From positions 62,001 to 126,000 of the forward strand of contig WHVA01000295.1 in assembly GCA_015179125.1 (NCBI GenBank): 64,000 nt of DNA, written 5' to 3'. The notes below the pieces were generated by a model. That model made no database searches. It saw nothing but the letters and a program-made list of their open reading frames with translations, and was not told the origin of the DNA. Shown one piece after another: positions 1-64,000 of the stretch (position 1 is the first letter of the stretch; every line of letters begins with the position of its first letter). This DNA comes from Gautieria morchelliformis. Its lineage: Eukaryota > Basidiomycota > Agaricomycetes > Gomphales > Gomphaceae. Both the position numbers and the translations under genes were made by a program.

Positions 1-159
1 TTCGCTCCACCAGACCCCCATGTCCCCCATAATTCACCAAGTCTCTCGCCCCCTGCATCCGCTTCAAGTAATTCTGCCTCCTTATCCTCATGAATTCCAC
101 ATCCGCCCTGTTCATCCTATCATTCGCTGCCCTAAACTCCCCCACACTGGAGGCATGGC

Positions 160-570
160 AAAATTTCTCAAGTCAGGAAACCTTCTGAAAATCCTATGGA
201 AATTCCACGTTTCTTGAGAGTTTCCTGAGACAGGAAATTGAGAGGAAATTTAATGTTTTACAAGGGTTTCCAAAGTTCAGGAAATTGTATAAAAATTGTA
301 AGAATATGGCCCAGGAAATCGTGAGAAAACTGGCTCCGGAAACTGACAGTTTAACCATGATTTCCTATCTAAAGAAATCATGGGTAAATTCTAAATTTCT
401 TCAAAGTTTTCTGGTACAGGAAAATATTGGGAAATTGTGCAAATCTTGGCAGGAAATCTTGTGAAAATTTTATATTTCACTATGATTTCCTGACTCTGGA
501 AATTATACTAAATATTCAGTTTCTAGTAGCAGGAAATTCACAATATCTCATAGCTTTAGAAATGCATCTT
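160..570. repeat. AT-rich block of degenerate GGAAAT/ATTTCC motifs
   Basis: The hexamer-like core GGAAAT and its complement ATTTCC recur irregularly, roughly every 20-50 bp, in both orientations, often as CAGGAAATT or ATGATTTCC. No convincing coding sequence crosses the block. It stands out by composition from the flanking GC-richer DNA. It could be the remains of a non-autonomous element or the U3 part of an old LTR belonging to Gypsy A just downstream. No ends or target duplication were found, so its identity is open. Confidence 0.5.
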
Positions 571-899
571 ACTTTCGCACCTCTCTCAAGTCTCAGAAGC
601 ATAGCTAGTGCGATCTAAAGATAGCACGGCTTTATTATCCTTGATTCTGGACTCGCAGCACCAAGGGTTATTACATACTGGAGCCTCACGCAACGTCAAA
701 CATCCAACCTTGAGATTAAAAGTCTCACTCGTAAAGCTATGCCCTACATTCCCCCTTTTTTTCTTTTGTTTCGTTTCCTGCAATCATTCCGAAACGCTCA
801 AAAAAGCCTTCCCTTCCCACAGATTGTGTTCTGCGTAGCACGACCTTAGTTCCATCTTGCATTCCCAGACCAATTCCATCCAACCCTCACCAACCACCT

Positions 900-2539
900 T
901 TGCTACCTTCTCTCCCAGCCATGGCTCAACCCACAGGAAAAGCGGCGATGCCACCCCCTCGATCGAAGAAAGCACCAAAGACCTTCAGCGGTGACGAGGA
1001 TGAGATCACTGAGTTTTTGGATGTCTATGAGTGCTGTGCTGATGACGCACAGCTCCCCAAAACTGAATGGGTCAAGTTCATGTTTCTATACATCGATAGG
1101 GCCCAACGGCTCACCTTTGAAGCACTCGATGGGTATGCAACGGAGGATTGGGATGTTTTCAGTGAGGCTATCAAAGAAGCCTTTGTGGGAGCGTTTCAAA
1201 CCAAGAAGTGTACGCGTGCAACCCTTGATGCTTTCATCCAAACAGCCTCTGCTAAAATCATCACTACGGATACAGAGTTGCGAGTATATCACCGCCATTT
1301 CCAAGGCATTGCAGTGTACCTTATCACCGACAAACAACTCTCAGAGAAGGATGCTGCCCGTTACTATTGGTTCGGTTTCCACCCCAGCACACAAGAACAG
1401 CTGGAGCGACGTCTAGGGATCGTCAAGCCGGACCATCCTCGAGAGGACCCCTTTGTTATAAAGGATGTCTACAAGGCTGGGTGCTATATCTTTAACAGCA
1501 ACACTTTCAACCGCACCCCAATCCTGTCTGCCGCCTCGCCCGTTCAAAGTTCTAGCATAAAATCCCAGGGAGCCTCGGGGGAATCAAAGGTCAGCAAGAA
1601 GACAGTGCAGTTGCCAGAAGAACAGCCAGCCAACATTGGTGACCTCTTGGAGAAGCTGCGTGGGTTTAAGGTTGACAACGAAGCATATGCAACTACGTAC
1701 TTTCAGCTCCTTTCCAAGCAGCCAAGCTATATTAACGTTTTGAAGACTCCTGCGGTGTATGCCTTAACCCCATCAAACAGGCAGTACACGCCCCACCTGC
1801 CCCCAATTCAGCCGAATCATGGAAACCAGGGTATGCGAACCTGTCCTTTCTGCAAGGCGACAAACTCTGCGGGGCGCACACCTAAGGAGTTCCCAATAGG
1901 GCAGGATTATGTACGGCAGGGAAATGTCATTGTGGGAGAACATGGGTTTTTGTAAAGATGTCTATCTTAAGCCTTTAGTCACAAGAGCACGACAGAACTT
2001 GACCAATGTGTGGTATTCTGATGCTACATAGTGACAGTGTAAGGGTAAGATGCGATGGGGACCGCTAGCTGGTTCCCACGCATAAACTATACAGTGGGTC
2101 CCGAAGGGGCCCACTGGGATTATGTAATAACTAATGTACATGTAGATACACGGGTTATTTACAGTTTTATCGGTGGCCGGATGGTTCCCGTATCCTAAAT
2201 GATCCACAGGGTATCAAGTTCTTAGTCGACCAAGCGCAGACAGCGAGGTCACAGGATGGAGCGGTGGCGTTTTTGCAAGTGGAGCCGGTGGAGGAAGAGG
2301 GAGCGATACACTGGTCTGAGAGAGGAGAGGATGTGGTAGACAGCTGCATGGCGCAGGAGAGGACGAGGGGAGCTTACCCGGTGATGGTGTCCACAAAAGA
2401 AGCATCTCCAAGGCCCTCAGATTCAGCCAGCAAGGAGGGTGACAGGAAAATCCACAATATCAGTACAAGTCCAAGTGCGACAAAGCTAATGCCGTCCAGA
2501 GGGTGTTCGAACGAGTTATGGCGGCAAAAGCTGAGGTGA
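900..2539 (+). pseudogene. gag: Gypsy A gag, split by a solo LTR and frameshifted
   Basis: The reading frame runs about 350 codons from the ATG at 900 and resembles the Gag of basidiomycete Ty3/Gypsy elements (retrotransposon-gag-type helical region, then a low-complexity linker). The frame ends at a TAA created by an LTR that starts at 1951. After the LTR the same frame resumes at 2169 and stays open to 2539, so the insertion, not divergence, caused the break. Near 2440-2500 the natural reading moves to another frame (the segment beginning QYQYKSKCDKAN), showing a second lesion. An ATG at 924 is an alternative start. This Gag is non-functional. It belongs with the protease at 2440-3000 and the pol remnant at 3380-4849. 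Confidence 0.75.
1951..2163 (-). mobile_element. Solo LTR (213 bp) inserted in gag, TSD GTTTT
   Basis: On the minus strand the element begins TGTAAATAACCC and ends ATCTTTACA. It is flanked by a perfect 5-bp duplication GTTTT (1946-1950 and 2164-2168). It matches, in reverse orientation, the LTR at 39927-40121 that heads Gypsy C, apart from an extra segment of about 18 bp. A near-perfect inverted repeat, CAGTGGG around a TTCG loop, lies in its middle. TG...CA ends, a 5-bp TSD and no internal region define a solo LTR. Confidence 0.9.
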
Positions 2540-3000
2540 CCACTGCAGAACTAATGGCCCTACCGCCGGACTTCCGCAAGTACACCGTCGACTTCTGTAA
2601 AATCAATCGGACCGCTGCCTACTCTCTTTCCCCTGAGCTGCTGTCTTCTCTTACCACCACCACCCTTCATGCCACGTCCACTCCGGTTTACTCATCCCTC
2701 ATAATGAAAGTCCAAGTCAAAGTTGCGGGTCAGTTCAGCGAGGTGGGCCTTTACGACTCAGGGGCAGAATTAGTGTGTATTAGCAAGGAGGCGGTGAAAG
2801 AGTTGAACTTGCCTTGGAATCCCGATCTAAAACTCAACATGCGAGATGCAAATGGAGGGACCAAGACAAACATGGGCGTCGTCGAAAACTTGGAGCTTAC
2901 GATCGCAGGCATCAGCATCTTTTTCTATGCATGGATCATCGAAAAAGCCCCTTACCGTCTATTACTAGGCCGGCCTTTCCCAGATGGCAGCGCAGTGTGA
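2440..3000 (+). pseudogene. Gypsy A Gag C-terminus and retropepsin-like protease
   Basis: The segment from about 2440 encodes a Gag tail and then an aspartic protease. Visible are the active-site triad context GLYDSGAELVC (Asp-Ser-Gly) and, 70-80 residues on, the hydrophobic-Gly pair LLLGRPF typical of retropepsins. The product would process the Gag-Pol polyprotein. The frame overlaps the end of the preceding Gag frame (2539) and stops at 3000, 380 bp before the RT remnant, so Gag-Pro-Pol continuity is lost. DSGA rather than DSGS/T is common in this group. Confidence 0.7.
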
Positions 3001-3379
3001 TATGGAGGATGTAGGGGAAACACTAATAATCTTTGATCCGAGGAAGCCGGGTCGACGGATACGGGTACCAATGACGCCTCACCACACTGGCGGGCAGCAC
3101 CATGTGCATCTGGTGCTGACCACCCCATCTTCCGTGTCAGTATCAGGTTCCGTACCGCCAGTAACAGTTCCATCCCTCTTCTCGGCGAACCTGCCGATGG
3201 CATCACACTACTTGCGGGCGGTGTATGACTTCACGAGCCCCGCGCTAGGGCTCAAGTATAAGCCGGTGGCTAGGAAAGCTCGACCGGTCCCCACTATGCT
3301 TCCAGAGCAGGCAAGGCCGAGGCGGCGGTTCCTGGAGGATCCGCTACTCACCCTGCCGTGACTATCGCTACACCCGGCA

Positions 3380-4849
3380 GTGCCGCGAACCTTTGGGAAG
3401 CGATTGACGAGGGAGAGATGGGAAGGGTTTGCCCTGCGCAAACAGGGGTTTCTGTGGGAGGAAGAAGTGAACTTAGTATTTGAAATGCTGATGAAGAATG
3501 AATGGGCACTGGCTTGGGAGGATGCAGAGAGAGGAAGGTTTCGAGAGGATTATTTCAATCTGGTTGTCATACCAACTGTCGAACACGAACCGTGGGCTTT
3601 GAAGAACATTTGTAATGATGTCAATCGGATCTTCCATCGTATGAAGCATGCGGGAGGGACTTTTTCAGTGCACAAGCTGCACCTTGGAGTTCCTGAGGTG
3701 AACATTGTTGGGAACACCTGTAATTATGAGGGCCGCATCCTGGATCAGGCTAGGGTATCCAAAATCAAGAATTGGCCGGCGTGTAGGGATCTGACTGAAG
3801 TTCGAGGGTTTTTGGGCACATGTGGTGTGGTGCGGATTTTTATTGAAAAGTTTGCTGAAATCTCTCGGCCGCTGGTACAGTTGACGAGGAAGGGTGTGGA
3901 GTTTGTGTGGGGGGAGGAGCAGCAGGCGGCAATGGATGCCTTAAAGCGGCGGGTTGTCTCGGCACCAGCCTTGGTGCCTATCGATTACCCCAGCCGCCAT
4001 CTGGTCATTGTGGCGGTGGACTTGTCTTTTGTCGCGGTGGGTTGGATCGTTTATCAGCTGGACAAACAGGGCCGCCGTAAACCATCTAGGTACGGTTCGA
4101 TATCGTGGATGGAACGTGAGGCCAGGTATTCCCAGTCCAAGCTTGAGTTGCACGGGGTCTATCATGCGCTTAAGGCTCTCAGGCTCCATCTGGTGGGCCT
4201 GCCCACATTTCACTGGGAGGCCGATGCAAAATATTTTAAGGGGATGCTCAACAATCTGGACATTCAGCCGAGCAATAGCCTGAACAGATGGATCGCTGGA
4301 ATTCTGCTATTCAGTTTCGAACTCGTACACGTACTGGGAAGGTATCATGTGGGGCCGGACGGACTGTCTCGATGGCGGCGGGCACCGGAGGACAAGGAGG
4401 AACCGCAGGACAATTGGGTGGATGAGGTTTTGGAAATGGGAGTATGGGTGAATTTGTGGGTTGGGGCACAGGCAGAGGAGAAGGCCGGGTCAACGCTACC
4501 GCACTTCCAACTAAGTGTCGGTTATCCGACCAGGGGGCAAGCATTGACGCCGCCAGGAGCCGTTTACAGAGAAAGGGCTGGGGGGCAGCCTTCGCCATCC
4601 TCGCTCTTGCTGTCTGATCCGCCTCCGTTCCTCCCACTTGTTCTAAATGCCATACCAACTCAGGGACCGGATATCACTTGCCGAGCTCAGACTCTGACGT
4701 TTCCGCTGACAGGGAGCTGCCCATTATCAAGGAATTCTTACTTATGGCGAAGAGACCGGCCGACATGGATGACACCATCTTCCGGAGGTTTGTCAAGCGA
4801 GTCTCACGGTTTTTCGTTCGGAACGGACAGCTCTGGCGCCAGGGCCCAT
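3380..4849 (+). pseudogene. pol: Gypsy A reverse transcriptase/RNase H remnant lacking the RT palm
   Basis: The frame starts with RT 'fingers' sequence (WALAWEDAERGRFREDYF) and jumps directly to the RT 'thumb' (DVNRIFHRMKHAGGTF). The palm carrying the catalytic YxDD box is absent, an internal deletion near 3600-3620. The RT connection (EVRGFLGTCGVVRIF) and a Ty3-type RNase H follow, ending in the conserved tail GPDGLSRW near 4370. After a proline-rich linker the true frame shifts, and the first residues of an integrase zinc-binding domain (FVRNGQLWRQG) are cut at 4849 by repeat A. The product would be inactive. Confidence 0.75.
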
Positions 4850-6591
4850 TGTCATGACGCTTTCATTTCCCATACTCAGATGCCCTGTTTTCCCATTTCT
4901 CACTCCACCCCCGTGTTCGTTCTGATCGCCCTCGCCGTGTTCGGCAACCAATCCTCGCTGTTCACACCATTTACCATAGCCACGCCATCAAAAGCACGAT
5001 CGACTTCTTTGGACTGACTTGGCAGTCATCACTGAGCCTATCACCTCCTCTGCTCAACCCTCGTTTGATGATGTTCCTATGATCGGATTGTCATGACGTG
5101 TGTATTTCCTACACCTTGTTACCCCCATTTCCCCTTTCGCCACTTCTCTGTATTCGCTCGGCTTCGCCCTCCACGTCGACCACTGCTGCCCTATGTCATC
5201 TCCGTTGGCCCTTCCTCGCATTTCGCTGAACAGCCACTCGCTGCTCGCATCATTCGCCAGCAGGCACACCATCAAATCACGATCGATATCCCTACCCGGC
5301 ATGATGGCTCGCCAGTAGCTCCATCAGCTTCTCGGTCCAACCCCCTTTTGGTGTTCATATGAGCAGGGTGCGCTCGCGGGACGTCCTACCCGTAGGTCGT
5401 GTGGGATCAACCCAGCAGATGAAGAACCCGTGCAGGGCGGTGTATATGCGGGCCCCAAGACATGATTTCATACATAGGTGCCTTCGCCACCTTTACTCTC
5501 CGTCGTTTCATGTTCGCACTCTTCTCTCACTCTATTGTATGTTTATTCCATCTACTTAGTATCATGACTGCACACCCCTATCCAACCCTGACTCACGATG
5601 GCCTCTTTCCTATTCGCTGATACCTTATGAGCATTCGATATAAGTAGTTTACATTCGCATGTATATTCCCCAGCTCAATTATCATACATCGTCTATCTTG
5701 TGCAAACTTGACCTCGCTGTAAGGGCAACCCTGGCTGGTTGTGGAGGTCACACTACCACACAACTGACAAGGGGAAATCCAAAGTATGTATAAATGAATA
5801 GAGTATACAAGAGAGGGGGTTCTCACCTGACAAGGGGAAATCCAAAGAGAAAAGTCTAAGGACCCCAATGTCAGCGAGCCCGTATTATACTACACTGCGC
5901 AGCCAGGGACAACACTTGGCACCCGCCATCAACCCTGCATCCCCCTGACCTCCCTGACCCTTGATCAACCCTTGATGCCACCTATTATGCGAGTCGCTTG
6001 ATTTCCGACACTGTTCCAAGAGTGGAAGTCGGAAATTGGAGTGGAACTGGCAAGGCGAACAGAACTAGTGGAAGTTCTCCCAGAAGCGGAATCATTTCCG
6101 AAAGCGGAGGCGGAGATGGAATCGGAACTGGAACCGGAGTCGGAAATGGAGTCGGAACTGGGTGTGGTGTCGGAACTGGAAATGGAAAACAGGGTGTCCC
6201 CTGACACTCGCTGTGATCATCATCTGAAGCCTTCTCTTGGAGATTTCTATCTTCGACCAGCAGAGGACTTAGGCATCACTGGTGAGTTCTCATACTTCAT
6301 CTTTGTTACCTTAGCCTTCGAACTATTTTCTGTGCTGTTGGTGAAGGGCTCCGAAGGAGCACGCTACTTAGACAGCCCTTCTGTGACACCTTGCATGTTG
6401 TATCGTCAAGTGCCCCAGGCCATTTCGCTACGACTGTAGATAGGGCGAGCCCCGTTCGGGCAACCCTCCTATCTTGTGAACATTCATTGGTTCACATATT
6501 CGCCGAATGGCATACTTATTCGCACAAGCTATTCGGGCATTCGCTGTGTTCACTAATACACGATATTAATGCCTAAAAACCAATATTGACA
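4850..6591 (+). mobile_element. Repeat A copy 1 (LTR, X-Y form), interrupted by a solo LTR
   Basis: Begins TGTCATGACGC and ends ACCAATATTGACA like the other repeat A copies. It carries the long form of the left end: a block of about 240 bp (4850-5088) precedes a second TGTCATGAC start at 5089. A 489-bp solo LTR sits inside at 5718-6206. The flanks (CCCAT and CGCGC) do not match, so this copy probably arose by recombination between two elements. That would also explain why Gypsy A ends abruptly here. Confidence 0.75.
5718..6206 (+). mobile_element. Solo LTR (489 bp), TSD CTCGC
   Basis: Begins TGTAAGGGCAACC and ends GTGTCCCCTGACA, flanked by a perfect CTCGC duplication (5713-5717 and 6207-6211) in repeat A. 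A close relative lies at 42751-43231. An internal direct repeat of the phrase GACAAGGGGAAATCC and a hexamer-periodic run of GGAACC/GGAATC-type units near 6090-6190 are characteristic. The strand is given as written; the true transcriptional direction is not certain. Confidence 0.9.
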
Positions 6592-7143
6592 CGCGCGCGC
6601 CTCGCCTCGGCCGTCACCCCGAGCAGCCACTCGCGAGGTCCTCCGTCGGCAAGCTTGTACCTGTATAGGGTTAAGTCTGATGGGTGATACGCGAATAGCA
6701 TCCGTTTGTACTACTCAAATCAGCGCCGATTAATGACGGGACTACGACGTGACTCACCTTCTTGCCTTTCGGCCCTTCCTGCCACAGTTCCCGCATGTCG
6801 ATGGCCCCCGCATCCTCGATGGGCCACTGGACTACCTCGGGTCAAACCTCGGGCCTAACCTCACCCGAGGGACCGTCCTCCTCAGCCAGCAAGGTCCTGT
6901 CGAACTTCGAAGGCGTTGCTCGCGCTGTTTTCGTCGACGGCAGAGTTGAAGAGTGCTTGAGGGCGCACCATATTCGTTGGCACTTGCGTTTGCTGCCTCC
7001 TACCCAGCCTTTTATCTAACCTTGGCTACGATTTAAGCTTTGCCTTTCCAGCTACTTAACATCGGGCTGGGATCTAGATTCAAGGATAGGCGAACCTTGT
7101 TCATATTACAGCCTCGAGGGTCTCAGCCATAAGGAGGGTATAC
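6592..7143 (+). mobile_element. 3' internal end of a second chromovirus-like element
   Basis: This GC-rich block lies directly upstream of the LTR at 7144 and ends in a purine-rich stretch (AAGGAGGGTA, 7131-7140) positioned like a polypurine tract. No sense pol frame survives. On the minus strand an exon-like reading is present (separate entry). The left boundary is the end of repeat A copy 1. Confidence 0.5.
6758..6949 (-). pseudogene. Possible antisense exon next to the polypurine tract
   Basis: Reading the minus strand from 6949 gives a protein-like 64-codon stretch (for example SKFDRTLLAEEDG and IDMRELWQEGPKGKK) with one in-frame TGA (6842-6844). It ends exactly at a consensus splice donor GTGAGT (first base 6757). 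Its place, antisense and just upstream of the polypurine tract, is the same as that of the antisense gene of Gypsy B (16862-18119), although the sequences are not recognisably related. No clear ATG was found. A chance open stretch is possible. Confidence 0.35.
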
Positions 7144-7687
7144 TGTAAGAACCCGGCCTTTGGCCAGTTACTTACCGGTATAACCTTTATTCCGAGCCCG
7201 AGCCTTGTGATACTTGTGCCCGAGTACTTATGATGCTTATCCTGCGCCCGAGCCTGAGCCCGAGCTAGAGCTCATATCCGACCTTGATCCCATGCCCGTA
7301 TCCCCTTGGTTACTGATTCCGCTCCATCACGCATCATTCGTATATTACTTGCCCTGACCTCCCCCTGACCTCCCCCTAATATGCTCGCCCCTGACTCATA
7401 CCCTCGCTCGTATATAAACCCCCTTGTATGCATTCCTACTGCTCAGTCGGAAAATCAACTATCGTATACTTTGATCCCTAGTTAGTTTCTAAGCCTCGCC
7501 TCTTAAGCCAAACCTCGCCTCTTATTCGTTTGCCTCCGAAGTTGGGACTCGTGCGTAGGGTCGGCGCAGCACATAAGCTGAAGCCTAGTCCCTCTCCGAC
7601 TTCCCCATCAGAACCTCGCCCCGTAACCTTGGACCTTACCTCGGGTTTTGGAGCTCGGTCAACCTTACGAAGGATCGTATCGTAACA
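7144..7687 (+). mobile_element. LTR (544 bp) of a chromovirus-like element
   Basis: Begins TGTAAGAACCC and ends CGTAACA. It has a TATA box (TATATAAA, 7411-7418) followed by TGTATGCATTC, the same architecture as the Gypsy B LTR (GTATAAAA, then a TGTATGTCTG start region). Flanks TATAC and GTGGG differ, so it is a terminal LTR of an element rather than a solo LTR. The upstream purine tract suggests it is the 3' LTR. The sequence after it (GTGGGG) could instead be an internal region, making a 5' LTR the alternative. Confidence 0.65.
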
Positions 7688-8761
7688 GTGGGGTAGGGTT
7701 CTGTACCGGTGATGATTTTGTATAACCCTCTATCCCTGGCCATTGCTAACAATTCCCTCTTCCAGGACATCCAATTGTCCTTTCCCAACTTCGGCTTTAT
7801 GTCTCGGAACTTCATGCTTTGGTGTTATGTGAGTTGGTACCGTTGCTTGAGCCATGCATGGTAAAGATCAGTGAGACTTTTAATCTAATAAGATGTTTGG
7901 ATAGAAATGCTTTGAGTGGATATAAATATGATTCAAGTTCCAAGTGAAACCGAATCGAGCTGTGTTCGAGAATCTATGAGGAATGTATGAATATCGATAG
8001 AGCTGTCGCAGGTGTAGCTGTGCTTCAAGATGAGAGAATCCTTTTAGAAGATGGTGAGTTCAATTGACTGGTTTTCTAGTATACATTCGACAGCTATTTA
8101 ACCTCTGCGTGGGATGTACTAGGACAAAAAGGAGTGTTACCGGCGCCGGTAGGTGCATACGTGAGACATGTGCTATGGGGGTTGGGATGCCGGCTCCTGT
8201 TGTGTATGTATGGTCTATCTATCGAATGAGGGGAGAGGTATAGGGCTAGGATATCAGAAATGTGTCATGTGTGGAGGGGAGGGAATGAGGAAAAGGAAAG
8301 GTCCATGCATGGCAGCTTAGCCGCAATGCCACTCCATGGATCAGTCGCTCTCAGGCTGCTCTCAGGCTCAGGGGTGGATCCGCGGGTTTTGCATTGGACA
8401 TCAACATGTGATCGTGTGGTGTGGGATAAGCGGACATGTGTGGATTTGAGTAGACGTGTGTGGGCTGGCGAGTGATCATGTAAGGACTGTAAGAGTATGC
8501 GTGCAACGTAGGAGGGAAGGAGGGAAGACTGTGTGGAGGCGTATATGAAGGCGTAGTATTTGTGACAGGAGAAAGGGATGATATCTCCAGCAGGGCCTTG
8601 TGAAGGGAATGAGGCAGAAGCTGTTCACCTTGGAAGTGGTGCTGGAGTAGGAACTGGACCTGTTGAGCGAGTCCTATGAACAACTGGATGTTCTTGTTGC
8701 ATAGATGACATGAGAAGTAGATAGAAGAATGCTTTGACTGTAGCTGTTAGTTCAATTATAT
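7688..8761. other. Unassigned spacer, one weak minus-strand reading
   Basis: No confident gene or repeat was found. On the minus strand, about 8350-8690, an uninterrupted Pro/His/Ser-rich reading of about 110 codons exists (containing IGLAQQVQFLLQHHFQGE). It has no recognised domain and no convincing start. It could be a gene fragment like the others in this window or chance. Confidence 0.3.
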
Positions 8762-9747
8762 TGTCAAGATTGGATTTTAGGTGTTAATATCATGTATTAG
8801 TGAACACAGCGAATGCCCGAACGGCTTGTGCCATGAGGTGTGTAGTTTGTCGAACAATGTCAAGCCAATAAAGGTTTATGAGGTAAGGGGGCTACTCGAA
8901 TGGAGTTCGCCCTATCTACAGTCGAAGTGAAATAGCCCATGATACTTGACAATGTAACATATGAGGTTTCACGGAAAGGTTGCCTAATAGTAACAATCCT
9001 TTTGCTGGTGAAGGTGCTCCTTCGGAGCCCTTCGCCGACACCACTGACAATGGTTTGAAGACTAAAGTAGTGAAGGTGAAATATGGAAACTCACCAGTGG
9101 TGCTCAAGTCCTCCTCTGGTCTAAGATATTAGTCTATAGAAGAGGGCTTAAGACGATAGTCACAGTGAGGTCAAGTTTTGCATGAGATAGACATATGATA
9201 ATTGAACTGCAGAATATACATGCTAATGTAAACTACTTATACCAAAGGCTCATATGATATCAGCGATTAGGAAAGAGCTGTCATAAGTCAGGGTTGGATA
9301 GGGGGGCGCAGTGAGGATACAAATATATGAAACACATATACAAGAGAATAAAGGAGGAGTGCGAACATGAAACAATGGAAGGGAAAGAGGACAAAGGTAC
9401 CTATGTAAGAAAACACGCCTTCAGACCTGCATACATGTTACCCTGCACAGACTCTTGGTCTGCTGGGCCCATCTCACATGATCTACAGGTAAGACGTCCG
9501 GTGAATGCATCCTGCCCATAGGAACACCCAAAGGGGGTTGTATTGGGAAGGTGATGGGGCCAGTGATGAACCATCATGCCGGGGAAAGGATGTCAATCAT
9601 GTTTGATGGCATGCCTACTGGTGAATGATGCAAGTAGCGAATGGAGATTTGGCCAATTTGGCGAAGGGTGAACAGAGTGAATGTAGAGATGGAGGGATGA
9701 AATGGGAAATGGAGGTAACTGGATTCAAGAATAAACAAGTCATGACA
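8762..9747 (-). mobile_element. Repeat A copy 2
   Basis: Runs from TGTCAAGATTGG to AAGTCATGACA, the reverse orientation of copy 1. It is 986 bp long. Flanks (TATAT and CCATC) do not match, so the original target duplication is lost or one end was exchanged. It contains the family landmarks: a tract beginning AGTGAACACAGCG after about 40 bp, CCTTCGGAGCCCTTCGCC in the middle, and GGTTGGATAGGGG. No ORF of significance is present. Confidence 0.8.
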
Positions 9748-9982
9748 CCATCCCCCACAGCTACCTCCACACACCCTTCGCTATCATGAAGGGGGCCAGC
9801 ATGTGTCATGCTGGTCTCACCCATGTCTGACCTTGCTGACCCTGCTGTGTCCCTGAAAGATGCATCCTCACCCTGATCTAGTGTTAATGCACCTTTACCT
9901 TTGAAAGCCGCTTTTTGGACCAGAATGATCCACTCCCCAGGTCTGGTGGCATCTCAAATCCTCCTGGCCCGCTGAACCAATG

Positions 9983-11027
9983 TGTCATGACCCATCTACT
10001 TTGTATACCCAGTAACCTCGACACTCCACTTTTACGTTCTCCCTGTTCGCTCCTCGCTGAATGCGCCGAACGTTTATTTGCTTTCGCATCATTCGCATGT
10101 AGCAGCGCTGCCTGGACTCAATCAACCCCTTCTCCCCAACTCGATTGTCTATCACGGGTCCCCTCACCTCCCTGGCTTGCACCCCGTTGGATGCTCCTCT
10201 GATCGAATGGCGCAACTCATTTATTTCCGATACCCAGTTATCCCTATTATCCGTTTTCCCAGTCCTCCTCTATGTTCGCATGGCTTCGCCCTCCCCTTGG
10301 GCCATGGCTCTTCAATGATCATTCTATTTCGCCCTTCGCCGCATTTCACTGAACAACCATAACAACCATTTGCTGCTCGCATTGTTCACCAGCAGGCACG
10401 CCATCAAAACACGATCGACATCCCCTACCTGGCATGATGGCTCGTCACTAGCTCCATCAGCTTCTCGACCCAACCCCTTTAGGTGTTCATATGAGCAGGA
10501 TGTGTTCGCGGGACGTCCTACCCGGAGGACGTGTGGGATCAACCCAGTAAACGAAGAGTCCGTGCAGGGTAGTGTATATGCAGGTCCCAAGACATGGTTT
10601 CATACATAAGGTGCCTTTGCCACCTTTACTCTCTGTCGTTTCATGTTCGCCCTCTTCTCTCACTCTATTGTATGTTTATTCCATCTATTTTGTATCATGA
10701 CTGCGCACCCCTATCCAACCCTGACTCATGATGGCCTCTTTCCCATTCGCTGATACCTTACGAGCATTCGATATAAGTAGTTTACATTTGCATGTATATT
10801 CTCCAGTTCAATTATCATACGTCCATCTTGTGCAAACTTGACCTCGTTGTTACTATCGTCTTAAGCCCTCTTCTATAGACTACTATCTTCGACCAGAAGA
10901 GGACTTAGGCATCAGTGCTGAGTTCTCATACTCCATCTTCGTTACCTTAGCCTTCGAACTATTTTCTGTGCTGTCGGCGAAGGGCTCCGAAGGGGTGCCT
11001 TCGCCGGCGAAGGGATTGTTGCTACTT
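9983..11027 (+). mobile_element. Repeat A copy 3, left part
   Basis: Left portion of an LTR beginning TGTCATGACCC. Its right portion is at 18892-19118. The element as a whole is flanked by CAATG (9978-9982 and 19119-19123), a perfect 5-bp duplication, and is about 1,267 bp without the nested Gypsy B. It carries the long X-Y form of the left end, with the second unit starting near 10209. Confidence 0.9.
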
Positions 11028-11678
11028 TGTTACGACCGTTCATTTCTGACTTCCGACCCTCAGTTCCGCCACACCTTCCGCCCCTCCGACATTTCCGACA
11101 TTCCGCCCATTGTACATTTCCCTTGGTCTTTCGACTCTATTACTCGGACCCACCGGACCCGCTTCATTGTTCATCAAAACCATATACCGGTCACCCTGGT
11201 AGTTCGTTGTCAGATATGTTTTCCTGACCCCTTGTTCTTTGCCATAGTTCTACCTTACCCTGAACCCCCCTTGTAGTCCTATTGTTCCCAATAGTTAGTT
11301 CCCACACATTGTCTACTCGACTTCCGCTTCCTCTGGAATTTGCTTAGTACCATTCCATTACTTGTTGTTCTGCGCTTTGTATAAAACCCCTCATGTATGT
11401 CTGTTATTCTGCAATCAGATAATCACCTTCGATACTTGATTTCCTTCGCTCCATCTCCTGTTCTTAGCACAGCGAGTCTAGCAAGATCTCAGTCTCTCCG
11501 CCTTCCACCTTCCGCCTCAGTTCCGACTCAAGTTCCGACCGAACCTTTGGTTCAGTACCTTCCGACTTCCGACTCAGTTCCGAAATACTTAGGACGATAG
11601 TTCATTGGGGGCGCAATCTATAAGTTGAAGCCGCTGTCCTTTCCAGTTCCGACTTATTGGAAATCTCGATACGTAACA
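11028..11678 (+). repeat. Gypsy B 5' LTR (651 bp)
   Basis: Starts TGTTACGACCG and ends GATACGTAACA. A TATA box (GTATAAAA, 11389-11396) precedes the likely RNA start near the TGTATGTCTG segment. The upstream U3 part is packed with TTCCG/TTCCGAC words that may act as clustered binding sites. Confidence 0.93.
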
Positions 11679-11711
11679 GTATTATCTGATTCCCACCCGA
11701 TAACTATCACT

Positions 11712-13043
11712 ATGCCTCCTCATACCACAGCTACTTCAGCTCGAGCAGGAGCTGTCGAAGCTCTCTCTTATTTTGGCAGTCTTAGATCCGCAGCACCAAG
11801 GCACGCAGAACCCTCCGGCAGCTCTCGTGCGGACGATGAGCTCTCCGATGCTTTTCCGCAACGATTCGAAGAAGTTCCCAACACTAATCCCGACGACAAT
11901 CCCGACTATGACGGGAATTCAACGAGTAGCAGCGGCGAACAAACAGCAGCGTCATTCCGACGCCCAGCTCCACCACCACCACCTCCACCAGGACCACCTC
12001 CAGGCGGCCCTCATGGCGGTCCTCGCGGTGGTCCTCCACCTCCAATTCCACCTCAGATTCCCGCCAACCCAGTTCCGCCCGCGCCAGTTCCGGATCTTGC
12101 ACAAGCCATCGCCATGCTAGCCGGCCAACTCCAGCGCCCGGCCCAAGCACCACCACGCCCCAAGACAAAGGTCCGCGAACCAGATCAGTTCGACGGTTCC
12201 GACCCCAAGAAGCTCCAGCCATTTCTGGTCCAGCTTCAACTCAATTTCCGTGATCGTCCCGACACCTTTCCCGACGACGAACGAAAGGTCAATTACGCCC
12301 TCTCCTATCTCCGAGGCACGGCGCTCGACTACTTAGAACCCGCCCTCATGGATCCGTTCGCTCTCGTCGACTGGGCCGACGATTACCCCAATTTCATTTC
12401 CGAACTCCCAACTTCGGACCATTTGATATGGAAGCCGATGCGGAAAATGAACTCGATAAGCTTCGCATGAAAGACACTCATAAGATAGCTAAATATATCG
12501 TCACGTTTCAGCAGCTTGCTCCTCGAGTCCAATGGGGAGAAGCCGCACTCCGACGCCAGTTTTACATGGGCTTGCCATCCCGCATCAAGGATGAAATTGC
12601 CCGCGTCGGAAAACCCGCCACCCTTACCGACCTCCGCAACCTCGCCCAATCCATCGATTCGCGCTACTGGGAAAGACAAGAAGAAGACTAATTCCGGAAA
12701 CAACAACTCCGGAAACAACAACAACAACAACAGTTCCGGAAACAACTCCGGCAACCGGAACAACAACAACAACACCCCTCGGAACAACCAGGCCTCTGGT
12801 TCCAACACCAACGCCCGGAAGAGCACTCCAGACCTTTCCGACAAACTTGGGAAGGACGGAAAACTAACCCCTGTAGAACGCCAGCGTCGCATGGAAAACA
12901 ACCTTTGCCTCTTCTGCGGCAAAGGAGGTCACGTCGCTCGCAACTGCACTCGCACTTCCGCCTCCGCTGCTAAGGCCAAGGGCCGCGCAGCAAAGACGGA
13001 AGAGAAATCCGAAGCGGCTCCCGCTGCGGATTCAAAAAAATAG
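11712..13043 (+). pseudogene. gag: Gypsy B Gag, two frameshifts
   Basis: Starts at the first ATG downstream of the 5' LTR (MPPHTTATSA); an in-frame ATG at 11625 lies inside the LTR and is less likely. Order: acidic/serine-rich N-terminus, a proline/glycine run (about residues 85-115), the retrotransposon-gag domain (REPDQFDGSDPKKLQPF onward), an asparagine-rich linker and a CCHC zinc knuckle (CLFCGKGGHVARNC, near 12907-12948). The frame shifts near 12405-12420 and again near 12675-12690 in an AAGAAGAAG run. These lesions would stop production of intact Gag unless they are sequence errors. It forms the particle and binds RNA in intact relatives. Confidence 0.85.
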
Positions 13044-13079
13044 TCAGCAGTCCTCCGGCCTCCGCACGAGCTGAGGGCT

Positions 13080-13400
13080 GTGTTGACCCCATTCGTGCGA
13101 CAAACGAGGTTAAACTCAACGCATCCGCTCTTTCGTCCTCTGACTCTATCCGTTCCGCTCACTTCCGACACCATTTCCGCACCCCCGTTCACAGCACTGG
13201 TCGACTCCGGTTCGACTCATTGTTTCCTAGATTCCGACTTTGTTTTGAAACATAAACTTCCGACCCGCAACATTCCGACAATTCCGCTCCGCCTTTTCAA
13301 CGGGTCTTCCAACACGGGAATTTCCCAAGTCGTGGATCTGTCTATCCGCTTCGCTACTGGGACAACCATGAAGTTACGTTTTATGTTACTCCGCTAGATG
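13080..13400 (+). pseudogene. Gypsy B retropepsin-like protease
   Basis: The active-site motif VDSGSTHCFLD (Asp-Ser-Gly-Ser) lies about 40 codons in. After a frameshift near 13370-13385 the continuation reads VLGHNWL, the second conserved protease motif, in frame with the downstream pol. It is a single protease domain broken by one indel and would process Gag-Pol in an intact element. Confidence 0.8.
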
Positions 13401-16400
13401 CTAGCTGTTCCATTGTACTAGGACACAATTGGCTCACCCGATATAATCCGTCGATTAACTGGGCATTGGGTCAAATACAGTTCCGTACCCCGGATCAACT
13501 TCCGTCTATTCCGACGTCGTCCGCAAAGATGGCTCAGGCCTCTTCTGCAACTCCGCTCGTGGATTCAGTTCCGCACTCCGGTCCCGCTTTAGCACCTCCG
13601 CCCCTCGAAGCTCCTCGAATTGCGCTTGTTTCCGCCACCGCTTTCCGCGTATTGCAACGGCAAGATGATATGACCGTTTTCCAGCTTCACCTCTCCGATT
13701 CGGCTCCAGTCAAGGCTCGTTCCACCTCGACTTCCGCTCCGGTCGACATGAGCTCAGTTCCGGAAGAATATCGTGACTTCCCGGACGTGTTCAATAAGGC
13801 CAAAGCCGACAAACCTGCTGAACATCGACCTTACGATCTGAAGATAGATTTGGAAGAAGGAGCATCTCCGCCCCTTGGACCGATCTACTCTCTTTCGCAA
13901 AGTGAACTCCAAACACTCCGCGAGTTCGTTGATGAACATCTCAACATGGGCTTCATCCGCCCTTCACTGTCTCCGCATGGCGCTCTGGTCCTTTTCGTCA
14001 AGAAGAAGGATGGATCTCTCCGCCTCTGCGTCGATTTCCGCGGACTCAATGCCCTCACCAAAAAGGACAAATATCCGCTTCCGTGCATTTCCGACTTACT
14101 CGACACTCCCCGCAGGGCGAAGATCTACACCAAAATTGACCTCCGGCACGCTTATCACCTTGTCCGCATTCGGGAAGGTGACGAGTGGAAAACCACTTTC
14201 CGCACCCGCTACGGTGCTTTCGAGTGGACTGTCATGCCTTTCGGTCTAACCAATGCTCCCGCCGCTTTTCAGCGATTCATGAACGACGTATTTTCCGACA
14301 TCCTCGACGTATGCGTCCTAGTCTACATTGACGACATCCTCATCTATTCCGACACACCGGAAAAACATCGGGAACATGTCCGTGAAGTACTCCGCCGTCT
14401 ACGCAAACACCATCTCTACGCAAAAGCAGAGAAATGCGAATGGCATCGCGACACGGTCGAATACCTGGGCTACATCCTCTCTCCTACAGGTCTTACCATG
14501 GCAGAGGACAAGGTCAAGGCAATTCAAGAATGGCCGGAACCCCGACGTGTTAAGGATGTGCAGTCTTTCCTTGGCTTCGCCAACTTTTACCGGCGTTTCA
14601 TTTATAATTTTTCCGACATTACTGTTCTGCTCACGCGTCTCACCAGGAAGGGTGCCCCATGGAATTTCACTCCGGAATGCCATTCCGCATTTGAAGCCCT
14701 CAAATCGGCCTTCACCACGGCTCCCATACTCGGGTTCTGGATTCCTGATGCCCAACTTGTACTCGAAACCGACGCTTCCGACTACGCGCTAGCTGCCATT
14801 CTTTCCATCATTTCACCCGACGACGGAGAAATTCATCCGATCGCCTTTCATTCCCGCACCTTTTCCGCCCCGGAACTCAACTACGACGTCCACGATAAGG
14901 AACTACTTGCGATTTTCGAAGCCTTCAAAATTTGGAGACACTACCTCGAAGGTCCAACTTATCCGATCGACATTGTAACGGATCATAAGAACCTTGAGTA
15001 TTTTGCAACGACTAAGATTTTGACTCGCCGTCAAGTCCGCTGGTCTGAATACCTCTCACAGTTCAACATGGTGATCCGCTTCCGCCCCGGAAAGCTCGGA
15101 GCAAACCCCGACGTGCTCACTAGACGTTGGGACGTCTACCCAAAAGAGGGAAGTAGCGACTATGCCAGCGTTAATCCGCACAATTTCCGCCCAGTATTCC
15201 CTACTGAGAAACTGGCATCGTCCCTGCGTGCCACAGCATTGCAGTTTCCGCTACTCCACGCCTCAATTATCATGGACACCGAGTCTCTCCATTCCGACAT
15301 CCGTTCCGACCCCACCCCCGCAACCCACCTCGATGACCCCACTAGTCCTGGATGGTCCCTCGATTCCGACGGATTTCTCCGGTACAAGTCCCGGATTTAC
15401 GTTCCGGATACCAATGATCTATGCCTTTGCGTACTCCAGCAAAGCCACGATCATCCGCTCTCAGGACACCAAGGCCAGAACAAAACCCTCGACATAATCC
15501 GACGCACCTATACTTGGCCTCTCCTCCGCACGATGGTCCAAGACTACTGCAAGTCATGCACCACCTGTATGCGCGCCAAGCCCCAACGTCACAAACCCTA
15601 CGGCCTCCTGAAGCAACTTCCGATCCTGGAACAACCGTGGAATTCGATATCCATGGATTTCATTGAGAAACTTCCTAAGTCATCTGGCTATGATACCATT
15701 CTAGTGATCGTTGACCGCCTCACAAAGCAGTCCATCTTTATTCCGACCTATGACACCATAACCTCCGCCCAGCTCGCACAGCTCTTTGTGCTCCACGTCT
15801 TTTCCAAGCACGGAATCCCTTCCCATGTCACTTCCGACCGTGGTTCCGAATTCGTGTCATCCTTTTTCCGCACCCTCGGAAAGGCTCTCGACATGAAGCT
15901 CCACTTCACTTCCGGTTATCACCCCAAAGGAGACGGACAAACGGAACGTACTAATCAGACCCTTGAGCAGTATCTCCACGTCTATTGCAACTACCAACAC
16001 AGCAATTGGTCCGACCTTCTTCCGCTCGCGGAATTTGCTTACAACAATGCGCCTTCCGCCGCCACCGGAATCTCACCCTTTTACGCCAACAAGGGCTACC
16101 ACCCGAATCTCGCCATCCACCCCGAACGCGACCTCGCCTCTGCAAGAGCCTGAGATTTCGTTGTGGAACTCGACGACCTTCACCAGCACCTGCGAGAGAA
16201 CATTACCGCTGCCCAGAAGAGATACCAAACTTCTGCCGATCGGAAACGCCTTCCACAACCGGCATTCAAGATAGGCGACAAAGTCTTTGTCAAAGCGGAA
16301 AACTTCCGCACCACTCGCCCCTCGAAGAAGCTCTCTGAGAAATACCTCGGTCCTTACGAGATCATCGCTAAGGCCGGCAGTCGTTCTTTCACTCTCAGAC

Positions 16401-16735
16401 TTCCTGACAATATGCGCGCAGTACACCCGGTATTCCATGTCTCCATGCTTGAGCCCGCAGTTCCGAATACAATTCTGAATCGAGAACAACCTCCGCCTCC
16501 GCCAGTCGTCATCGACGGAGAACCGGAATATGAGATCTCGGAAATTCTCAACTCCAAGCTCGACAGACGATACCGCTGCCAACTCCAGTACCTAGTCAAG
16601 TGGGCAGGCTATGAAAACACCGACGAAGAGACCTCGTGGATTTCTGCCACGGAACTCGACCACGCCTCTGACCTCGTCTCTGATTTCCACAAGTCTTATC
16701 CTGATAAGCCTGGCCCCATTTCCGCGCCCTAGTCA
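13400..16735 (+). pseudogene. pol: Gypsy B Pol: RT, RNase H, integrase, chromodomain
   Basis: One long frame (13466-16153, open upstream to about 13385) carries RT with the catalytic box VYIDDILIYS near 14323, RNase H (ETDASDYALAAIL), and an integrase zinc finger (HDHPLSGHQGQ ... CKSCTTC). It also carries the DDE core (MDFIEKLP, SDRGSEF, the Glu in GQTERTNQ). A TGA at 16151-16153 interrupts it; the same frame continues through the GPY/F module (KYLGPYEII) and a C-terminal chromodomain (YLVKWAGYENTDEETSW), stopping near 16732. The chromodomain marks the chromovirus clade and would direct integration to methylated-histone chromatin. The single stop is probably a CGA-to-TGA change. Confidence 0.9.
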
Positions 16736-16861
16736 TTTCCGACCTCATTTCCGACACCATTGCTTTCTTACAGTTCTCAAGTCATTATTAAAACCCGATT
16801 CAATTTCCGTTACACTAATTTCTGACACTTCAAGAAAAATATTACAAGTCACTTCGACAGC

Positions 16862-18119
16862 CTACTCCTCCCTCATTGTCTCCGCCTCGACCTCTTTTTC
16901 CGCTTCCGGCTCTTTTTCTGCCCCTCCTACCTCGACACTCACCAACTCCGTTTCCACCCGTTCCCTCGTTTCCGCCCCCCCGCTCGAACCCGCTTCCGCC
17001 CCGTTCTCCTCCTGCATCCACAGTTCCATCCTTTCCCGCACCATGTCGTTCTGCCACCGGTACTCCCGCTTGAACTGCTCCAAGACCGCTGACATGACGG
17101 TCATCTGGTTCTGGAACGACAGCAACTACTGTTCCTGAACCACCGCCATACCCACAAGCAGGTTCCGGATCCCGCGTTGGTTTTTCCGGATCCCCCTCAG
17201 CGACTCAGCGATGTCAAGCAGCGGAGACGCCATGCTGAAGCGGTTAAGCACCGCTGTCTCCGATGTTCCGGTCACTGGAAACCCTTCCGCCTTCTTCCCG
17301 CTTGGTCCCGGTTTTGACTTGGGGGTTTCAGGCCCCTCGGTCTCAACCCTGCGCCGTTTCCGCTCCACCCTTGCGGCACACCCATCCACCACACAACGGC
17401 ACTTCTTGTCTCGGCACCGTTCGCAGGCCGTCTCCCGCGGATTTTCAGACCACACACACTCCAGGCCCTTGACCTCGCACGTGTCGCAAGGCGCCTTCTC
17501 CTCCTCGCCGTCCCTGGTTTTCCTTTTCCGGGTCACGGGATTTTCTGGCCCCAGTTCTCGCAACTCCAGTATCCGGGCCATCTTCTCCTTCCGAGCCTGC
17601 TGGAACTCGTCCGCCCTCCGTTTCCGCTCCTCAACGATGTTCGGCATGGGAGCATTTTCTTTCTGCTTCCCCTTTCCCTCTGGAGCCGGCGTGCTTTCCG
17701 CACTGCTTTCCGCTTCCGACTCCCCCTCGGATTCTACGACTCTCTGGCAGTTTTTTCCATGAGCTCCGGAATACCACACGACATTTCCGACTCACCCGGG
17801 ATTTCCCTGCCTTTTCCGCCGCGGCCTTTTCTTCCGCAGCCTTTTTGGCCGTGTCCCGTTTCCGCTGTTCTTCGCGGACACACGACTCCTCCTCGCGACG
17901 CTTACGGTCACGCTCCTCCTTCTCCTTCCGCTCCTGTTCCCGACGCTCCTGTTCCTTGTGCTCTTTCTCCTTGCGCTCCTCCTCCAGACGCTCCCTCTCT
18001 TTCCGCGCGGCTTCCTCGGCCTCGCGCTGTTCGGCCAATTCCTTTTGCGCGAGCATATCAGCAAAATGCTGCTTCATCTCAGTGCTGGTCATTTTGGAAA
18101 AATCGACTGGAGTGTTCAT
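16862..18119 (-). CDS. Antisense spliced gene in Gypsy B: coiled coil plus Zn2Cys6-like cluster
   Basis: Minus-strand gene filling the space between pol and the polypurine tract. Exon 1 (18119-17796, 108 codons) starts MNTPVDFSKM and is a Glu/Arg/Lys-rich probable coiled coil. A consensus 52-bp intron (17795-17744, GTGAGT...CCAG) joins in frame to exon 2 (17743-17126, 205 codons). Exon 2 has the Cys series C-x2-C-x6-C-x10-C-x2-C-x6-C (CDTCEVKGLEC ... CERCRDKKCRC), the spacing of fungal Zn2Cys6 DNA-binding clusters. The half CERCRDKKCRC resembles the usual first half but comes second. Basic stretches follow. After a TAG at 17126-17128 the same frame stays open 87 codons to 16862, ending in another Glu-rich helical segment, so the full form was about 400 residues. 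Nuclear function is inferred, not shown. Confidence 0.7.
17744..17795 (-). other. 52-bp spliceosomal intron of the antisense gene
   Basis: GTGAGT donor and CCAG acceptor on the minus strand; size matches introns of host genes nearby (49-64 bp). Splicing joins codons CGG and AGA without changing frame, linking two open readings that lie in different frames. Confidence 0.7.
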
Positions 18120-18188
18120 GATGGATAAAACAGAAGACGCGTCTTGTTTCCCGCCTATCTTTCGAACTCCGACGCGTTTGTTCACAGG

Positions 18189-18196
18189 TCACGTGA
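18189..18196. promoter_or_regulatory. TCACGTGA palindrome upstream of the antisense gene
   Basis: A perfect 8-bp palindrome containing the E-box core CACGTG, about 70 bp upstream of the antisense start codon at 18119 and about 45 bp before the 3' LTR. Position fits a proximal promoter element for antisense transcription. Function is inferred from position only. Confidence 0.35.
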
Positions 18197-18241
18197 TTCC
18201 GACTTGTGGTCTCGCGGGGCTCGACCTTAGAAGGGAGATAC

Positions 18242-18891
18242 TGTTACGACCGTTCATTTCCGACTTCCGACCCTCAGTTCCGCCACACCTTCCGCCCCTC
18301 CGACATTTCCGACATTCCGCCCATTGTACATTTCCCTTGTTCTTTCGACTCTATTACTTGGACCCACCGGACCCGCTTCATCGTTCATCAAAACCATATA
18401 CCCGGTCACCCTTGTAGTTCGTTGTCAGATATGTTTTCCTGACCCCTTGTTCTTTGCCATAGTTCTACCTTACCCTGAACCCCTTGTAGTCCTATTGTTC
18501 CCAATAGTTAGTTCCCACACATTGTCTACTCGACTTCCGCTTCCTCCGGAATTTGCTTAGTACCATGCCATTACTTTTTGTTCTGCGCTTTGTATAAAAC
18601 CCCTCATGTATGTCTGTTATTCTGCAATCAGATAATCACCTTCGATACTTGATTTCCTTCGCTCCATCTCCTGTTCTTAGCACAGCGAGTCTAGCAAGAT
18701 CTCAGTCTCTCCGCCTTCCGCCTTCCGCCTCAGTTCCGACTCAAGTTCCAACCGAACCTTTGGTTCAGTACCTTCCGACTTCCGACTCAGTTCCGAAATA
18801 CTTAGGACGATAGTTCATTGGGGGCGCAACCTATAAGTTGAAGCCGCTGTCCTTTCCAGTTCCGACTTAGTGGAAATCTCGATACGTAACA
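18242..18891 (+). repeat. Gypsy B 3' LTR (650 bp)
   Basis: Same ends as the 5' copy (TGTTACGACCG to GATACGTAACA), preceded by the purine tract AGAAGGGAGATAC and followed by the TACTT duplication. About 14 substitutions or small indels separate it from the 5' LTR by eye. Confidence 0.93.
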
Positions 18892-19118
18892 TACTTAGAT
18901 AACCCTTCCGTGACACCTTGCACGTTACATCATCAAGTGCCATGGGCTATTTCGCTACGACTGTAGATAGGGTGAGCTCCATTCGGGCAGCCCTCTTATC
19001 ATGTGAACATTTGTTGGTTCACCTATTCACCGAACGGCATACTTATTTGCACAAGTTATTCGGGCATTTGCTGTGTTCACTAATACACAATATTAACGCC
19101 TAAAAACCAATCTTGACA
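18892..19118 (+). mobile_element. Repeat A copy 3, right part
   Basis: Continues repeat A after Gypsy B and ends ACCAATCTTGACA, followed by CAATG, the target duplication of this LTR. Confidence 0.9.
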
Positions 19119-20581
19119 CAATGTTGCAAAGCTTGGAGGCAACTTCCCAAGTATCACTCAAGTAATTATATGTTCATCTCCTGTTCACACATTATCCCGC
19201 TGACGACATCCCAATTATTCTTGCCTACCAAACCCAGAGCCTCATAATTTGTTTCTTACACCATTGGTTACATTTATATTTACAGTTATATTGGTACGTG
19301 TGAAGTGCGGTAGCCTTCGTGACCTGTCGGTCTGGATTGAATCTGGTGCAGCACAGGTGAAATGCCAGAGACGGTAATTGAGAAAGGGGCTGGAATGGTG
19401 ATTGACCATCCGTGTTGTAATTTCTTGTTGACATGTGTTAAGTCGACTCAAAGGTGGATACTATACATGCAACCAAACTTGCCTTAACACGTAACACGAC
19501 GAACTGCCTTAGATACATGAATACTGAGACAAGAACAAAGTGAAATCAGGAAGTTGGCAGGCTGAAGGAGAAGCAGGCACGAAAGGTTATCATAAGGGCC
19601 TGTGCACCAATGGGGACGTAGAGACGAAGGTGACAGACCACGGCAAGTTGAAGGAGAGAGGGATAAGCGGGACATTGGCAAGATAGGCTTTCACTGAAGA
19701 GATACATGATGGAGACAGCAAGGCACAGCACAGAATGGCACAAAACAAGAATGGGGCAAGCAATAGAATATGTCAGCGAAAGACTATAGTTGCAAGAACA
19801 TGGAAAATATGCACCTGACAGAACCAATGTAATGAAAGGAAACATGGTACAAGAGGTCAGGGAATAAGGACAGGAACGAAAAGGGTGTGGACAAACACAT
19901 ACCTGGAGGATGGATGAAAAAGCGAGAATGGAATGGGGGACAACATCAGGAAAAAGGCATGGTGATATGCAGTTCTACGCAGTCCTATGCAGTCCTACGT
20001 AGGCCACGTAGGACCTATAGGCCTGTAGGACATTGGCCGTTTATGTAGTATACTGTAGTTCGCAGGTAGTACTGTCGTCTGTGTAGGCCAATGTAGCTGT
20101 CATGTAGGGCTACATAGCGGACCCACAAGACTACATTGTGCGCTGTACCCAATACATTGCTGCAAGGTAGCTTCGCTGTAGCGCTATGCTGCATGCTGTA
20201 TTTCCTTGATATCAGCTAGTTTGGAATCAATTTGGCATGTATTGATGTTTGATTTGCGCTAGTTTAGAATGAATATATCACATAGTACTATCTGCAACAT
20301 GGCCCATGGGCAAATAAAGAGGCAATTGAGCCCTCAATCTACCCCAATCTCAATCCTCGTCAGATGATTCAATGGCCTGCGCGGCCAGGGAGAACTTCGT
20401 CATGTTGAAGTGCGGCTTCGGGTCATCTTGCAATATTGGCAGGCGAGCATGCAGTCTACAGGTAGCGGCCCAGGTCAAGGCCCTTTGTGAAGGGTTAATA
20501 ATACAGAGGGACATAACTCCCATTATCATGAAGATTCTCCTTGAGTCGAGCGAGACTCTTCGCTGATTTTGCATTAAAACT
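19119..20581. other. Spacer with a CTACGTAGG-rich block
   Basis: No gene was recognised. Around 19970-20190 words such as GCAGTCCTAC, CCTACGTAGG and CTATAGGCCTGTAGG recur in direct and inverted form, giving several short palindromes. Minus-strand readings at 19484-19845 look like chance hydrophobic frames. The DUF6532-type gene ends at 20582. Confidence 0.45.
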
Positions 20582-21473
20582 TCACCAGGCTTCCAGGCCT
20601 TTGAGATGATGAATGTATACATCATGGAACAACGCCTCAGCAAAAGCCCCGCCTTTGACATGTCGGCCGGAGGCCCATCTAGAAATCACAAATTCAACCT
20701 GAGAAATAATTAGAAAATTGTGGTTTGAATATAGGTAGTAAGATACTTTACCACTGTAAACACAAGGGCAATGCTGGCGTTGGGGATGGGATGGAAAGAA
20801 GCAGAGTATTTGATTCCATCGGCGTTCTTGGAATCGAACCATTGCTCGTTGATTATCTCCTGCAGGATTGGGTGCACATAGATGCCTGTGGACTTTGCCA
20901 CATCCTATATATATATGTGAATTCAGCATGGTGTGCGTGCCTAGCGCAAGACTGACCTTGTACACGTAGCCATCCTCCTGGAGTAGAACTTCGGCCAATG
21001 TCTTGTTGGCCTGAATTGTCACATCATCAGTACCATGGCGAAACCCATAATAGACTGCTGCCTTGAGGGCAACCTTGTCTTTGACACGGCCACGAATAGT
21101 TGAATGATGGTCCATGATCTGGTGCGTATCAGGCGGATTGGCACCTTAGGTGAAAGACTACATATACCAGTTTCTTGTGCACGTCAGTAAGTGCGAATTC
21201 CTGCCCCTTCTGTTCACAGCCATTTTTCCAGCACTCGATGGCCCATAGCTCACTTTCGCTGTCGGATGGGAATGCGTTCACGGTGCAAACACGGACTTGG
21301 AACTCCGTTTGCGCCGCTTTCAAGACCATTTGCTCCAGGCCCTCGAAATCACGCGCCTTCGGCTTGCCTTTCCTGATGGGACCCTGCTTCCCCCTCTCCT
21401 CACAGTTGAAGTAGTACTTTAATTCACGCTTGAAGCGTGAATTAAAGAGCTCACATAAGAAGAGGTTGGCCAA
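20582..21473 (-). CDS. DUF6532-type protein, four exons
   Basis: Four exons on the minus strand: 21473-21168, 21118-20957, 20904-20752 and 20698-20582, with introns of 49, 52 and 53 bp, all GT-AG. They join in frame to a protein of 245 residues. The series VHPILQEIINEQWF, YSASFHPIPNASIALVFTVVEFVISRW and HDVYIHHLKGLEAW is typical of the Agaricomycete-specific DUF6532 family, whose function is unknown. The start at 21473 is the first ATG of the open stretch; upstream no further exon was recognised, so the N-terminus may be incomplete or the gene 5'-truncated. No lesions are visible. Confidence 0.75.
21418..21446. repeat. 29-bp near-perfect palindrome inside exon 1
   Basis: TTTAATTCACGCTT and its exact complement flank a single G. 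It encodes part of the DUF6532-type exon 1 (FNSRFKRELK on the minus strand). Confidence 0.8.
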
Positions 21474-22093
21474 GGAAAAAAGAAACAGCGGAGGATAATG
21501 ATGGCAATATAGAACACACTACCTATGAATAATATTGGAAGAAACAGATCAGGATAATAACTAAGACAGGGAAAAGCAAAACAGGGGAAATATTATTATG
21601 TAAGACACCGAGATAGTGTCAGGGAAACATGGATGCACAAAGATATGACATTATTATGGGTACATGTGACAGGATTTGTAAGAGATAACGTGCAGGGAAA
21701 AGAAAGAAGGATAAAGCGGATTAAAAACATGAACATGGCAAGGAACACCCAATATCCAAGCACACCCTTGTTGACAGAACCCTCCCCTCCTTTCAGTTGG
21801 AGTCGGGGAAACAGCAAGAGAGCGCGCAAGTTCACGCGTTGATTTTTCTAAGTCGCCACAAATGATTTCAAGCGGAGATAGTTCCTCCACGACGCCCCTC
21901 ATAAGTTCCATCAGTCCTTTTGGTACACATCTGAACGACCATCTTCGATCGTGTACTTATATAGGACTGGGTTCGAGTAACCTCATGGCAGAGAGCGGTC
22001 ACGTGCCCGCATCGCGGGATAGTCCGCGGGCGTCAAAGCGCCGCGGCAGCAAAGGCCGGTGACATGGGTACATTCTAGCCACCACAAACCTCA
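21474..22093. promoter_or_regulatory. Intergenic region between divergent genes with a TATA-like box
   Basis: Separates the DUF6532-type gene (-) and the F-box gene (+). A TATA-like CTTATATAGG lies at about 21957-21966, some 130 bp before the F-box ATG, and could serve that gene. No other signal or gene was identified. Confidence 0.35.
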
Positions 22094-23401
22094 ATGTATT
22101 TGCCCTTCGAGGTGTGGAGCCATGTTTTCTGTCAGTTACCCAATAAATCTCAAACACAACTTATGCGCGTTTGCCAATTCTGGCGGCACATAGCCAAAGC
22201 CACACCGCAGCGCTGGACACACCTCCACATTGGCCATATACATCAATTTGATTATCCTACCGGTCTCTGGCAATGGCTCGAGAAATCGGGCGAGTGTCCA
22301 CTGGATGTGGTCCTCAAGATTCCACTCGGAGTCACCGATCTGTGGCCGACGCTGTATAGCGAGGTCAGACGATTTCGCGTCCTTAACATCGAAGTACCCA
22401 CGCCTGATATCGTGGACACAATCCTCTCATCTATTGCACTTTCTGAAGGAAAATGCAATGGCAATACCGCACCACTTCTAGAGGAGTTGTGCCTTACCAT
22501 TGACGAGATGTCAAACAGACTCGCAGATGAGGGCCAGGACTATTTTGAACACGCATTTTATCCTTCCCCACGGCTTCGGAGACTAACTATTTCTCCACTT
22601 AGGATGCCCCCTCCATCATCTAAATTTCTTTCCACCGTCTCCGCCTTCATGATCGTCTCTGGGCCTGACGACCAAGTTACGCCTATCGAGGGGGCACTGA
22701 ACACCATTGCGGCTATTCCTCACCTTAAATACCTCAAGTACTCCGGGTACCATTCCTTCTCGTTCCAAACCAGCCACATCCTGGACTATCCTCGCGTCGA
22801 GGTACTTCCTCATCTTGAGGAGGTAGATGTCACAGTTCCTGGCTGTGGCCTTGACATCTTGCAGTGTTTGGAAGCACCCACCCTTCGATCCGTACGTCTC
22901 GATGGGTCAAGGGAGGATGGCCATGCAGAAGATTGGGATGACAAAGGCGTTACTAATGTGTCTGCCTCACTCAAGCGCTTGCCTCAGCGAGCACCGCGCA
23001 TTCAGAGGCTCGACCTCCATCGCATTGAAGAGCTGCAAGCCGACACATGCGAGTGGCTTTTCAGCCAGACTGATTTTGCTCATCTCGAAGAACTCCGCAT
23101 CGAAGATTCAACCATGACAGACGAAGCGTTTACCCAATCAAGTTCACTTGGTCCGTGCCTACACCGGCTCGAGCTCATAGACTGTGAAGATATAACAGGC
23201 AACGCTTTAATCGCTTATATCGAGGCCAGGCAGCCGTCAGGGCATGCGGGGGACTTCCAGTTATTGGTGAGTGGGTGTCAAGGAGTGGAAGACAAGCACC
23301 TGGCCGAATTGTCCCGTTTTGTAACTGTTGAGAGGGTTGATGATAAGCGCGTCAGCCTGAGCACAGCCCAAGTCAATGTTGTCTACTTAGGCCTCGGATA
23401 G
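22094..23401 (+). CDS. F-box protein with leucine-rich-repeat-like C-terminus
   Basis: Single-exon, undamaged 435-residue frame. Residues 1-45 form an F-box (LPFEVWSHVFCQLPNKSQ ... VCQFWRHIAKATPQRWTHL), which in this class binds Skp1 in an SCF ubiquitin ligase. The remainder has leucine-rich-repeat-like spacing (PRLRRLTISPL, PHLEEVDVTV, APRIQRLDLHRIEEL, AHLEELRIEDS, PCLHRLELIDCEDITGNAL) that would recruit substrates. The ATG at 22094 places the F-box at the extreme N-terminus, as is common in Agaricomycete expansions. Substrate unknown. Confidence 0.85.
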   Translation: MYLPFEVWSHVFCQLPNKSQTQLMRVCQFWRHIAKATPQRWTHLHIGHIHQFDYPTGLWQWLEKSGECPLDVVLKIPLGVTDLWPTLYSEVRRFRVLNIEVPTPDIVDTILSSIALSEGKCNGNTAPLLEELCLTIDEMSNRLADEGQDYFEHAFYPSPRLRRLTISPLRMPPPSSKFLSTVSAFMIVSGPDDQVTPIEGALNTIAAIPHLKYLKYSGYHSFSFQTSHILDYPRVEVLPHLEEVDVTVPGCGLDILQCLEAPTLRSVRLDGSREDGHAEDWDDKGVTNVSASLKRLPQRAPRIQRLDLHRIEELQADTCEWLFSQTDFAHLEELRIEDSTMTDEAFTQSSSLGPCLHRLELIDCEDITGNALIAYIEARQPSGHAGDFQLLVSGCQGVEDKHLAELSRFVTVERVDDKRVSLSTAQVNVVYLGLG

Positions 23402-24297
23402 CTGGTAGTGTCATGAGCAGAATGATTATTCTGTCAATTGCCGGCACTGTAAGAAGAAGGCGTGGGCTTCTGGCCAGCCGTATGGATGGAATTCACACGA
23501 TCTTTCCTGAATCACATTTCAAGCTCCATTTCCTCATCACGCTATATCTAAGTGATTTAACTCACACCAAATACTAGGCGCGGTAACAGCTGCTCGCGTC
23601 CCATTCTGGTTTATCAAATAGTGTCGATAAGGTATATTAACGCGAGGTTCTAGAATTTGAATGAAACTATATAATCTGACAAGTGCACATGCAATCCCAA
23701 GCCACTGAGTCCACATACATGTGTGACTGAGCCAATGCTATCTCCTCCATATTTGTGGAGCCCACCAAGCTGAGGCACACACATCATGTGTCCATCTGAT
23801 ATCACAGATCAATCGGTTGACACCAATCGAGATCATTACCCCACAATTTGATCCGAGTGCACATGTCATTGATCCGGATCAAGGCACAAAACATGTCGAG
23901 CTGTCCCTGCACGGCTCTAGCAACATTTCTTACTTTTCTCTCTCACAACTCCTCTCGCACTGGCAAACTTAAATTCGGTAGGAATATCACATGTCTAGTT
24001 AATTCCACTTGTATGTAGTAAGTATTCACTTTTCTTCTCAATTTATTACTCCACGGTGAGCTACTCTTCATCACATGACTTCTGTCTTTCAACACCACCC
24101 AGCTATTTTCTCTGTAGTTAAATATTCTTTCATGTATGAATATAGTAATTGTACTCATATCGACCCATCGTTTGGAAGCTATTAAATGCAGCTGCTATCG
24201 TTTTGGGGCGCATACACCAGGTGTATGCACGGATAACTCTGTTCGATTCGGCTTCTATAACAGCTTGAATTATATTCCTCGTCACCATGAAACATAT
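23402..24297. other. Spacer without recognisable features
   Basis: AT-rich, no coding signature, no known repeat from this window. A short palindromic TGATCCGGATCA occurs near 23870. Confidence 0.4.
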
Positions 24298-25190
24298 CTA
24301 CTTTGATTCCCAAGAATGGGCACCAGCCACGCGCAGCAGTGTACCGTGCCTGATGTTCTGGCGAAACTGTTTGGCCTCAGGGTCCTGGCCCTCTAAGAGC
24401 CGTCTCAATGGCTGAGGGAGCACTGGCAGCTCTGGAAGCTGCACCTTTCCTTCTAAACAGCAATCACCAAATCTGGGCCGCCGATTTGAGGATTTCAGCA
24501 GGCGTTCTGCCATCCAGTGTAATGCTCCACAGTCAGGGCAGGGAATAACCATGGGACCCAGATCATGATGCTGCACATCTGCCTCAATTATTCTAGAGCG
24601 ACCAAGTGGAATAGGAGAAGGAGGTCGCTGAGGACGCTGCCGAGGTACAGGGAGTGGCTGAGGAGGCCGAGGAGGTGCAGGGAGTGGCTGAGGAGGCTGA
24701 GGAGGAGCAGGGAGTGGCTGAGGAGGCTGAGGAGGAGGTGCAGGGAGTCGCTGAAGAGGCCGCAGAAGTGCAGGGAGTAGCGGAGGCATTGGTCTTATTG
24801 CATTGGCCTGAGCACGCAATGCTGCCACTCCTGCAGAACCTACTACAGGAGGTCTAGGAGCTGGTTGTAAAGGTGCCTGCCTGGGTCTTCCCAAGGGCTG
24901 TGCTGGGATAGGCTGTATACCAGCAGTGTGAGCACGCAAATCTGCCACCGCTGTAGAGCCTACTACAGGTTGTCCAATTCCAGCCACCTGAGCACGCAAC
25001 TGAGCAATTGCTGCAGAACCTACTACAGGAGCTGGCTGTCCAGCGTCAGGCCTATTTCTTCTGAGGGGCTGTAATCATGGGATAGCTGCTAACTGTGCAC
25101 AAAGGGCTGTCACCTGCTCTCCAGGACTGGGATCAGGTGGATATGATGGCCCCGCAAGCGTAGGAGGGTGCAATGGAGCTGGCTGCTGTT
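24298..25190 (-). pseudogene. Helitron-type Rep/helicase N-terminal region, degenerate
   Basis: On the minus strand a Pro/Gln-rich leader contains three copies of a PVVGS-x2-[IV]A-x-LRA unit. It is followed by IPCPDCGALHWMAERL ... RFGDCCLEGKVQLPELP ... LLEGQDPEAKQFRQNIR. This is the cysteine-rich segment that precedes the helicase-like region in fungal Helitron and Pif1-like proteins. At 24340 the frame breaks; after an indel a neighbouring frame reads YTAARGWCPFLGIKVD, like the next family segment, and then the gene stops. An in-frame stop separates the leader near 25073-25190. No Rep HUH or helicase motifs remain. It points away from a similar N-terminus at 25667-26035 (+). Confidence 0.6.
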
Positions 25191-25510
25191 TCTGGTGAGT
25201 GTTATGGTATTGTACCTGCCTTTTCCTGATGCTTATTATCTTCTTATTTGCCATAATTTCGCTTTTTTGGCTTTTTTTAGGCACTTTTCAAGTGACATTC
25301 TTTCTGTCACTGCTGCACTTGCTACCTGGCTGTTTCTGGTGAGTGTTATGCTATTGTATCTGCCTTTTCTTGATGCTTATTATGTTGTTATTTGCTATAA
25401 CTTTGCTTTTTTGGCATTTTGTGGCACTTTTCAAGTGCATTTGTCCTGTCACTACTGCATACCCTACCTGGGTATTATCCCCTTTCTGGTAAGTTTTTGT
25501 AACTGTATCT
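25185..25510 (+). repeat. Tandem repeat of about 140 bp, two full and one partial unit
   Basis: Unit 1 starts near 25187 and unit 2 near 25329 with the same words (CTGTTTCTGGTGAGTGTTATG ... CCTTTT(C/T)TGATGCTTATTAT ... GGCACTTTTCAAGTG ... TACCTGG). A partial third start (CCCTTTCTGGTAAGTTTT) follows at about 25480. Each unit begins with a splice-donor-like CTGGTGAGT, so it may be a duplicated exon/intron edge lying between the two opposed Helitron N-termini. Confidence 0.75.
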
Positions 25511-25607
25511 GCTGTTTGCAGTATTTATATTAGGATCAGTGGCTTTGCAATCCGTCTGAGATACCCGCACAGCCTGTTTTCCCTGAGTTTGCCTTATTCT
25601 ACTTGCG

Positions 25608-26035
25608 ATGTAAGTCTGATATTGATATCTTTATTCTCTCTCTACTCTTATGCCTGCATTTCTCAGGGATCCATCTACCCCAGAGAGCATCCGTCGGCAG
25701 GTGCATCAAAGTGCGAGGGAGGGGCAGGAGGTGATGACACCACCCAGTCATCGGAGAGCACGTCGGAGAGCGCATATTGGAGCTCAGAACCAGCCACCCC
25801 CTCCAGCACTGCCTTTTGCCATCCCTCACCCTCCTTCTAGAAGCAGTGCAGCCGATCCTTTTCAACAACCTGTGGCAGGGCCATCACATCCACCAATGCC
25901 TGCGGGGCTATCACTTGCTCCTGATCCCAGTCCTACAGAGCAGGTGGCAGCCCTTTGGGCTCAGTTAGCAGTTATCACACCATGGCAGCCCCTGAGAGGA
26001 CATAGGCCAGACCCTGTACAGAAACGGGCACCAGC
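25608..26035 (+). pseudogene. Helitron-type N-terminal leader with a start codon split by an intron
   Basis: A 57-bp intron (25610-25666, GTAAGT...TCTCAG) joins AT (25608-25609) to G (25667), creating an ATG followed by DPSTPESIRRQVHQSAREGQ. The unspliced upstream frame has a stop. The segment ending PDPSPTEQVAALWAQLAVI-PWQPLRGHRPD closely matches the minus-strand leader at 25075-25190 (PDPSPGEQVTALCAQLAAI-P), so this is a second, oppositely oriented copy. The frame remains open to 26138, but from about 26040 it is only antisense to the BRR2 fragment. No catalytic domain is present. Confidence 0.5.
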
Positions 26036-26039
26036 GCAC

Positions 26040-28315
26040 CTCTCAACAGAGCCGAAGCACCTCGCCGCCGTGTACTTTTTCATCCCTGATCGGCTGAACC
26101 TGAGCTTGGATGCTGTAAAGCTCGTGAACACCCAATGAAATAAGATAATGCGAATAACATACGCCAGCTTAGGGAAGTTGTGTACCAGACGATGAACAAG
26201 CTTGCCTGCGTTTTGTATACCGATTAGTTCGCCAAGTTTTAGGGGGCCTATGGGAATGTAAGTGTCATATTTGGAGAAACAGTGCAAGCGACTCGCCAAA
26301 CCGAAGTATCGATACCACTAACATATGGTCAGTAAATGCGGGAATATGGCATAAGAGTACGTACAAATTGTTTGCCTTCTGCCTTACGGATTACATCTGC
26401 TGGCACACAACGGAACTGTCGAAGAGGCGTGTTAGATGCCCATCTACAGAAAGCCTGAGTTCCTGCTGTTAACACTATACAGAAAGACATCAGCTCACAG
26501 TTGTTTATCCACCATTATACATAGATCAAGTGCTGCACGGATCGGGATCAACCACCCACGTTTCAGGCCAATTTCAAAGATAGCGCGCAAAATATTAATG
26601 GGAGAGATAAGGTGAAATAGATAGGTGCAATTATTGCCCACGTACCGACCAGCAGATTTCTGAACAAATATCATGTCCGCCACTAGGGCGAAACCTTAAT
26701 CACATATAAATGATCGACTTCCATGTCATAGTTCAGTCTTTATACATACCGTCGAGTTTAAGCTGAGAGATATACGCTTGAAGTGGTACATTGATCTTGT
26801 CAGCTGGCTCTTCCACTGACTCTTCAACAGGGATGGGGACTTTCTCTAGCAACTTGCCAAGCTCGATCGTTTCCTATCGAATCCGTGTCAGATTAGGCCT
26901 CCGAAGAGAAAAAGTATGTCCATGGAACATACATCTCGTCGCACAGGTATGAGCTTGAACTCGTTCGACAGTGCAAATACCCTGATTAATTCGAGGATCG
27001 ACATGGTGGGCTGCAGATGCTGATTGTACGTAGACATCGAATTGTAGGTGACGTAATGATGTGAAGCAATTCGACCAAGTTCCGTAGACTGGAATTTGCC
27101 CGAATGACGTTCGTATTTGAGAAGATTGCATTTCTCGGAGAGAACGGCTGCAGAATGTGCGATATCAGCGCGTTTCTGCACTAACAATGGGCCATCATCT
27201 TGATAATCAACGGTGACACCGTACAAGGCAGGCGAAAGTAACATGCGGATGTAACTGATAGCTAGATGACGCGTGTGCTCAAGAAGCGCGAAGACGTACA
27301 GATATGTATACCCCAACCATTGCACGGCCTCGTCCTGATTGCGAATCGTCCTTAGAACAATCTCAGCATTTAGGTTGTCAGCAAGCTTGGACACGAATTG
27401 AGATTCTGAATCAATGGGTAGCTGTTGATTGAGCAAGCTGAGGTAATACTGGAATTCCGAATGGTTTGTGATAATTATCCCTTCGCCGTATGTATCGAAC
27501 TGAGGTCATCCGGCCCACCCCAACATCTGCAGAACATCTTGGGATGAAAGCTTGACCCATCGACCCTTCTCAGGGTTGTAAATCTGCGTTCCTTTGATGA
27601 TGACTGTGTGCGCAGGGAGGTTCCCTCCCCACGCGAGAGTAGTCGTGCACACGAGAAATTGCACATGCCCAGCCATAAAAAGGTCTTCAACCAGTGTTCG
27701 ATCCTCGCGGGTCACACCGGCATGGTGGATTGCGAATCTGAATGGTAAAGGTCACGGGTAACAGAGTCTGGTTTCACAAATTGGGTGATTGTCGATTTTT
27801 CCACGGCTGTCGCGAATGAACCGCGCTGTTTTGGCGGTCTCTTTGCGCGAATAGACGAAAACGAGAGTTTGATTCTTGCCAGCCTGATCAAGTACCTTTT
27901 TCATAGCAGACCTCATTCATGACTTGATAGCGTTTAATTGCCTTCTTCTCTGTCACCCCAACAAACTCCTGTTGGAGTCCGCATGGACGGAAAGATGCAT
28001 CAAAATAGAACAAGCCTTTGCTCTCGTCAACTCTGAGGAAGTTGGCAACGTCCTTATAGTTGAGTAACGTTGCTGAAAGACCAACCAAACGTACGTACTC
28101 CTGCGTTTGCTCCATTCGCCTGATCGTCCTCACAACAAGACTCTCCAAGACGGGTCCACGTCCGTCATGCAACAGATGGATCTCGTCGATGATGACGAAC
28201 CGCACTAGATTGGTGTAGCTAGTGTCAGTGCTCTTGCGTGTTATCACGTCCCATTTTTCTGGTGTAGTGACAATAATCTGTGTCTCCGCAATCTGCTGCC
28301 AACGAAACGTGTTTC
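26040..28315 (-). pseudogene. BRR2: BRR2 (U5 snRNP helicase) fragment, introns retained
   Basis: The minus strand encodes the first helicase cassette of the spliceosomal Brr2 ATPase: [12 protein letters not shown], the DExH box [58 protein letters not shown], then the winged-helix/ratchet region ([65 protein letters not shown]). Motif VI is ruined: GRAGRP has become GWAG-stop-P (stop 27506-27508). An extra A near 27897-27902 shifts frame. Introns remain, so it derives from genomic DNA. The N-terminus, Walker A region and second cassette are absent; the end near 26040 shows an internal deletion. Confidence 0.8.
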
Positions 28316-30414
28316 CTGAAATATCATACTCTGATGAGGAGAAAACCATACCTGGGAATAATCTTGATTCAGCCCCACGACTCCCAACGCCATGCCACCA
28401 ACCTAGAAAGACCATGGTGAGTCAATAAGCAAAACCGTGGAAAATTACAGCGTGCCATCATCAAGTTGTTCGATTTGTTCGATAACTCACCCTCGACCAA
28501 ATCCATCTCATTGTCTTCAGTCGCCTCATAGGGAAACCGAACAACGGCCAAGACCCTGGCATTCAACCTGTAAATTACCTGCCGCGGGCTAATGCGACCA
28601 CCCCTACGTCAGAGGGAAACGTCGAAGGCCCACCTCTTCTTCTGTTAGCTCCTCTGGCGGCGATGTTGCCATAGGCTGCGAAAGAGTGGGGTAAGGGTAT
28701 GAGTAACCTCTAATAGGATGAAGCAATGAACGTATGGGAGGAGGAGGCGGCGGCGGAGGCAGAGGCGGCACCTCTGGGTCTGGTCTGGGTCTGGGTCTGC
28801 AGCAACGGGCGGCGGAGGAGGAGGAGGAGGTGGTGGTGGTGTGGCGGCGGTGCTACTATGGCGGCATATTGAACTACTACATCCTTTTCTTCGTCATTCC
28901 ACGGCTTTTCCTCCTCTTTGGAAGCCTGCCTGCCTGCAGCAGCAGCAGCAGCGACAGAACCCACGCGATTGACGTCGACTGCGGTCGCAGTTGTTACGCT
29001 GGCGGCCTCGGACCTCGCATCTTCTCCCGCCTGCTGCTTCTTTGCCACTGCCTGGCGTTCAGACCATGTCAACTTCTTGCTGCTGACAGGGGGTTCTCGT
29101 GCCACAGATGCATTACCGGCACCCGCTCGTTGATGAGAATCGAAGGGATTTACCAGCTTTTTGGGAGCCGGTAAACACACCGGAGTATAAGCAGTCTCCT
29201 GAGAGGCCAACTTCAATATATCGATGTTGCAAGCACATCATGATACTCACGACAGGCACGATACGATCCTCCTCGGCAGGTTTGGAAGGTGGTGGTTCCG
29301 GGGGGGGAAATTATAGCCTGCAGAGTAGGTGAAAACTGAACGTGGTGTTCCTTCGACAACGAACCGGAGGCCGTGCTCTAGCCGGAGGGGTTGGACACGG
29401 AGCTGCTGGCGTGGGCGGCATAACAGGAGGGGAACCATCATCATCCCATGACGGAGTAGTAGATTTAATGGACTAGAATGCCGAAGGGGGGGCCGGTGCT
29501 GGACGAAAAGTGAGCAGTTCTTCCCTGGCAGGCGTGAAAGACGTTCCCTAACCCACAAATGTTTCCAAGCGATAACTTTCATCACCAAACACACTTACCA
29601 CTCTACTACTGATAAGTGTCCTTTGGTGCACCTTTCCACCCATGTCGACTTTACCTACTGGTGTATAATTCGTGCCAACAGGCGCGATAGGTTCTGCACT
29701 ACGGGTGGTCTCATTGTGCACTGAATAGTTGCACCAGATGCGTCCCTTATGCGTTTCATGATGAGCGCTGGCGACACATCGGAATGAGGTTATGAGTGCG
29801 CATCAGGTAAAAGGCAAGGAGAAACACTATAATTTTGGTAAATAATTTACCTCGGTGCTAGCGTTGACAACATGCGTCCCTTCTAGATAGCGGGCCACTG
29901 CGCTTGAATGGATGCCTGTGAGGACGAATTTAGAATACAAATGACGGAGCTGCTGGTCAACGTGCGAAACAGGCCCTTCTTCACCTCTGGTACACCATCC
30001 CCGCACCAGTTTACTTTTACAAATTTCGATGGCTGGGTCTAGGGCATATAGGTTGTGAGATTTGCTTCAGCTGCCTCCAGGGCAAGGAACGTACATTGGG
30101 ATCTTTACGCGTACAAAAGCGTACTGTATCGTGGAACAAATTCAAAGTCTACAACAGGTTGGTTAGATGATGACAATGCACCTCCTATCTGAAATCTCTT
30201 CAAGTTCTTCCAGGCCACCGGAACCTTGGCTTTCAACCTTATGCGTGCTATTAGTGAGTCTGACTCTGCAAGGCTATCCGAGAGGGCGTACTTTTAGGTC
30301 ATTTGAACCCTTGTTGTAGGCTAACAACATCCCATCTATATCAGTCCCATCCAGAACAGATTGGTAGGCAGTTGCAATTTCTTTCGAAGATAAATTGACT
30401 TGCAGCGGCGACAT
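28305..30414 (-). pseudogene. ABP1: ABP1/drebrin-like actin-binding protein, decayed
   Basis: Minus strand. Exon 1 (30414-30292) encodes MSPLQVNLSSKEIATAY ... YNKGSNDLK, the start of an ADF-H domain. A 54-bp intron (30291-30238) precedes VESQGSGGLEELEEISD. Later pieces read IQYAF, PSKFVKVNWCGDGVPEVKKGLF and VARYLEGTHVV, all ADF-H. A Pro-rich middle (SWDDDGSPPVMPPTP), KKLVNPF ... KKLTWSERQAVAKKQQ, and a C-terminal SH3 (VVRFPYEATEDNEMDLVEGE, IEQIEQLDDG-WWHGVG, RLFPGN) follow, the normal order for Abp1, which promotes Arp2/3 actin patches. One-base indels in the RVKDPN and EGELIEQ regions break the frame. Its last intron is joined to BRR2 sequence. Confidence 0.75.
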
Positions 30415-31180
30415 GAGGGTGTTGGCAAAGAAGTTCCATAGTTCGTACGGTCGTTGTGACACGTCCGCCCTATAAGATCTATGAGAGAGGTGCCGGTTCA
30501 CTGCCAAGCGCAGCCGCCGGCGCCTCAACACGCACCACTTTTCTCTCTGCACCACCCACTCGCTCAAGAATCGCATCCACTCTCTTTCGCTCAAGTATCC
30601 ATTCCTTAAAATTCCTTTCTACCCACCCGCCCACGCCATCTGAGCCCCGAGAATGAACAGCAATCCGGGGCGGCATCTCACGTATGCCCTCAACAGGATA
30701 GCAACCAATACACATCGTAATAGCCAGTAGTTAGCATAATAATAAGACATAGTACACATCCTACACGGGCCGTGACGAGAGCAGCCGCCGAGCAAGGTCC
30801 CGCCCACCCGAGCGGCGACCCTGCTCCGCGCAACCGGCAACCCTCACAGCTCTCATCCCGGCTTGCATAGTCGAAACTGGACGCTCTCTCTCTCTCTCCT
30901 GTCGCGCATTGAAAATTGTGAGTCCGACGATTGACTGGCAAGCACGTCCAGCAGAGTCGTCTCCAACTCCCGGTTCATATGCCTTATATTTCAGTTCGGT
31001 TGTAGGAGTACTGGGTAAGTATTTCATAACCTCTGATTTGTCTTCAATGTCTATTGATCGAGGGCGATGCATTGTTCTTCCAATAACGAACCTTTAGGTC
31101 TATCCAGTCCGATTGTATGTGAACCTCGTCATCTCTGGCATATACTTCTTGATAAGTGCATTCGCTTGTGTCTAAACGTC
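30415..31180. other. Intergenic region between ABP1 remnant and FunK1
   Basis: Contains a CTCTCTCTCTCTCT run near 30890 and no recognised gene. An in-frame ATG at 31067 could extend FunK1 N-terminally. The core promoter is not evident. Confidence 0.35.
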
Positions 31181-33789
31181 ATGTCTGGAGTTCCACAAAG
31201 CCCTCTGCCAACCCTTCGTCGGCAATCTGACATCAATAATACACCTGCCCACCCGAAGTACCGTCATTCGGACCATAATGAGCCAATAAGCGAACGTCAC
31301 CTGGAACGAAAATGCTCCGCCCTATTGCGGGACATTGGCAACAAAATTCCAGAGGTCCCTATAGACTGGTTTTTGGAGCATATCTTGCCCCCATTGCCGG
31401 TACCTCGAGTTAGCGTCTCACAGGTCAAAAAACGACTTTTGAATGAAGGTACAATAAAATCAGTTTTTCCAGAACCGCCGGGCGAAGGCGAACAGTCCTG
31501 GACGATACCGCATTGCTTCGATCAGGACCCAGCGCACATAAGTGAAACGAATAAGAAGGATGAAGATGCCGTTTTCAGCAAATTGCCACTTTTCGTCGAT
31601 CATATCATTGCAGCTTTTCAAGCCGAGGTCGCTGTCATTATTCCCGGTGGCATTGGAAACCCGGACAGTTCTAAGCTCGTACATCACCCCAAAACGTCTC
31701 CCGCGCACCCTGGAGATTACCTTATCCGTCCAGACGGTTGTTTCATGCGTTTAAAAGCTTGCGACGGTCCTGGGGAGGATTTAGAGTCACAGTCCGAAAC
31801 CGATCCCTCCAAGTCGGCACGGATGCCAAATTACTCTTGGTTCAACATTGCATTGCCTTGCGAGTATAAGCTTGGCGCCTCTGAAAGTGATAGGGATGAC
31901 GTGAGTCTTACTAGCTATTAGGACCACACTTTTCTCATTGGACAATGCATATAGAATATACGAAAAGTTCTGTACGCTATGGCTCACATCATGCGAAAAG
32001 ATCCGTGTCGCAGATTCACCTATGGGCTCACGATCGAAAACACTCAGACGAGAATATGGTTTGCATGTCGGTCAACGGTTTACGTTACAAAGTCGTTCAA
32101 CTTCATACAAGTAAGTTGTGCCAGCAGTCATACGGTACATGGCATCGGCATTAATGAGCACCTGTCCCTTGCAGGAGCATGAGAGGTTTATCCATTTTGC
32201 ACTCTCGTTCTGTTTCGCAACAGAAATCCAAATGGGTTGGGATCCCACTATCGAGCGCCTATCCATTGGCAGTTCCGAGCAGTATAAAATACAGGTTCAG
32301 GATAAAGTCACTGGAAAAGTAGTATATGTCAAGACAGTCGAACTCATCGCCGACTTCGGTGCTGATGCTGTTCGTGGACGTGGTACGCGCGTCTGGAAAG
32401 CTTTATTGCGGCAATCGGATGGTACCGACATGCACGTCGTCGTTAAAGACGTATGGATTGATGCTGACCGCGTTCGGGAAGGTGACATTCGAACAATGCT
32501 TGAAGAACAAGCTTCCAATAATAAGACGAACAAAAACAAGATTGCAAAACACTTCGTCACTGTACTTTTTTCCGGCGACGTCCTCATCGATGGCCAAATT
32601 GACGACACCTTCGATTTTATTCAGCGGGGCCACGAAATTCCACCTGACTCGGATGAGCTCAAGCTCCGAGTCCATAAAAGTAATGGCATAGCCGTCTCTG
32701 TCAGTACCGGAGGGTTACCTATAACCTATCCAACTATGCCCTTCTTCCGACGCGTATATGGGCCGAAGGCACACTATCGTCTTATTTTCGCACAAGTTGC
32801 TCAGCCGATATACTCTATCCGTACTCTGCCCCAGTTTTTCTTGGCGATGAGAGATGCCGCCACTGGTGCGTACTAACTTTCCATTCGATTCGTCATACTT
32901 ATCATTTTCATCAATCAGCTCTCCAACTGATGGCGACATATCGTTGGGTACACAGGGATATCAGCCCAGGAAACATACTTGTCTGTGAAAATGTTGGCCT
33001 GCTGAGTGACCTGGAATATATGAAGCAGGAGTCCGACGTTACTCCTGCTCATAACGTTCGAACGGTACATCTACATTCCTGTTCTGTCATTCGCCCTGAT
33101 CAAATTGTCTGTAGGGAACAATCAACTTCATGGCTTGTGAGGTTGCCGAAGAAGCGTATTTGTTCAATCCCCGCGCTTCATACGAAGACATGCCGACAGA
33201 ATTTCGTCACAACCCTCTGCATGACCTGGAGTCACTGTGGTGGATCGCCGTTTGGCAGATTTTCTATTATACGCTACCACCTGATGATTCCAGCTCCTCA
33301 TCGCCAACAGATCATCATACCACTGAGGACCGAGAAGAGCGGCTGAGCTTACAGGAGCAAGCCTTCTTCAAAATGTTCCCGGAGGATCTTAACAATTCCA
33401 CAAGGTCTAGAATCATAACGACTCAATTCTCATTTGATGCAATAACCCGGAAGTGCTTCCTCGAGGGGTCAAAGTTGTCCAAGATCAGACACAAATTGAA
33501 CGCCCTGCGGAGTGATCTCCTTGAAGCATACCTGTCTGCCGAGAAGGATTTCAGCGAGACGCACGCCATCCACTCAGGTGCATATGTTCCGGTGGAAAAT
33601 GAACTTAAAGGTATCCACGAGAAGTTCATCGAGACCTTCCAACTTGCGGCAAACATGGCCCCAAGTTCTACCCTTACTCCTTTGACTTCCACGTTGCAAA
33701 CGCTGGGCAAGCGTTTGACTCAGACCGGTCGTGAAGGAGGCGACGATGGTAGTAGCGCTGGCCGGCGCGTGAAGCCCAAAGGAGGGTGA
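31181..33789 (+). CDS. FunK1-type protein kinase, five exons, intact
   Basis: Exons 31181-31900, 31955-32110, 32175-32865, 32919-33064 and 33115-33789 splice in frame (introns 54, 64, 53 and 50 bp, all GT-AG) to about 795 residues. Kinase features: Gly-rich turn (GRGTRVWK), candidate ATP lysine in HVVVKDVW (about K383), catalytic loop WVHRDISPGNIL (HRD about 534-536), DLE in place of DFG (SDLEY), and P+1-like GTINFMACE with HDLESLWW after it, the FunK1 signature. These kinases are expanded in multicellular mushrooms; substrates are unknown. The in-frame ATG at 31067 is an alternative start. An F-box-type propeller gene follows in the same direction, and both are duplicated at 59981-64000. Confidence 0.88.
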
Positions 33790-35339
33790 AGTTGGTGCGG
33801 TCAAACACGACTCGGGCTTAGGCTGCTGCAAGGCTGCTGACGACTATTGCCACCATAGGCTCCGAGTCTTTATGTATACTGTGTATTGAGTGTATTTGAT
33901 GATAATTATCGGCAGATTCGGCCGGGATGAAAGTTATGTGAGCGTGGAAATATTTTAAGTCAGAACCACCCATGGTACGGCGCCAAATTGAAGTCCAGTT
34001 CCACATGCAGTGCATGGCAACCCGGCCGCAAGAAGAATGTCTACGGACGTACTGAACCACCTAACCCTAATGTTAGTCATACAGTAGGTCATTGTGGGTG
34101 TTGTTAGCCGCCAACGACGCTTACCACGACGACCTCACGCTACGAGGGCGGGAAGGTATCCGACGATCCTATGTCGGACGCTATCGCACAGTGGCATGCG
34201 GAGCCTGGCATGGATGAGCGGTGACATTGCTTCGTCAGACCTGGAGGGAGGTGATGGGTCATGGAATGCGTACGAACTAGTCGATGGGATTTTCTCCAAG
34301 ACTCAATCTACTGGCTGCCCGCAGCATCCTGTTCGCCGGCCTTCCATCCAGGGATGATCCAGGGTCTCTCATTCTGTTTGAAGACGTCGGAATCACATTT
34401 CCCGACTTCGCCATGGACCCCACACAAGACTTGATCGCGTATATGCATAGCCGTCTATCTGACGCATCCAGGCATGTGTTGTTTGCGAATGTTCTCCTTC
34501 CGCGGTATGTTTGCTCTGCTCTAGCATTCTTCTCACGCATGTCACGCTTCATTTCCGGACAATATCTGACAATAAGGCGCACCCGCAAGATAGGTTTGCA
34601 GCCCATGCATAGCTTCTAACATCGTTTCAACATCGTTTCCTTGTGCTCATATTTATACCTCGGATTCAGCTCCTCATGTCTGTAATGTTTCCATCCGATG
34701 TCATTGGGGCCGTAATCCAGATCGTGAACGAGATCGTAGGCTTCGTGTGACAACTTGCATACCCTGACTGCTATCTCTAGTCGTAAACTAACCTTGCTGC
34801 GCTTGGCGACTTTGCGTTCGTCTCGGACCGGGCGTACGTGCTCACATCCCCAGTTCCCACCGCCTGCTTCCGGGTATACACTTTTTGGTATAAATCCGGA
34901 TGGTAATGAATCGCCTGTGTCGCCCTGCCTTTGTGCCACACTTCGTCTTCCCGCCATGCGGGAAGGAGCGACTGCGTCATTGCTTGGCATACATACAGGC
35001 CCATTCATTACCAACTCTTCTCAGCGGTTAAGGCCCCCAAAGGTGTTTGTTACTGCCCCACATACCCGCATTCACACCGTCAGTATCGACCTTGCCCATG
35101 GTCCCAATCCTCCAGAGCCTCCCGCCTCATGTCTTATTGTTATTCGTAACAAGGCCTTTCCTTGCTTATGCAGAACATCTTGAACCTGTAGATGTCCCCT
35201 GGGATGATTGGGGTCCGGCACATACACGTTGGATTCCGGGCGGCACTGGTTCCCTATGGCTGCGATCATTCACGGCGAGCGCTTCATACGTCTATATACT
35301 CCAGCAGATGACGGTCCAGGTTATATAGAGATGTATGAC
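31326..35339 (+). repeat. Inverted duplication, arm 1 (about 4 kb)
   Basis: Matches the reverse complement of 59981-64000 almost colinearly (4,014 versus 4,020 bp), covering introns, spacer and coding sequence alike. The inner edge at 35339/59981 is sharp, in the middle of the propeller gene. The outer edge lies beyond the window at 64000. Confidence 0.93.
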
Positions 35340-35520
35340 TTCGGTGTGCTGCATGTGCCTCCATCATGGGTGACACGGCAAGAAACGATCCTCTGTTAGA
35401 CAATGTCTTCGCGTCGCCTGTCATCTATCGGCTCCCATGTCAATATTAGCCAAGCAAGAAAACCTCCCTTACTCTGGGTTTATGCTCAATGAGGATCGTT
35501 TGGTCGGGCTCAAGGTGCGG
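34090..35520 (+). pseudogene. F-box-type beta-propeller family gene, frame broken or multi-exon
   Basis: Three frames on the plus strand give consecutive pieces of one protein: NAYELVDGIFSKTQ, FSPRLNLLAARSILFAGLPS, ILFEDVGITFPDFAMDPTQDL, then GYTLFGINPDGNESPVSP ... ATLRLPAMREG ... GIHTGPF ... RIHTVSIDL, VDVPWDDWGPAHTRWI, GERFIRLYTPADDGPGYIEMYDFGVLHVP and LPYSGFMLNEDRLVGLKVR. This order (D-P-x-QDL, HTGPF, DWGP-TRW) is that of a large Agaricomycete F-box/WD-like family. Some shifts could be introns, but others lack splice sites, so it is probably a pseudogene. The F-box itself was not found upstream. Confidence 0.55.
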
Positions 35521-35639
35521 GATTGTAACATTACTAGAGCGGGCCTTAGTAACATGTTTATCAGCGACACTGGAATGACGACACAACGAGCGTTGATGTG
35601 TTCGTGTTGTGACCACCCCTGTGTCACTATCCATGCATC

Positions 35640-36050
35640 TATCTTTTCGATATCCTCCGGAGTGAACTCCTTGAATGTAAGTTGGCCAGCCAATGTTGGA
35701 TAGTTCTGCATGAACTCCAGCTGCGCATGTGAGGCCTGTACACCACAGTGGTCAGCTTATACAGGAGGACTAACTGTTGCCACCCATGTGTTTGTATGTT
35801 AATGCATTCACCAGCTCAGGTCTGTTCAAGCCAGATCGGCATGTTGGGAGAACATCTCGACGGCAGTATCGATTTAACCTTGTTGCAGGCTGAGCTGTGC
35901 GAGCGTTGCCACAGCTGCCTCGCAATTGGGATCTATTACTAGTACCTCACGGCACAAAGTCTCGGCTACGACATTGTCCTGCTTCCACTGGTAGAACGCC
36001 AACCCTTTGTTGACCAGCGGAAGAACATTCATCTGTGGCCGCCTTGAATT
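35640..36050 (-). pseudogene. TOM70: TOM70-like mitochondrial import receptor fragment
   Basis: Minus-strand readings give [46 protein letters not shown], a premature stop, IDTAVEMFSQHADLA, RPELVNALTYKH and ASHAQLEFMQNYPTLAGQL. This is the C-terminal TPR segment of Tom70, the outer-membrane receptor for mitochondrial precursor proteins. Retained introns separate the last pieces. After GQL the reading turns to unrelated sequence (TFKEFTPEDIEKIDAWI), and the upstream part of the gene is missing. Confidence 0.65.
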
Positions 36051-36241
36051 GGGATCAGAGCAGAATTATACATGCTGTGGGCGCGACAACGGATCAACGA
36101 AACTTGCCCAGGTTGTGCACGGAGCTCACTCACTGCAAGGCGCGACATGATATGTAGCTGCGTTGCCTCTCAGGCAGATAGCTCAACTATACTTGCGGAT
36201 ATGACCGAGTACGTACAAAGCCACGTGCCAATGATTGACAC

Positions 36242-37271
36242 TGTCAAGATTGGTTTTCAGGTGTTAATATCGTGTATTAGTGAACACAGCGAATGCCCGA
36301 ATAACTTGTGCCAATAAGTATGCCGTTCAGTAAATAGGTGAACCAATGAATGTCCACAAGATAAGAGGGTTGCCCGAACGGAGCTCGCCCTATCTACAGT
36401 CGTAGCGAAATAGCCCGTGGCTCTTGACGATGTAACGTGCAAGGTGTCACGGAAGGGCCATCTGAGTAGCGACAGTCCCTTCGCCGGCGAAGGTGCTCCT
36501 TTGGAGCCCTTCGCCGACAGCACAGCAAATAGTTCGAAGGCTAAGGTAACAAAGATGAAGTATGAGAACTCACCAGTGATGCCTAAGTCCTCTGCTGGTC
36601 GAAGATAGAAATCTCCAAGAGAAGGCTCAAGACGATGATCACAGCGAGGTCAAGTTTGCACAAGATGGACGACGTATAATAATTGAACTGGGGAATATAC
36701 ATGTGAATGTAAACTACTTAATCGAATGCTCATATGGTATCAGCGAATAGGAAAGAGGCCGTTGTGAGTCAGGGTTGGATAGGGGTGCGCAGTCATGATA
36801 CTAAGCAGATGGAATCAACATACAATAGAGTGAGGGAAGAGTGCGAACGTGAAACGACGGAGAGTAAAGGTGGCGAAGGCACTTATGTACAAAACCATGT
36901 CTTGGGACCCGCATACATTCTACCCTGCACGGGCTCTTCATCCACTGGGTTGATCCCACACGACCTACGGAAGGGACGTCCCGCGAACACACTTTGGCCA
37001 TATGAACACCCAAAAGGGTTGGATTAAGAAGATGATGGGGTTAGTGATGAACCATCACGCCGGGTAAATGGTATCGATCGTATTTGATGGCATGCCTGCT
37101 GGCGAAATGTGTGAGCAGCGAATAGCGGTTCAGAGAATGGGGCGAACAGCGAATAGAGCGGATGTAGGGGAAGGGTGGTCGGAGTGTGAGGCGAACTCAG
37201 GCGAAGGTGCTAGGGAGTGACGAGGGGGAACATAGAGGCAGTGGGGTAAGAGAAATACACAGGTCATGACA
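36242..37271 (-). mobile_element. Repeat A copy 4, TSD GACAC/GACGC
   Basis: A complete 1,030-bp copy from TGTCAAGATTGG to GGTCATGACA. The flanking 5-mers GACAC and GACGC differ by one base. It inserts between the TOM70 fragment and the C2-NACHT remnant. No coding potential is evident. Confidence 0.88.
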
Positions 37272-37549
37272 GACGCGCGCTTCAACTCTGGACGCCGAGA
37301 ACACAGGCTTCGATGTCTTCGATGAGGTCACAAGTACGCAGTACCATACGGCGACTCTTGTCGTCTGTTTCTGCCTACCACCCACCTCGAACACTGCGAA
37401 CAATGAACAACGTTAAGGGCATGGTAGCGTATGTCCACGATCACTTCTCTAGTGAGCCAACTGTTCACTCTCCACCCCGAAGTATTCCCGCAGCAATCAA
37501 AGTTGCAGGAAAGGCTCTTTCACTTGCACTATCTACTGTATACTGACTC

Positions 37550-39926
37550 TTGGCCATGGCAACAGACTTGAGATGCACCCATCTTCCCAATGTCACACTG
37601 CTCGGCAAACGTCCTAGTCATTGCTTCGTGAAACTCGTCGTCGATAAGGACACCCCGCAGAAGACTGCGTTTTCTGCGAGAGGCAATACTGCCTCGTGGA
37701 ATGAGCCATTCTATTTGTGCGTGAATTCCAGCGTTATGGTCTCAATGTGACCTTAAATCCATCCACAGCTTCAACTTGAATCGGTCTTCTGTGTTGGAAA
37801 TTGAAGTATGTGGGCATCATACCATCGGCCATGATGACTACATAGGCGGTACGAAGGAAAGGATTGAGTTGCTACTTGCGGGAGGAGCAACTGGCGGTCA
37901 GTCCTTTTCACTCATTGACAGAATGTATGCGTAATCATCGAACACAGCAGCCGTTGCTCGCAAATTGCGAAAATCAGATAAGGCAGGGAAGATCCAAGAG
38001 GTTCAGACTGTCCTAGAGTTCACCATTACGTCTTTCGGGGGGCCTGGCGAGGCGTGGGAGGCGCAGTTGAACGAAGCGGTCAGCGGAATGGAAGCGGTCG
38101 ATGAAATGTTCTCCCCACCGTCCCTAATTGTTAGTGCAGGGGCTGGGGTCGATGTCGCGACTTCCACCATCGATAGTTTGAAGACAATATCGACGACTTG
38201 GGCTACCCTCATGAACAATATCAGGCTGTATACCGATATCGTGGATAAGGCCTCAGAGGTATGATTAGGTTGGTCGCTCCCAGGTCATCTCATTGACATG
38301 GTGTGCTCTGAGTCTAGGTCCATCCTTATGCGGAAATGGCATGGTCTACCTGTCTCTTGCACACAATGTACGTCTATGACATACACCAATCAGATAAATA
38401 TAGCTGACATCTGGGGATGACTCTATTTAGACGGTCATTGCTCAGATGGACCGGGACGATAGGATCCATGGCCTGGCGAAAATCATTGGTGACACCTATG
38501 CATTCGTCCATCTGGCAGAGCCATTGAAGAAAATTGAATTGCACAAGTCAATTATCTTATTGTTGGAGGAGCAGACATTACAGTGCAGCTACTTTGTCCG
38601 CACCTACGCAAAAAACAAGGGTTTCCGTACGTCGGACCTACTGTGACGTGGCCATAGCTGATGAACTCTGTTCAGGGAAAAGAACCGTGGAATATCTAGT
38701 CTCCGAGATCGAGCAATACCTGGAATCTTTCGACAAACTCCAGTTGGAGTTACAACAACTTGGCGTGATTCATACTGAAATCACTGTACAGCATGTTGAA
38801 ATCACTGTACTACATGTTCTGAATGTTGTCGAGGAAATTGGCGAGTTTTCTGATTTGCAGCCTTTACCCAGGCTAATACACCTTGCAACTAGCTGGAGAA
38901 GTTCCACTTAATGACATGCCCCATGCACAGGGAGCTCGTTTCGATCCTAATAAGGGATGTCTGCGGGGTACTCGGGATAAAGTTATCGTGGAGATATGTA
39001 AGTGGGTCAACCAGGAGGATAGCGGCGATACCCCCCGGATATTCTTCTTGAACGATGTTGCAGGTGCCGGCAAGTCTGCAATTGCTCACGAGGTCGCTAA
39101 ATGATTTGACAGGCTCAAACATCTCGGATTGTCATATTGTTTTAACCGCGCTCATCAGGCCGAACGCTCCCCCAGCAATGTCTTTAGCGCAATTGCTTGT
39201 GGTCTAGCTGATCTAGATCCAAAACGCAAAGCGTCTTTATTGAGAGTGATTGGGGAGAATTGAGAACTTCGAACAACATTGGTGCCTAGTGAGCAATTCA
39301 AGAGGTTCATTCTAGATCCCGCCCAGGGCCTAACCACCGTTGGACCGACGGTGATCGTCATTGATGCATTAGATGAGAGTGGAGATGAGGAATCTCGCCA
39401 TGGGCTTTTGTCTGTTCTTGGCAAAGAAGCTGCAGAACTGCCATCCAATTTCCATGTTCTAATCACTTCCCGTGCCGAAAAAGACATCCAGGATGCCCTT
39501 CTTGGGAAGAAGCACGTCCTTGCCAAGTCCATAAAGGAGATTGACCCCAACCCTGATGAGGACATTTCCCTCTTTGTGCAAGCCCAACTGGGCAACATTC
39601 CTGCCCTCAAGCAGAAATGGCCCAACAAAGCTTGGTGTAGATTATTAGTCGAGAAATTGGAAGGTCACTTTCAGTGGGTGTCCATGGCTTGTTGATTTGT
39701 CAAAGGAGATGGGAAGGGTGGTTGCGTTCCTGTTAAGCAACTGGAGGAACTTTCAGCCAAGAACCTCACTGGAATGGAAAATCTGTATCTTGGTATCCTC
39801 AAGCAGATATTTGGGCATGGTGATGACTTGACGGACGAATGCAGACACCGGGGAGCTCCTTTCAGCACCATTCGAAGGCCACACCCACTGGGTCACGTCG
39901 GTTGCGTTCTCGCAGGACAGCAAGCG
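37550..39926 (+). pseudogene. C2-NACHT STAND (NLR-like) protein, broken
   Basis: An N-terminal C2-like segment (HCFVKLVVDKDTPQKTAFSARGNTASWNEPF, then VLEIEVCGHHTIGHDDYIG after an intron) is followed by helical segments (KIQEVQTVLEF ... TISTTWATLMNNIRLYTDIV). A NACHT module follows with Walker A LNDVAGAGKSAIAHEVA (about 39050) and Walker B TVIVIDALDES (about 39350), then LITSRAEKDIQ. Stops follow the P-loop region (39102), at about 39262 and after WVSMAC (39695), and the Gypsy C LTR truncates the 3' end at 39927. Intact homologues are signalling NTPases implicated in non-self recognition in fungi. No C-terminal repeat domain remains. Confidence 0.7.
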
Positions 39927-40121
39927 TGTAAATAACCTAGATACCATACATGTACTCTAGTTATTACATCATCCCAGTGGGCCCCTTAGGGACCCACTGT
40001 ATAGTTTATCGGTTCCCATCGCATCTTACCCTTATACTGTCACTATGTAGCATCAGAATACCACACCTTGGTCAAGTTCTGTGTGCCCTTGTGACTCAAG
40101 GCATAAGATCGTCATCTTTAC
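39927..40121 (+). repeat. Gypsy C 5' LTR (195 bp)
   Basis: Begins TGTAAATAACC and ends ATCTTTACA, matching the solo LTR at 1951-2163 in reverse. Left flank AAGCG and right flank CCTTT differ, as expected for a terminal LTR whose right side is the element's own interior. Confidence 0.8.
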
Positions 40122-40217
40122 ACCTTTTTGAACTATCCTGCGGTTGATTGCCGCGCGACCAACCGATTGTGGATTCGAAGCAATCTTGAAAAAGATCGCT
40201 GTGTCGACAACTAAACA

Positions 40218-42750
40218 TTGTTGAGACCCTCCAGTAGACCTTCTACTGTCAGCTGTGAGCATGATGATTCCACGCAGTCGAAGACGGACACGAGCGACAA
40301 TCCACGCAGTCGAAGATGGACACGAGCGACAAGCTCGTGGTCCACACCACAGGCACAGCCCAGTGACACCACGGCTGACGCTACCCTGGACCAAGAGGCC
40401 AGGACATTAGAAGACGGAGAGATCGTAGATCTCACCGCCCTCGTCCCCCCAATGGAGGACGAGGAAAATCCCGGCCATGTCTCGTCGAGCGTGGTCGAGG
40501 AGGAGACGACGCCGGGCAACAAGCCAGCGCCGTCCCCCCAATCCCCTCTGCCCAGAGACAAGGGAAAGGGCAGAGAAGTCTCGCCGTCGTCAGACGGCAG
40601 AACATCAACGTCGAGGCGGGCACAAAGCCACGACTCGAACCGCCGCTCACGAGTAGAGCGACGACGATCGTCCCTGAAGGGGGACGACGGCAAAAAAGAC
40701 GAGCCCCAGACGATGGTCAGGGCTCGGAATACTCGAGCTCCAGTCGTAAGAGCTCGAGAGCTCATGCCATCGACCAAGAGATGGCAGAGGCGCTGAACAA
40801 GCAGGTGCAGGCTGCGCTGCACTGAAGCACGCTCACATGCCACAAGCACGATCAGCTAGCATCGCAGCTTGACAACGCTGCCTCCGCCTTAATGGCAATC
40901 AGCAAGGAACTCCACCAGGTGGAGGAGATCAGGCTGCAGGATGCAGCCATGCTAGAAGACGTCCAGAAGGCCCTCCGCCCACGCGGGGAACGCGACACAA
41001 CACGTCTGAGCTCGCGACAGTCCGCAGCTAACGAACGCGATCATGACACGGAAGACCCACAACGAAAGGAGTGGGACAAGCAGCGAATGCCACCGCCAGC
41101 TGTCCTGGTCGAACAGGATGTGAGGTTCAGGAATGAACCTCAGGAGCAACCGGCTGCCCCAATGGACAGCCGCAAGACGATCCAACAGATCGTCAGGGAA
41201 CAGGTCGCCTCAGAGCCTGACTCTGAAACGACGACCGAGAGCTTAGAGCTCGAAGTCGCGCACTGGCAGCGTAAAGAGGCCCCAGCCGCATGCCACCATA
41301 TGCAGGCCCTTGAGCTACTAGCGAAGAACGCTGAGGAAGCAGTGGCCCACAGCCACACCGCTCAGCTGCCCGACGAGCAGCTCACGCGAGCCGTGCAGGA
41401 CGCATGGCAAGCGCACGCAGCCTACAACAGCAGGCTGCAGATCCGCAACGTGGGACTGACCGGGGACACCAAAATGCCCCCAGACTTGAGAGCAAAAAAT
41501 GCTCCCGATCCCGATCCGGGCATACAACAGCCGCGCGAGCGATCCATGGCCCCAACGGAAGGCCAGGGAATCCCGGACCAGGCTGACGTTGTACCGCTGG
41601 AGCCGTACGACGGGATCACACGGATGATCCGCGTGGCGTTAGCAGATGCTGCGGACACAGACCCAGAGAAGTCTGTGCTGGCGAAAGCCAGCATGAAGCT
41701 GGCTCACCCCGAGCCATACACCGGGGGATCTGACCTCGAAGAGTTTGAGATCTTCGTAGCAGCCATCTTACGATGGCTAAAATTGAACTGCCTCCTAGGG
41801 CCAACCAGCATAGACATGCAGTTCAGCTACGTGGGCAATCACCTCACCGGTGAAGCCCAGGAATGGTTCCTTCGAAACGTTGAACGCTTCGATCGCCAGG
41901 TCCGCAGCTGGACACTGGAAACAGTGATGCAGGGCCTTCAAACGAGGTTCCTGCACACACTGACGTACCATCACGCATCGAACAAATTCAACGCGGTCAT
42001 GCAGGGCATGAAAACCGTTCAGGAGATGCTGAATGAGCTCACGAAATACGCGGCACGTATGGTACAGCCGCCAGACGATTACACATTCCGGAGACGGTTC
42101 GTGTCGGCGCTGCGCAACGAAGTCCTCAAAAAGGGCTACAACGCCGAGAGCAGCTCAATAGAGCAGCTCTTAGAGACCGCCCAAATGATCGAGGAAGCAT
42201 CCCAATACAATATGGGGATGCGCCACGCAGAGAGTGCAGCGGCAACGGCCAGCGCTGCCCGGCTCACAGGAAGCAAGCCGTTGACACAGACAGGCCTGAC
42301 AGGCCCAGCCTGTTCTCAAGAAGTGGAGCGGTGCAACGGCCGCCTCCCCCACGCCCAGCACAAGCTGGACGCCCACCTGAAGCTAAACAGCCTCAAGCAT
42401 CAGGGTCGTCCCTGCGACCTGCCCCACCAGCGAAAGCGTTGGGCTGACCTAACGATCGGCCCAGCGGCAACCAAAGCAGTACCACATGCTTTGAATGCAG
42501 CCAACCTGGCCACAAGAGAGCAGAATGCCCCCGGCTTAAGTCCGGCATCAGGACAGCGGCCGCGAGGCACGAAGAAGAGACCGAAGATCCAGAGACGGAT
42601 CTCGGTCAAAATTCTCTCCATCAAATTGATGAAGAGGGGGAGGGTGATGCCCAACCCAATGATGCTCCAGAGAACGGAGACGCGCCCGCTGAAGAGTGGG
42701 ATCCAGAGCCGTCCCAATATTACAAATGGGATGAAGAGGCGGAGGGCGCC
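40218..42750 (+). pseudogene. gag: Gypsy C Gag with frameshifts; zinc knuckle off-frame
   Basis: The N-terminal frame (40218-40796; acidic LEDGEIVDLTALVPPMEDE, basic Ser/Arg-rich tract) shifts near 40750 to the long frame that runs to 42826, which has a TGA at 40823-40825 upstream of its ATG at 40892. The retrotransposon-gag domain is visible (EPYTGGSDLEEFEIFVAAIL ... GEAQEWFLRNV ... FRRRFVSALR). The CCHC knuckle CFECSQPGHKRAEC (42487-42528) is in another frame, so a further indel lies between 42300 and 42480. That third frame continues (YYKWDEEAEGA) to the solo LTR. A 32-bp tandem duplication at 40267-40330 caused another shift. Confidence 0.75.
40267..40330 (+). repeat. 32-bp tandem duplication in gag
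   Basis: Two copies of TCCACGCAGTCGAAGA(C/T)GGA plus CACGAGCGACAA differ by one base. A 32-bp period is not a multiple of three, so the duplication shifts the Gag frame. Confidence 0.85.
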
Positions 42751-43231
42751 TGTAAGGGCAACCCTGGCTAGTTGTGGAGATCACACTACCACACAACTGA
42801 CAAGGGGAAATCCAAAGTATGTATAAATGAACGGAGTATACAAGAGAGGGGATTCTCACCTGACAAGGGGAAATCCAAAGAGAAAAGTCTAAGGACCCCC
42901 AATGTCAGCGAGCCCGTATTATACTACGCTGCGCAGCCAGGGACAACACTTGGCACCCGCCATAAACCCTGCATCCCCCTGACCCTTGATCGACCCTTGA
43001 TGCCACCTATTATGCGAGTCGCTTGATTTCCGACACTGTTCTGGGAGTGGAAGTCGGAAATTGGAGTGGAACTGGCAAGGCGAACAGAACTGGTGGAAGT
43101 TCTCCCAGAAGCGGAATCATTTCCGAAAGCGGAGACGGAGATGGAATCGGAACCGGAACCGGAGTCGGAAATGGAGTCGGAACTGGGTGTGGTGTCGGAA
43201 CTGGAAATGGAAAACAGGGTGTCCCCTGACA
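42751..43231 (+). mobile_element. Solo LTR (481 bp), TSD GCGCC
   Basis: Close relative of 5718-6206 (TGTAAGGGCAACC to GTCCCCTGACA) with perfect flanking GCGCC (42746-42750 and 43232-43236). LTR plus one duplication is 486 bp, divisible by three. The frame before and after is therefore the same, but stops inside the LTR break translation. Confidence 0.92.
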
Positions 43232-43851
43232 GCGCCACCTACAGGTCCAGCGCGATCAGATTCACGTCGGAGGACGAAACCGCCATGAAAGTCATGGCGG
43301 CACGCACGTCGGTCACGCCAGACAAGGCGGCCAAGCCGGTGTATCACCACCGAAGCAAACATAGGACACGGCCAACGCACCCACGCAGTGAGAACCATAC
43401 CCTGTCGGGGTACTGGGAAATAAATGGTGTAAAAGCCCACTGCCTGCTGGATAGCGGCAGCGAAGGGGTACTGCTATCCCCTGAGTTCACGCGAGCTACA
43501 GGGATGAAAACATTCTCCCTGGAGCAGCCAATCGCGCTGCAGCTAGCCTGCATAGGCACCCATTCCACGATCAACTATGGAACAAACACGACCATCAAAT
43601 TTGGTCGTGAAACATACAACGAATATTTTGATGTGGCAAATGTCGAATATTACAACGCGATCTTAGGGACGCCATTCCTAAGGAGATTCGGCATAACCCT
43701 GGACTTCTCAAGCCCAGGGACAATCCGCAAGGGGAACAAAGTAATCCCCACGGGCAAGGTCTTGTTCGACGATGATGGATCGACGAACGAGGACAAGGGA
43801 CCACGGGTGAGCAGGACCACCCGGGCACCGAAACCAAACCTGGCTCATTGA
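43232..43851 (+). pseudogene. Gypsy C retropepsin-like protease
   Basis: The frame continues the Gag C-terminus after the solo LTR. It shows the protease motif CLLDSGSEGVLLS, then YNAILGTPFLRRFGI, the Ile-Leu-Gly partner motif. The stop at 43851 precedes the RT remnant by about 250 bp with only frameshifted sequence between. It is cut from Gag by the LTR insertion. Confidence 0.75.
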
Positions 43852-44099
43852 AGCCAGGAGGACGAGTCGCGGAACGACTTGTCCTCGAACTTGCCCTACA
43901 ACCATAGGGAGAGGCGCTCTCACCTAACAGTGAAAGCGATGGGGAAGAGGAGAGCGGTTCTGTGTGCCACGGGACCTAATAGACGCACACAGTGCCTAAT
44001 GGCTTCTAAGCCAACCACCACCACCACCATCATCCTCAAGGATGATGATCTTCCTCGCCTCCGCGAGGAATGGATGGAACGAATCACTGACTAGTCAGT

Positions 44100-44617
44100 G
44101 GAATTCCATTAGAACTCCCGCCACTACGGGAGATCAACCATGAGATCAATCTCATAGATCCCAACAAGCACATGCGGTATCGACTACCGAAATGCCCCGA
44201 ACACTTCCGAGAGGAACTGTCGGCTAAGATAGAAAGATACACCACTGCAAAGTGGTGGATTCCGGCAGTTGCGCAGCAGGCCGTGCCCATGCTGTGTGTG
44301 CCAAAGAAGAATGGTACATTACGAACCATCTTCAATCTGCGTCAGCAGAACGTGAACACGGTGAAGGACGTCACGCCCATCCCGGATCAGGATATCATCC
44401 GCAGCGACATGGCTCGCTGTCGGTATCAAACAAAACTCCATATGTCGGAAGCATACGAGCAGATCCGGATTCATCCAGATCACATAGCAAAGGCTGCCTT
44501 TGCCACGATCCTTGGCACCTTTAGGAGCCAGGTGATACAGATGGGAGACTGCAATGCCCCATCAACGTTCCAACGGCTGATGACAGCCATTTTCCGCGAC
44601 TGCATAGGTCGCTTTGT
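44100..44617 (+). pseudogene. pol: Gypsy C reverse transcriptase, N-terminal half
   Basis: Reads LPPLREINHEI ... MLCVPKKNGTLRTIFNLRQQN ... CNAPSTFQRLMTAIFRDCIGRFV, the fingers and first half of the palm of a Ty3/Gypsy RT. In motif A the first catalytic aspartate is replaced by histidine (KLHMSEAYEQIR, where relatives have LDMS). The sequence ends before the YxDD box. This RT could not be active. Confidence 0.75.
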
Positions 44618-44845
44618 AGGGGAACAGCTGTTCAACCAGCCAAGGAAGGCTGCTCAACCAGCCCTAGTCTGTTCTTTTTGTCTTGACAACATGTAAAAAC
44701 ACATTTGAAGAATTAACAGTATCTGTATGCTGTTAATATAACTGGGGAAAGGCTTTTCAAACATTCCTCTAGTTATCTTATATTTTTCCTTATTTTTCCA
44801 AAGTCTCCATGGCTCAAACTACCATTTTTCTGTCATTACAGAGTT
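44618..44845. other. Junction sequence between Gypsy C and Gypsy D
   Basis: AT-rich, with a small repeat (CAACCAGCC twice near 44635-44665) and no recognised domain. It replaces the RT catalytic region of both elements. Confidence 0.4.
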
Positions 44846-46980
44846 GTGGATCCTCTAGCACCCACAACTCTGTTCCGGGCGCTCTATTTCAAACTCCGCC
44901 AGGCACCTCAGTATTTCCAGCTGAGTCCCAAACAGTTGCTATATGCAGCCATAGCAACTGTGCAGCCTGTTTGGCTTCACCAAACAATGGGGATCATGGT
45001 CAGTCATGACAACAAGGCTGTACTGTCCCAGCTATGTGATGATGGCAAATGGCGGCCTGTGGGGTTTGTCTCCAAAAGCCTCAATGATGCTGAACGCAAC
45101 TATGCCATCCATGACAAGGAGCTTCTTTCTGTGATTCGGGGATTAGAGGAATGGCGCCACATCTTAGAGGGAACAAAGCACAAGATTGAGATTCTCAATG
45201 ACCATCAGAATCTCACCTACTTCCGCACTGCACAAAACCTGAACCGTCGTCAAGCACGCTGGTCACTCTACCTCTCTCGCTTTGATTTTGAGCTGATCCA
45301 TCGTCCTAGTCGTCATTCAGCCAAGCCTGATGCACTCTCACGACGCGTGGATCATAAGCGGGGGGAGGAAGACAACCAAAATCAAGTCTTACTTGCCCCT
45401 GACTTGTTCCACATCAAGGCGAATCCTCCAGAGGCTGGCGCGCAGTTAGTCCCAGGTGAAGGTGATGCTTTCCTCAATCGAGTAAGGAACTGTGTAGACC
45501 GGGATGAAAAGGTTGTCAAGGCTCTCAAAGAACTGGGCTCCTCTGGAAATTTGCGAGGAGAAGAGTGGTCTGAACAGGATGGGCTTGTCCTCTATCACAA
45601 CAAAGTGTATGTGCCGCTTGATGCAAAACTACGACATGACATAGTGAAAGCGCACCATGACATACCTCTCACCGGTCACCCTGGTCGTTGGAGAACCACT
45701 GAACTAGTTGCTCGGAGTTACTGGTGGCCTGGGATGGGACGTTACATTGCAAAATACGTGAAGGCCTGTGACCTGTGCAACCGGACAAAAACCTTCCCTG
45801 CTTCTCCCATTGGCAAGCTTCTACCGAACCGTATCCCAGACCGTAGGTGGCAGGTTATGTCTGTTGACTTGATTGTAGAACTGCCTACCAGTCATGGCTA
45901 TGATGCTCTCCTTGTTGTCGTCGATCGCCTCTCAAAGCGTGCACATGTCATTCCCACCACTTCAGATGTAACTTCGGTGGGAGTTGCCCGACTCTTCCGT
46001 GATCATGTTTGGAAACTTCATGGGCTCCCTGAAGAAATCATCAGTGATCGAGGCACACAGTTCATCTCCCAGTTCATGCGTGAACTGAACAAACTTCTTG
46101 GTGTCAAAGTCGCTGCCTCTACTGCTTATCACCCCCAAACTGATGGACAGACTGAAAGGGTTAATCAGGAGATTGAGCAATACCTTCGACTATTCGTCAA
46201 CCAGCGTCAGGATGATTGGTTTGAATGGATATCCTTGGCTGAGTTTGCCTATAACAACCGAATCCATGCCTCAACCCAGACTACACCCTTCATGTTGGAC
46301 AGTGGCCAACATCCAAGGCTGGGACTGGAACCAGTTCGGGAAACTCGACTCGAGGCCCTGGATGAGTTCACAACACGGATGGAAGCGGCCACAAGAGAAG
46401 CTCGTTCGGCCCTGTCCAAGGCAGCAGAGGACATGGCACGCTTCTATGACGTGCACCATAAAGCAGCCCCAGTTTATAAGCTTGGTGACAAGGTCTGGCT
46501 CAATGCACAAAACATCACAACCACTCGCCCAATGAAGAAGTTAGACCACAAGTGGCTAGGCCCCTACACTGTTAATAAGGTGGTCTCACGAAATGCCTAT
46601 GGTCTAAATCTTCCTACATCCTTTGGTCGCACACATCCAGTGTTCTCTGTCGTCCTGCTTCGGCCATATGAAGATGACCCAATCCTTGAACGTCATGCCC
46701 CTCCACCACCCCCCCTGTCATACGGGATGGAGCCGAAGAATATGAAGTTGAAAGGATTCTAGACAGCAGGATGTTCCGTGGAAGGTTGGAGTATCTCGTG
46801 CGCTGGAAGGGCTATGGAGCTGCCGACGATCTCTGGCTACCAGCGAAAGATGTCTCTGGGGCAAAGCGACTCGTTAAAGAATTTCACCGACAGAACCCAG
46901 AGGCACCTCAACGTATCTCAGCAGCCACATATATGTCCCTCCCCTTCCAGAGATTTCAGAACTTCACAGAACCTTAAACT
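44846..46980 (+). pseudogene. pol: Gypsy D RNase H, integrase and chromodomain; one-base shift in a C7 run
   Basis: A 638-codon uninterrupted frame (to 46762) contains RNase H (HDNKAVLSQ, AERNYAIHDKELL), the integrase HHCC finger (HHDIPLTGHPGRW ... CDLCNRTK), the DDE core (SVDLIVELP, ISDRGTQFIS, GQTERVNQEIEQYL) and the GPY/F module (KWLGPYTVNKV). Near 46709-46715 a run of seven C's shifts the frame; the alternative frame gives EEYEVERILDSRMFRG, then YLVRWKGYG in a chromodomain ending near 46976. RT, protease and Gag are missing: the element is 5'-truncated where it meets Gypsy C. Intact integrase coding implies a recent copy. Confidence 0.85.
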
Positions 46981-47152
46981 CTCTTCGACTGGACAGCAGG
47001 CAGGGCTTCTACTTATGATGTCAAGGGTCCAGAACCCCAAAGATAAGCGATATCGGCCTCCGCCTAACCAATTCATTCCGATAAGCTATATATCCCCTCT
47101 CCACCTGTGACCGCTCACTTCCACTGCATCGACCCCACCACATTCATCAGCC

Positions 47153-47713
47153 ATGTCCTCGCCCGCCATTGAGCTTGTTGCCCTCCCCAGCTTCACCCAA
47201 AACCTCTCTGACCTGCCAAACATGTCACGTGTCGATCCCACCCTCCTGCACTTCTCCGGCTTCTCGTCATCCAGAGCAGCCAGTGAAGCCAAGCTACAAA
47301 GGATGCTTGACTGCCGTGATCTCGACGTCGCATGGTCTTCAAAGTGGTCCGTCAGCTCTGAGGACCTCACACCAGCGGAGAGTCAGGCGCCCACTCGCCC
47401 TGCACTCGCATTCCTCAGACCCCGACACAGACGAGAGAACACGTACTACGTCGGCGACCCTGTCTTCCTCAACGATGGAACCCCCCTTGTGGAACTCCCT
47501 ACACTTTCGAAGGCTGGGTGGGGCGGCATTTTCGTAACATGGCAGGAGAGCGAATACGTCGAGCAAGGTTCCGAGGGCCGCACTTGCCCATGGACCCCAA
47601 TCCCCCTGAGCTCATCATTGACCTGCGTTACCAGGAAGGGAAGGGCCAGGAGAGATGGTGGTCCCGCCTATGGCATACTTGGAAACGATGTCTCGGTGGA
47701 TGTTGAGGGCTAG
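47153..47713 (+). CDS. Extra sense ORF of Gypsy D between chromodomain and 3' LTR
   Basis: A frame of about 187 codons starts MSSPAIELVALPSFTQN. At about 47515 the more protein-like reading passes to a neighbouring frame (GRHFRNMAGERIRRARFRG, then PHLPMDPNPPELIIDLRY) that ends near 47706, suggesting one frameshift in a single ORF. No domain is recognised. Its place matches the space used by an antisense gene in Gypsy B, but here the ORF is in the sense direction. It may be a captured or lineage-specific accessory ORF. Confidence 0.45.
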   Translation: MSSPAIELVALPSFTQNLSDLPNMSRVDPTLLHFSGFSSSRAASEAKLQRMLDCRDLDVAWSSKWSVSSEDLTPAESQAPTRPALAFLRPRHRRENTYYVGDPVFLNDGTPLVELPTLSKAGWGGIFVTWQESEYVEQGSEGRTCPWTPIPLSSSLTCVTRKGRARRDGGPAYGILGNDVSVDVEG

Positions 47714-47746
47714 GTGGCAGCTGTGCTTGTCGGGACGACAAGCATT

Positions 47747-47759
47747 GAGAGGGGGGTGA
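47747..47759 (+). promoter_or_regulatory. Polypurine tract of Gypsy D
   Basis: GAGAGGGGGGTGA directly abuts the TGTCAGGG start of the 3' LTR; such tracts prime plus-strand DNA synthesis. Confidence 0.7.
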
Positions 47760-48038
47760 TGTCAGGGTTCACGCATTTCCTTCCACAAGTTTCTATTTCC
47801 TTCCATGAGTTTCCGTTACCTTCCGTCAGTTTCCATAACCTTCCGTCACATTCCGTCACCTTCCATAACCTTCTACAAGTTTCCGTCTCCCCTATTATGT
47901 AAGCCTTGCCAGCGCTATAAGACTGTAGCCCGTGTGGTGGCGTTTCCTCAGCTTGATCTCTGAGGATACCCACTACACAGGCAAGTCCCCATGTATCTAT
48001 CGTTGGTAGAGTTATAAACTGAGGATACCCACTACACA
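47760..48038 (+). repeat. Gypsy D 3' LTR (about 280 bp)
   Basis: Begins TGTCAGGGTTCACG. The U3 part is a run of degenerate repeats of ACCTTCCGTCA/GTTTCCGT-type units (47780-47890). The 19-bp phrase TGAGGATACCCACTACACA appears twice, 60 bp apart, so the right end is 47979 or, more likely, 48038. It adjoins the truncated Copia gag. Confidence 0.65.
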
Positions 48039-48051
48039 GTTGGTCATTGTC

Positions 48052-48840
48052 CTAGTATCGGCTCTTATCTCCTTGAGTATCTTTGGTTGTGGCTTCGTCA
48101 TTAGTGTTGCCCTCACACTTCTGCCCCTTCTGGTCCTTCTTAGTAGATGAACCAATAAACACCTGCTCTTCTTGCGGGAGTGTTTTCTTCCTGTCATACT
48201 GAGCCTTTAGTACCCTAATAATATTATCAGGGACCAATGGCATCCCGCATTCTTCAAGCGAAGTTGTAAGGGCATTCATGACTGCCTCATAGGATGGTGG
48301 AAGTGACGCAAGGATTATGTCCATAAATTCTTCTTCAGAAACTCTAGCTCCCATCTCATTAAGACGAGCATATAGGTCTTGGGCCTTGTCCAAGTGATCT
48401 CTCAAGTCTCCATCCTCAGGACATCTCATACTGTGGAGTTGTCTCTGCAGGCTGGTGAGGACCATCTTGGGCTTTTTGGTCATTTCATTGACCAGTGCAT
48501 CCCAAGTCTCTTTTGCTGTCTTCTGCTTCTGTAGCATCAGGGCTAATGACTCTGACACTGAGACGATGATTTGGGTCTTGGCTTGTCCTTCTCTAGCAAG
48601 GTATCTCTCCAGCTTCTCCTCAGCCTTATCCATCTGAGTTTCCTCAGCTTCTGTAAGAATATGGCCTGGGGGCATAACTGGAGGATCAGGAGGTCTAGTG
48701 ACTCTCCCTTCAATATGCTTGAGCAGATTTTTGGACTCGAAATAGCTGATGAGAGTGGCTCGCCACAATGGCCAATTACTTCCATCAGTAGCAAGCTTCT
48801 CAACACCCAACAGCTTCTCAGAAGTGTCTCCGGGGCCCAT
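48052..48840 (-). pseudogene. gag: Copia-type Gag, truncated
   Basis: Minus-strand frame of 262 codons beginning MGPGDTSEKLLGVEKLATDG with SNWPLWRATLISYFESKNLL. This is the Gag-polyprotein region of Ty1/Copia elements (UBN2-like: VNEMTKKPKMVLTSLQRQLHSM, LASLPPSYEAVMNALTTS). It ends at 48052 before any CCHC knuckle or pol sequence because the Gypsy D LTR cuts it off. It lies 5 bp from its own 5' LTR. Confidence 0.8.
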
Positions 48841-48845
48841 AACCC
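48833..48845 (-). promoter_or_regulatory. Copia primer-binding site complementary to initiator tRNA-Met anticodon arm
   Basis: The 13-mer GGGTTATGGGCCC (minus strand) starts at the first base after the LTR. It is the exact complement of the anticodon stem-loop GGGCCCAUAACCC of eukaryotic initiator tRNA-Met, the internal-tRNA priming mode known for Copia. The gag ATG (48840-48838) lies within it, opposite the CAU anticodon. Confidence 0.75.
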
Positions 48846-49343
48846 TGTGGAGGACAGGAATTATAGGCAGTAGGTATGGACTTGTTATTCAAAAGAATAG
48901 ACTAGAAATCAATTCACTCTCTCAGTGAATTTAGTGGTCACTATAAATATATTATACACTACCTAGAAATCAATTCACTACAGAGGATTTCTAGGTCAAT
49001 TAATGCAAAGACTACTAGACTAATTTACTTGCCTCTCTCAGTGAATTTAGTGGTCACTGAGAGAGGGGGAAATGTGTTCCACTGCGCATGTACTACTACC
49101 CGGCCCTTTAGCGCCCAAGAGCTCGCGCGTCGAAGTCATTTCAGACTCCGCTGGGTGCAGCCGCTTGTGAAAGTAGGAATAACAAGATGAAATAGAGAGA
49201 TAAGGAATGAGTGGAAAATTTCGAAAATAACCAGAGAAATGGATGCATAATACAAGAACAATGTGAGAAGAAATTGGAAGGCCACACAACAAATTGGATA
49301 TATTATGCTTGATTTTGGTGCAGGAGCATAAATGCACCCAACA
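48846..49343 (-). repeat. Copia 5' LTR (498 bp)
   Basis: On the minus strand it runs from TGTTGGGTGCATTTATG to GTCCTCCACA. It matches the solo LTR at 50447-50943. It contains an inverted-repeat-rich segment (CTCTCTCAGTGAATTTAG units). It sits at the edge of repeat A copy 5, which begins at GAAATCTCC immediately beyond, so the Copia element inserted into that repeat. Confidence 0.88.
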
Positions 49344-50249
49344 GAAATCTCCAGGAGAAGGCTCAAGATGATGATCACAGCGAGGTCAAGTTTGCACAAG
49401 ATGGACGACGCATGATAATTGAACTGGGGAATATACATGCAAAATGCAAACTACTTATATTGAATGCTCGTAAGGTATCAGTGAATAGGAAAGAGGCTGT
49501 CACGAGCCAGGGTTGGATAGGGGTGCACAATCGTGATACAACATAGATGAAATAAACATACAATAGAGTGAGAGAAGAGGGAGAACATGAAACGACGGAG
49601 AGCGAAGGTGGCAAAGGCACCTTTGTACGAAATCATGTCTTGGGGCCCGCATATACACCGCCCTGCATGGGTTCTTCATCTGCTGGGTTGATCCCACACG
49701 ACCTACAGGTAGAATGTCCCGCAAACACACCCTGCTCATATGAACACCAAAAGGGGGTTGGATCGAGAAGCTGATGGAGTTACTGACGAGCCATCATGCC
49801 GGGTAGGGATGTTGATCGTGATTTGATGGTGTGCCTGCTGGCGAATGATGCGAGCAGCGAATAGCCGTTCGGCGAAATGCAAGGAAGGGCAAACAGAGGT
49901 GACATAGGGGAGGAGAGGTTGAGGTGGAGGGCGAAACCGAGCGAACATTGAGGGGAGTAGCGAAAGGGAAAATGGGGATACCAAGGTGCAGGAAATGCAC
50001 AAGTCATGACAATCCGATCATAGGAACACCATTGAAAGAGGGTTGAGCAGAGGAGGTGATAGGCCCAGTGATGACTGCCAAGTCAGTCCAAAGACGTCGA
50101 TCATGCTTTGACGGCATGGCTATGGTAAATGGCGCGAACAGCGAAGATCGGTTGCCGAACACGGCAAGAGCGATCAGAACGAACATGGAGGTGGAGTGAG
50201 AAATGGGAGAACAGGGCATTTGAGTATGGGAAATAAACGCGTCATGACA
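49344..50249 (-). mobile_element. Repeat A copy 5, truncated, extended right end
   Basis: Starts in the middle of the family at GAAATCTCC, where Copia interrupts it, and ends CGCGTCATGACA. It has the long form: one TCATGACA near 50010 and a second at 50249, with the extra block of about 240 bp between. The first half is not present to the left because other elements replaced it. Confidence 0.8.
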
Positions 50250-50275
50250 CCATGCCCCCAAGAATGTTTACATCT

Positions 50276-51131
50276 AAACAGATGTTCCAGACCTTCCTGC
50301 CTTCTACTTTGACCCACTTATTAACCCCACCGCATCTCGTTCCTTCTTGCCAAAGAACGCACCTCTTGTGTCACACAAGGACAATATCTTCAGGCCCAAT
50401 GGTGTGGACGATGACTTTGAGCTCCTACATGAAGTCATGCCATTCCTGTTGAGGACAGGAATTATAGGCAGTAGGAATGGACTTCTTGTTCAAAAGAATA
50501 GACTAGAAAACAATTCACTCTCTCAGTGAATTTAGTTGTCACTGTAAATATATTATACACTACCTAGAAAACAATTCACTACAGAGGATTTCTAGGTTAA
50601 TAAATCGAAAGAATGCTAGACTAATTTACTTGCCTCTCTCAGTGAATTTAGTTGTCACTGAGAGAGGGGGAAACTGTTTCACTGCGCATGTACTACTACC
50701 CGGCCCTTTAGCGCCCAAGAGCTCGCGCGTCGAAGTCATTTCAGACTCCGCTGGGTGCAGCCGCTTGTGAAAGTAGGAATAACAAGATGAAATGGAGAGA
50801 TAGGGAGTGAGTGGAAAATTTCGAAAATAACCAGAGAGATGGATGCATAATGCAAGAACAAAATGAGAAGAAATTGAGAAAGCACACAACAAATTGGATA
50901 TATTATGCTTGATTTTGGTGCAGGAGCATCAATGCACCCAACAATTCCTCACCAATGCCAAACTTGAGAATGAGTATACTGCAGATGGCATTGCATTATG
51001 GTAGGTGCCTGCCCTGTATGACCACCGCAGTGGGTGTACTTGTTATGCCAAGGACATCCCACTTGTGAAGAACTGCTACCTTGCACTTGAGTGCTGCCCC
51101 TCTAATCAACCCACAAACGTCCACATCTCAT
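50276..51131 (+). pseudogene. PRP8: PRP8 fragment 1 (U5 snRNP scaffold)
   Basis: Plus-strand exon sequence reads LPAFYFDPLINPTASRS, then NAPLVSHKDNIFRPNGVDDDFELL, MPFL, then after a solo LTR TADGIALW, a TAG (51002-51004), HRSGCTCYAKDIPLVKNCYL, SNQPTNVHISYQ. This is the N-terminal third of Prp8, the spliceosome's central scaffold. A splice acceptor (TAAACAG) precedes the first exon. The stop codon, the LTR and the following inversion make it non-functional. No intein, which Prp8 often carries in fungi, is visible here. Confidence 0.85.
50447..50943 (-). mobile_element. Solo Copia LTR (497 bp) in PRP8, TSD ATTCC
   Basis: Same family as 48846-49343. Flanked by perfect ATTCC (50442-50446 and 50944-50948). 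Removing the LTR and one duplication rejoins the PRP8 codons for PFLTN. Confidence 0.94.
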
Positions 51132-51242
51132 ACCAGATCAGTTCACTTATTCACCGAACGGCATACTTATTCGCACAAGTTATTCAGGCATTCACTGTGT
51201 TCACTAATACACGATATTAACGCCTAAAAACGAATCTTGACA
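51132..51242 (+). mobile_element. Repeat A copy 6, detached end (inverted)
   Basis: About 111 bp of one repeat A end, in plus orientation, ending ACGAATCTTGACA. It is the missing end of the copy at 51842-53012; both belong to one element split by an inversion. Confidence 0.88.
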
Positions 51243-51841
51243 ACCACCATGCTTCAGACAGATGTTGTAAAATTGTCTTGGCCTTGTTCTGTTTGATTGA
51301 CTTCAGCATCATGTCCATGATATCATGCATGACTGCAGCATGAAGCTCAAGATCATAATGTCACTCAACATGCTGCTTGGTCATGGTCTTGGCTATGCCT
51401 TTGCTGTTGTTCTTATACATGCTGGTCAATGCACCAATATGGGCGAACAGACATTCCAAGACAAAACTGAACATGGGTATCCATGATAAGCTTGGTGAGT
51501 GACAGGATTTCATGGCATAAGTGGAAGGCATTTCCAAAGTGCGACTTTTTCCACTCCTTAGTCATGAGTGTCTTGACAGGCTTCAGGTTCATGTTGTAAT
51601 CCAGGTGCAGGTAGTTTAAGTTCTGAAACACATGTCAGAGCTTGATCAGCCATTGGATAAAAAAAAACATGTTTACTTTGCGATGAATGAGCAAATTGAG
51701 CATGTTATAACCTTGCCTGCAGACCTGCAGACCTGCCTCCACCCAGTCAAGCTTGGTTGTCTGGAAGAACTTCATAGCCTTCAGCTGTCTGAGTAGATTC
51801 TTTTTGGTCACTGCCTTAGGCAGACAATGCTTGAGCTCATT
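51243..51841 (-). pseudogene. PRP8: PRP8 fragment 2, in inverted orientation
   Basis: On the minus strand from 51841: [52 protein letters not shown], then a retained intron (GTAAAC...TTTCAG), [36 protein letters not shown], and after an internal deletion and shift SKGIAKTMTKQHVE, a TGA (51361-51363), [34 protein letters not shown]. This continues fragment 1 after a gap of a few codons. It is reversed relative to fragments 1, 3 and 4. Confidence 0.87.
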
Positions 51842-53012
51842 GATGAATGTTCACGAAACAAGAGGGTTGCCCGAACGGGGCGCGCCCTATCTACAGTCGT
51901 AGTGAAATAGCTCGCAGCACTTGACGACGTAACGTGCAAGATATTGCGGAAGGGCTGTCTAAGTTTCGACGGTCCCTTCACTGGCGAAGGTGCTCCTTCA
52001 GAGCCCTTCGCCAACAGCGCAGAAAGTAGTTTGAAGGCTAGGGTAACGAAGATGAAGTATGAGAACTCACCAGTGATGCCTAAGTCCTAGGCTGGTTGAA
52101 GATAGAAATCTTCAAGGGGAGGCCCAAGACGATGATCACAGCGAGGTCAAGTTTGCACAAGATGGACGACGTATGATAATTGAACTGGGGAATATACATG
52201 CGAATGTAAACTACTTATATCGAATGCTCGTAAGGTAACAGCAAATAGGAAAGAGGCCGTCACAAGTCAGGGTTGGATAGGGGTGCGCAGCCATGATACA
52301 ACATAGATGAAATAAACATACAATAGAATGTGAGAAGAGGGAGAACATGAAACAACGGAGAGTAAAGGTAGCGAAGGCACTTATGGACAAAACCATGTCT
52401 TGGGACCCACATACATGCTACCCTGCATGGACTCTTGGTCTACTGGGTTGATTCCGCACGGCCTATGGAGGGGATGTCCTGCGAACATACTTTGACCATA
52501 CGAATGCCCAATGGGGTTGGATTTAAGAAGACGATGGGGTTAATGATGAACCATCATGTCGGGTGAATGGTATCGATCGTTTTTGATGGTGTGCCTGCTG
52601 GTGAATGATGCGAGCAGCGAATAGCCGTTCAGCGAAATGCAAGGAAGGGCAAACAGAGGTGACATAGGGGAGGAGAGGTTGAGGTGGAGGGCGAAACCGA
52701 GCGAACATTGAGGGGGAGTAGCGAAAGGGAAAATGGGGATACCAAGGTGCAGGAAATGCACAGGTCATGACAACCCAACTATTAGAACACCATCGGAAGA
52801 GGGTCGAGCAGAGGAGGTGGTAGGCCCAGTGATGACTGCCGAGTCAGTCCCAGGACGTCGATCGTGCATTTGATGGCGCGGCTATGGTAGTTGGCGCAAA
52901 CAGCGAGAGTTGGTTGCCGAACATAACAATGGTGATCGGAACGAACACGAAGGCGGGGTGAGAAAATAGGAAAACTGAGCTTCTGAGTATGAGAGATAAA
53001 CACGTCATGACA
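51842..53012 (-). mobile_element. Repeat A copy 6, main part, TSD GTGGT
   Basis: Lacks its first 111 bp, which are at 51132-51242 in opposite orientation. Ends CACGTCATGACA. The right flank GTGGT (53013-53017) equals the complement of the bases beside the detached end (ACCAC, 51243-51247), giving the original target duplication. Carries the long X-Y form with an inner TCATGACA near 52770. Confidence 0.9.
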
Positions 53013-53152
53013 GTGGTGTTGGAAAGTGAACATTAAGTCTTATTTTATGTGAATCAATCAAGCTCATTGACTGTGTTTCTTAGTCCCATGGAAGGTCCCC
53101 AGTATGCCTACTGCAATCAAGAACATCATCCTATGCTACATCAAGAGCAAGG
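53013..53152 (+). pseudogene. PRP8: PRP8 fragment 3 with intron
   Basis: Continues the PRP8 reading: TGTTGGAAA (CWK), an intron (GTGAACATT ... TTTCTTAG, about 53026-53082), then PWKVPSMPTAIKNIILCYIKSK. The next repeat A inserts in the following codon. Confidence 0.85.
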
Positions 53153-54099
53153 TGTCATGACTCGTTTATTTCTTATACCCAGTAACTCTATCCTCCCTTT
53201 CATCACTCCACCTCTATGATCACTCCATTCGCCGCTCGCATCATTCACCAGCAGGCATGCCATCAAACATGATTGACATCCTCTACCCGGCGTGATGGTT
53301 CATCACAGGTCCCATCATCTTCCTGACACAACCCCTTTAGGTGTTTGTATGCCTGGAATGCATTCGTGGGACGTCCTAACCGTAGATCGTGTGGGATCAA
53401 CCCAGCAGACGAAGAGTCCGTGCAGGGTAACGTATATGCAGGTCTCAAGGCGTGTTTTCGTACATAGGTACCTTCGCCCTCTTTTCTCCCCGTCGTTTCA
53501 CATTTGCACTCCTCCTTCTTTCTATTGTATACGTGTTTCACCTATTTTGTATCCTGACTGTGCACCCCTATCCAACCCTGACTTATGACGGCCTCTTTCC
53601 TATTCGCTGATATCATACGAGCATTCAATATAAGTAGTTTACATTTGCATGTATATTCCCCAGTTCAATTATCATACGTCCATCTTGTGACCTCACTGTG
53701 ACCATCGTCTTGCACCCTCTCCTATAGATTTCTATCTTTGACCAGAGGAGGATTTAAGCACCACTGGTGAGTTTTTGTACTTTACCTTTGTTACCTTAGT
53801 CTTTGTATTGTTATCTGCGCTGTCGGCGAAGGGCTCCGAAGGAGTGCCTTTGCCGGCGAAAGGATTGTTGCTGCTGAACAACCTTTCCATGACACCTTGC
53901 ACATTACATCGTCAAGTGTCATGGGCTACTTCGCTACGACTGTAGATAGGGCAAGCTCCGTTAGGGCAGCCCTCTTATCGTTTGAACATTTATTGGTTCA
54001 CCCTATTCACTGAACGGCACATTTCTTCGCACAAGCTATTCATGCATTCACTGTGTTCACTAATACACATTATTAACCCCTAAAAATCCAATCTTGACA
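53153..54099 (+). mobile_element. Repeat A copy 7 (947 bp), TSD CAAGG
   Basis: Short form, TGTCATGACTCG to CCAATCTTGACA, with perfect CAAGG duplications (53148-53152 and 54100-54104). It splits the PRP8 codons for SKADWW. Confidence 0.95.
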
Positions 54100-54310
54100 C
54101 AAGGCAGATTGGTGGTGCTTGTATGTTACAAGCTTCTCTGTCTTCTACCATAACTTATTCTCTTGTTTAGCATTGCTCATTACAACCGTGAGCATATTTG
54201 GCATAGTGCCTCTGCCACTGTTCTTTGCACATTTGTGAAGCAGGAGGATTTTCTGGAATTGGTGGAGCAACTTAGGCAACATATCAAGTTCCAAGACCCA
54301 AATAAATAAT
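54100..54310 (+). pseudogene. PRP8: PRP8 fragment 4
   Basis: Resumes with KADWW, an intron (GTGCTTGTATG ... CTTGTTTAG), then IAHYNREHIW and a diverging tail to the stop near 54308. It is the last recognisable PRP8 sequence. The C-terminal two thirds, including the RNase H-like and Jab1/MPN domains, are absent. Confidence 0.7.
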
Positions 54311-54539
54311 GAAGAACATCCCTATATTTAGACTGATGTTCATCAATAATGCATGCACTAAATCTATGATAATGATTCATGTTCTACTGATGCTCATAAT
54401 GATGCATGACCTTCTCTCACCTATTCCCCAACAAGTTTCCTAATAGCCTTCCTGACAGCCCTTGTGACAAATTTAGCATCCCCCAATGACAATCCAATGT
54501 TTGTCTTGATAGTATCTACTGATATGTCCTTTAGTTTAT

Positions 54540-55251
54540 TTAGAAAATAAAACTGGTTTGTTTCAAATTTTCCTCTGAGGGAATTGATGTTTCAGCCTCT
54601 GGATTTGGGCCAGGTATGAACCTCCTCAAGAAATTCATCAATGCTAGGAAAATCAACGTCGCCATGTGTTGTAGGAGTGGGCTCACTCTTTCCAGAGTTG
54701 GGTGGAGTGGCAGGACAGACCAGATGAATATTTTGATCAAATGCTCAATAGTCATATTGTGGGAAGAAGCTGGGAAACAGCATGACAGGAAAGGAGCCTT
54801 GAATGCCCAGTGGGGCATGACTGGGTATGTTCTGCATTGGCATCTCTTTGGGTTTTTCTTTTGGAATTGAGTTTCTTCTTTATAGTAATGGAAGTCTCTG
54901 CAATGTGAATTGTTTGGTGGAGTTTTCAGAGTGACACCATGCATCTCAGAAACCTATTTGTGCATTATTGGCAGTGAGTAACATGGATGCAGTGTATTGA
55001 CATACCAAAGCCGCCACCCAGGATTGCAGTTGATTCCAGGACAAATGTGCATGCTCTCCATTCTTGGTTAGCTTGCAAACTTTCAAAACACAAGTGCTCT
55101 TGCTGCAGTTAGAATATTCCGCCTTCAATGCCTCCATGTAATCCTTTTCCTGTTTCCTCAATTGGCCACACTCTTCAATGTCAGACCCTGAGTCAGCATC
55201 AGAATCAGTGTTCAAATCTTGGATCTGAGCTTCTGTTTTGGAACCCTTCAA
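54540..55251 (-). pseudogene. Hypothetical protein, 3' exons of a split gene
   Basis: Minus strand: an acidic linker (LNTDSDADSGSDIEECGQL), then KSTCVLKVCKLTKNGEHAHLS with WNQLQSWVAALV, an intron, and HGVTLKTPPNNS. The His/Trp pattern followed by TLKTPP resembles uncharacterised Agaricomycete proteins whose N-terminus is like the sequence at 57914-58437. The two pieces are in the right order and strand to be one gene opened by about 2.7 kb of other DNA. Function unknown. Confidence 0.4.
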
Positions 55252-57913
55252 GACTTTGGTATTATTGCTAACACTTCAATCTATCAGAACATGTCATTTA
55301 CTAGACTCAAAGAATATTAAACAATGCTGCAGCACAACTCTGGGAATAATTTAATATTTGTACCTTGGTTGCAATCCGCGTAAAAACTAGTCCAAGTTAA
55401 TACAGATGGAAGGCAATACGTTTCTTAGCAGCACTGAACAATAAACTAAAAGAATGTAGGTTCAAGGACACTATCGGGGTCCAAGCGTATTCCAAAATAT
55501 AAAGGAATGTACTTAGCAGGCGAGTTTATAAATGGACTGCCCTGATAATCTACCAGCGCACAGCAATAAAACGAGGGATGAACGAGTTTTAGAAGTGACC
55601 TGTGAAAGTCTCTAATCAGGAAAATCGACTGATCAGATTGTCTCGGGTATTGGAGTGCGAATGGCAAGACTATCAATTGACACACTCACTCTGTAGAATT
55701 ACACCCCGAGGATTAGTCCAAGTGGCTAAGCAGTAAAGTAACTACTTAACAAGGAATTAGACACTAAAGTAAGTGAATAACCCTAGCTGGGATTAGCAGC
55801 TTAGTAAGATGCAAGTCACACGAGGTCACATGGATAGAAGATGTTAGATTGCTAGAATGATGATTCAAGGAGGTCAGAATGGCCTCCTTTTATATTGTAA
55901 AATACACAGGATTACGTAAAATGGGGTTCTTCTATCTATTACACAACCAGACGTTAAGGATATACTCAGTATAAGCTGCTACCTGAGATGCCCCATGTGA
56001 AACCAAAGTTGCCTTCCGCTTGAGCTCGGTCGAAGCCCAGTGTCAAAGCCAAGAGATAAGCGCAGTGCAGGCTGACGCTCAGACCGAACGTTGCTGACTC
56101 ATGACGTGCCACGTCCAATCTCTGCCTGCGGCATCCGCTGCAGACTATCATAGGCTCAGCTCGGGGCGTAGTCGATGCCCGATGTCCAGGCCGAAAGATA
56201 GGTCCAGTGCAGGCTGGAGCTCAGACCCAGTGTCTCTTGACACGCACTGTGCCATGCTCAAATAACACTCGCATGGAAAGCACCCTCCTGTGAGCCAAAT
56301 CATTTGTGTGTGTTTGGCTCAAACAGGTTTTTTCTTGAATGCACCATGATGTTCCACCCCAGCCTTGACTCATTCCACGCTGTTCAAATGCGCTCAGTCT
56401 AACACTGGAAGCTCTAGCCGCTGCTGTCTCCTGTGTCCACATGGACTGATCTACCGCTACTCACTTCTGCTCTTGGGCTGCTACTCGCTTCGGCTGTTGG
56501 GGTAAACTGTGTCTGGATGGCTGCCCGCTTTAGTTCCAGCTCTGGCTGCTTGGGGCTGCAGGCTACACTTGGCTCTGTAGCTGCTCTGGTCTGCTGGCTT
56601 TAGCTCTCTCTTATTGTTTCTATGCTGCAGCTGATGACACACGGCCTTCTGCTACTATGAGCGGCGATGGCTATATACACCTCCAAAGGTATGTCCTATT
56701 TTGATCATGGTTTGATTTGTGCTGATCAGACCACCGTCCCTTGCACACACACACGCACCTGGCGAAGGTGATGACCTTGTTCCCAAGTTCCCAACCATCG
56801 CATCTAGGACATGTCACGTGTTCTAGTAGATAAAAATATATATTTATTAAACAATTTTGGGGGCAGTCAGAATAAATATAGAATGGTGAGGAAGGCCGAG
56901 GACGTTTGCGCCCGGCATAATAGGGCGCGTCTGTACCGGGCACAGACTGCGCACATCCTGAACCCAAGTTGAACACCCGAAAGCCAGGTTCAAGCGTACT
57001 AAATTCCATTGGCGCACAAGTGCCGCAAGACTGGGCTCAGGTGGCCTCCAGCTTGGAACTCGCACAGCTTGACCGTCTGCCTGTGTAGGCGAGTGATGTC
57101 ATAAGTAAATATTTGCACTGCTGAAACACACCCTCGTAACTATTGCGGCATGTTTGTGCAAGGAAATTGGAAATAGATAGTCAATCACCTTCCCTGGTTT
57201 GCACAGCCTTGCACTGCCCTGCACAGCCCTACACAGTCGCTATGGCATCAAGGGGCCTATTTGGTGTTGTAGCGTTGCATTTGGAGGATCCATTCATCCA
57301 ATAGGCTTTATCAAACCTGCACCCTAGTTTTGGCTTTGTACATCTTTGTGTGACTTTGTATGCAGCTTTGCACAGCCATGGTTGCTATGATGCAAGTCAT
57401 GTGCCAGCTGGGTTTGAATTGCACAGGCTTGTGTACGCTGTAGAGGACACATTCAGTCTCAGTGGCTGAGTTTGAGTGAGCCAAGGTACCGGAGTTGTAG
57501 GTGCTTGTGCCTGCAACTCCGAGTTTACGGTTCGTGGGAAGCTCCGGTCAGAGTTTGAAACTGAGCAGCTGTGGCAGAGTTGTGGACGTGCATGGGTTCA
57601 TAACTCTGCCTGACAGAATAAGGTGTTTTTGAGCCAGGGAAGCCAAGTTAAATGGCAAATAAATAAGAGGAAATTCAAGGAATATTTGAATAGAGTTCTC
57701 CCAACAATAGCCACGTATATTAGCTACTATCAGCTGGGAAAACAGGGTTTTAAAGCGATTTTAATCCTTTTTTCGCGAGGCTTTTCATTAGCAACGGTTC
57801 CCACACAGCTTCTCTCCTCTTTCTGCCCCTGCCACCTGTATTTGCCACCGTTTTTCCTTTTTTTGCCAGAAAGTGCATGCCGAAGCGATGCCACATACTA
57901 TAATACTACAATA
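55252..57913. other. Unassigned block with LTR-like end and short repeats
   Basis: No gene recognised. On the minus strand a possible LTR end (GGGGTGTAATTCTACA, finishing near 55688) lies downstream of AATATAAAAGGAGGCC, a TATA-like site near 55890. A degenerate direct repeat of about 75 bp occurs at 56020-56090 and 56155-56225 (GCTCGG ... GTGCAGGCTG ... GCTCAGACC). GCACAGCC/TTGCAC words cluster at 57190-57420. A hairpin (GAGTTGTAGG / CCTGCAACTC) lies near 57490-57520. Confidence 0.35.
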
Positions 57914-58437
57914 TCAGATAAGGCTGCCATGGCGATACATATGTACACTTACATCTTCATCCAGGATGATTTCTACTTCTACCCCACTGGCATCACCCTT
58001 TTTCTTCTTTATCTGAGCACTTGTCATGTCATCCTTGAGAGTGGCCCAGTTGTCTTTCCTGTCAAGCTTCGAGAGATGCTTGTCATGCACTCCTTTGAGG
58101 CAGTAAGCTGGTTGGGGCATTTTTTTCACATTTTTGTAGCACCCAATGGCTTTGAAAATGCGCTCCTCCATGTCATTGAAATGCACACTAGCTGGGATTT
58201 GACATGCTCAATAAATCCTTCTGCTTCGGTACAATCCAGAACATGCAAAACAATTTCTAGATAAAACATGAGCATGTATATAATAAAAATAATAAAATAC
58301 ATACTAGGCTCATCCTTTACCTGTTTGTGAATGACAACTGGCACCTCAGATTCTGAGCCGTCCGGTAGCTCATTGGACTCAGCCTCAGATATGGTTTCCG
58401 GTGGAAACTCTTCTTGATCGGAGCCCAGTTCCATCAT
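57914..58437 (-). pseudogene. Hypothetical protein, 5' exons of a split gene
   Basis: Minus strand: an acidic start (MMELGSDQEEFPPETISEAE), an intron (GTATGT...TCTAG), then HFNDMEERIFKAIGCYKN, YCLKGVHDKHLSKL, DNWATLKDDMTSAQIKKKKG and VEVEIILDEDV. The pattern looks like a PB1/ubiquitin-like N-terminal fold found in some uncharacterised Agaricomycete proteins; this is inference from spacing. The joining frame after the intron is disturbed. See 54540-55251. Confidence 0.4.
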
Positions 58438-58859
58438 AGCAGCAAATTGGACCTTTTTCGCTGCCTGACACTTCGGTCAGCCGGTTTCATCAGCTGGCAG
58501 ATCATTCTGTCAGTTCTTGATGAAATTCCATTATTAGGTATAACATACTGACCATGTAATATTCTTTCCAATGATTCATTGACCATATTATCTCTTTGAC
58601 ATTATACCTTAGCGCACCTGCAGACACAGTGGAGGTAAGTTTTCCTTCTAATCTTCATTCATGGTTCTGACTGGATCTGCGCTTTGTTGCGTTGTGCTCT
58701 TGGGAGTGCTCGTTGCAGGCTTGTTTCTGTCTTTTTTAAAGCAAAATAGCAAGTCCTGTGCAGAATAATGGAAGGCCCCCTGCGCCAGTCAGAGCATTGG
58801 ACTCAATTACCCTGGGCCAGCTTAGGTCTATTATCAATTTCTCTGACACCCGCCTGGGT

Positions 58860-59531
58860 GGTCGTTCCTCTGCGACCGCACCGGGTGCCGCCGCCTCTTC
58901 CTCCTCTCCTGCATGGGGATGCTCCTCTTCTTCATGCTGCAGACTATGTGCAGCGTGCAGTTCGCGATCACCGGCTCAACACTGGCGGCGCACGCATTCA
59001 TTTTCCTGTTCTACGTGTTGTATGATATTGCATTTACGCCCCTAATTGTGAGCTATACCGTGGAGATCCTGGCGTGCTCAATCCACACGAAGGGGTTCAA
59101 TATCTTCAACTTCATGATCGCCATCAAGACTCCACCACCATCTGACGCACCTCTGGGCAATGCGATCATATTCAACCAGTCAGTCCCGGCACGTACCACC
59201 TCACCTCAGCTGCCTCCAGCCATGCTTACATGCTTGTTTTGTCTTTTTAGATACGTGGACCCAGCACGTTGGAGAGTACTACATCGTATGACTGCTGGCT
59301 GCTGTTCCAGCTTGTGTTCTGCTACCTCTTCATCGTGGAGATGCGGAACTCCACGCTCAAGGAGACGTCTGTCCTCCCCCGTGACTCCTGCCTCTACTTC
59401 ATCACTGACACTGACCGTGTTCGCTTAGGCACAGGATCTTCGATGAGGAGAGCATGCAGGGCATGTTCAGCCAGGCGGCGGCGGTCACAGGGCTCGCGGA
59501 CACACGTGAGAGCGAGCTCGACGAGAACTGA
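58860..59531 (+). pseudogene. MFS sugar-transporter C-terminus, frameshifted
   Basis: Plus-strand readings give RRLFLLSCMGMLLFFMLQT, AHAFIFLFYVLYDIAFTPL, IVSYTVEILACSIHTKGFN, IFNFMIAI, then after an intron AIIFNQS, HVGEYYIV, a one-base shift, CWLLFQLVFCYLFIVEMRN, and finally RIFDEESMQGMFSQ with a stop near 59531. These are transmembrane helices 9-12 and the cytosolic tail of the major-facilitator sugar porter family (hexose or lactose-permease-like). About two thirds of the gene upstream is missing. Upstream sequence at 58758-58860 reads as a different protein-like stretch of unknown origin. Confidence 0.65.
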
Positions 59532-59559
59532 GAAGGCATCGCAGTGAGGCGGGCTGCGA

Positions 59560-59980
59560 TGCAGTCTTTACACCTCCTCATACCCCACGAGCATCTCCGC
59601 CCTGCTCCCAAACAGAGTGACATGCACGCGCCTCAGCGTCAGCAACGCAAGGAGGATCCTTAGCTGTGCACCCACCGCAGCATGTGCACACCACACAAAG
59701 TGGGTGAGCGCGGGCAGCGCAGCAATGTGTGCGAGCTCCACGCTGGGGAGGACGGCATCGACGCAGCAGTGCGTGCGGCATGACGCCGATGCAGAGGAGG
59801 CGCATGCGGGGCCAACGGCAAGCGTGTGGAGGCGGGTGGGAGGCGCATGGCGAGGGTGGGCCAGTGTGCAGGGGGCACGTTGACAAGGTGAAGCGTGTGA
59901 GGACGTGGTGCATGGCGGCAAGGCTTGCGGGGGGGCACGCGAGGGTGTCAAAGGGCGCGGCAGGGGCGGCATCGACCAAT
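59560..59980 (-). other. GC-rich block, possible glycosyltransferase N-terminal remnant
   Basis: Markedly GC-richer than its surroundings. On the minus strand the reading HFVWCAHAAVGAQLR ... VHVTLFGSRAE loosely resembles the N-terminal beta strand and loop of fungal UDP-glycosyltransferases. Evidence is weak and no catalytic part is present. It adjoins the inner edge of the inverted duplication. Confidence 0.25.
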
Positions 59981-61240
59981 TCATACATCTCTATATAACC
60001 TGGACCGTCATCTGCTGGAGTATATAGACGTATGAAGCGCTCGCCGTGAATGATCGCAGCCATAGGGAACCAGTGCCGCCCGGAATCCAACGTGTATGTG
60101 CCGGACCCCAATCATCCCAGGGGACATCTACAGGTTCAAGATGTTCTGCATAAGCAAGGAAAGGCCTTGTTACGAATAACAATAAGACATGAGGAGGGAG
60201 GCTCTGGAGGATTGGGACCACGGGCCAGGTCGATACTGACGACGTGAATGCGGGTATGTGTAGCAGTAACAAACACCTTTGGGGGCCTTAACTGAGAAGA
60301 GTCGGTAATGAATGGGCCTGTATGTATGCCAAGCAATGACGCAACCGCTCCTTCCCGAATGGCGAGAAGACGAAGTGTGGCACAAAGGCAGGGCGACACA
60401 GGCGATTCATTACCATCCGGATTTATACCAAAAAGTGTATACCCGGAAGCAGGCGGTGGGAACTGGGGATGTGAGCACGTACGCCCGGTCCGAGACGAAC
60501 GCAAAGTCGCCAAGCGCAGCAAGGTTAGTTTACGACTAGAGATAGCAGTCAGGGTATGCAAGTTGTCACACGAAGCCTACGATCTCGTTCACGATCTGGA
60601 TTACGGCCCCAATGACATCGGATGGAAACATTACAGACATGACGAGCTGAATTCGAGGTATAAATATAAGCACAAGGAAACGATGTTGAAACGATGTTGA
60701 AACGATGTTAGAAGCTATGCATGGGCTGCAAACCTATCTTGCGGGTGCGCCTTATTGTCAGATATTGTCCGGAAATGAAGCGTGACATGCGTGAGAAGAG
60801 TGCTAGAGCAGAGCAAACATACCGCGGAAGGAGAACATTCGCAAACAACACATGCCTGGATGCGTCAGATAGACGGCTATGCATATACGCGATCAAGCCT
60901 TGTGTGGGGTCCATGACGAAGTCGCGAAATGTGATTCCGACGTCTTCAAACAGAATGAGAGACCCGGGATTATCCCTGGATGGAAGGCTGGCGAACAGGA
61001 TGCTGCGGGCAGCCAGTAGATTGAGTCTTGGAGAAAATCCCATCGACTAGTTCGTACGCATTCCATGGCCCATCACCTCCATCCAGGTCTGAGGAAGCAA
61101 TGTCACCGCTCATCCATGCCAGGCTCTGCATGCCACTGTGCGATAGCGTCCGACATAGGATCGTCGGATACCTTCCCGCCCTCGTAGCGTGAGGTCGTCG
61201 TGGTGAGCGTCGTTGGCGGCTAACAACACCCACAATGTCC
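59981..61240 (-). pseudogene. Second copy of the F-box-type propeller gene, 3'-truncated
   Basis: Same pieces as 34090-35340 (NAYELVDGIFSKTQ, NLLAARSILFASLPSRDN, FRDFVMDPTQGL, GIHTGPF, VDVPWDDWGPAHTRWI). It stops at the duplication edge after YIEMYE, where copy 1 continues YDFGVLHVP. The final blade is therefore missing. Confidence 0.55.
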
Positions 61241-61540
61241 TACTGTATGACTAACATTAGGGTTAGGTGGTTCAGTACGTCCGTAGACATTCTTCTTGCG
61301 GCCGGGTTGCTCTCATGCACTGCATGTGGAACTGGACTTCAATTTGGCGCCGTACCATGGGTGGTTCTGACTTAAAATATTTCCACGCTCACATAACTTT
61401 CATCCCGGCCGAATCTGCCGATAATTATCATCAAATACACTCAATACACAGTATACAAAAATGCTCGGAGCCTATGGTGGCAATAGTCGTCAGCAGCCCT
61501 GCAGCAGCCTAAGCCCGAGTCGTGTTTGACCGCGCCAACT

Positions 61541-64000
61541 TCACCCTCCTTTGGGCTTCACGCGCCGGCCAGCGCTACTACCATCGTCGCCTCCTTCACG
61601 ATCGGTCCGAGTCAAACGCTTGCCCAGCGTTTGTAACGTGGAAGTCAAAGGAGTGAGGGTAGAACTTGGGGCCATGTTTGCCACAAGCTGGAAGGTCTCG
61701 ATGAACTTCTCGTGGATTCCTTTAAGTTCATTTTCCACCGGAACATATGCACCTGAGTGGATGGCGTGCGTCTCGCGGAAATCCTTCTCGGCAGACAGGT
61801 ATGCTTCATGGAGATCATCTCGCAGGGTGTTCAATTTGTCTCTGATCTTGGACAACTTTGACCCCTCGAGGAAGCACTCCTGGGTTACTGCATCAAATGA
61901 GGATTCAACCGTCATGATTGTAACCCTTGTGGAATTGCTAAGATCATCCCGCGGGAACATTTGGAAGAGGGCTTGCTCCTGTAAGCTCAGCCGCTCTTCT
62001 CGGTCCTCAGTGGTATGATGATCTGTTGGCGATGAGGAGCTGGAATCATCAGGTGGGAGCGTATGATAGAAAATCTGCCAAACGGCGATCCACCACAGTG
62101 ACTCCAGGTCATGCAGAGGGTTGTGACGAAATTTTGGCGTGTCTTTGTATCGAGCGCGGGTAAACAAATACCTTGCTTCGGCAACCTCACAAGCCATGAA
62201 GTTGATTGTTCCCTACAGACACTTTTAGTCAGGGCGAATGACAGAACAGGAATGTAGATGTACCGTTCGAATGTTATGAGCAGGAGTAACGTCGGACTCC
62301 TGCTTCATATATTCCAGGTCACTCAGCAGGCCAACATTTTCACAGACAAGTATGTTTCCTGGGCTGATATCCCTGTGTACCCAACGATATGTCGCCATCA
62401 GTTGGAGAGCTGATTGATGAAAATGATAAGTATGACGAATCGAATGGACAGTTAGTACGCACCAATGGCGGCATCTCTCATCGCCAAGAAAACTGGGGCA
62501 GAGTACGGATAGAGTATATCGGCTGTGCAACTTGTGCGAAATAAGACGATAGTGTGCCTTCGGCCATATACGCGTCGGAAGAAGGGCATAGTTAGATAGG
62601 TTATAGGTAACCCTCCGGTACTGACAGAGATGGCTATGCCATTACTTTTATGGACTCTGAGCTTGAGCTCATCCGAGTCAGGTGGAATTTCGTGGCCCCG
62701 TTGAATAAAATCGAAGGTGTCGTCAATTTGGCCATCGATGAGGACGTTGCCGGAATAAAGTACAGTGACGAAGTGTTTTGCAATCTTGTCTTTGTTCGTC
62801 TTATCATTGGAAGCTTGTTCTTCGAGCATTGTTCGAATGTCACCTTCCCGAACGCGGTCAGCATCAATCCATACGTCTTTAACGACGACGTGCATGTCGG
62901 TGCCATCCGATTGCCGCAATAAAGCTTTCCAGACGCGCGTACCACGTCCACGAACAGCATCAGCACCGAAGTCGGCGATGAGTTCGACTGTCTTGACATA
63001 TACTACTTTTCCAGTGACTTTATCCTGAACCTGTATTTTATACTCCTCAGAATTGCCAGTGGATAGGCGCTCGATAGTGGGATCCCAACCCATTTGGATT
63101 TCTGTTGCGAAGCAGAACGAGAGTGCAAAATGGATAAACTTCTCATGCTCCTACAAGGGACAGGTGCTCATTAATGGCGATGCCGTGTACCGCATGACTG
63201 CTGGCACAACTTACTTGTATGAAGTTGAACGACTTTGTAACGTAAACCGTTGACCGACATGCAAACCATATTCTCGTCTGAGTGTTTTCGATCGTGAGCC
63301 CATAGGTGAATCTGCGACACGGATCTTTTCGCATGATGTGAGCCATAGCGTACAGAACTTTTCGTATATTCTATATGACATTGCCCAATGAGAAAAGTGT
63401 CGTTCTAATAGCTAGTAAGACTCACGTCATCCCTATCACTTTCAGAGGCGCCAAGCTTATATTCGCAAGGCAATGCAATGTTGAACCAAGAGTAATTTGG
63501 CATGCGTGCCGACTTGGAGGGATGGGTTTTGGACTTTGACTCTAAATCCTTCCCAGGATCGTCGCAAGCTTTTAAACGCATGAAACAACCGTCTGGACGG
63601 ATAAGGTAATCGCCAGGGTGCGCGGGAGACGTTTTGGGGTGATGTACGAGCTTAGAACTTTCCGGGTTTCGAATGCCACCGGGAATAATGACAGCGACCT
63701 CGGCTTGAAAAGCTGCAATGATATGATCGACGAAAAGTGGCAATTTGCTGAAAACGGCATCTTCATCCTTCTTATTCGTTTCACTTATGTGCGCTGGGTC
63801 CTGCTCGAAGCAATTCGGTATCGTCCAGGACTGTTCGCCTTCGCCCGGCGCTTCTGGAAAAACTGATTTTATTGTACCTTCATTCAAAAGTCGTTCTTTG
63901 ACCTGTGAGACGCTAACTCGAGGTACCGGCAATGGGGGCAAGATATTCTCCAAAAACCAGTCGATAGGGACCTCTGGAATTTTGTCACCAATGTCCCGCA
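61541..64000 (-). CDS. FunK1-type kinase, second copy, cut by window edge
   Basis: Exons on the minus strand: 64000(partial)-63426, 63370-63215, 63150-62463, 62409-62264 and 62212-61541, the same splice sites as copy 1. HRD (WVHRDISPGNIL), DLE and HDLESLWW are kept. In exon 3, three single-base deletions in homopolymers (near 62574, 62552 and 62491) put about 26 residues after FFRRVYG into wrong frames before the original frame returns at FLAMRDAA. Either these are sequence errors or this copy is altered in the segment just before the catalytic loop. The N-terminal part lies outside the window. Confidence 0.7.

Follow-up and report, generated by a model that had tools for sequence, protein, structure and literature searches.

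The Gypsy B family of Ty3/Gypsy chromoviruses in the genome of the Gomphales basidiomycete Gautieria morchelliformis, a fungus of truffle-like habit, carries a third gene: an antisense, two-exon accessory gene that lies opposite to gag-pol, in the interval from pol to the 3' LTR. Comparison of 104 aligned copies shows, as far as sequence conservation can, that this gene is real and that both its intron and its predicted protein are under selection. We favor, at a probability of roughly 60%, the reading that it encodes a self-directed DNA-binding factor, which would act as a regulator of the element or as an anti-silencer. The reference copy lies in a stretch of 64,000 nucleotides (the window), to whose numbering all coordinates refer.

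Gypsy B occupies positions 11028-18891 of the plus strand and is flanked by the target-site duplication TACTT, read at 11023-11027 and again, as the same five bases following the 3' LTR, at 18892-18896. Its LTRs (11028-11678 and 18242-18891, plus strand, both TGTTACG...CGTAACA) are 98% identical (637/652). Between them, also on the plus strand, are a gag region (11712-13043) with a capsid-like segment and a CCHC knuckle (PF16297 and PF14787, both below cut-off); pol (13256-16150), containing reverse transcriptase (RVT_1, 6.8e-40), RNase H (RT_RNaseH) and integrase (Integrase_H2C2, with an rve Pfam score just under cut-off in this copy); and a Tf2-type SH3 domain with a chromodomain (16154-16732; PF24626, 4.6e-21, and PF00385, 3.4e-08). 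The element thus shows the features that define chromoviruses, namely the order reverse transcriptase-RNase H-integrase, a C-terminal chromodomain, and LTRs with a target-site duplication. The window copy is slightly decayed, because a TGA cuts the SH3/chromodomain ORF from pol and gag is split over two frames; in several other copies the chromodomain lies within an open frame of 1257 amino acids, long enough for pol too.

On the minus strand, exon 1 of the antisense gene (17796-18119, ATG...CGG) was read directly from the sequence and encodes a highly charged E/R/K helix. It is followed by a 52-nt intron (17744-17795, GTGAGT...CTGCCAG, with the branch site CTNAC that is aligned family-wide) and by exon 2 (17126-17743), which encodes an acidic linker, a zinc-cluster-like module (17378-17488), a basic stretch and a predicted amphipathic C-terminal helix. 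The original prediction had proposed a spliced antisense gene inside a chromovirus, with a 52-bp intron at 17795-17744 joining two exons in frame; its coordinates are confirmed in the window copy, where the exons do join in frame, and the proposal is borne out by the conservation of the splice sites over 104 copies and by a dN/dS of 0.18. Its extension of the product to 16862 does not hold for this copy, in which the spliced frame stops at an in-frame TAG (17128-17126), giving 313 amino acids; the continuation past this stop (16862-17125, minus strand) is open in other copies. The TAG is private to the window copy: across the 104 copies, the aligned codon is CAG in 88, CAA in 14, TTG in one, and TAG in the window alone. 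A shared C-terminus (..ETMREE or close variants) is reached by 55 of the 104. Because the ATG lies only 122 nt from the 3' LTR, antisense transcription most likely starts in this leader (18120-18241, minus strand) or in the LTR itself, which is the presumed source of the promoter. A start beyond the 3' LTR is a further option.

The gene is highly repeated. All copy comparisons come from one genome (122 Mb, 1113 contigs), in which at least 150 places match exon 2 and at least 150 match exon 1 when each is used as query; a more distant member, L114, likewise yields at least 150 matches, the first 57 of them at 86-100% identity to it. We took 107 other copies of the gene region (L002-L008 plus 100 more) alongside the window (L001) and dropped four (L037, L052, L086 and L089) that gave no BLAST match to exon 1, leaving an alignment of 103 copies and the window (n = 104). 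The exon 1 ATG is found at the same place in 99 of these, and in 91 the length of exon 1 is divisible by three. Fifty-nine copies pass an intactness filter that demands the ATG, an exon 1 length divisible by three and a product of no fewer than 370 amino acids, while 45, the window included, fail it; in 56 of the 59 intact copies the predicted protein is 383-424 amino acids long.

The association with the chromovirus is widespread, as a chromodomain match is present on the opposite strand at 96 of 110 loci; four of the 14 loci where it is missing (L009, L012, L114 and L115) are short stretches. Among five loci read over 9 kb, four (L110-L113) have pol, chromodomain and antisense gene in the same order as the window, and the fifth (L109) has an LTR and the antisense gene, with no pol within its 9 kb. 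Protein searches, two of which scored the 8000 candidates sharing most words, gave no full-length relative outside Gautieria and returned two proteins of that genus, P0001 and P0002; sequence and profile searches of the PDB gave no match. P0002 matches the genome at 100% over its full length and has two full-length places there, one of them with a TAG. This protein had suggested that the antisense gene exists in a second variant, in which the middle module is swapped, a suggestion that we rejected on finding that the relatives L114 and L115 are also of the zinc-cluster type; the idea still stands for P0002 itself alone.

In the intron, the donor GT is kept in all 104 copies (the full GTGAGT in 102) and the acceptor AG in 103 (CAG in 99 and TAG in four, the remaining copy having CTG). 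In the aligned branch site, C-T-N-A-C, the T and the A are kept in 104 of 104; the exact word CTNAC occurs in 91 introns, and in 81 of these the branch A lies 14-17 nt before the last base. The length of the intron is by comparison free: it ranges over 48-58 nt, with one of 82, and falls into the three classes modulo three in the proportions 44/31/29, independently of the reading frame. Because splice and branch sites are kept while length ignores frame, we judge the intron to be genuine and maintained by selection. We also considered that the segment might be a frameshift or indel instead of an intron, since some copies, with a 51-nt intron, read straight through it; this was rejected given the spread of lengths modulo three (44/31/29) and the retention of the donor, the branch T and A, and the acceptor in 103-104 of 104 copies. 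Intron length is divisible by three in 44 copies; in 41 of these the length of exon 1 is so too, and 37 of the 41 contain no stop through the intron; since these 37 are open, a read-through isoform may exist in them. No copy among the 104 lacks the intron, in keeping with the earlier suggestion that it can persist since the genomic RNA is the other strand. Because it is carried by the strand complementary to the genomic RNA, the intron would survive each round of transposition, which offers a simple explanation for a long-lived intron inside a retrotransposon.

The pattern of substitution points to a protein as the selected product. Pairwise dN/dS among the 59 intact copies, binned by dS (1691 pairs in total), has medians of 0.15-0.26, from 0.26 at dS 0.05-0.15 (40 pairs) to 0.15 at dS >0.8 (704 pairs). 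The original prediction had proposed comparing the antisense frame with the sense strand: over 500 random pairs, dN/dS is 0.176 in the antisense frame, versus 1.12, 0.34 and 1.81 in the sense frames over the gene, and 1.37 and 1.51 in the remaining two antisense ones. The sense frame at 0.34, which has about two stops per sequence, is probably a mirror of the antisense codon positions, for which the mean minor-base fraction is 0.090, 0.069 and 0.212. The intactness filter favors conserved copies, as it admits open frames only, but alone does not create such a bias toward synonymous sites. For the 43 of the 59 copies whose tail is open, the constraint can be set beside that of the chromodomain ORF, with dN/dS of 0.124 for the latter and 0.179 for the antisense gene in the same 882 pairs. 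Together these values indicate that the spliced antisense protein is under strong purifying selection.

The antisense gene is more divergent than pol and the chromodomain. Over the 882 pairs, its median dS is 0.74 versus 0.20 for the chromodomain ORF; and when the window is compared with L110-L113, using the best BLAST piece for each, identity is 91-98% in pol and the chromodomain, 84-94% in gag and 87-90% in the LTRs versus 80-87% in exon 1 and 78-82% in exon 2. The antisense lineages are therefore either older or faster evolving than the pol that accompanies them. Exchange by template switching would be the simplest cause of this gap.

With these data, two accounts that dispense with a functional protein can be weighed. 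The open frames might be due to chance or artefact, overlapping frames having been opened by codon bias and splice-like sites picked by eye; in line with this, long open frames are present in this region on the sense strand as well, and 45 of the 104 copies do not pass the intactness filter. Such an account is refuted by the retention of splice and branch sites over 104 copies and by purifying selection that is frame-specific when set against the control frames, and we give it a negligible probability. The original prediction itself had named other copies with stops and without splice sites among the observations that would count against it; the copies speak in the gene's favor, though 45 of 104 fail the filter. 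A different possibility is that the antisense RNA is itself functional, in the control of silencing or through double-stranded RNA, and that the open frame is incidental. Antisense transcripts have been discussed as regulators acting through dsRNA in the available part of a review of such elements (PMC7264820), and any antisense transcript would overlap the genomic RNA in its 3' part. A role for the RNA would not, however, protect the protein sequence, as observed in the dN/dS of 0.15-0.26 and the conserved cysteines described below, nor would it hold the length of exon 1 to multiples of three, as in 91 of 104 copies, while leaving that of the intron free; this alternative is largely refuted, and very improbable. 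We therefore continue with a selected protein.

What kind of protein this would be is suggested by its cysteines. Seven of them, spaced C-x2-C-x6-C-x10-C-x2-C-x6-C-x4-C, are each kept in 58-59 of the 59 intact copies, whereas an extra cysteine between the fifth and sixth of the window copy is not conserved. The spacing of the first six falls within the range of Zn2Cys6 clusters, C-x2-C-x6-C-x(5-12)-C-x2-C-x(6-8)-C, in those same 58-59 copies, and the seventh, four residues after the sixth, is conserved as well. The Pfam model Zn_clus (PF00172) gives the window protein 16.1 bits, below its 21-bit cut-off. Across the family, 22 of 26 members match it at E<=1 (best E 1.7e-4), and the bit scores given for individual members, other than that best match, lie at 13.1-17.8, below 21; in a separate scan, four of six members match with at most 17.8 bits and two give no match at E up to 0.1. 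The original prediction of a Zn2Cys6 cluster thus stands as to spacing and the conservation of the cysteines, here seven, and falls short as to formal membership in the Pfam family; a cluster of the Zn2Cys6 type is supported by the conserved cysteines together with the sub-threshold matches.

The matches to Zn_clus span profile positions 7-35, 9-36 or 15-36, placing the first half of the antisense module on the second half of the profile. Canonical Zn2Cys6 clusters have a basic loop in their first half, between Cys2 and Cys3; this loop is absent from the first half here (CDTCEVKGLEC), and the basic loop is found in the second half (CERCRDKK.RC). Because the first half matches the second half of the profile and the basic loop sits in the second half, the two halves of the cluster appear exchanged with respect to the canonical order, an arrangement that the pseudo-twofold symmetry of the Zn2Cys6 cluster would allow.

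The flanking segments are less distinctive. The Glu/Arg/Lys stretch of exon 1 had been described as a coiled coil, a description we abandon: because 49 of its 65 residues (31-95) are charged and only three are hydrophobic (Ala not counted), it looks like a charged single helix instead. The C-terminal helix has a weak to modest heptad pattern, with 0.65 hydrophobic residues at the a and d positions, a value reached by 138 of 2000 shuffles.

A candidate target for such a protein is present throughout the element. The most over-represented 5-mer of Gypsy B is TTCCG (106 versus 17.6 expected), and its reverse complement CGGAA is likewise in excess on the sense strand (28 versus 8.7). Both words together amount to 17.0 per kb in Gypsy B, versus 1.1 per kb in two long stretches elsewhere in the window. 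In the LTRs, TTCCG reaches 20.0 and 21.5 per kb, where shuffles give a mean of about 1.5, and the array is oriented, because the sense strand of the 5' and 3' LTRs contains 13 and 14 TTCCG versus 0 and 1 CGGAA.

The words also exceed expectation within coding regions, which we judged against 500 synonymous-codon shuffles of each ORF. In pol, TTCCG (36 versus 11.3) and CGGAA (11 versus 4.4) are each reached by none of the 500 shuffles; the same is true of CGGAA in the chromodomain ORF (5 versus 0.7), in gag-B (9 versus 3.1) and in the antisense coding sequence (16 versus 7.6), and TTCCG in gag-A (7 versus 2.2) is reached by one. There is no clear excess of TTCCG in the chromodomain ORF (3 versus 1.4; 44/500) or gag-B (4 versus 1.6; 24/500), nor of CGGAA in gag-A (1 versus 0.5; 214/500), and TTCCG is not observed at all in the antisense coding sequence. 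Nine of the ten ORFs of at least 250 amino acids in the window outside Gypsy B have no motif excess; the remaining one (43027-43848) includes an island that belongs to another repeat.

The array is a property of the family. In each of the four other pol-bearing 9-kb loci (L110-L113), TTCCG again ranks first among 5-mers, in the part taken as the element. The 250 nt upstream of the antisense ATG contain a mean of 5.95 CGGAA and 0.09 TTCCG in the 102 copies with enough upstream sequence, and CGGAA occurs inside 95 of the 104 introns. Two members of a second clade, L114 and L115, have 26 and 23 CGGAA and one TTCCG each in about 1.3 kb. Individual sites are partly shared: the window and L110, L111, L112 and L113 have 118, 66, 96 and 93 motifs in common, respectively, with a further 14, 61, 34 and 35 confined to the window and 30, 21, 25 and 22 to the other copy.

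The density is not exclusive to Gypsy B, as the window contains three further motif-dense places, at 5985-6200 (8 sites), 43000-43250 (9) and 47500-48000 (6), each reached by none of 100 shuffles. The first two are a repeat, and the third adjoins another chromovirus; none of the three gives a BLAST alignment to Gypsy B or L109-L113 at E 1e-3. The repeat taken as the Gypsy A LTR (1265 bp) has neither word, and in the body of another chromovirus in the window the count is 6 in 2662 bp, not in excess. Genome-wide, triple TTCCG with gaps of 2-16 occurs 16,151 times, versus 1,086 for the reversed pattern. Inspected by eye among the matches listed, several triple-TTCCG words are Gypsy B family LTR text, and others belong to the repeat at 5985-6200.

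We propose the following mechanism. The antisense gene would be transcribed from the 3' LTR or the leader and then spliced, and its product would be a nuclear protein with a charged helix at its N-terminus, a Zn2Cys6-type zinc cluster, and a C-terminal helix resembling a dimerization element. The protein would recognize CGGAA (TTCCG) words in the LTRs, leader, intron and coding sequence, and so could bind copies of its own family at high density; likely uses would be the control of LTR transcription, the shielding of copies from host silencing, or both. The original prediction had suggested a self-encoded regulator of LTR activity or of host silencing, a putative role to which the dense, oriented CGGAA array gives more specific form. 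CGG triplets are the typical targets of Zn2Cys6 proteins, and fission yeast Pho7 recognizes single sites such as TCGGACATTCAA (PMC5559640, as far as the excerpted text goes). We propose a reader of CGGAA because CGG is the classic Zn2Cys6 half-site and the element is filled with CGGAA; the link between protein and motif is circumstantial. The more specific version, in which the zinc-cluster protein coats its own copies and keeps them open, by self-tagging anti-silencing or self-activation, through CGGAA words painted over their whole length, synonymous positions included, we hold as a tentative one, with odds somewhat against it.

Two alternatives accept a selected protein and separate it from the motif. 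The protein may not bind CGGAA at all, and may serve instead in nuclear import or integration, RNA binding or the titration of a host factor, the TTCCG array having a separate cause. This would agree with the suggestion that plant antisense ORFs have some nuclear function and a role like that of retroviral accessory proteins (PMC7264820, in the part available), with the sub-threshold Pfam score of the zinc cluster, and with the strand bias of TTCCG (106 versus 28), which is what an RNA-level signal would show. A signal acting in RNA alone would, however, have no need of the sense-strand CGGAA that is in excess at the synonymous positions of pol, gag-B and the chromodomain ORF (0/500 shuffles each), and CGG is the usual Zn2Cys6 half-site; we regard this explanation as unlikely, though it is the alternative to be taken most seriously. 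Still less probable, and in our view doubtful, is that the element exploits, for its expression, a host transcription factor that binds TTCCG/CGGAA, the encoded protein being an independent accessory factor. The dense sites in the LTRs would suit a promoter function, arrays occur also at 5985-6200, 43000-43250 and 47500-48000 of the window, and a second kind of array word recurs among the genome matches listed. Against this, the motif extends over gag, pol and the antisense exons, which are distant from any promoter; the presumed Gypsy A LTR has none in its 1265 bp, and the body of another chromovirus shows no excess (6 in 2662 bp). A self-directed DNA-binding factor remains our preferred reading. 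If it is correct, LTR retrotransposons, like some plant transposons, would be able to label their own copies through motif density and to encode the protein that reads the label; and since the accessory gene comes here with a selected intron, a module of a DNA-binding type and a candidate target word, its function is directly testable.

LTR retrotransposons of plants, and Boty of Botrytis, have antisense accessory ORFs at this place too, to which the excerpted review assigns no established function (PMC7264820). The Gypsy B gene resembles the plant aORF-3R group (maize Grande gene23, rice RIRE2, Silene Retand) in its place, its antisense orientation and its conservation over many copies (PMC7264820, PMC11963269): it is present in many copies and conserved like other proteins of the element. 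A nuclear or DNA-related role is suspected for aORF-3R, as we suspect for the Gypsy B protein; the available parts of these sources describe no intron and no zinc cluster, and Retand ORFs carry TRP28 (PMC7264820, PMC11963269). Gypsy B differs in being a fungal chromovirus with an element-wide CGGAA array and an antisense gene that is, judging by conservation, spliced. Boty brtn of Botrytis cinerea is, by its description, likewise an extra antisense gene of a fungal element, with no zinc cluster, splicing or motif array described in the portions of the sources at hand (PMC7264820, PMC8365987). In the titles and opening lines of abstracts that we surveyed, no spliced antisense zinc-cluster gene is reported in a fungal LTR element. 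With the fungal Zn2Cys6 factors (PF00172), the protein shares the six-cysteine spacing, basic residues in the cluster and a downstream helix; it is set apart by its sub-threshold score, its apparently exchanged halves and its seventh conserved cysteine.

Two further systems offer closer models. HBZ of HTLV-1 is produced from a spliced antisense transcript of the 3' LTR and is a nuclear transcription regulator of its own LTR (PMC3185765, in the part available). It is a bZIP factor of an animal retrovirus, to which we claim no sequence relation, and unlike its transcript, the start site and splicing of the Gypsy B gene are deduced from sequence. VANDALs are DNA transposons of plants, and Gypsy B differs from them in being an LTR retrotransposon and in its zinc cluster. 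VANC of Arabidopsis VANDAL is a transposon-encoded DNA-binding protein whose own family bears dense short motifs in the same orientation; in the excerpted account, these motifs are rare in other transposons, and VANC binding is linked to loss of methylation (PMC5735166). The VANC21 motifs (YAGTATTAY) are mainly non-coding (PMC5735166, same excerpt), whereas the Gypsy B motif is found in coding sequence also. By analogy, HBZ would be the closest anatomical model of the Gypsy B antisense gene and VANC the closest working model; if the proposed function is true, Gypsy B would be the LTR-element counterpart of the plant VANC/VANDAL system, combined with an HBZ-like spliced antisense gene.

Among the coding parts of Gypsy B, a chromovirus of the window, the antisense gene differs most when positions 16733-18119 are compared with L110-L113, other genomic copies of the region, while pol is 91-98% identical between the window and the same copies. 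This disparity in sequence points to an antisense gene that either has been exchanged between lineages or is evolving faster than pol. By eye, the gene in copy L106 is apparently a mosaic, with an N-terminal part like that of L098 and a C-terminal part like that of L002, and its counterpart in L033 has a tandem pair of C-terminal tails; together, these two arrangements suggest that copies have recombined with one another. The intron of L010, at 82 nt, has a tandemly duplicated donor half, and thus two GTGAGT donors within a single intron. In L055 (G000:C139:93805-98805, in the host genome), the exons are held within an antisense-strand open frame of 1298 aa, and the adjoining DNA lacks pol.

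Gypsy B is flanked by a TACTT duplication (11023-11027 and 18892-18896). Related repeat stretches are found at 5337-6592, 10469-10993, and 18892-19119, and the element seems to have inserted into or beside another repeat.

CGGAA, an over-represented 5-mer of Gypsy B and proposed target of the antisense protein, is also dense in two islands of another repeat, at 5985-6200 (8 sites in 216 bp) and 43000-43250 (9 sites in 251 bp). Compared by eye, the islands are nearly identical to each other, and neither aligns to Gypsy B; their repeat could be a second user of the motif. A TTCCG-type cluster at 47500-48000 (6 sites in 501 bp), just past another chromovirus (44262-46923), lies in TTCC-rich sequence that differs from both islands.

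Two Gautieria database proteins share sequence with the antisense protein. In the annotated protein JB92DRAFT_3134898 (P0001), the N-terminus corresponds to antisense exon 1, the next residues match a translation of the minus-strand LTR, and a DUF6698 domain comes after them; the protein could be an LTR-driven fusion or a gene-model artefact. The other, P0002 (G000:C171:2208-3110 and C388:115393-116295), lacks the zinc cluster, unlike the antisense protein, but the two have a C-terminal block in common and similar charged N-termini, and P0002 is possibly a derived or host relative.
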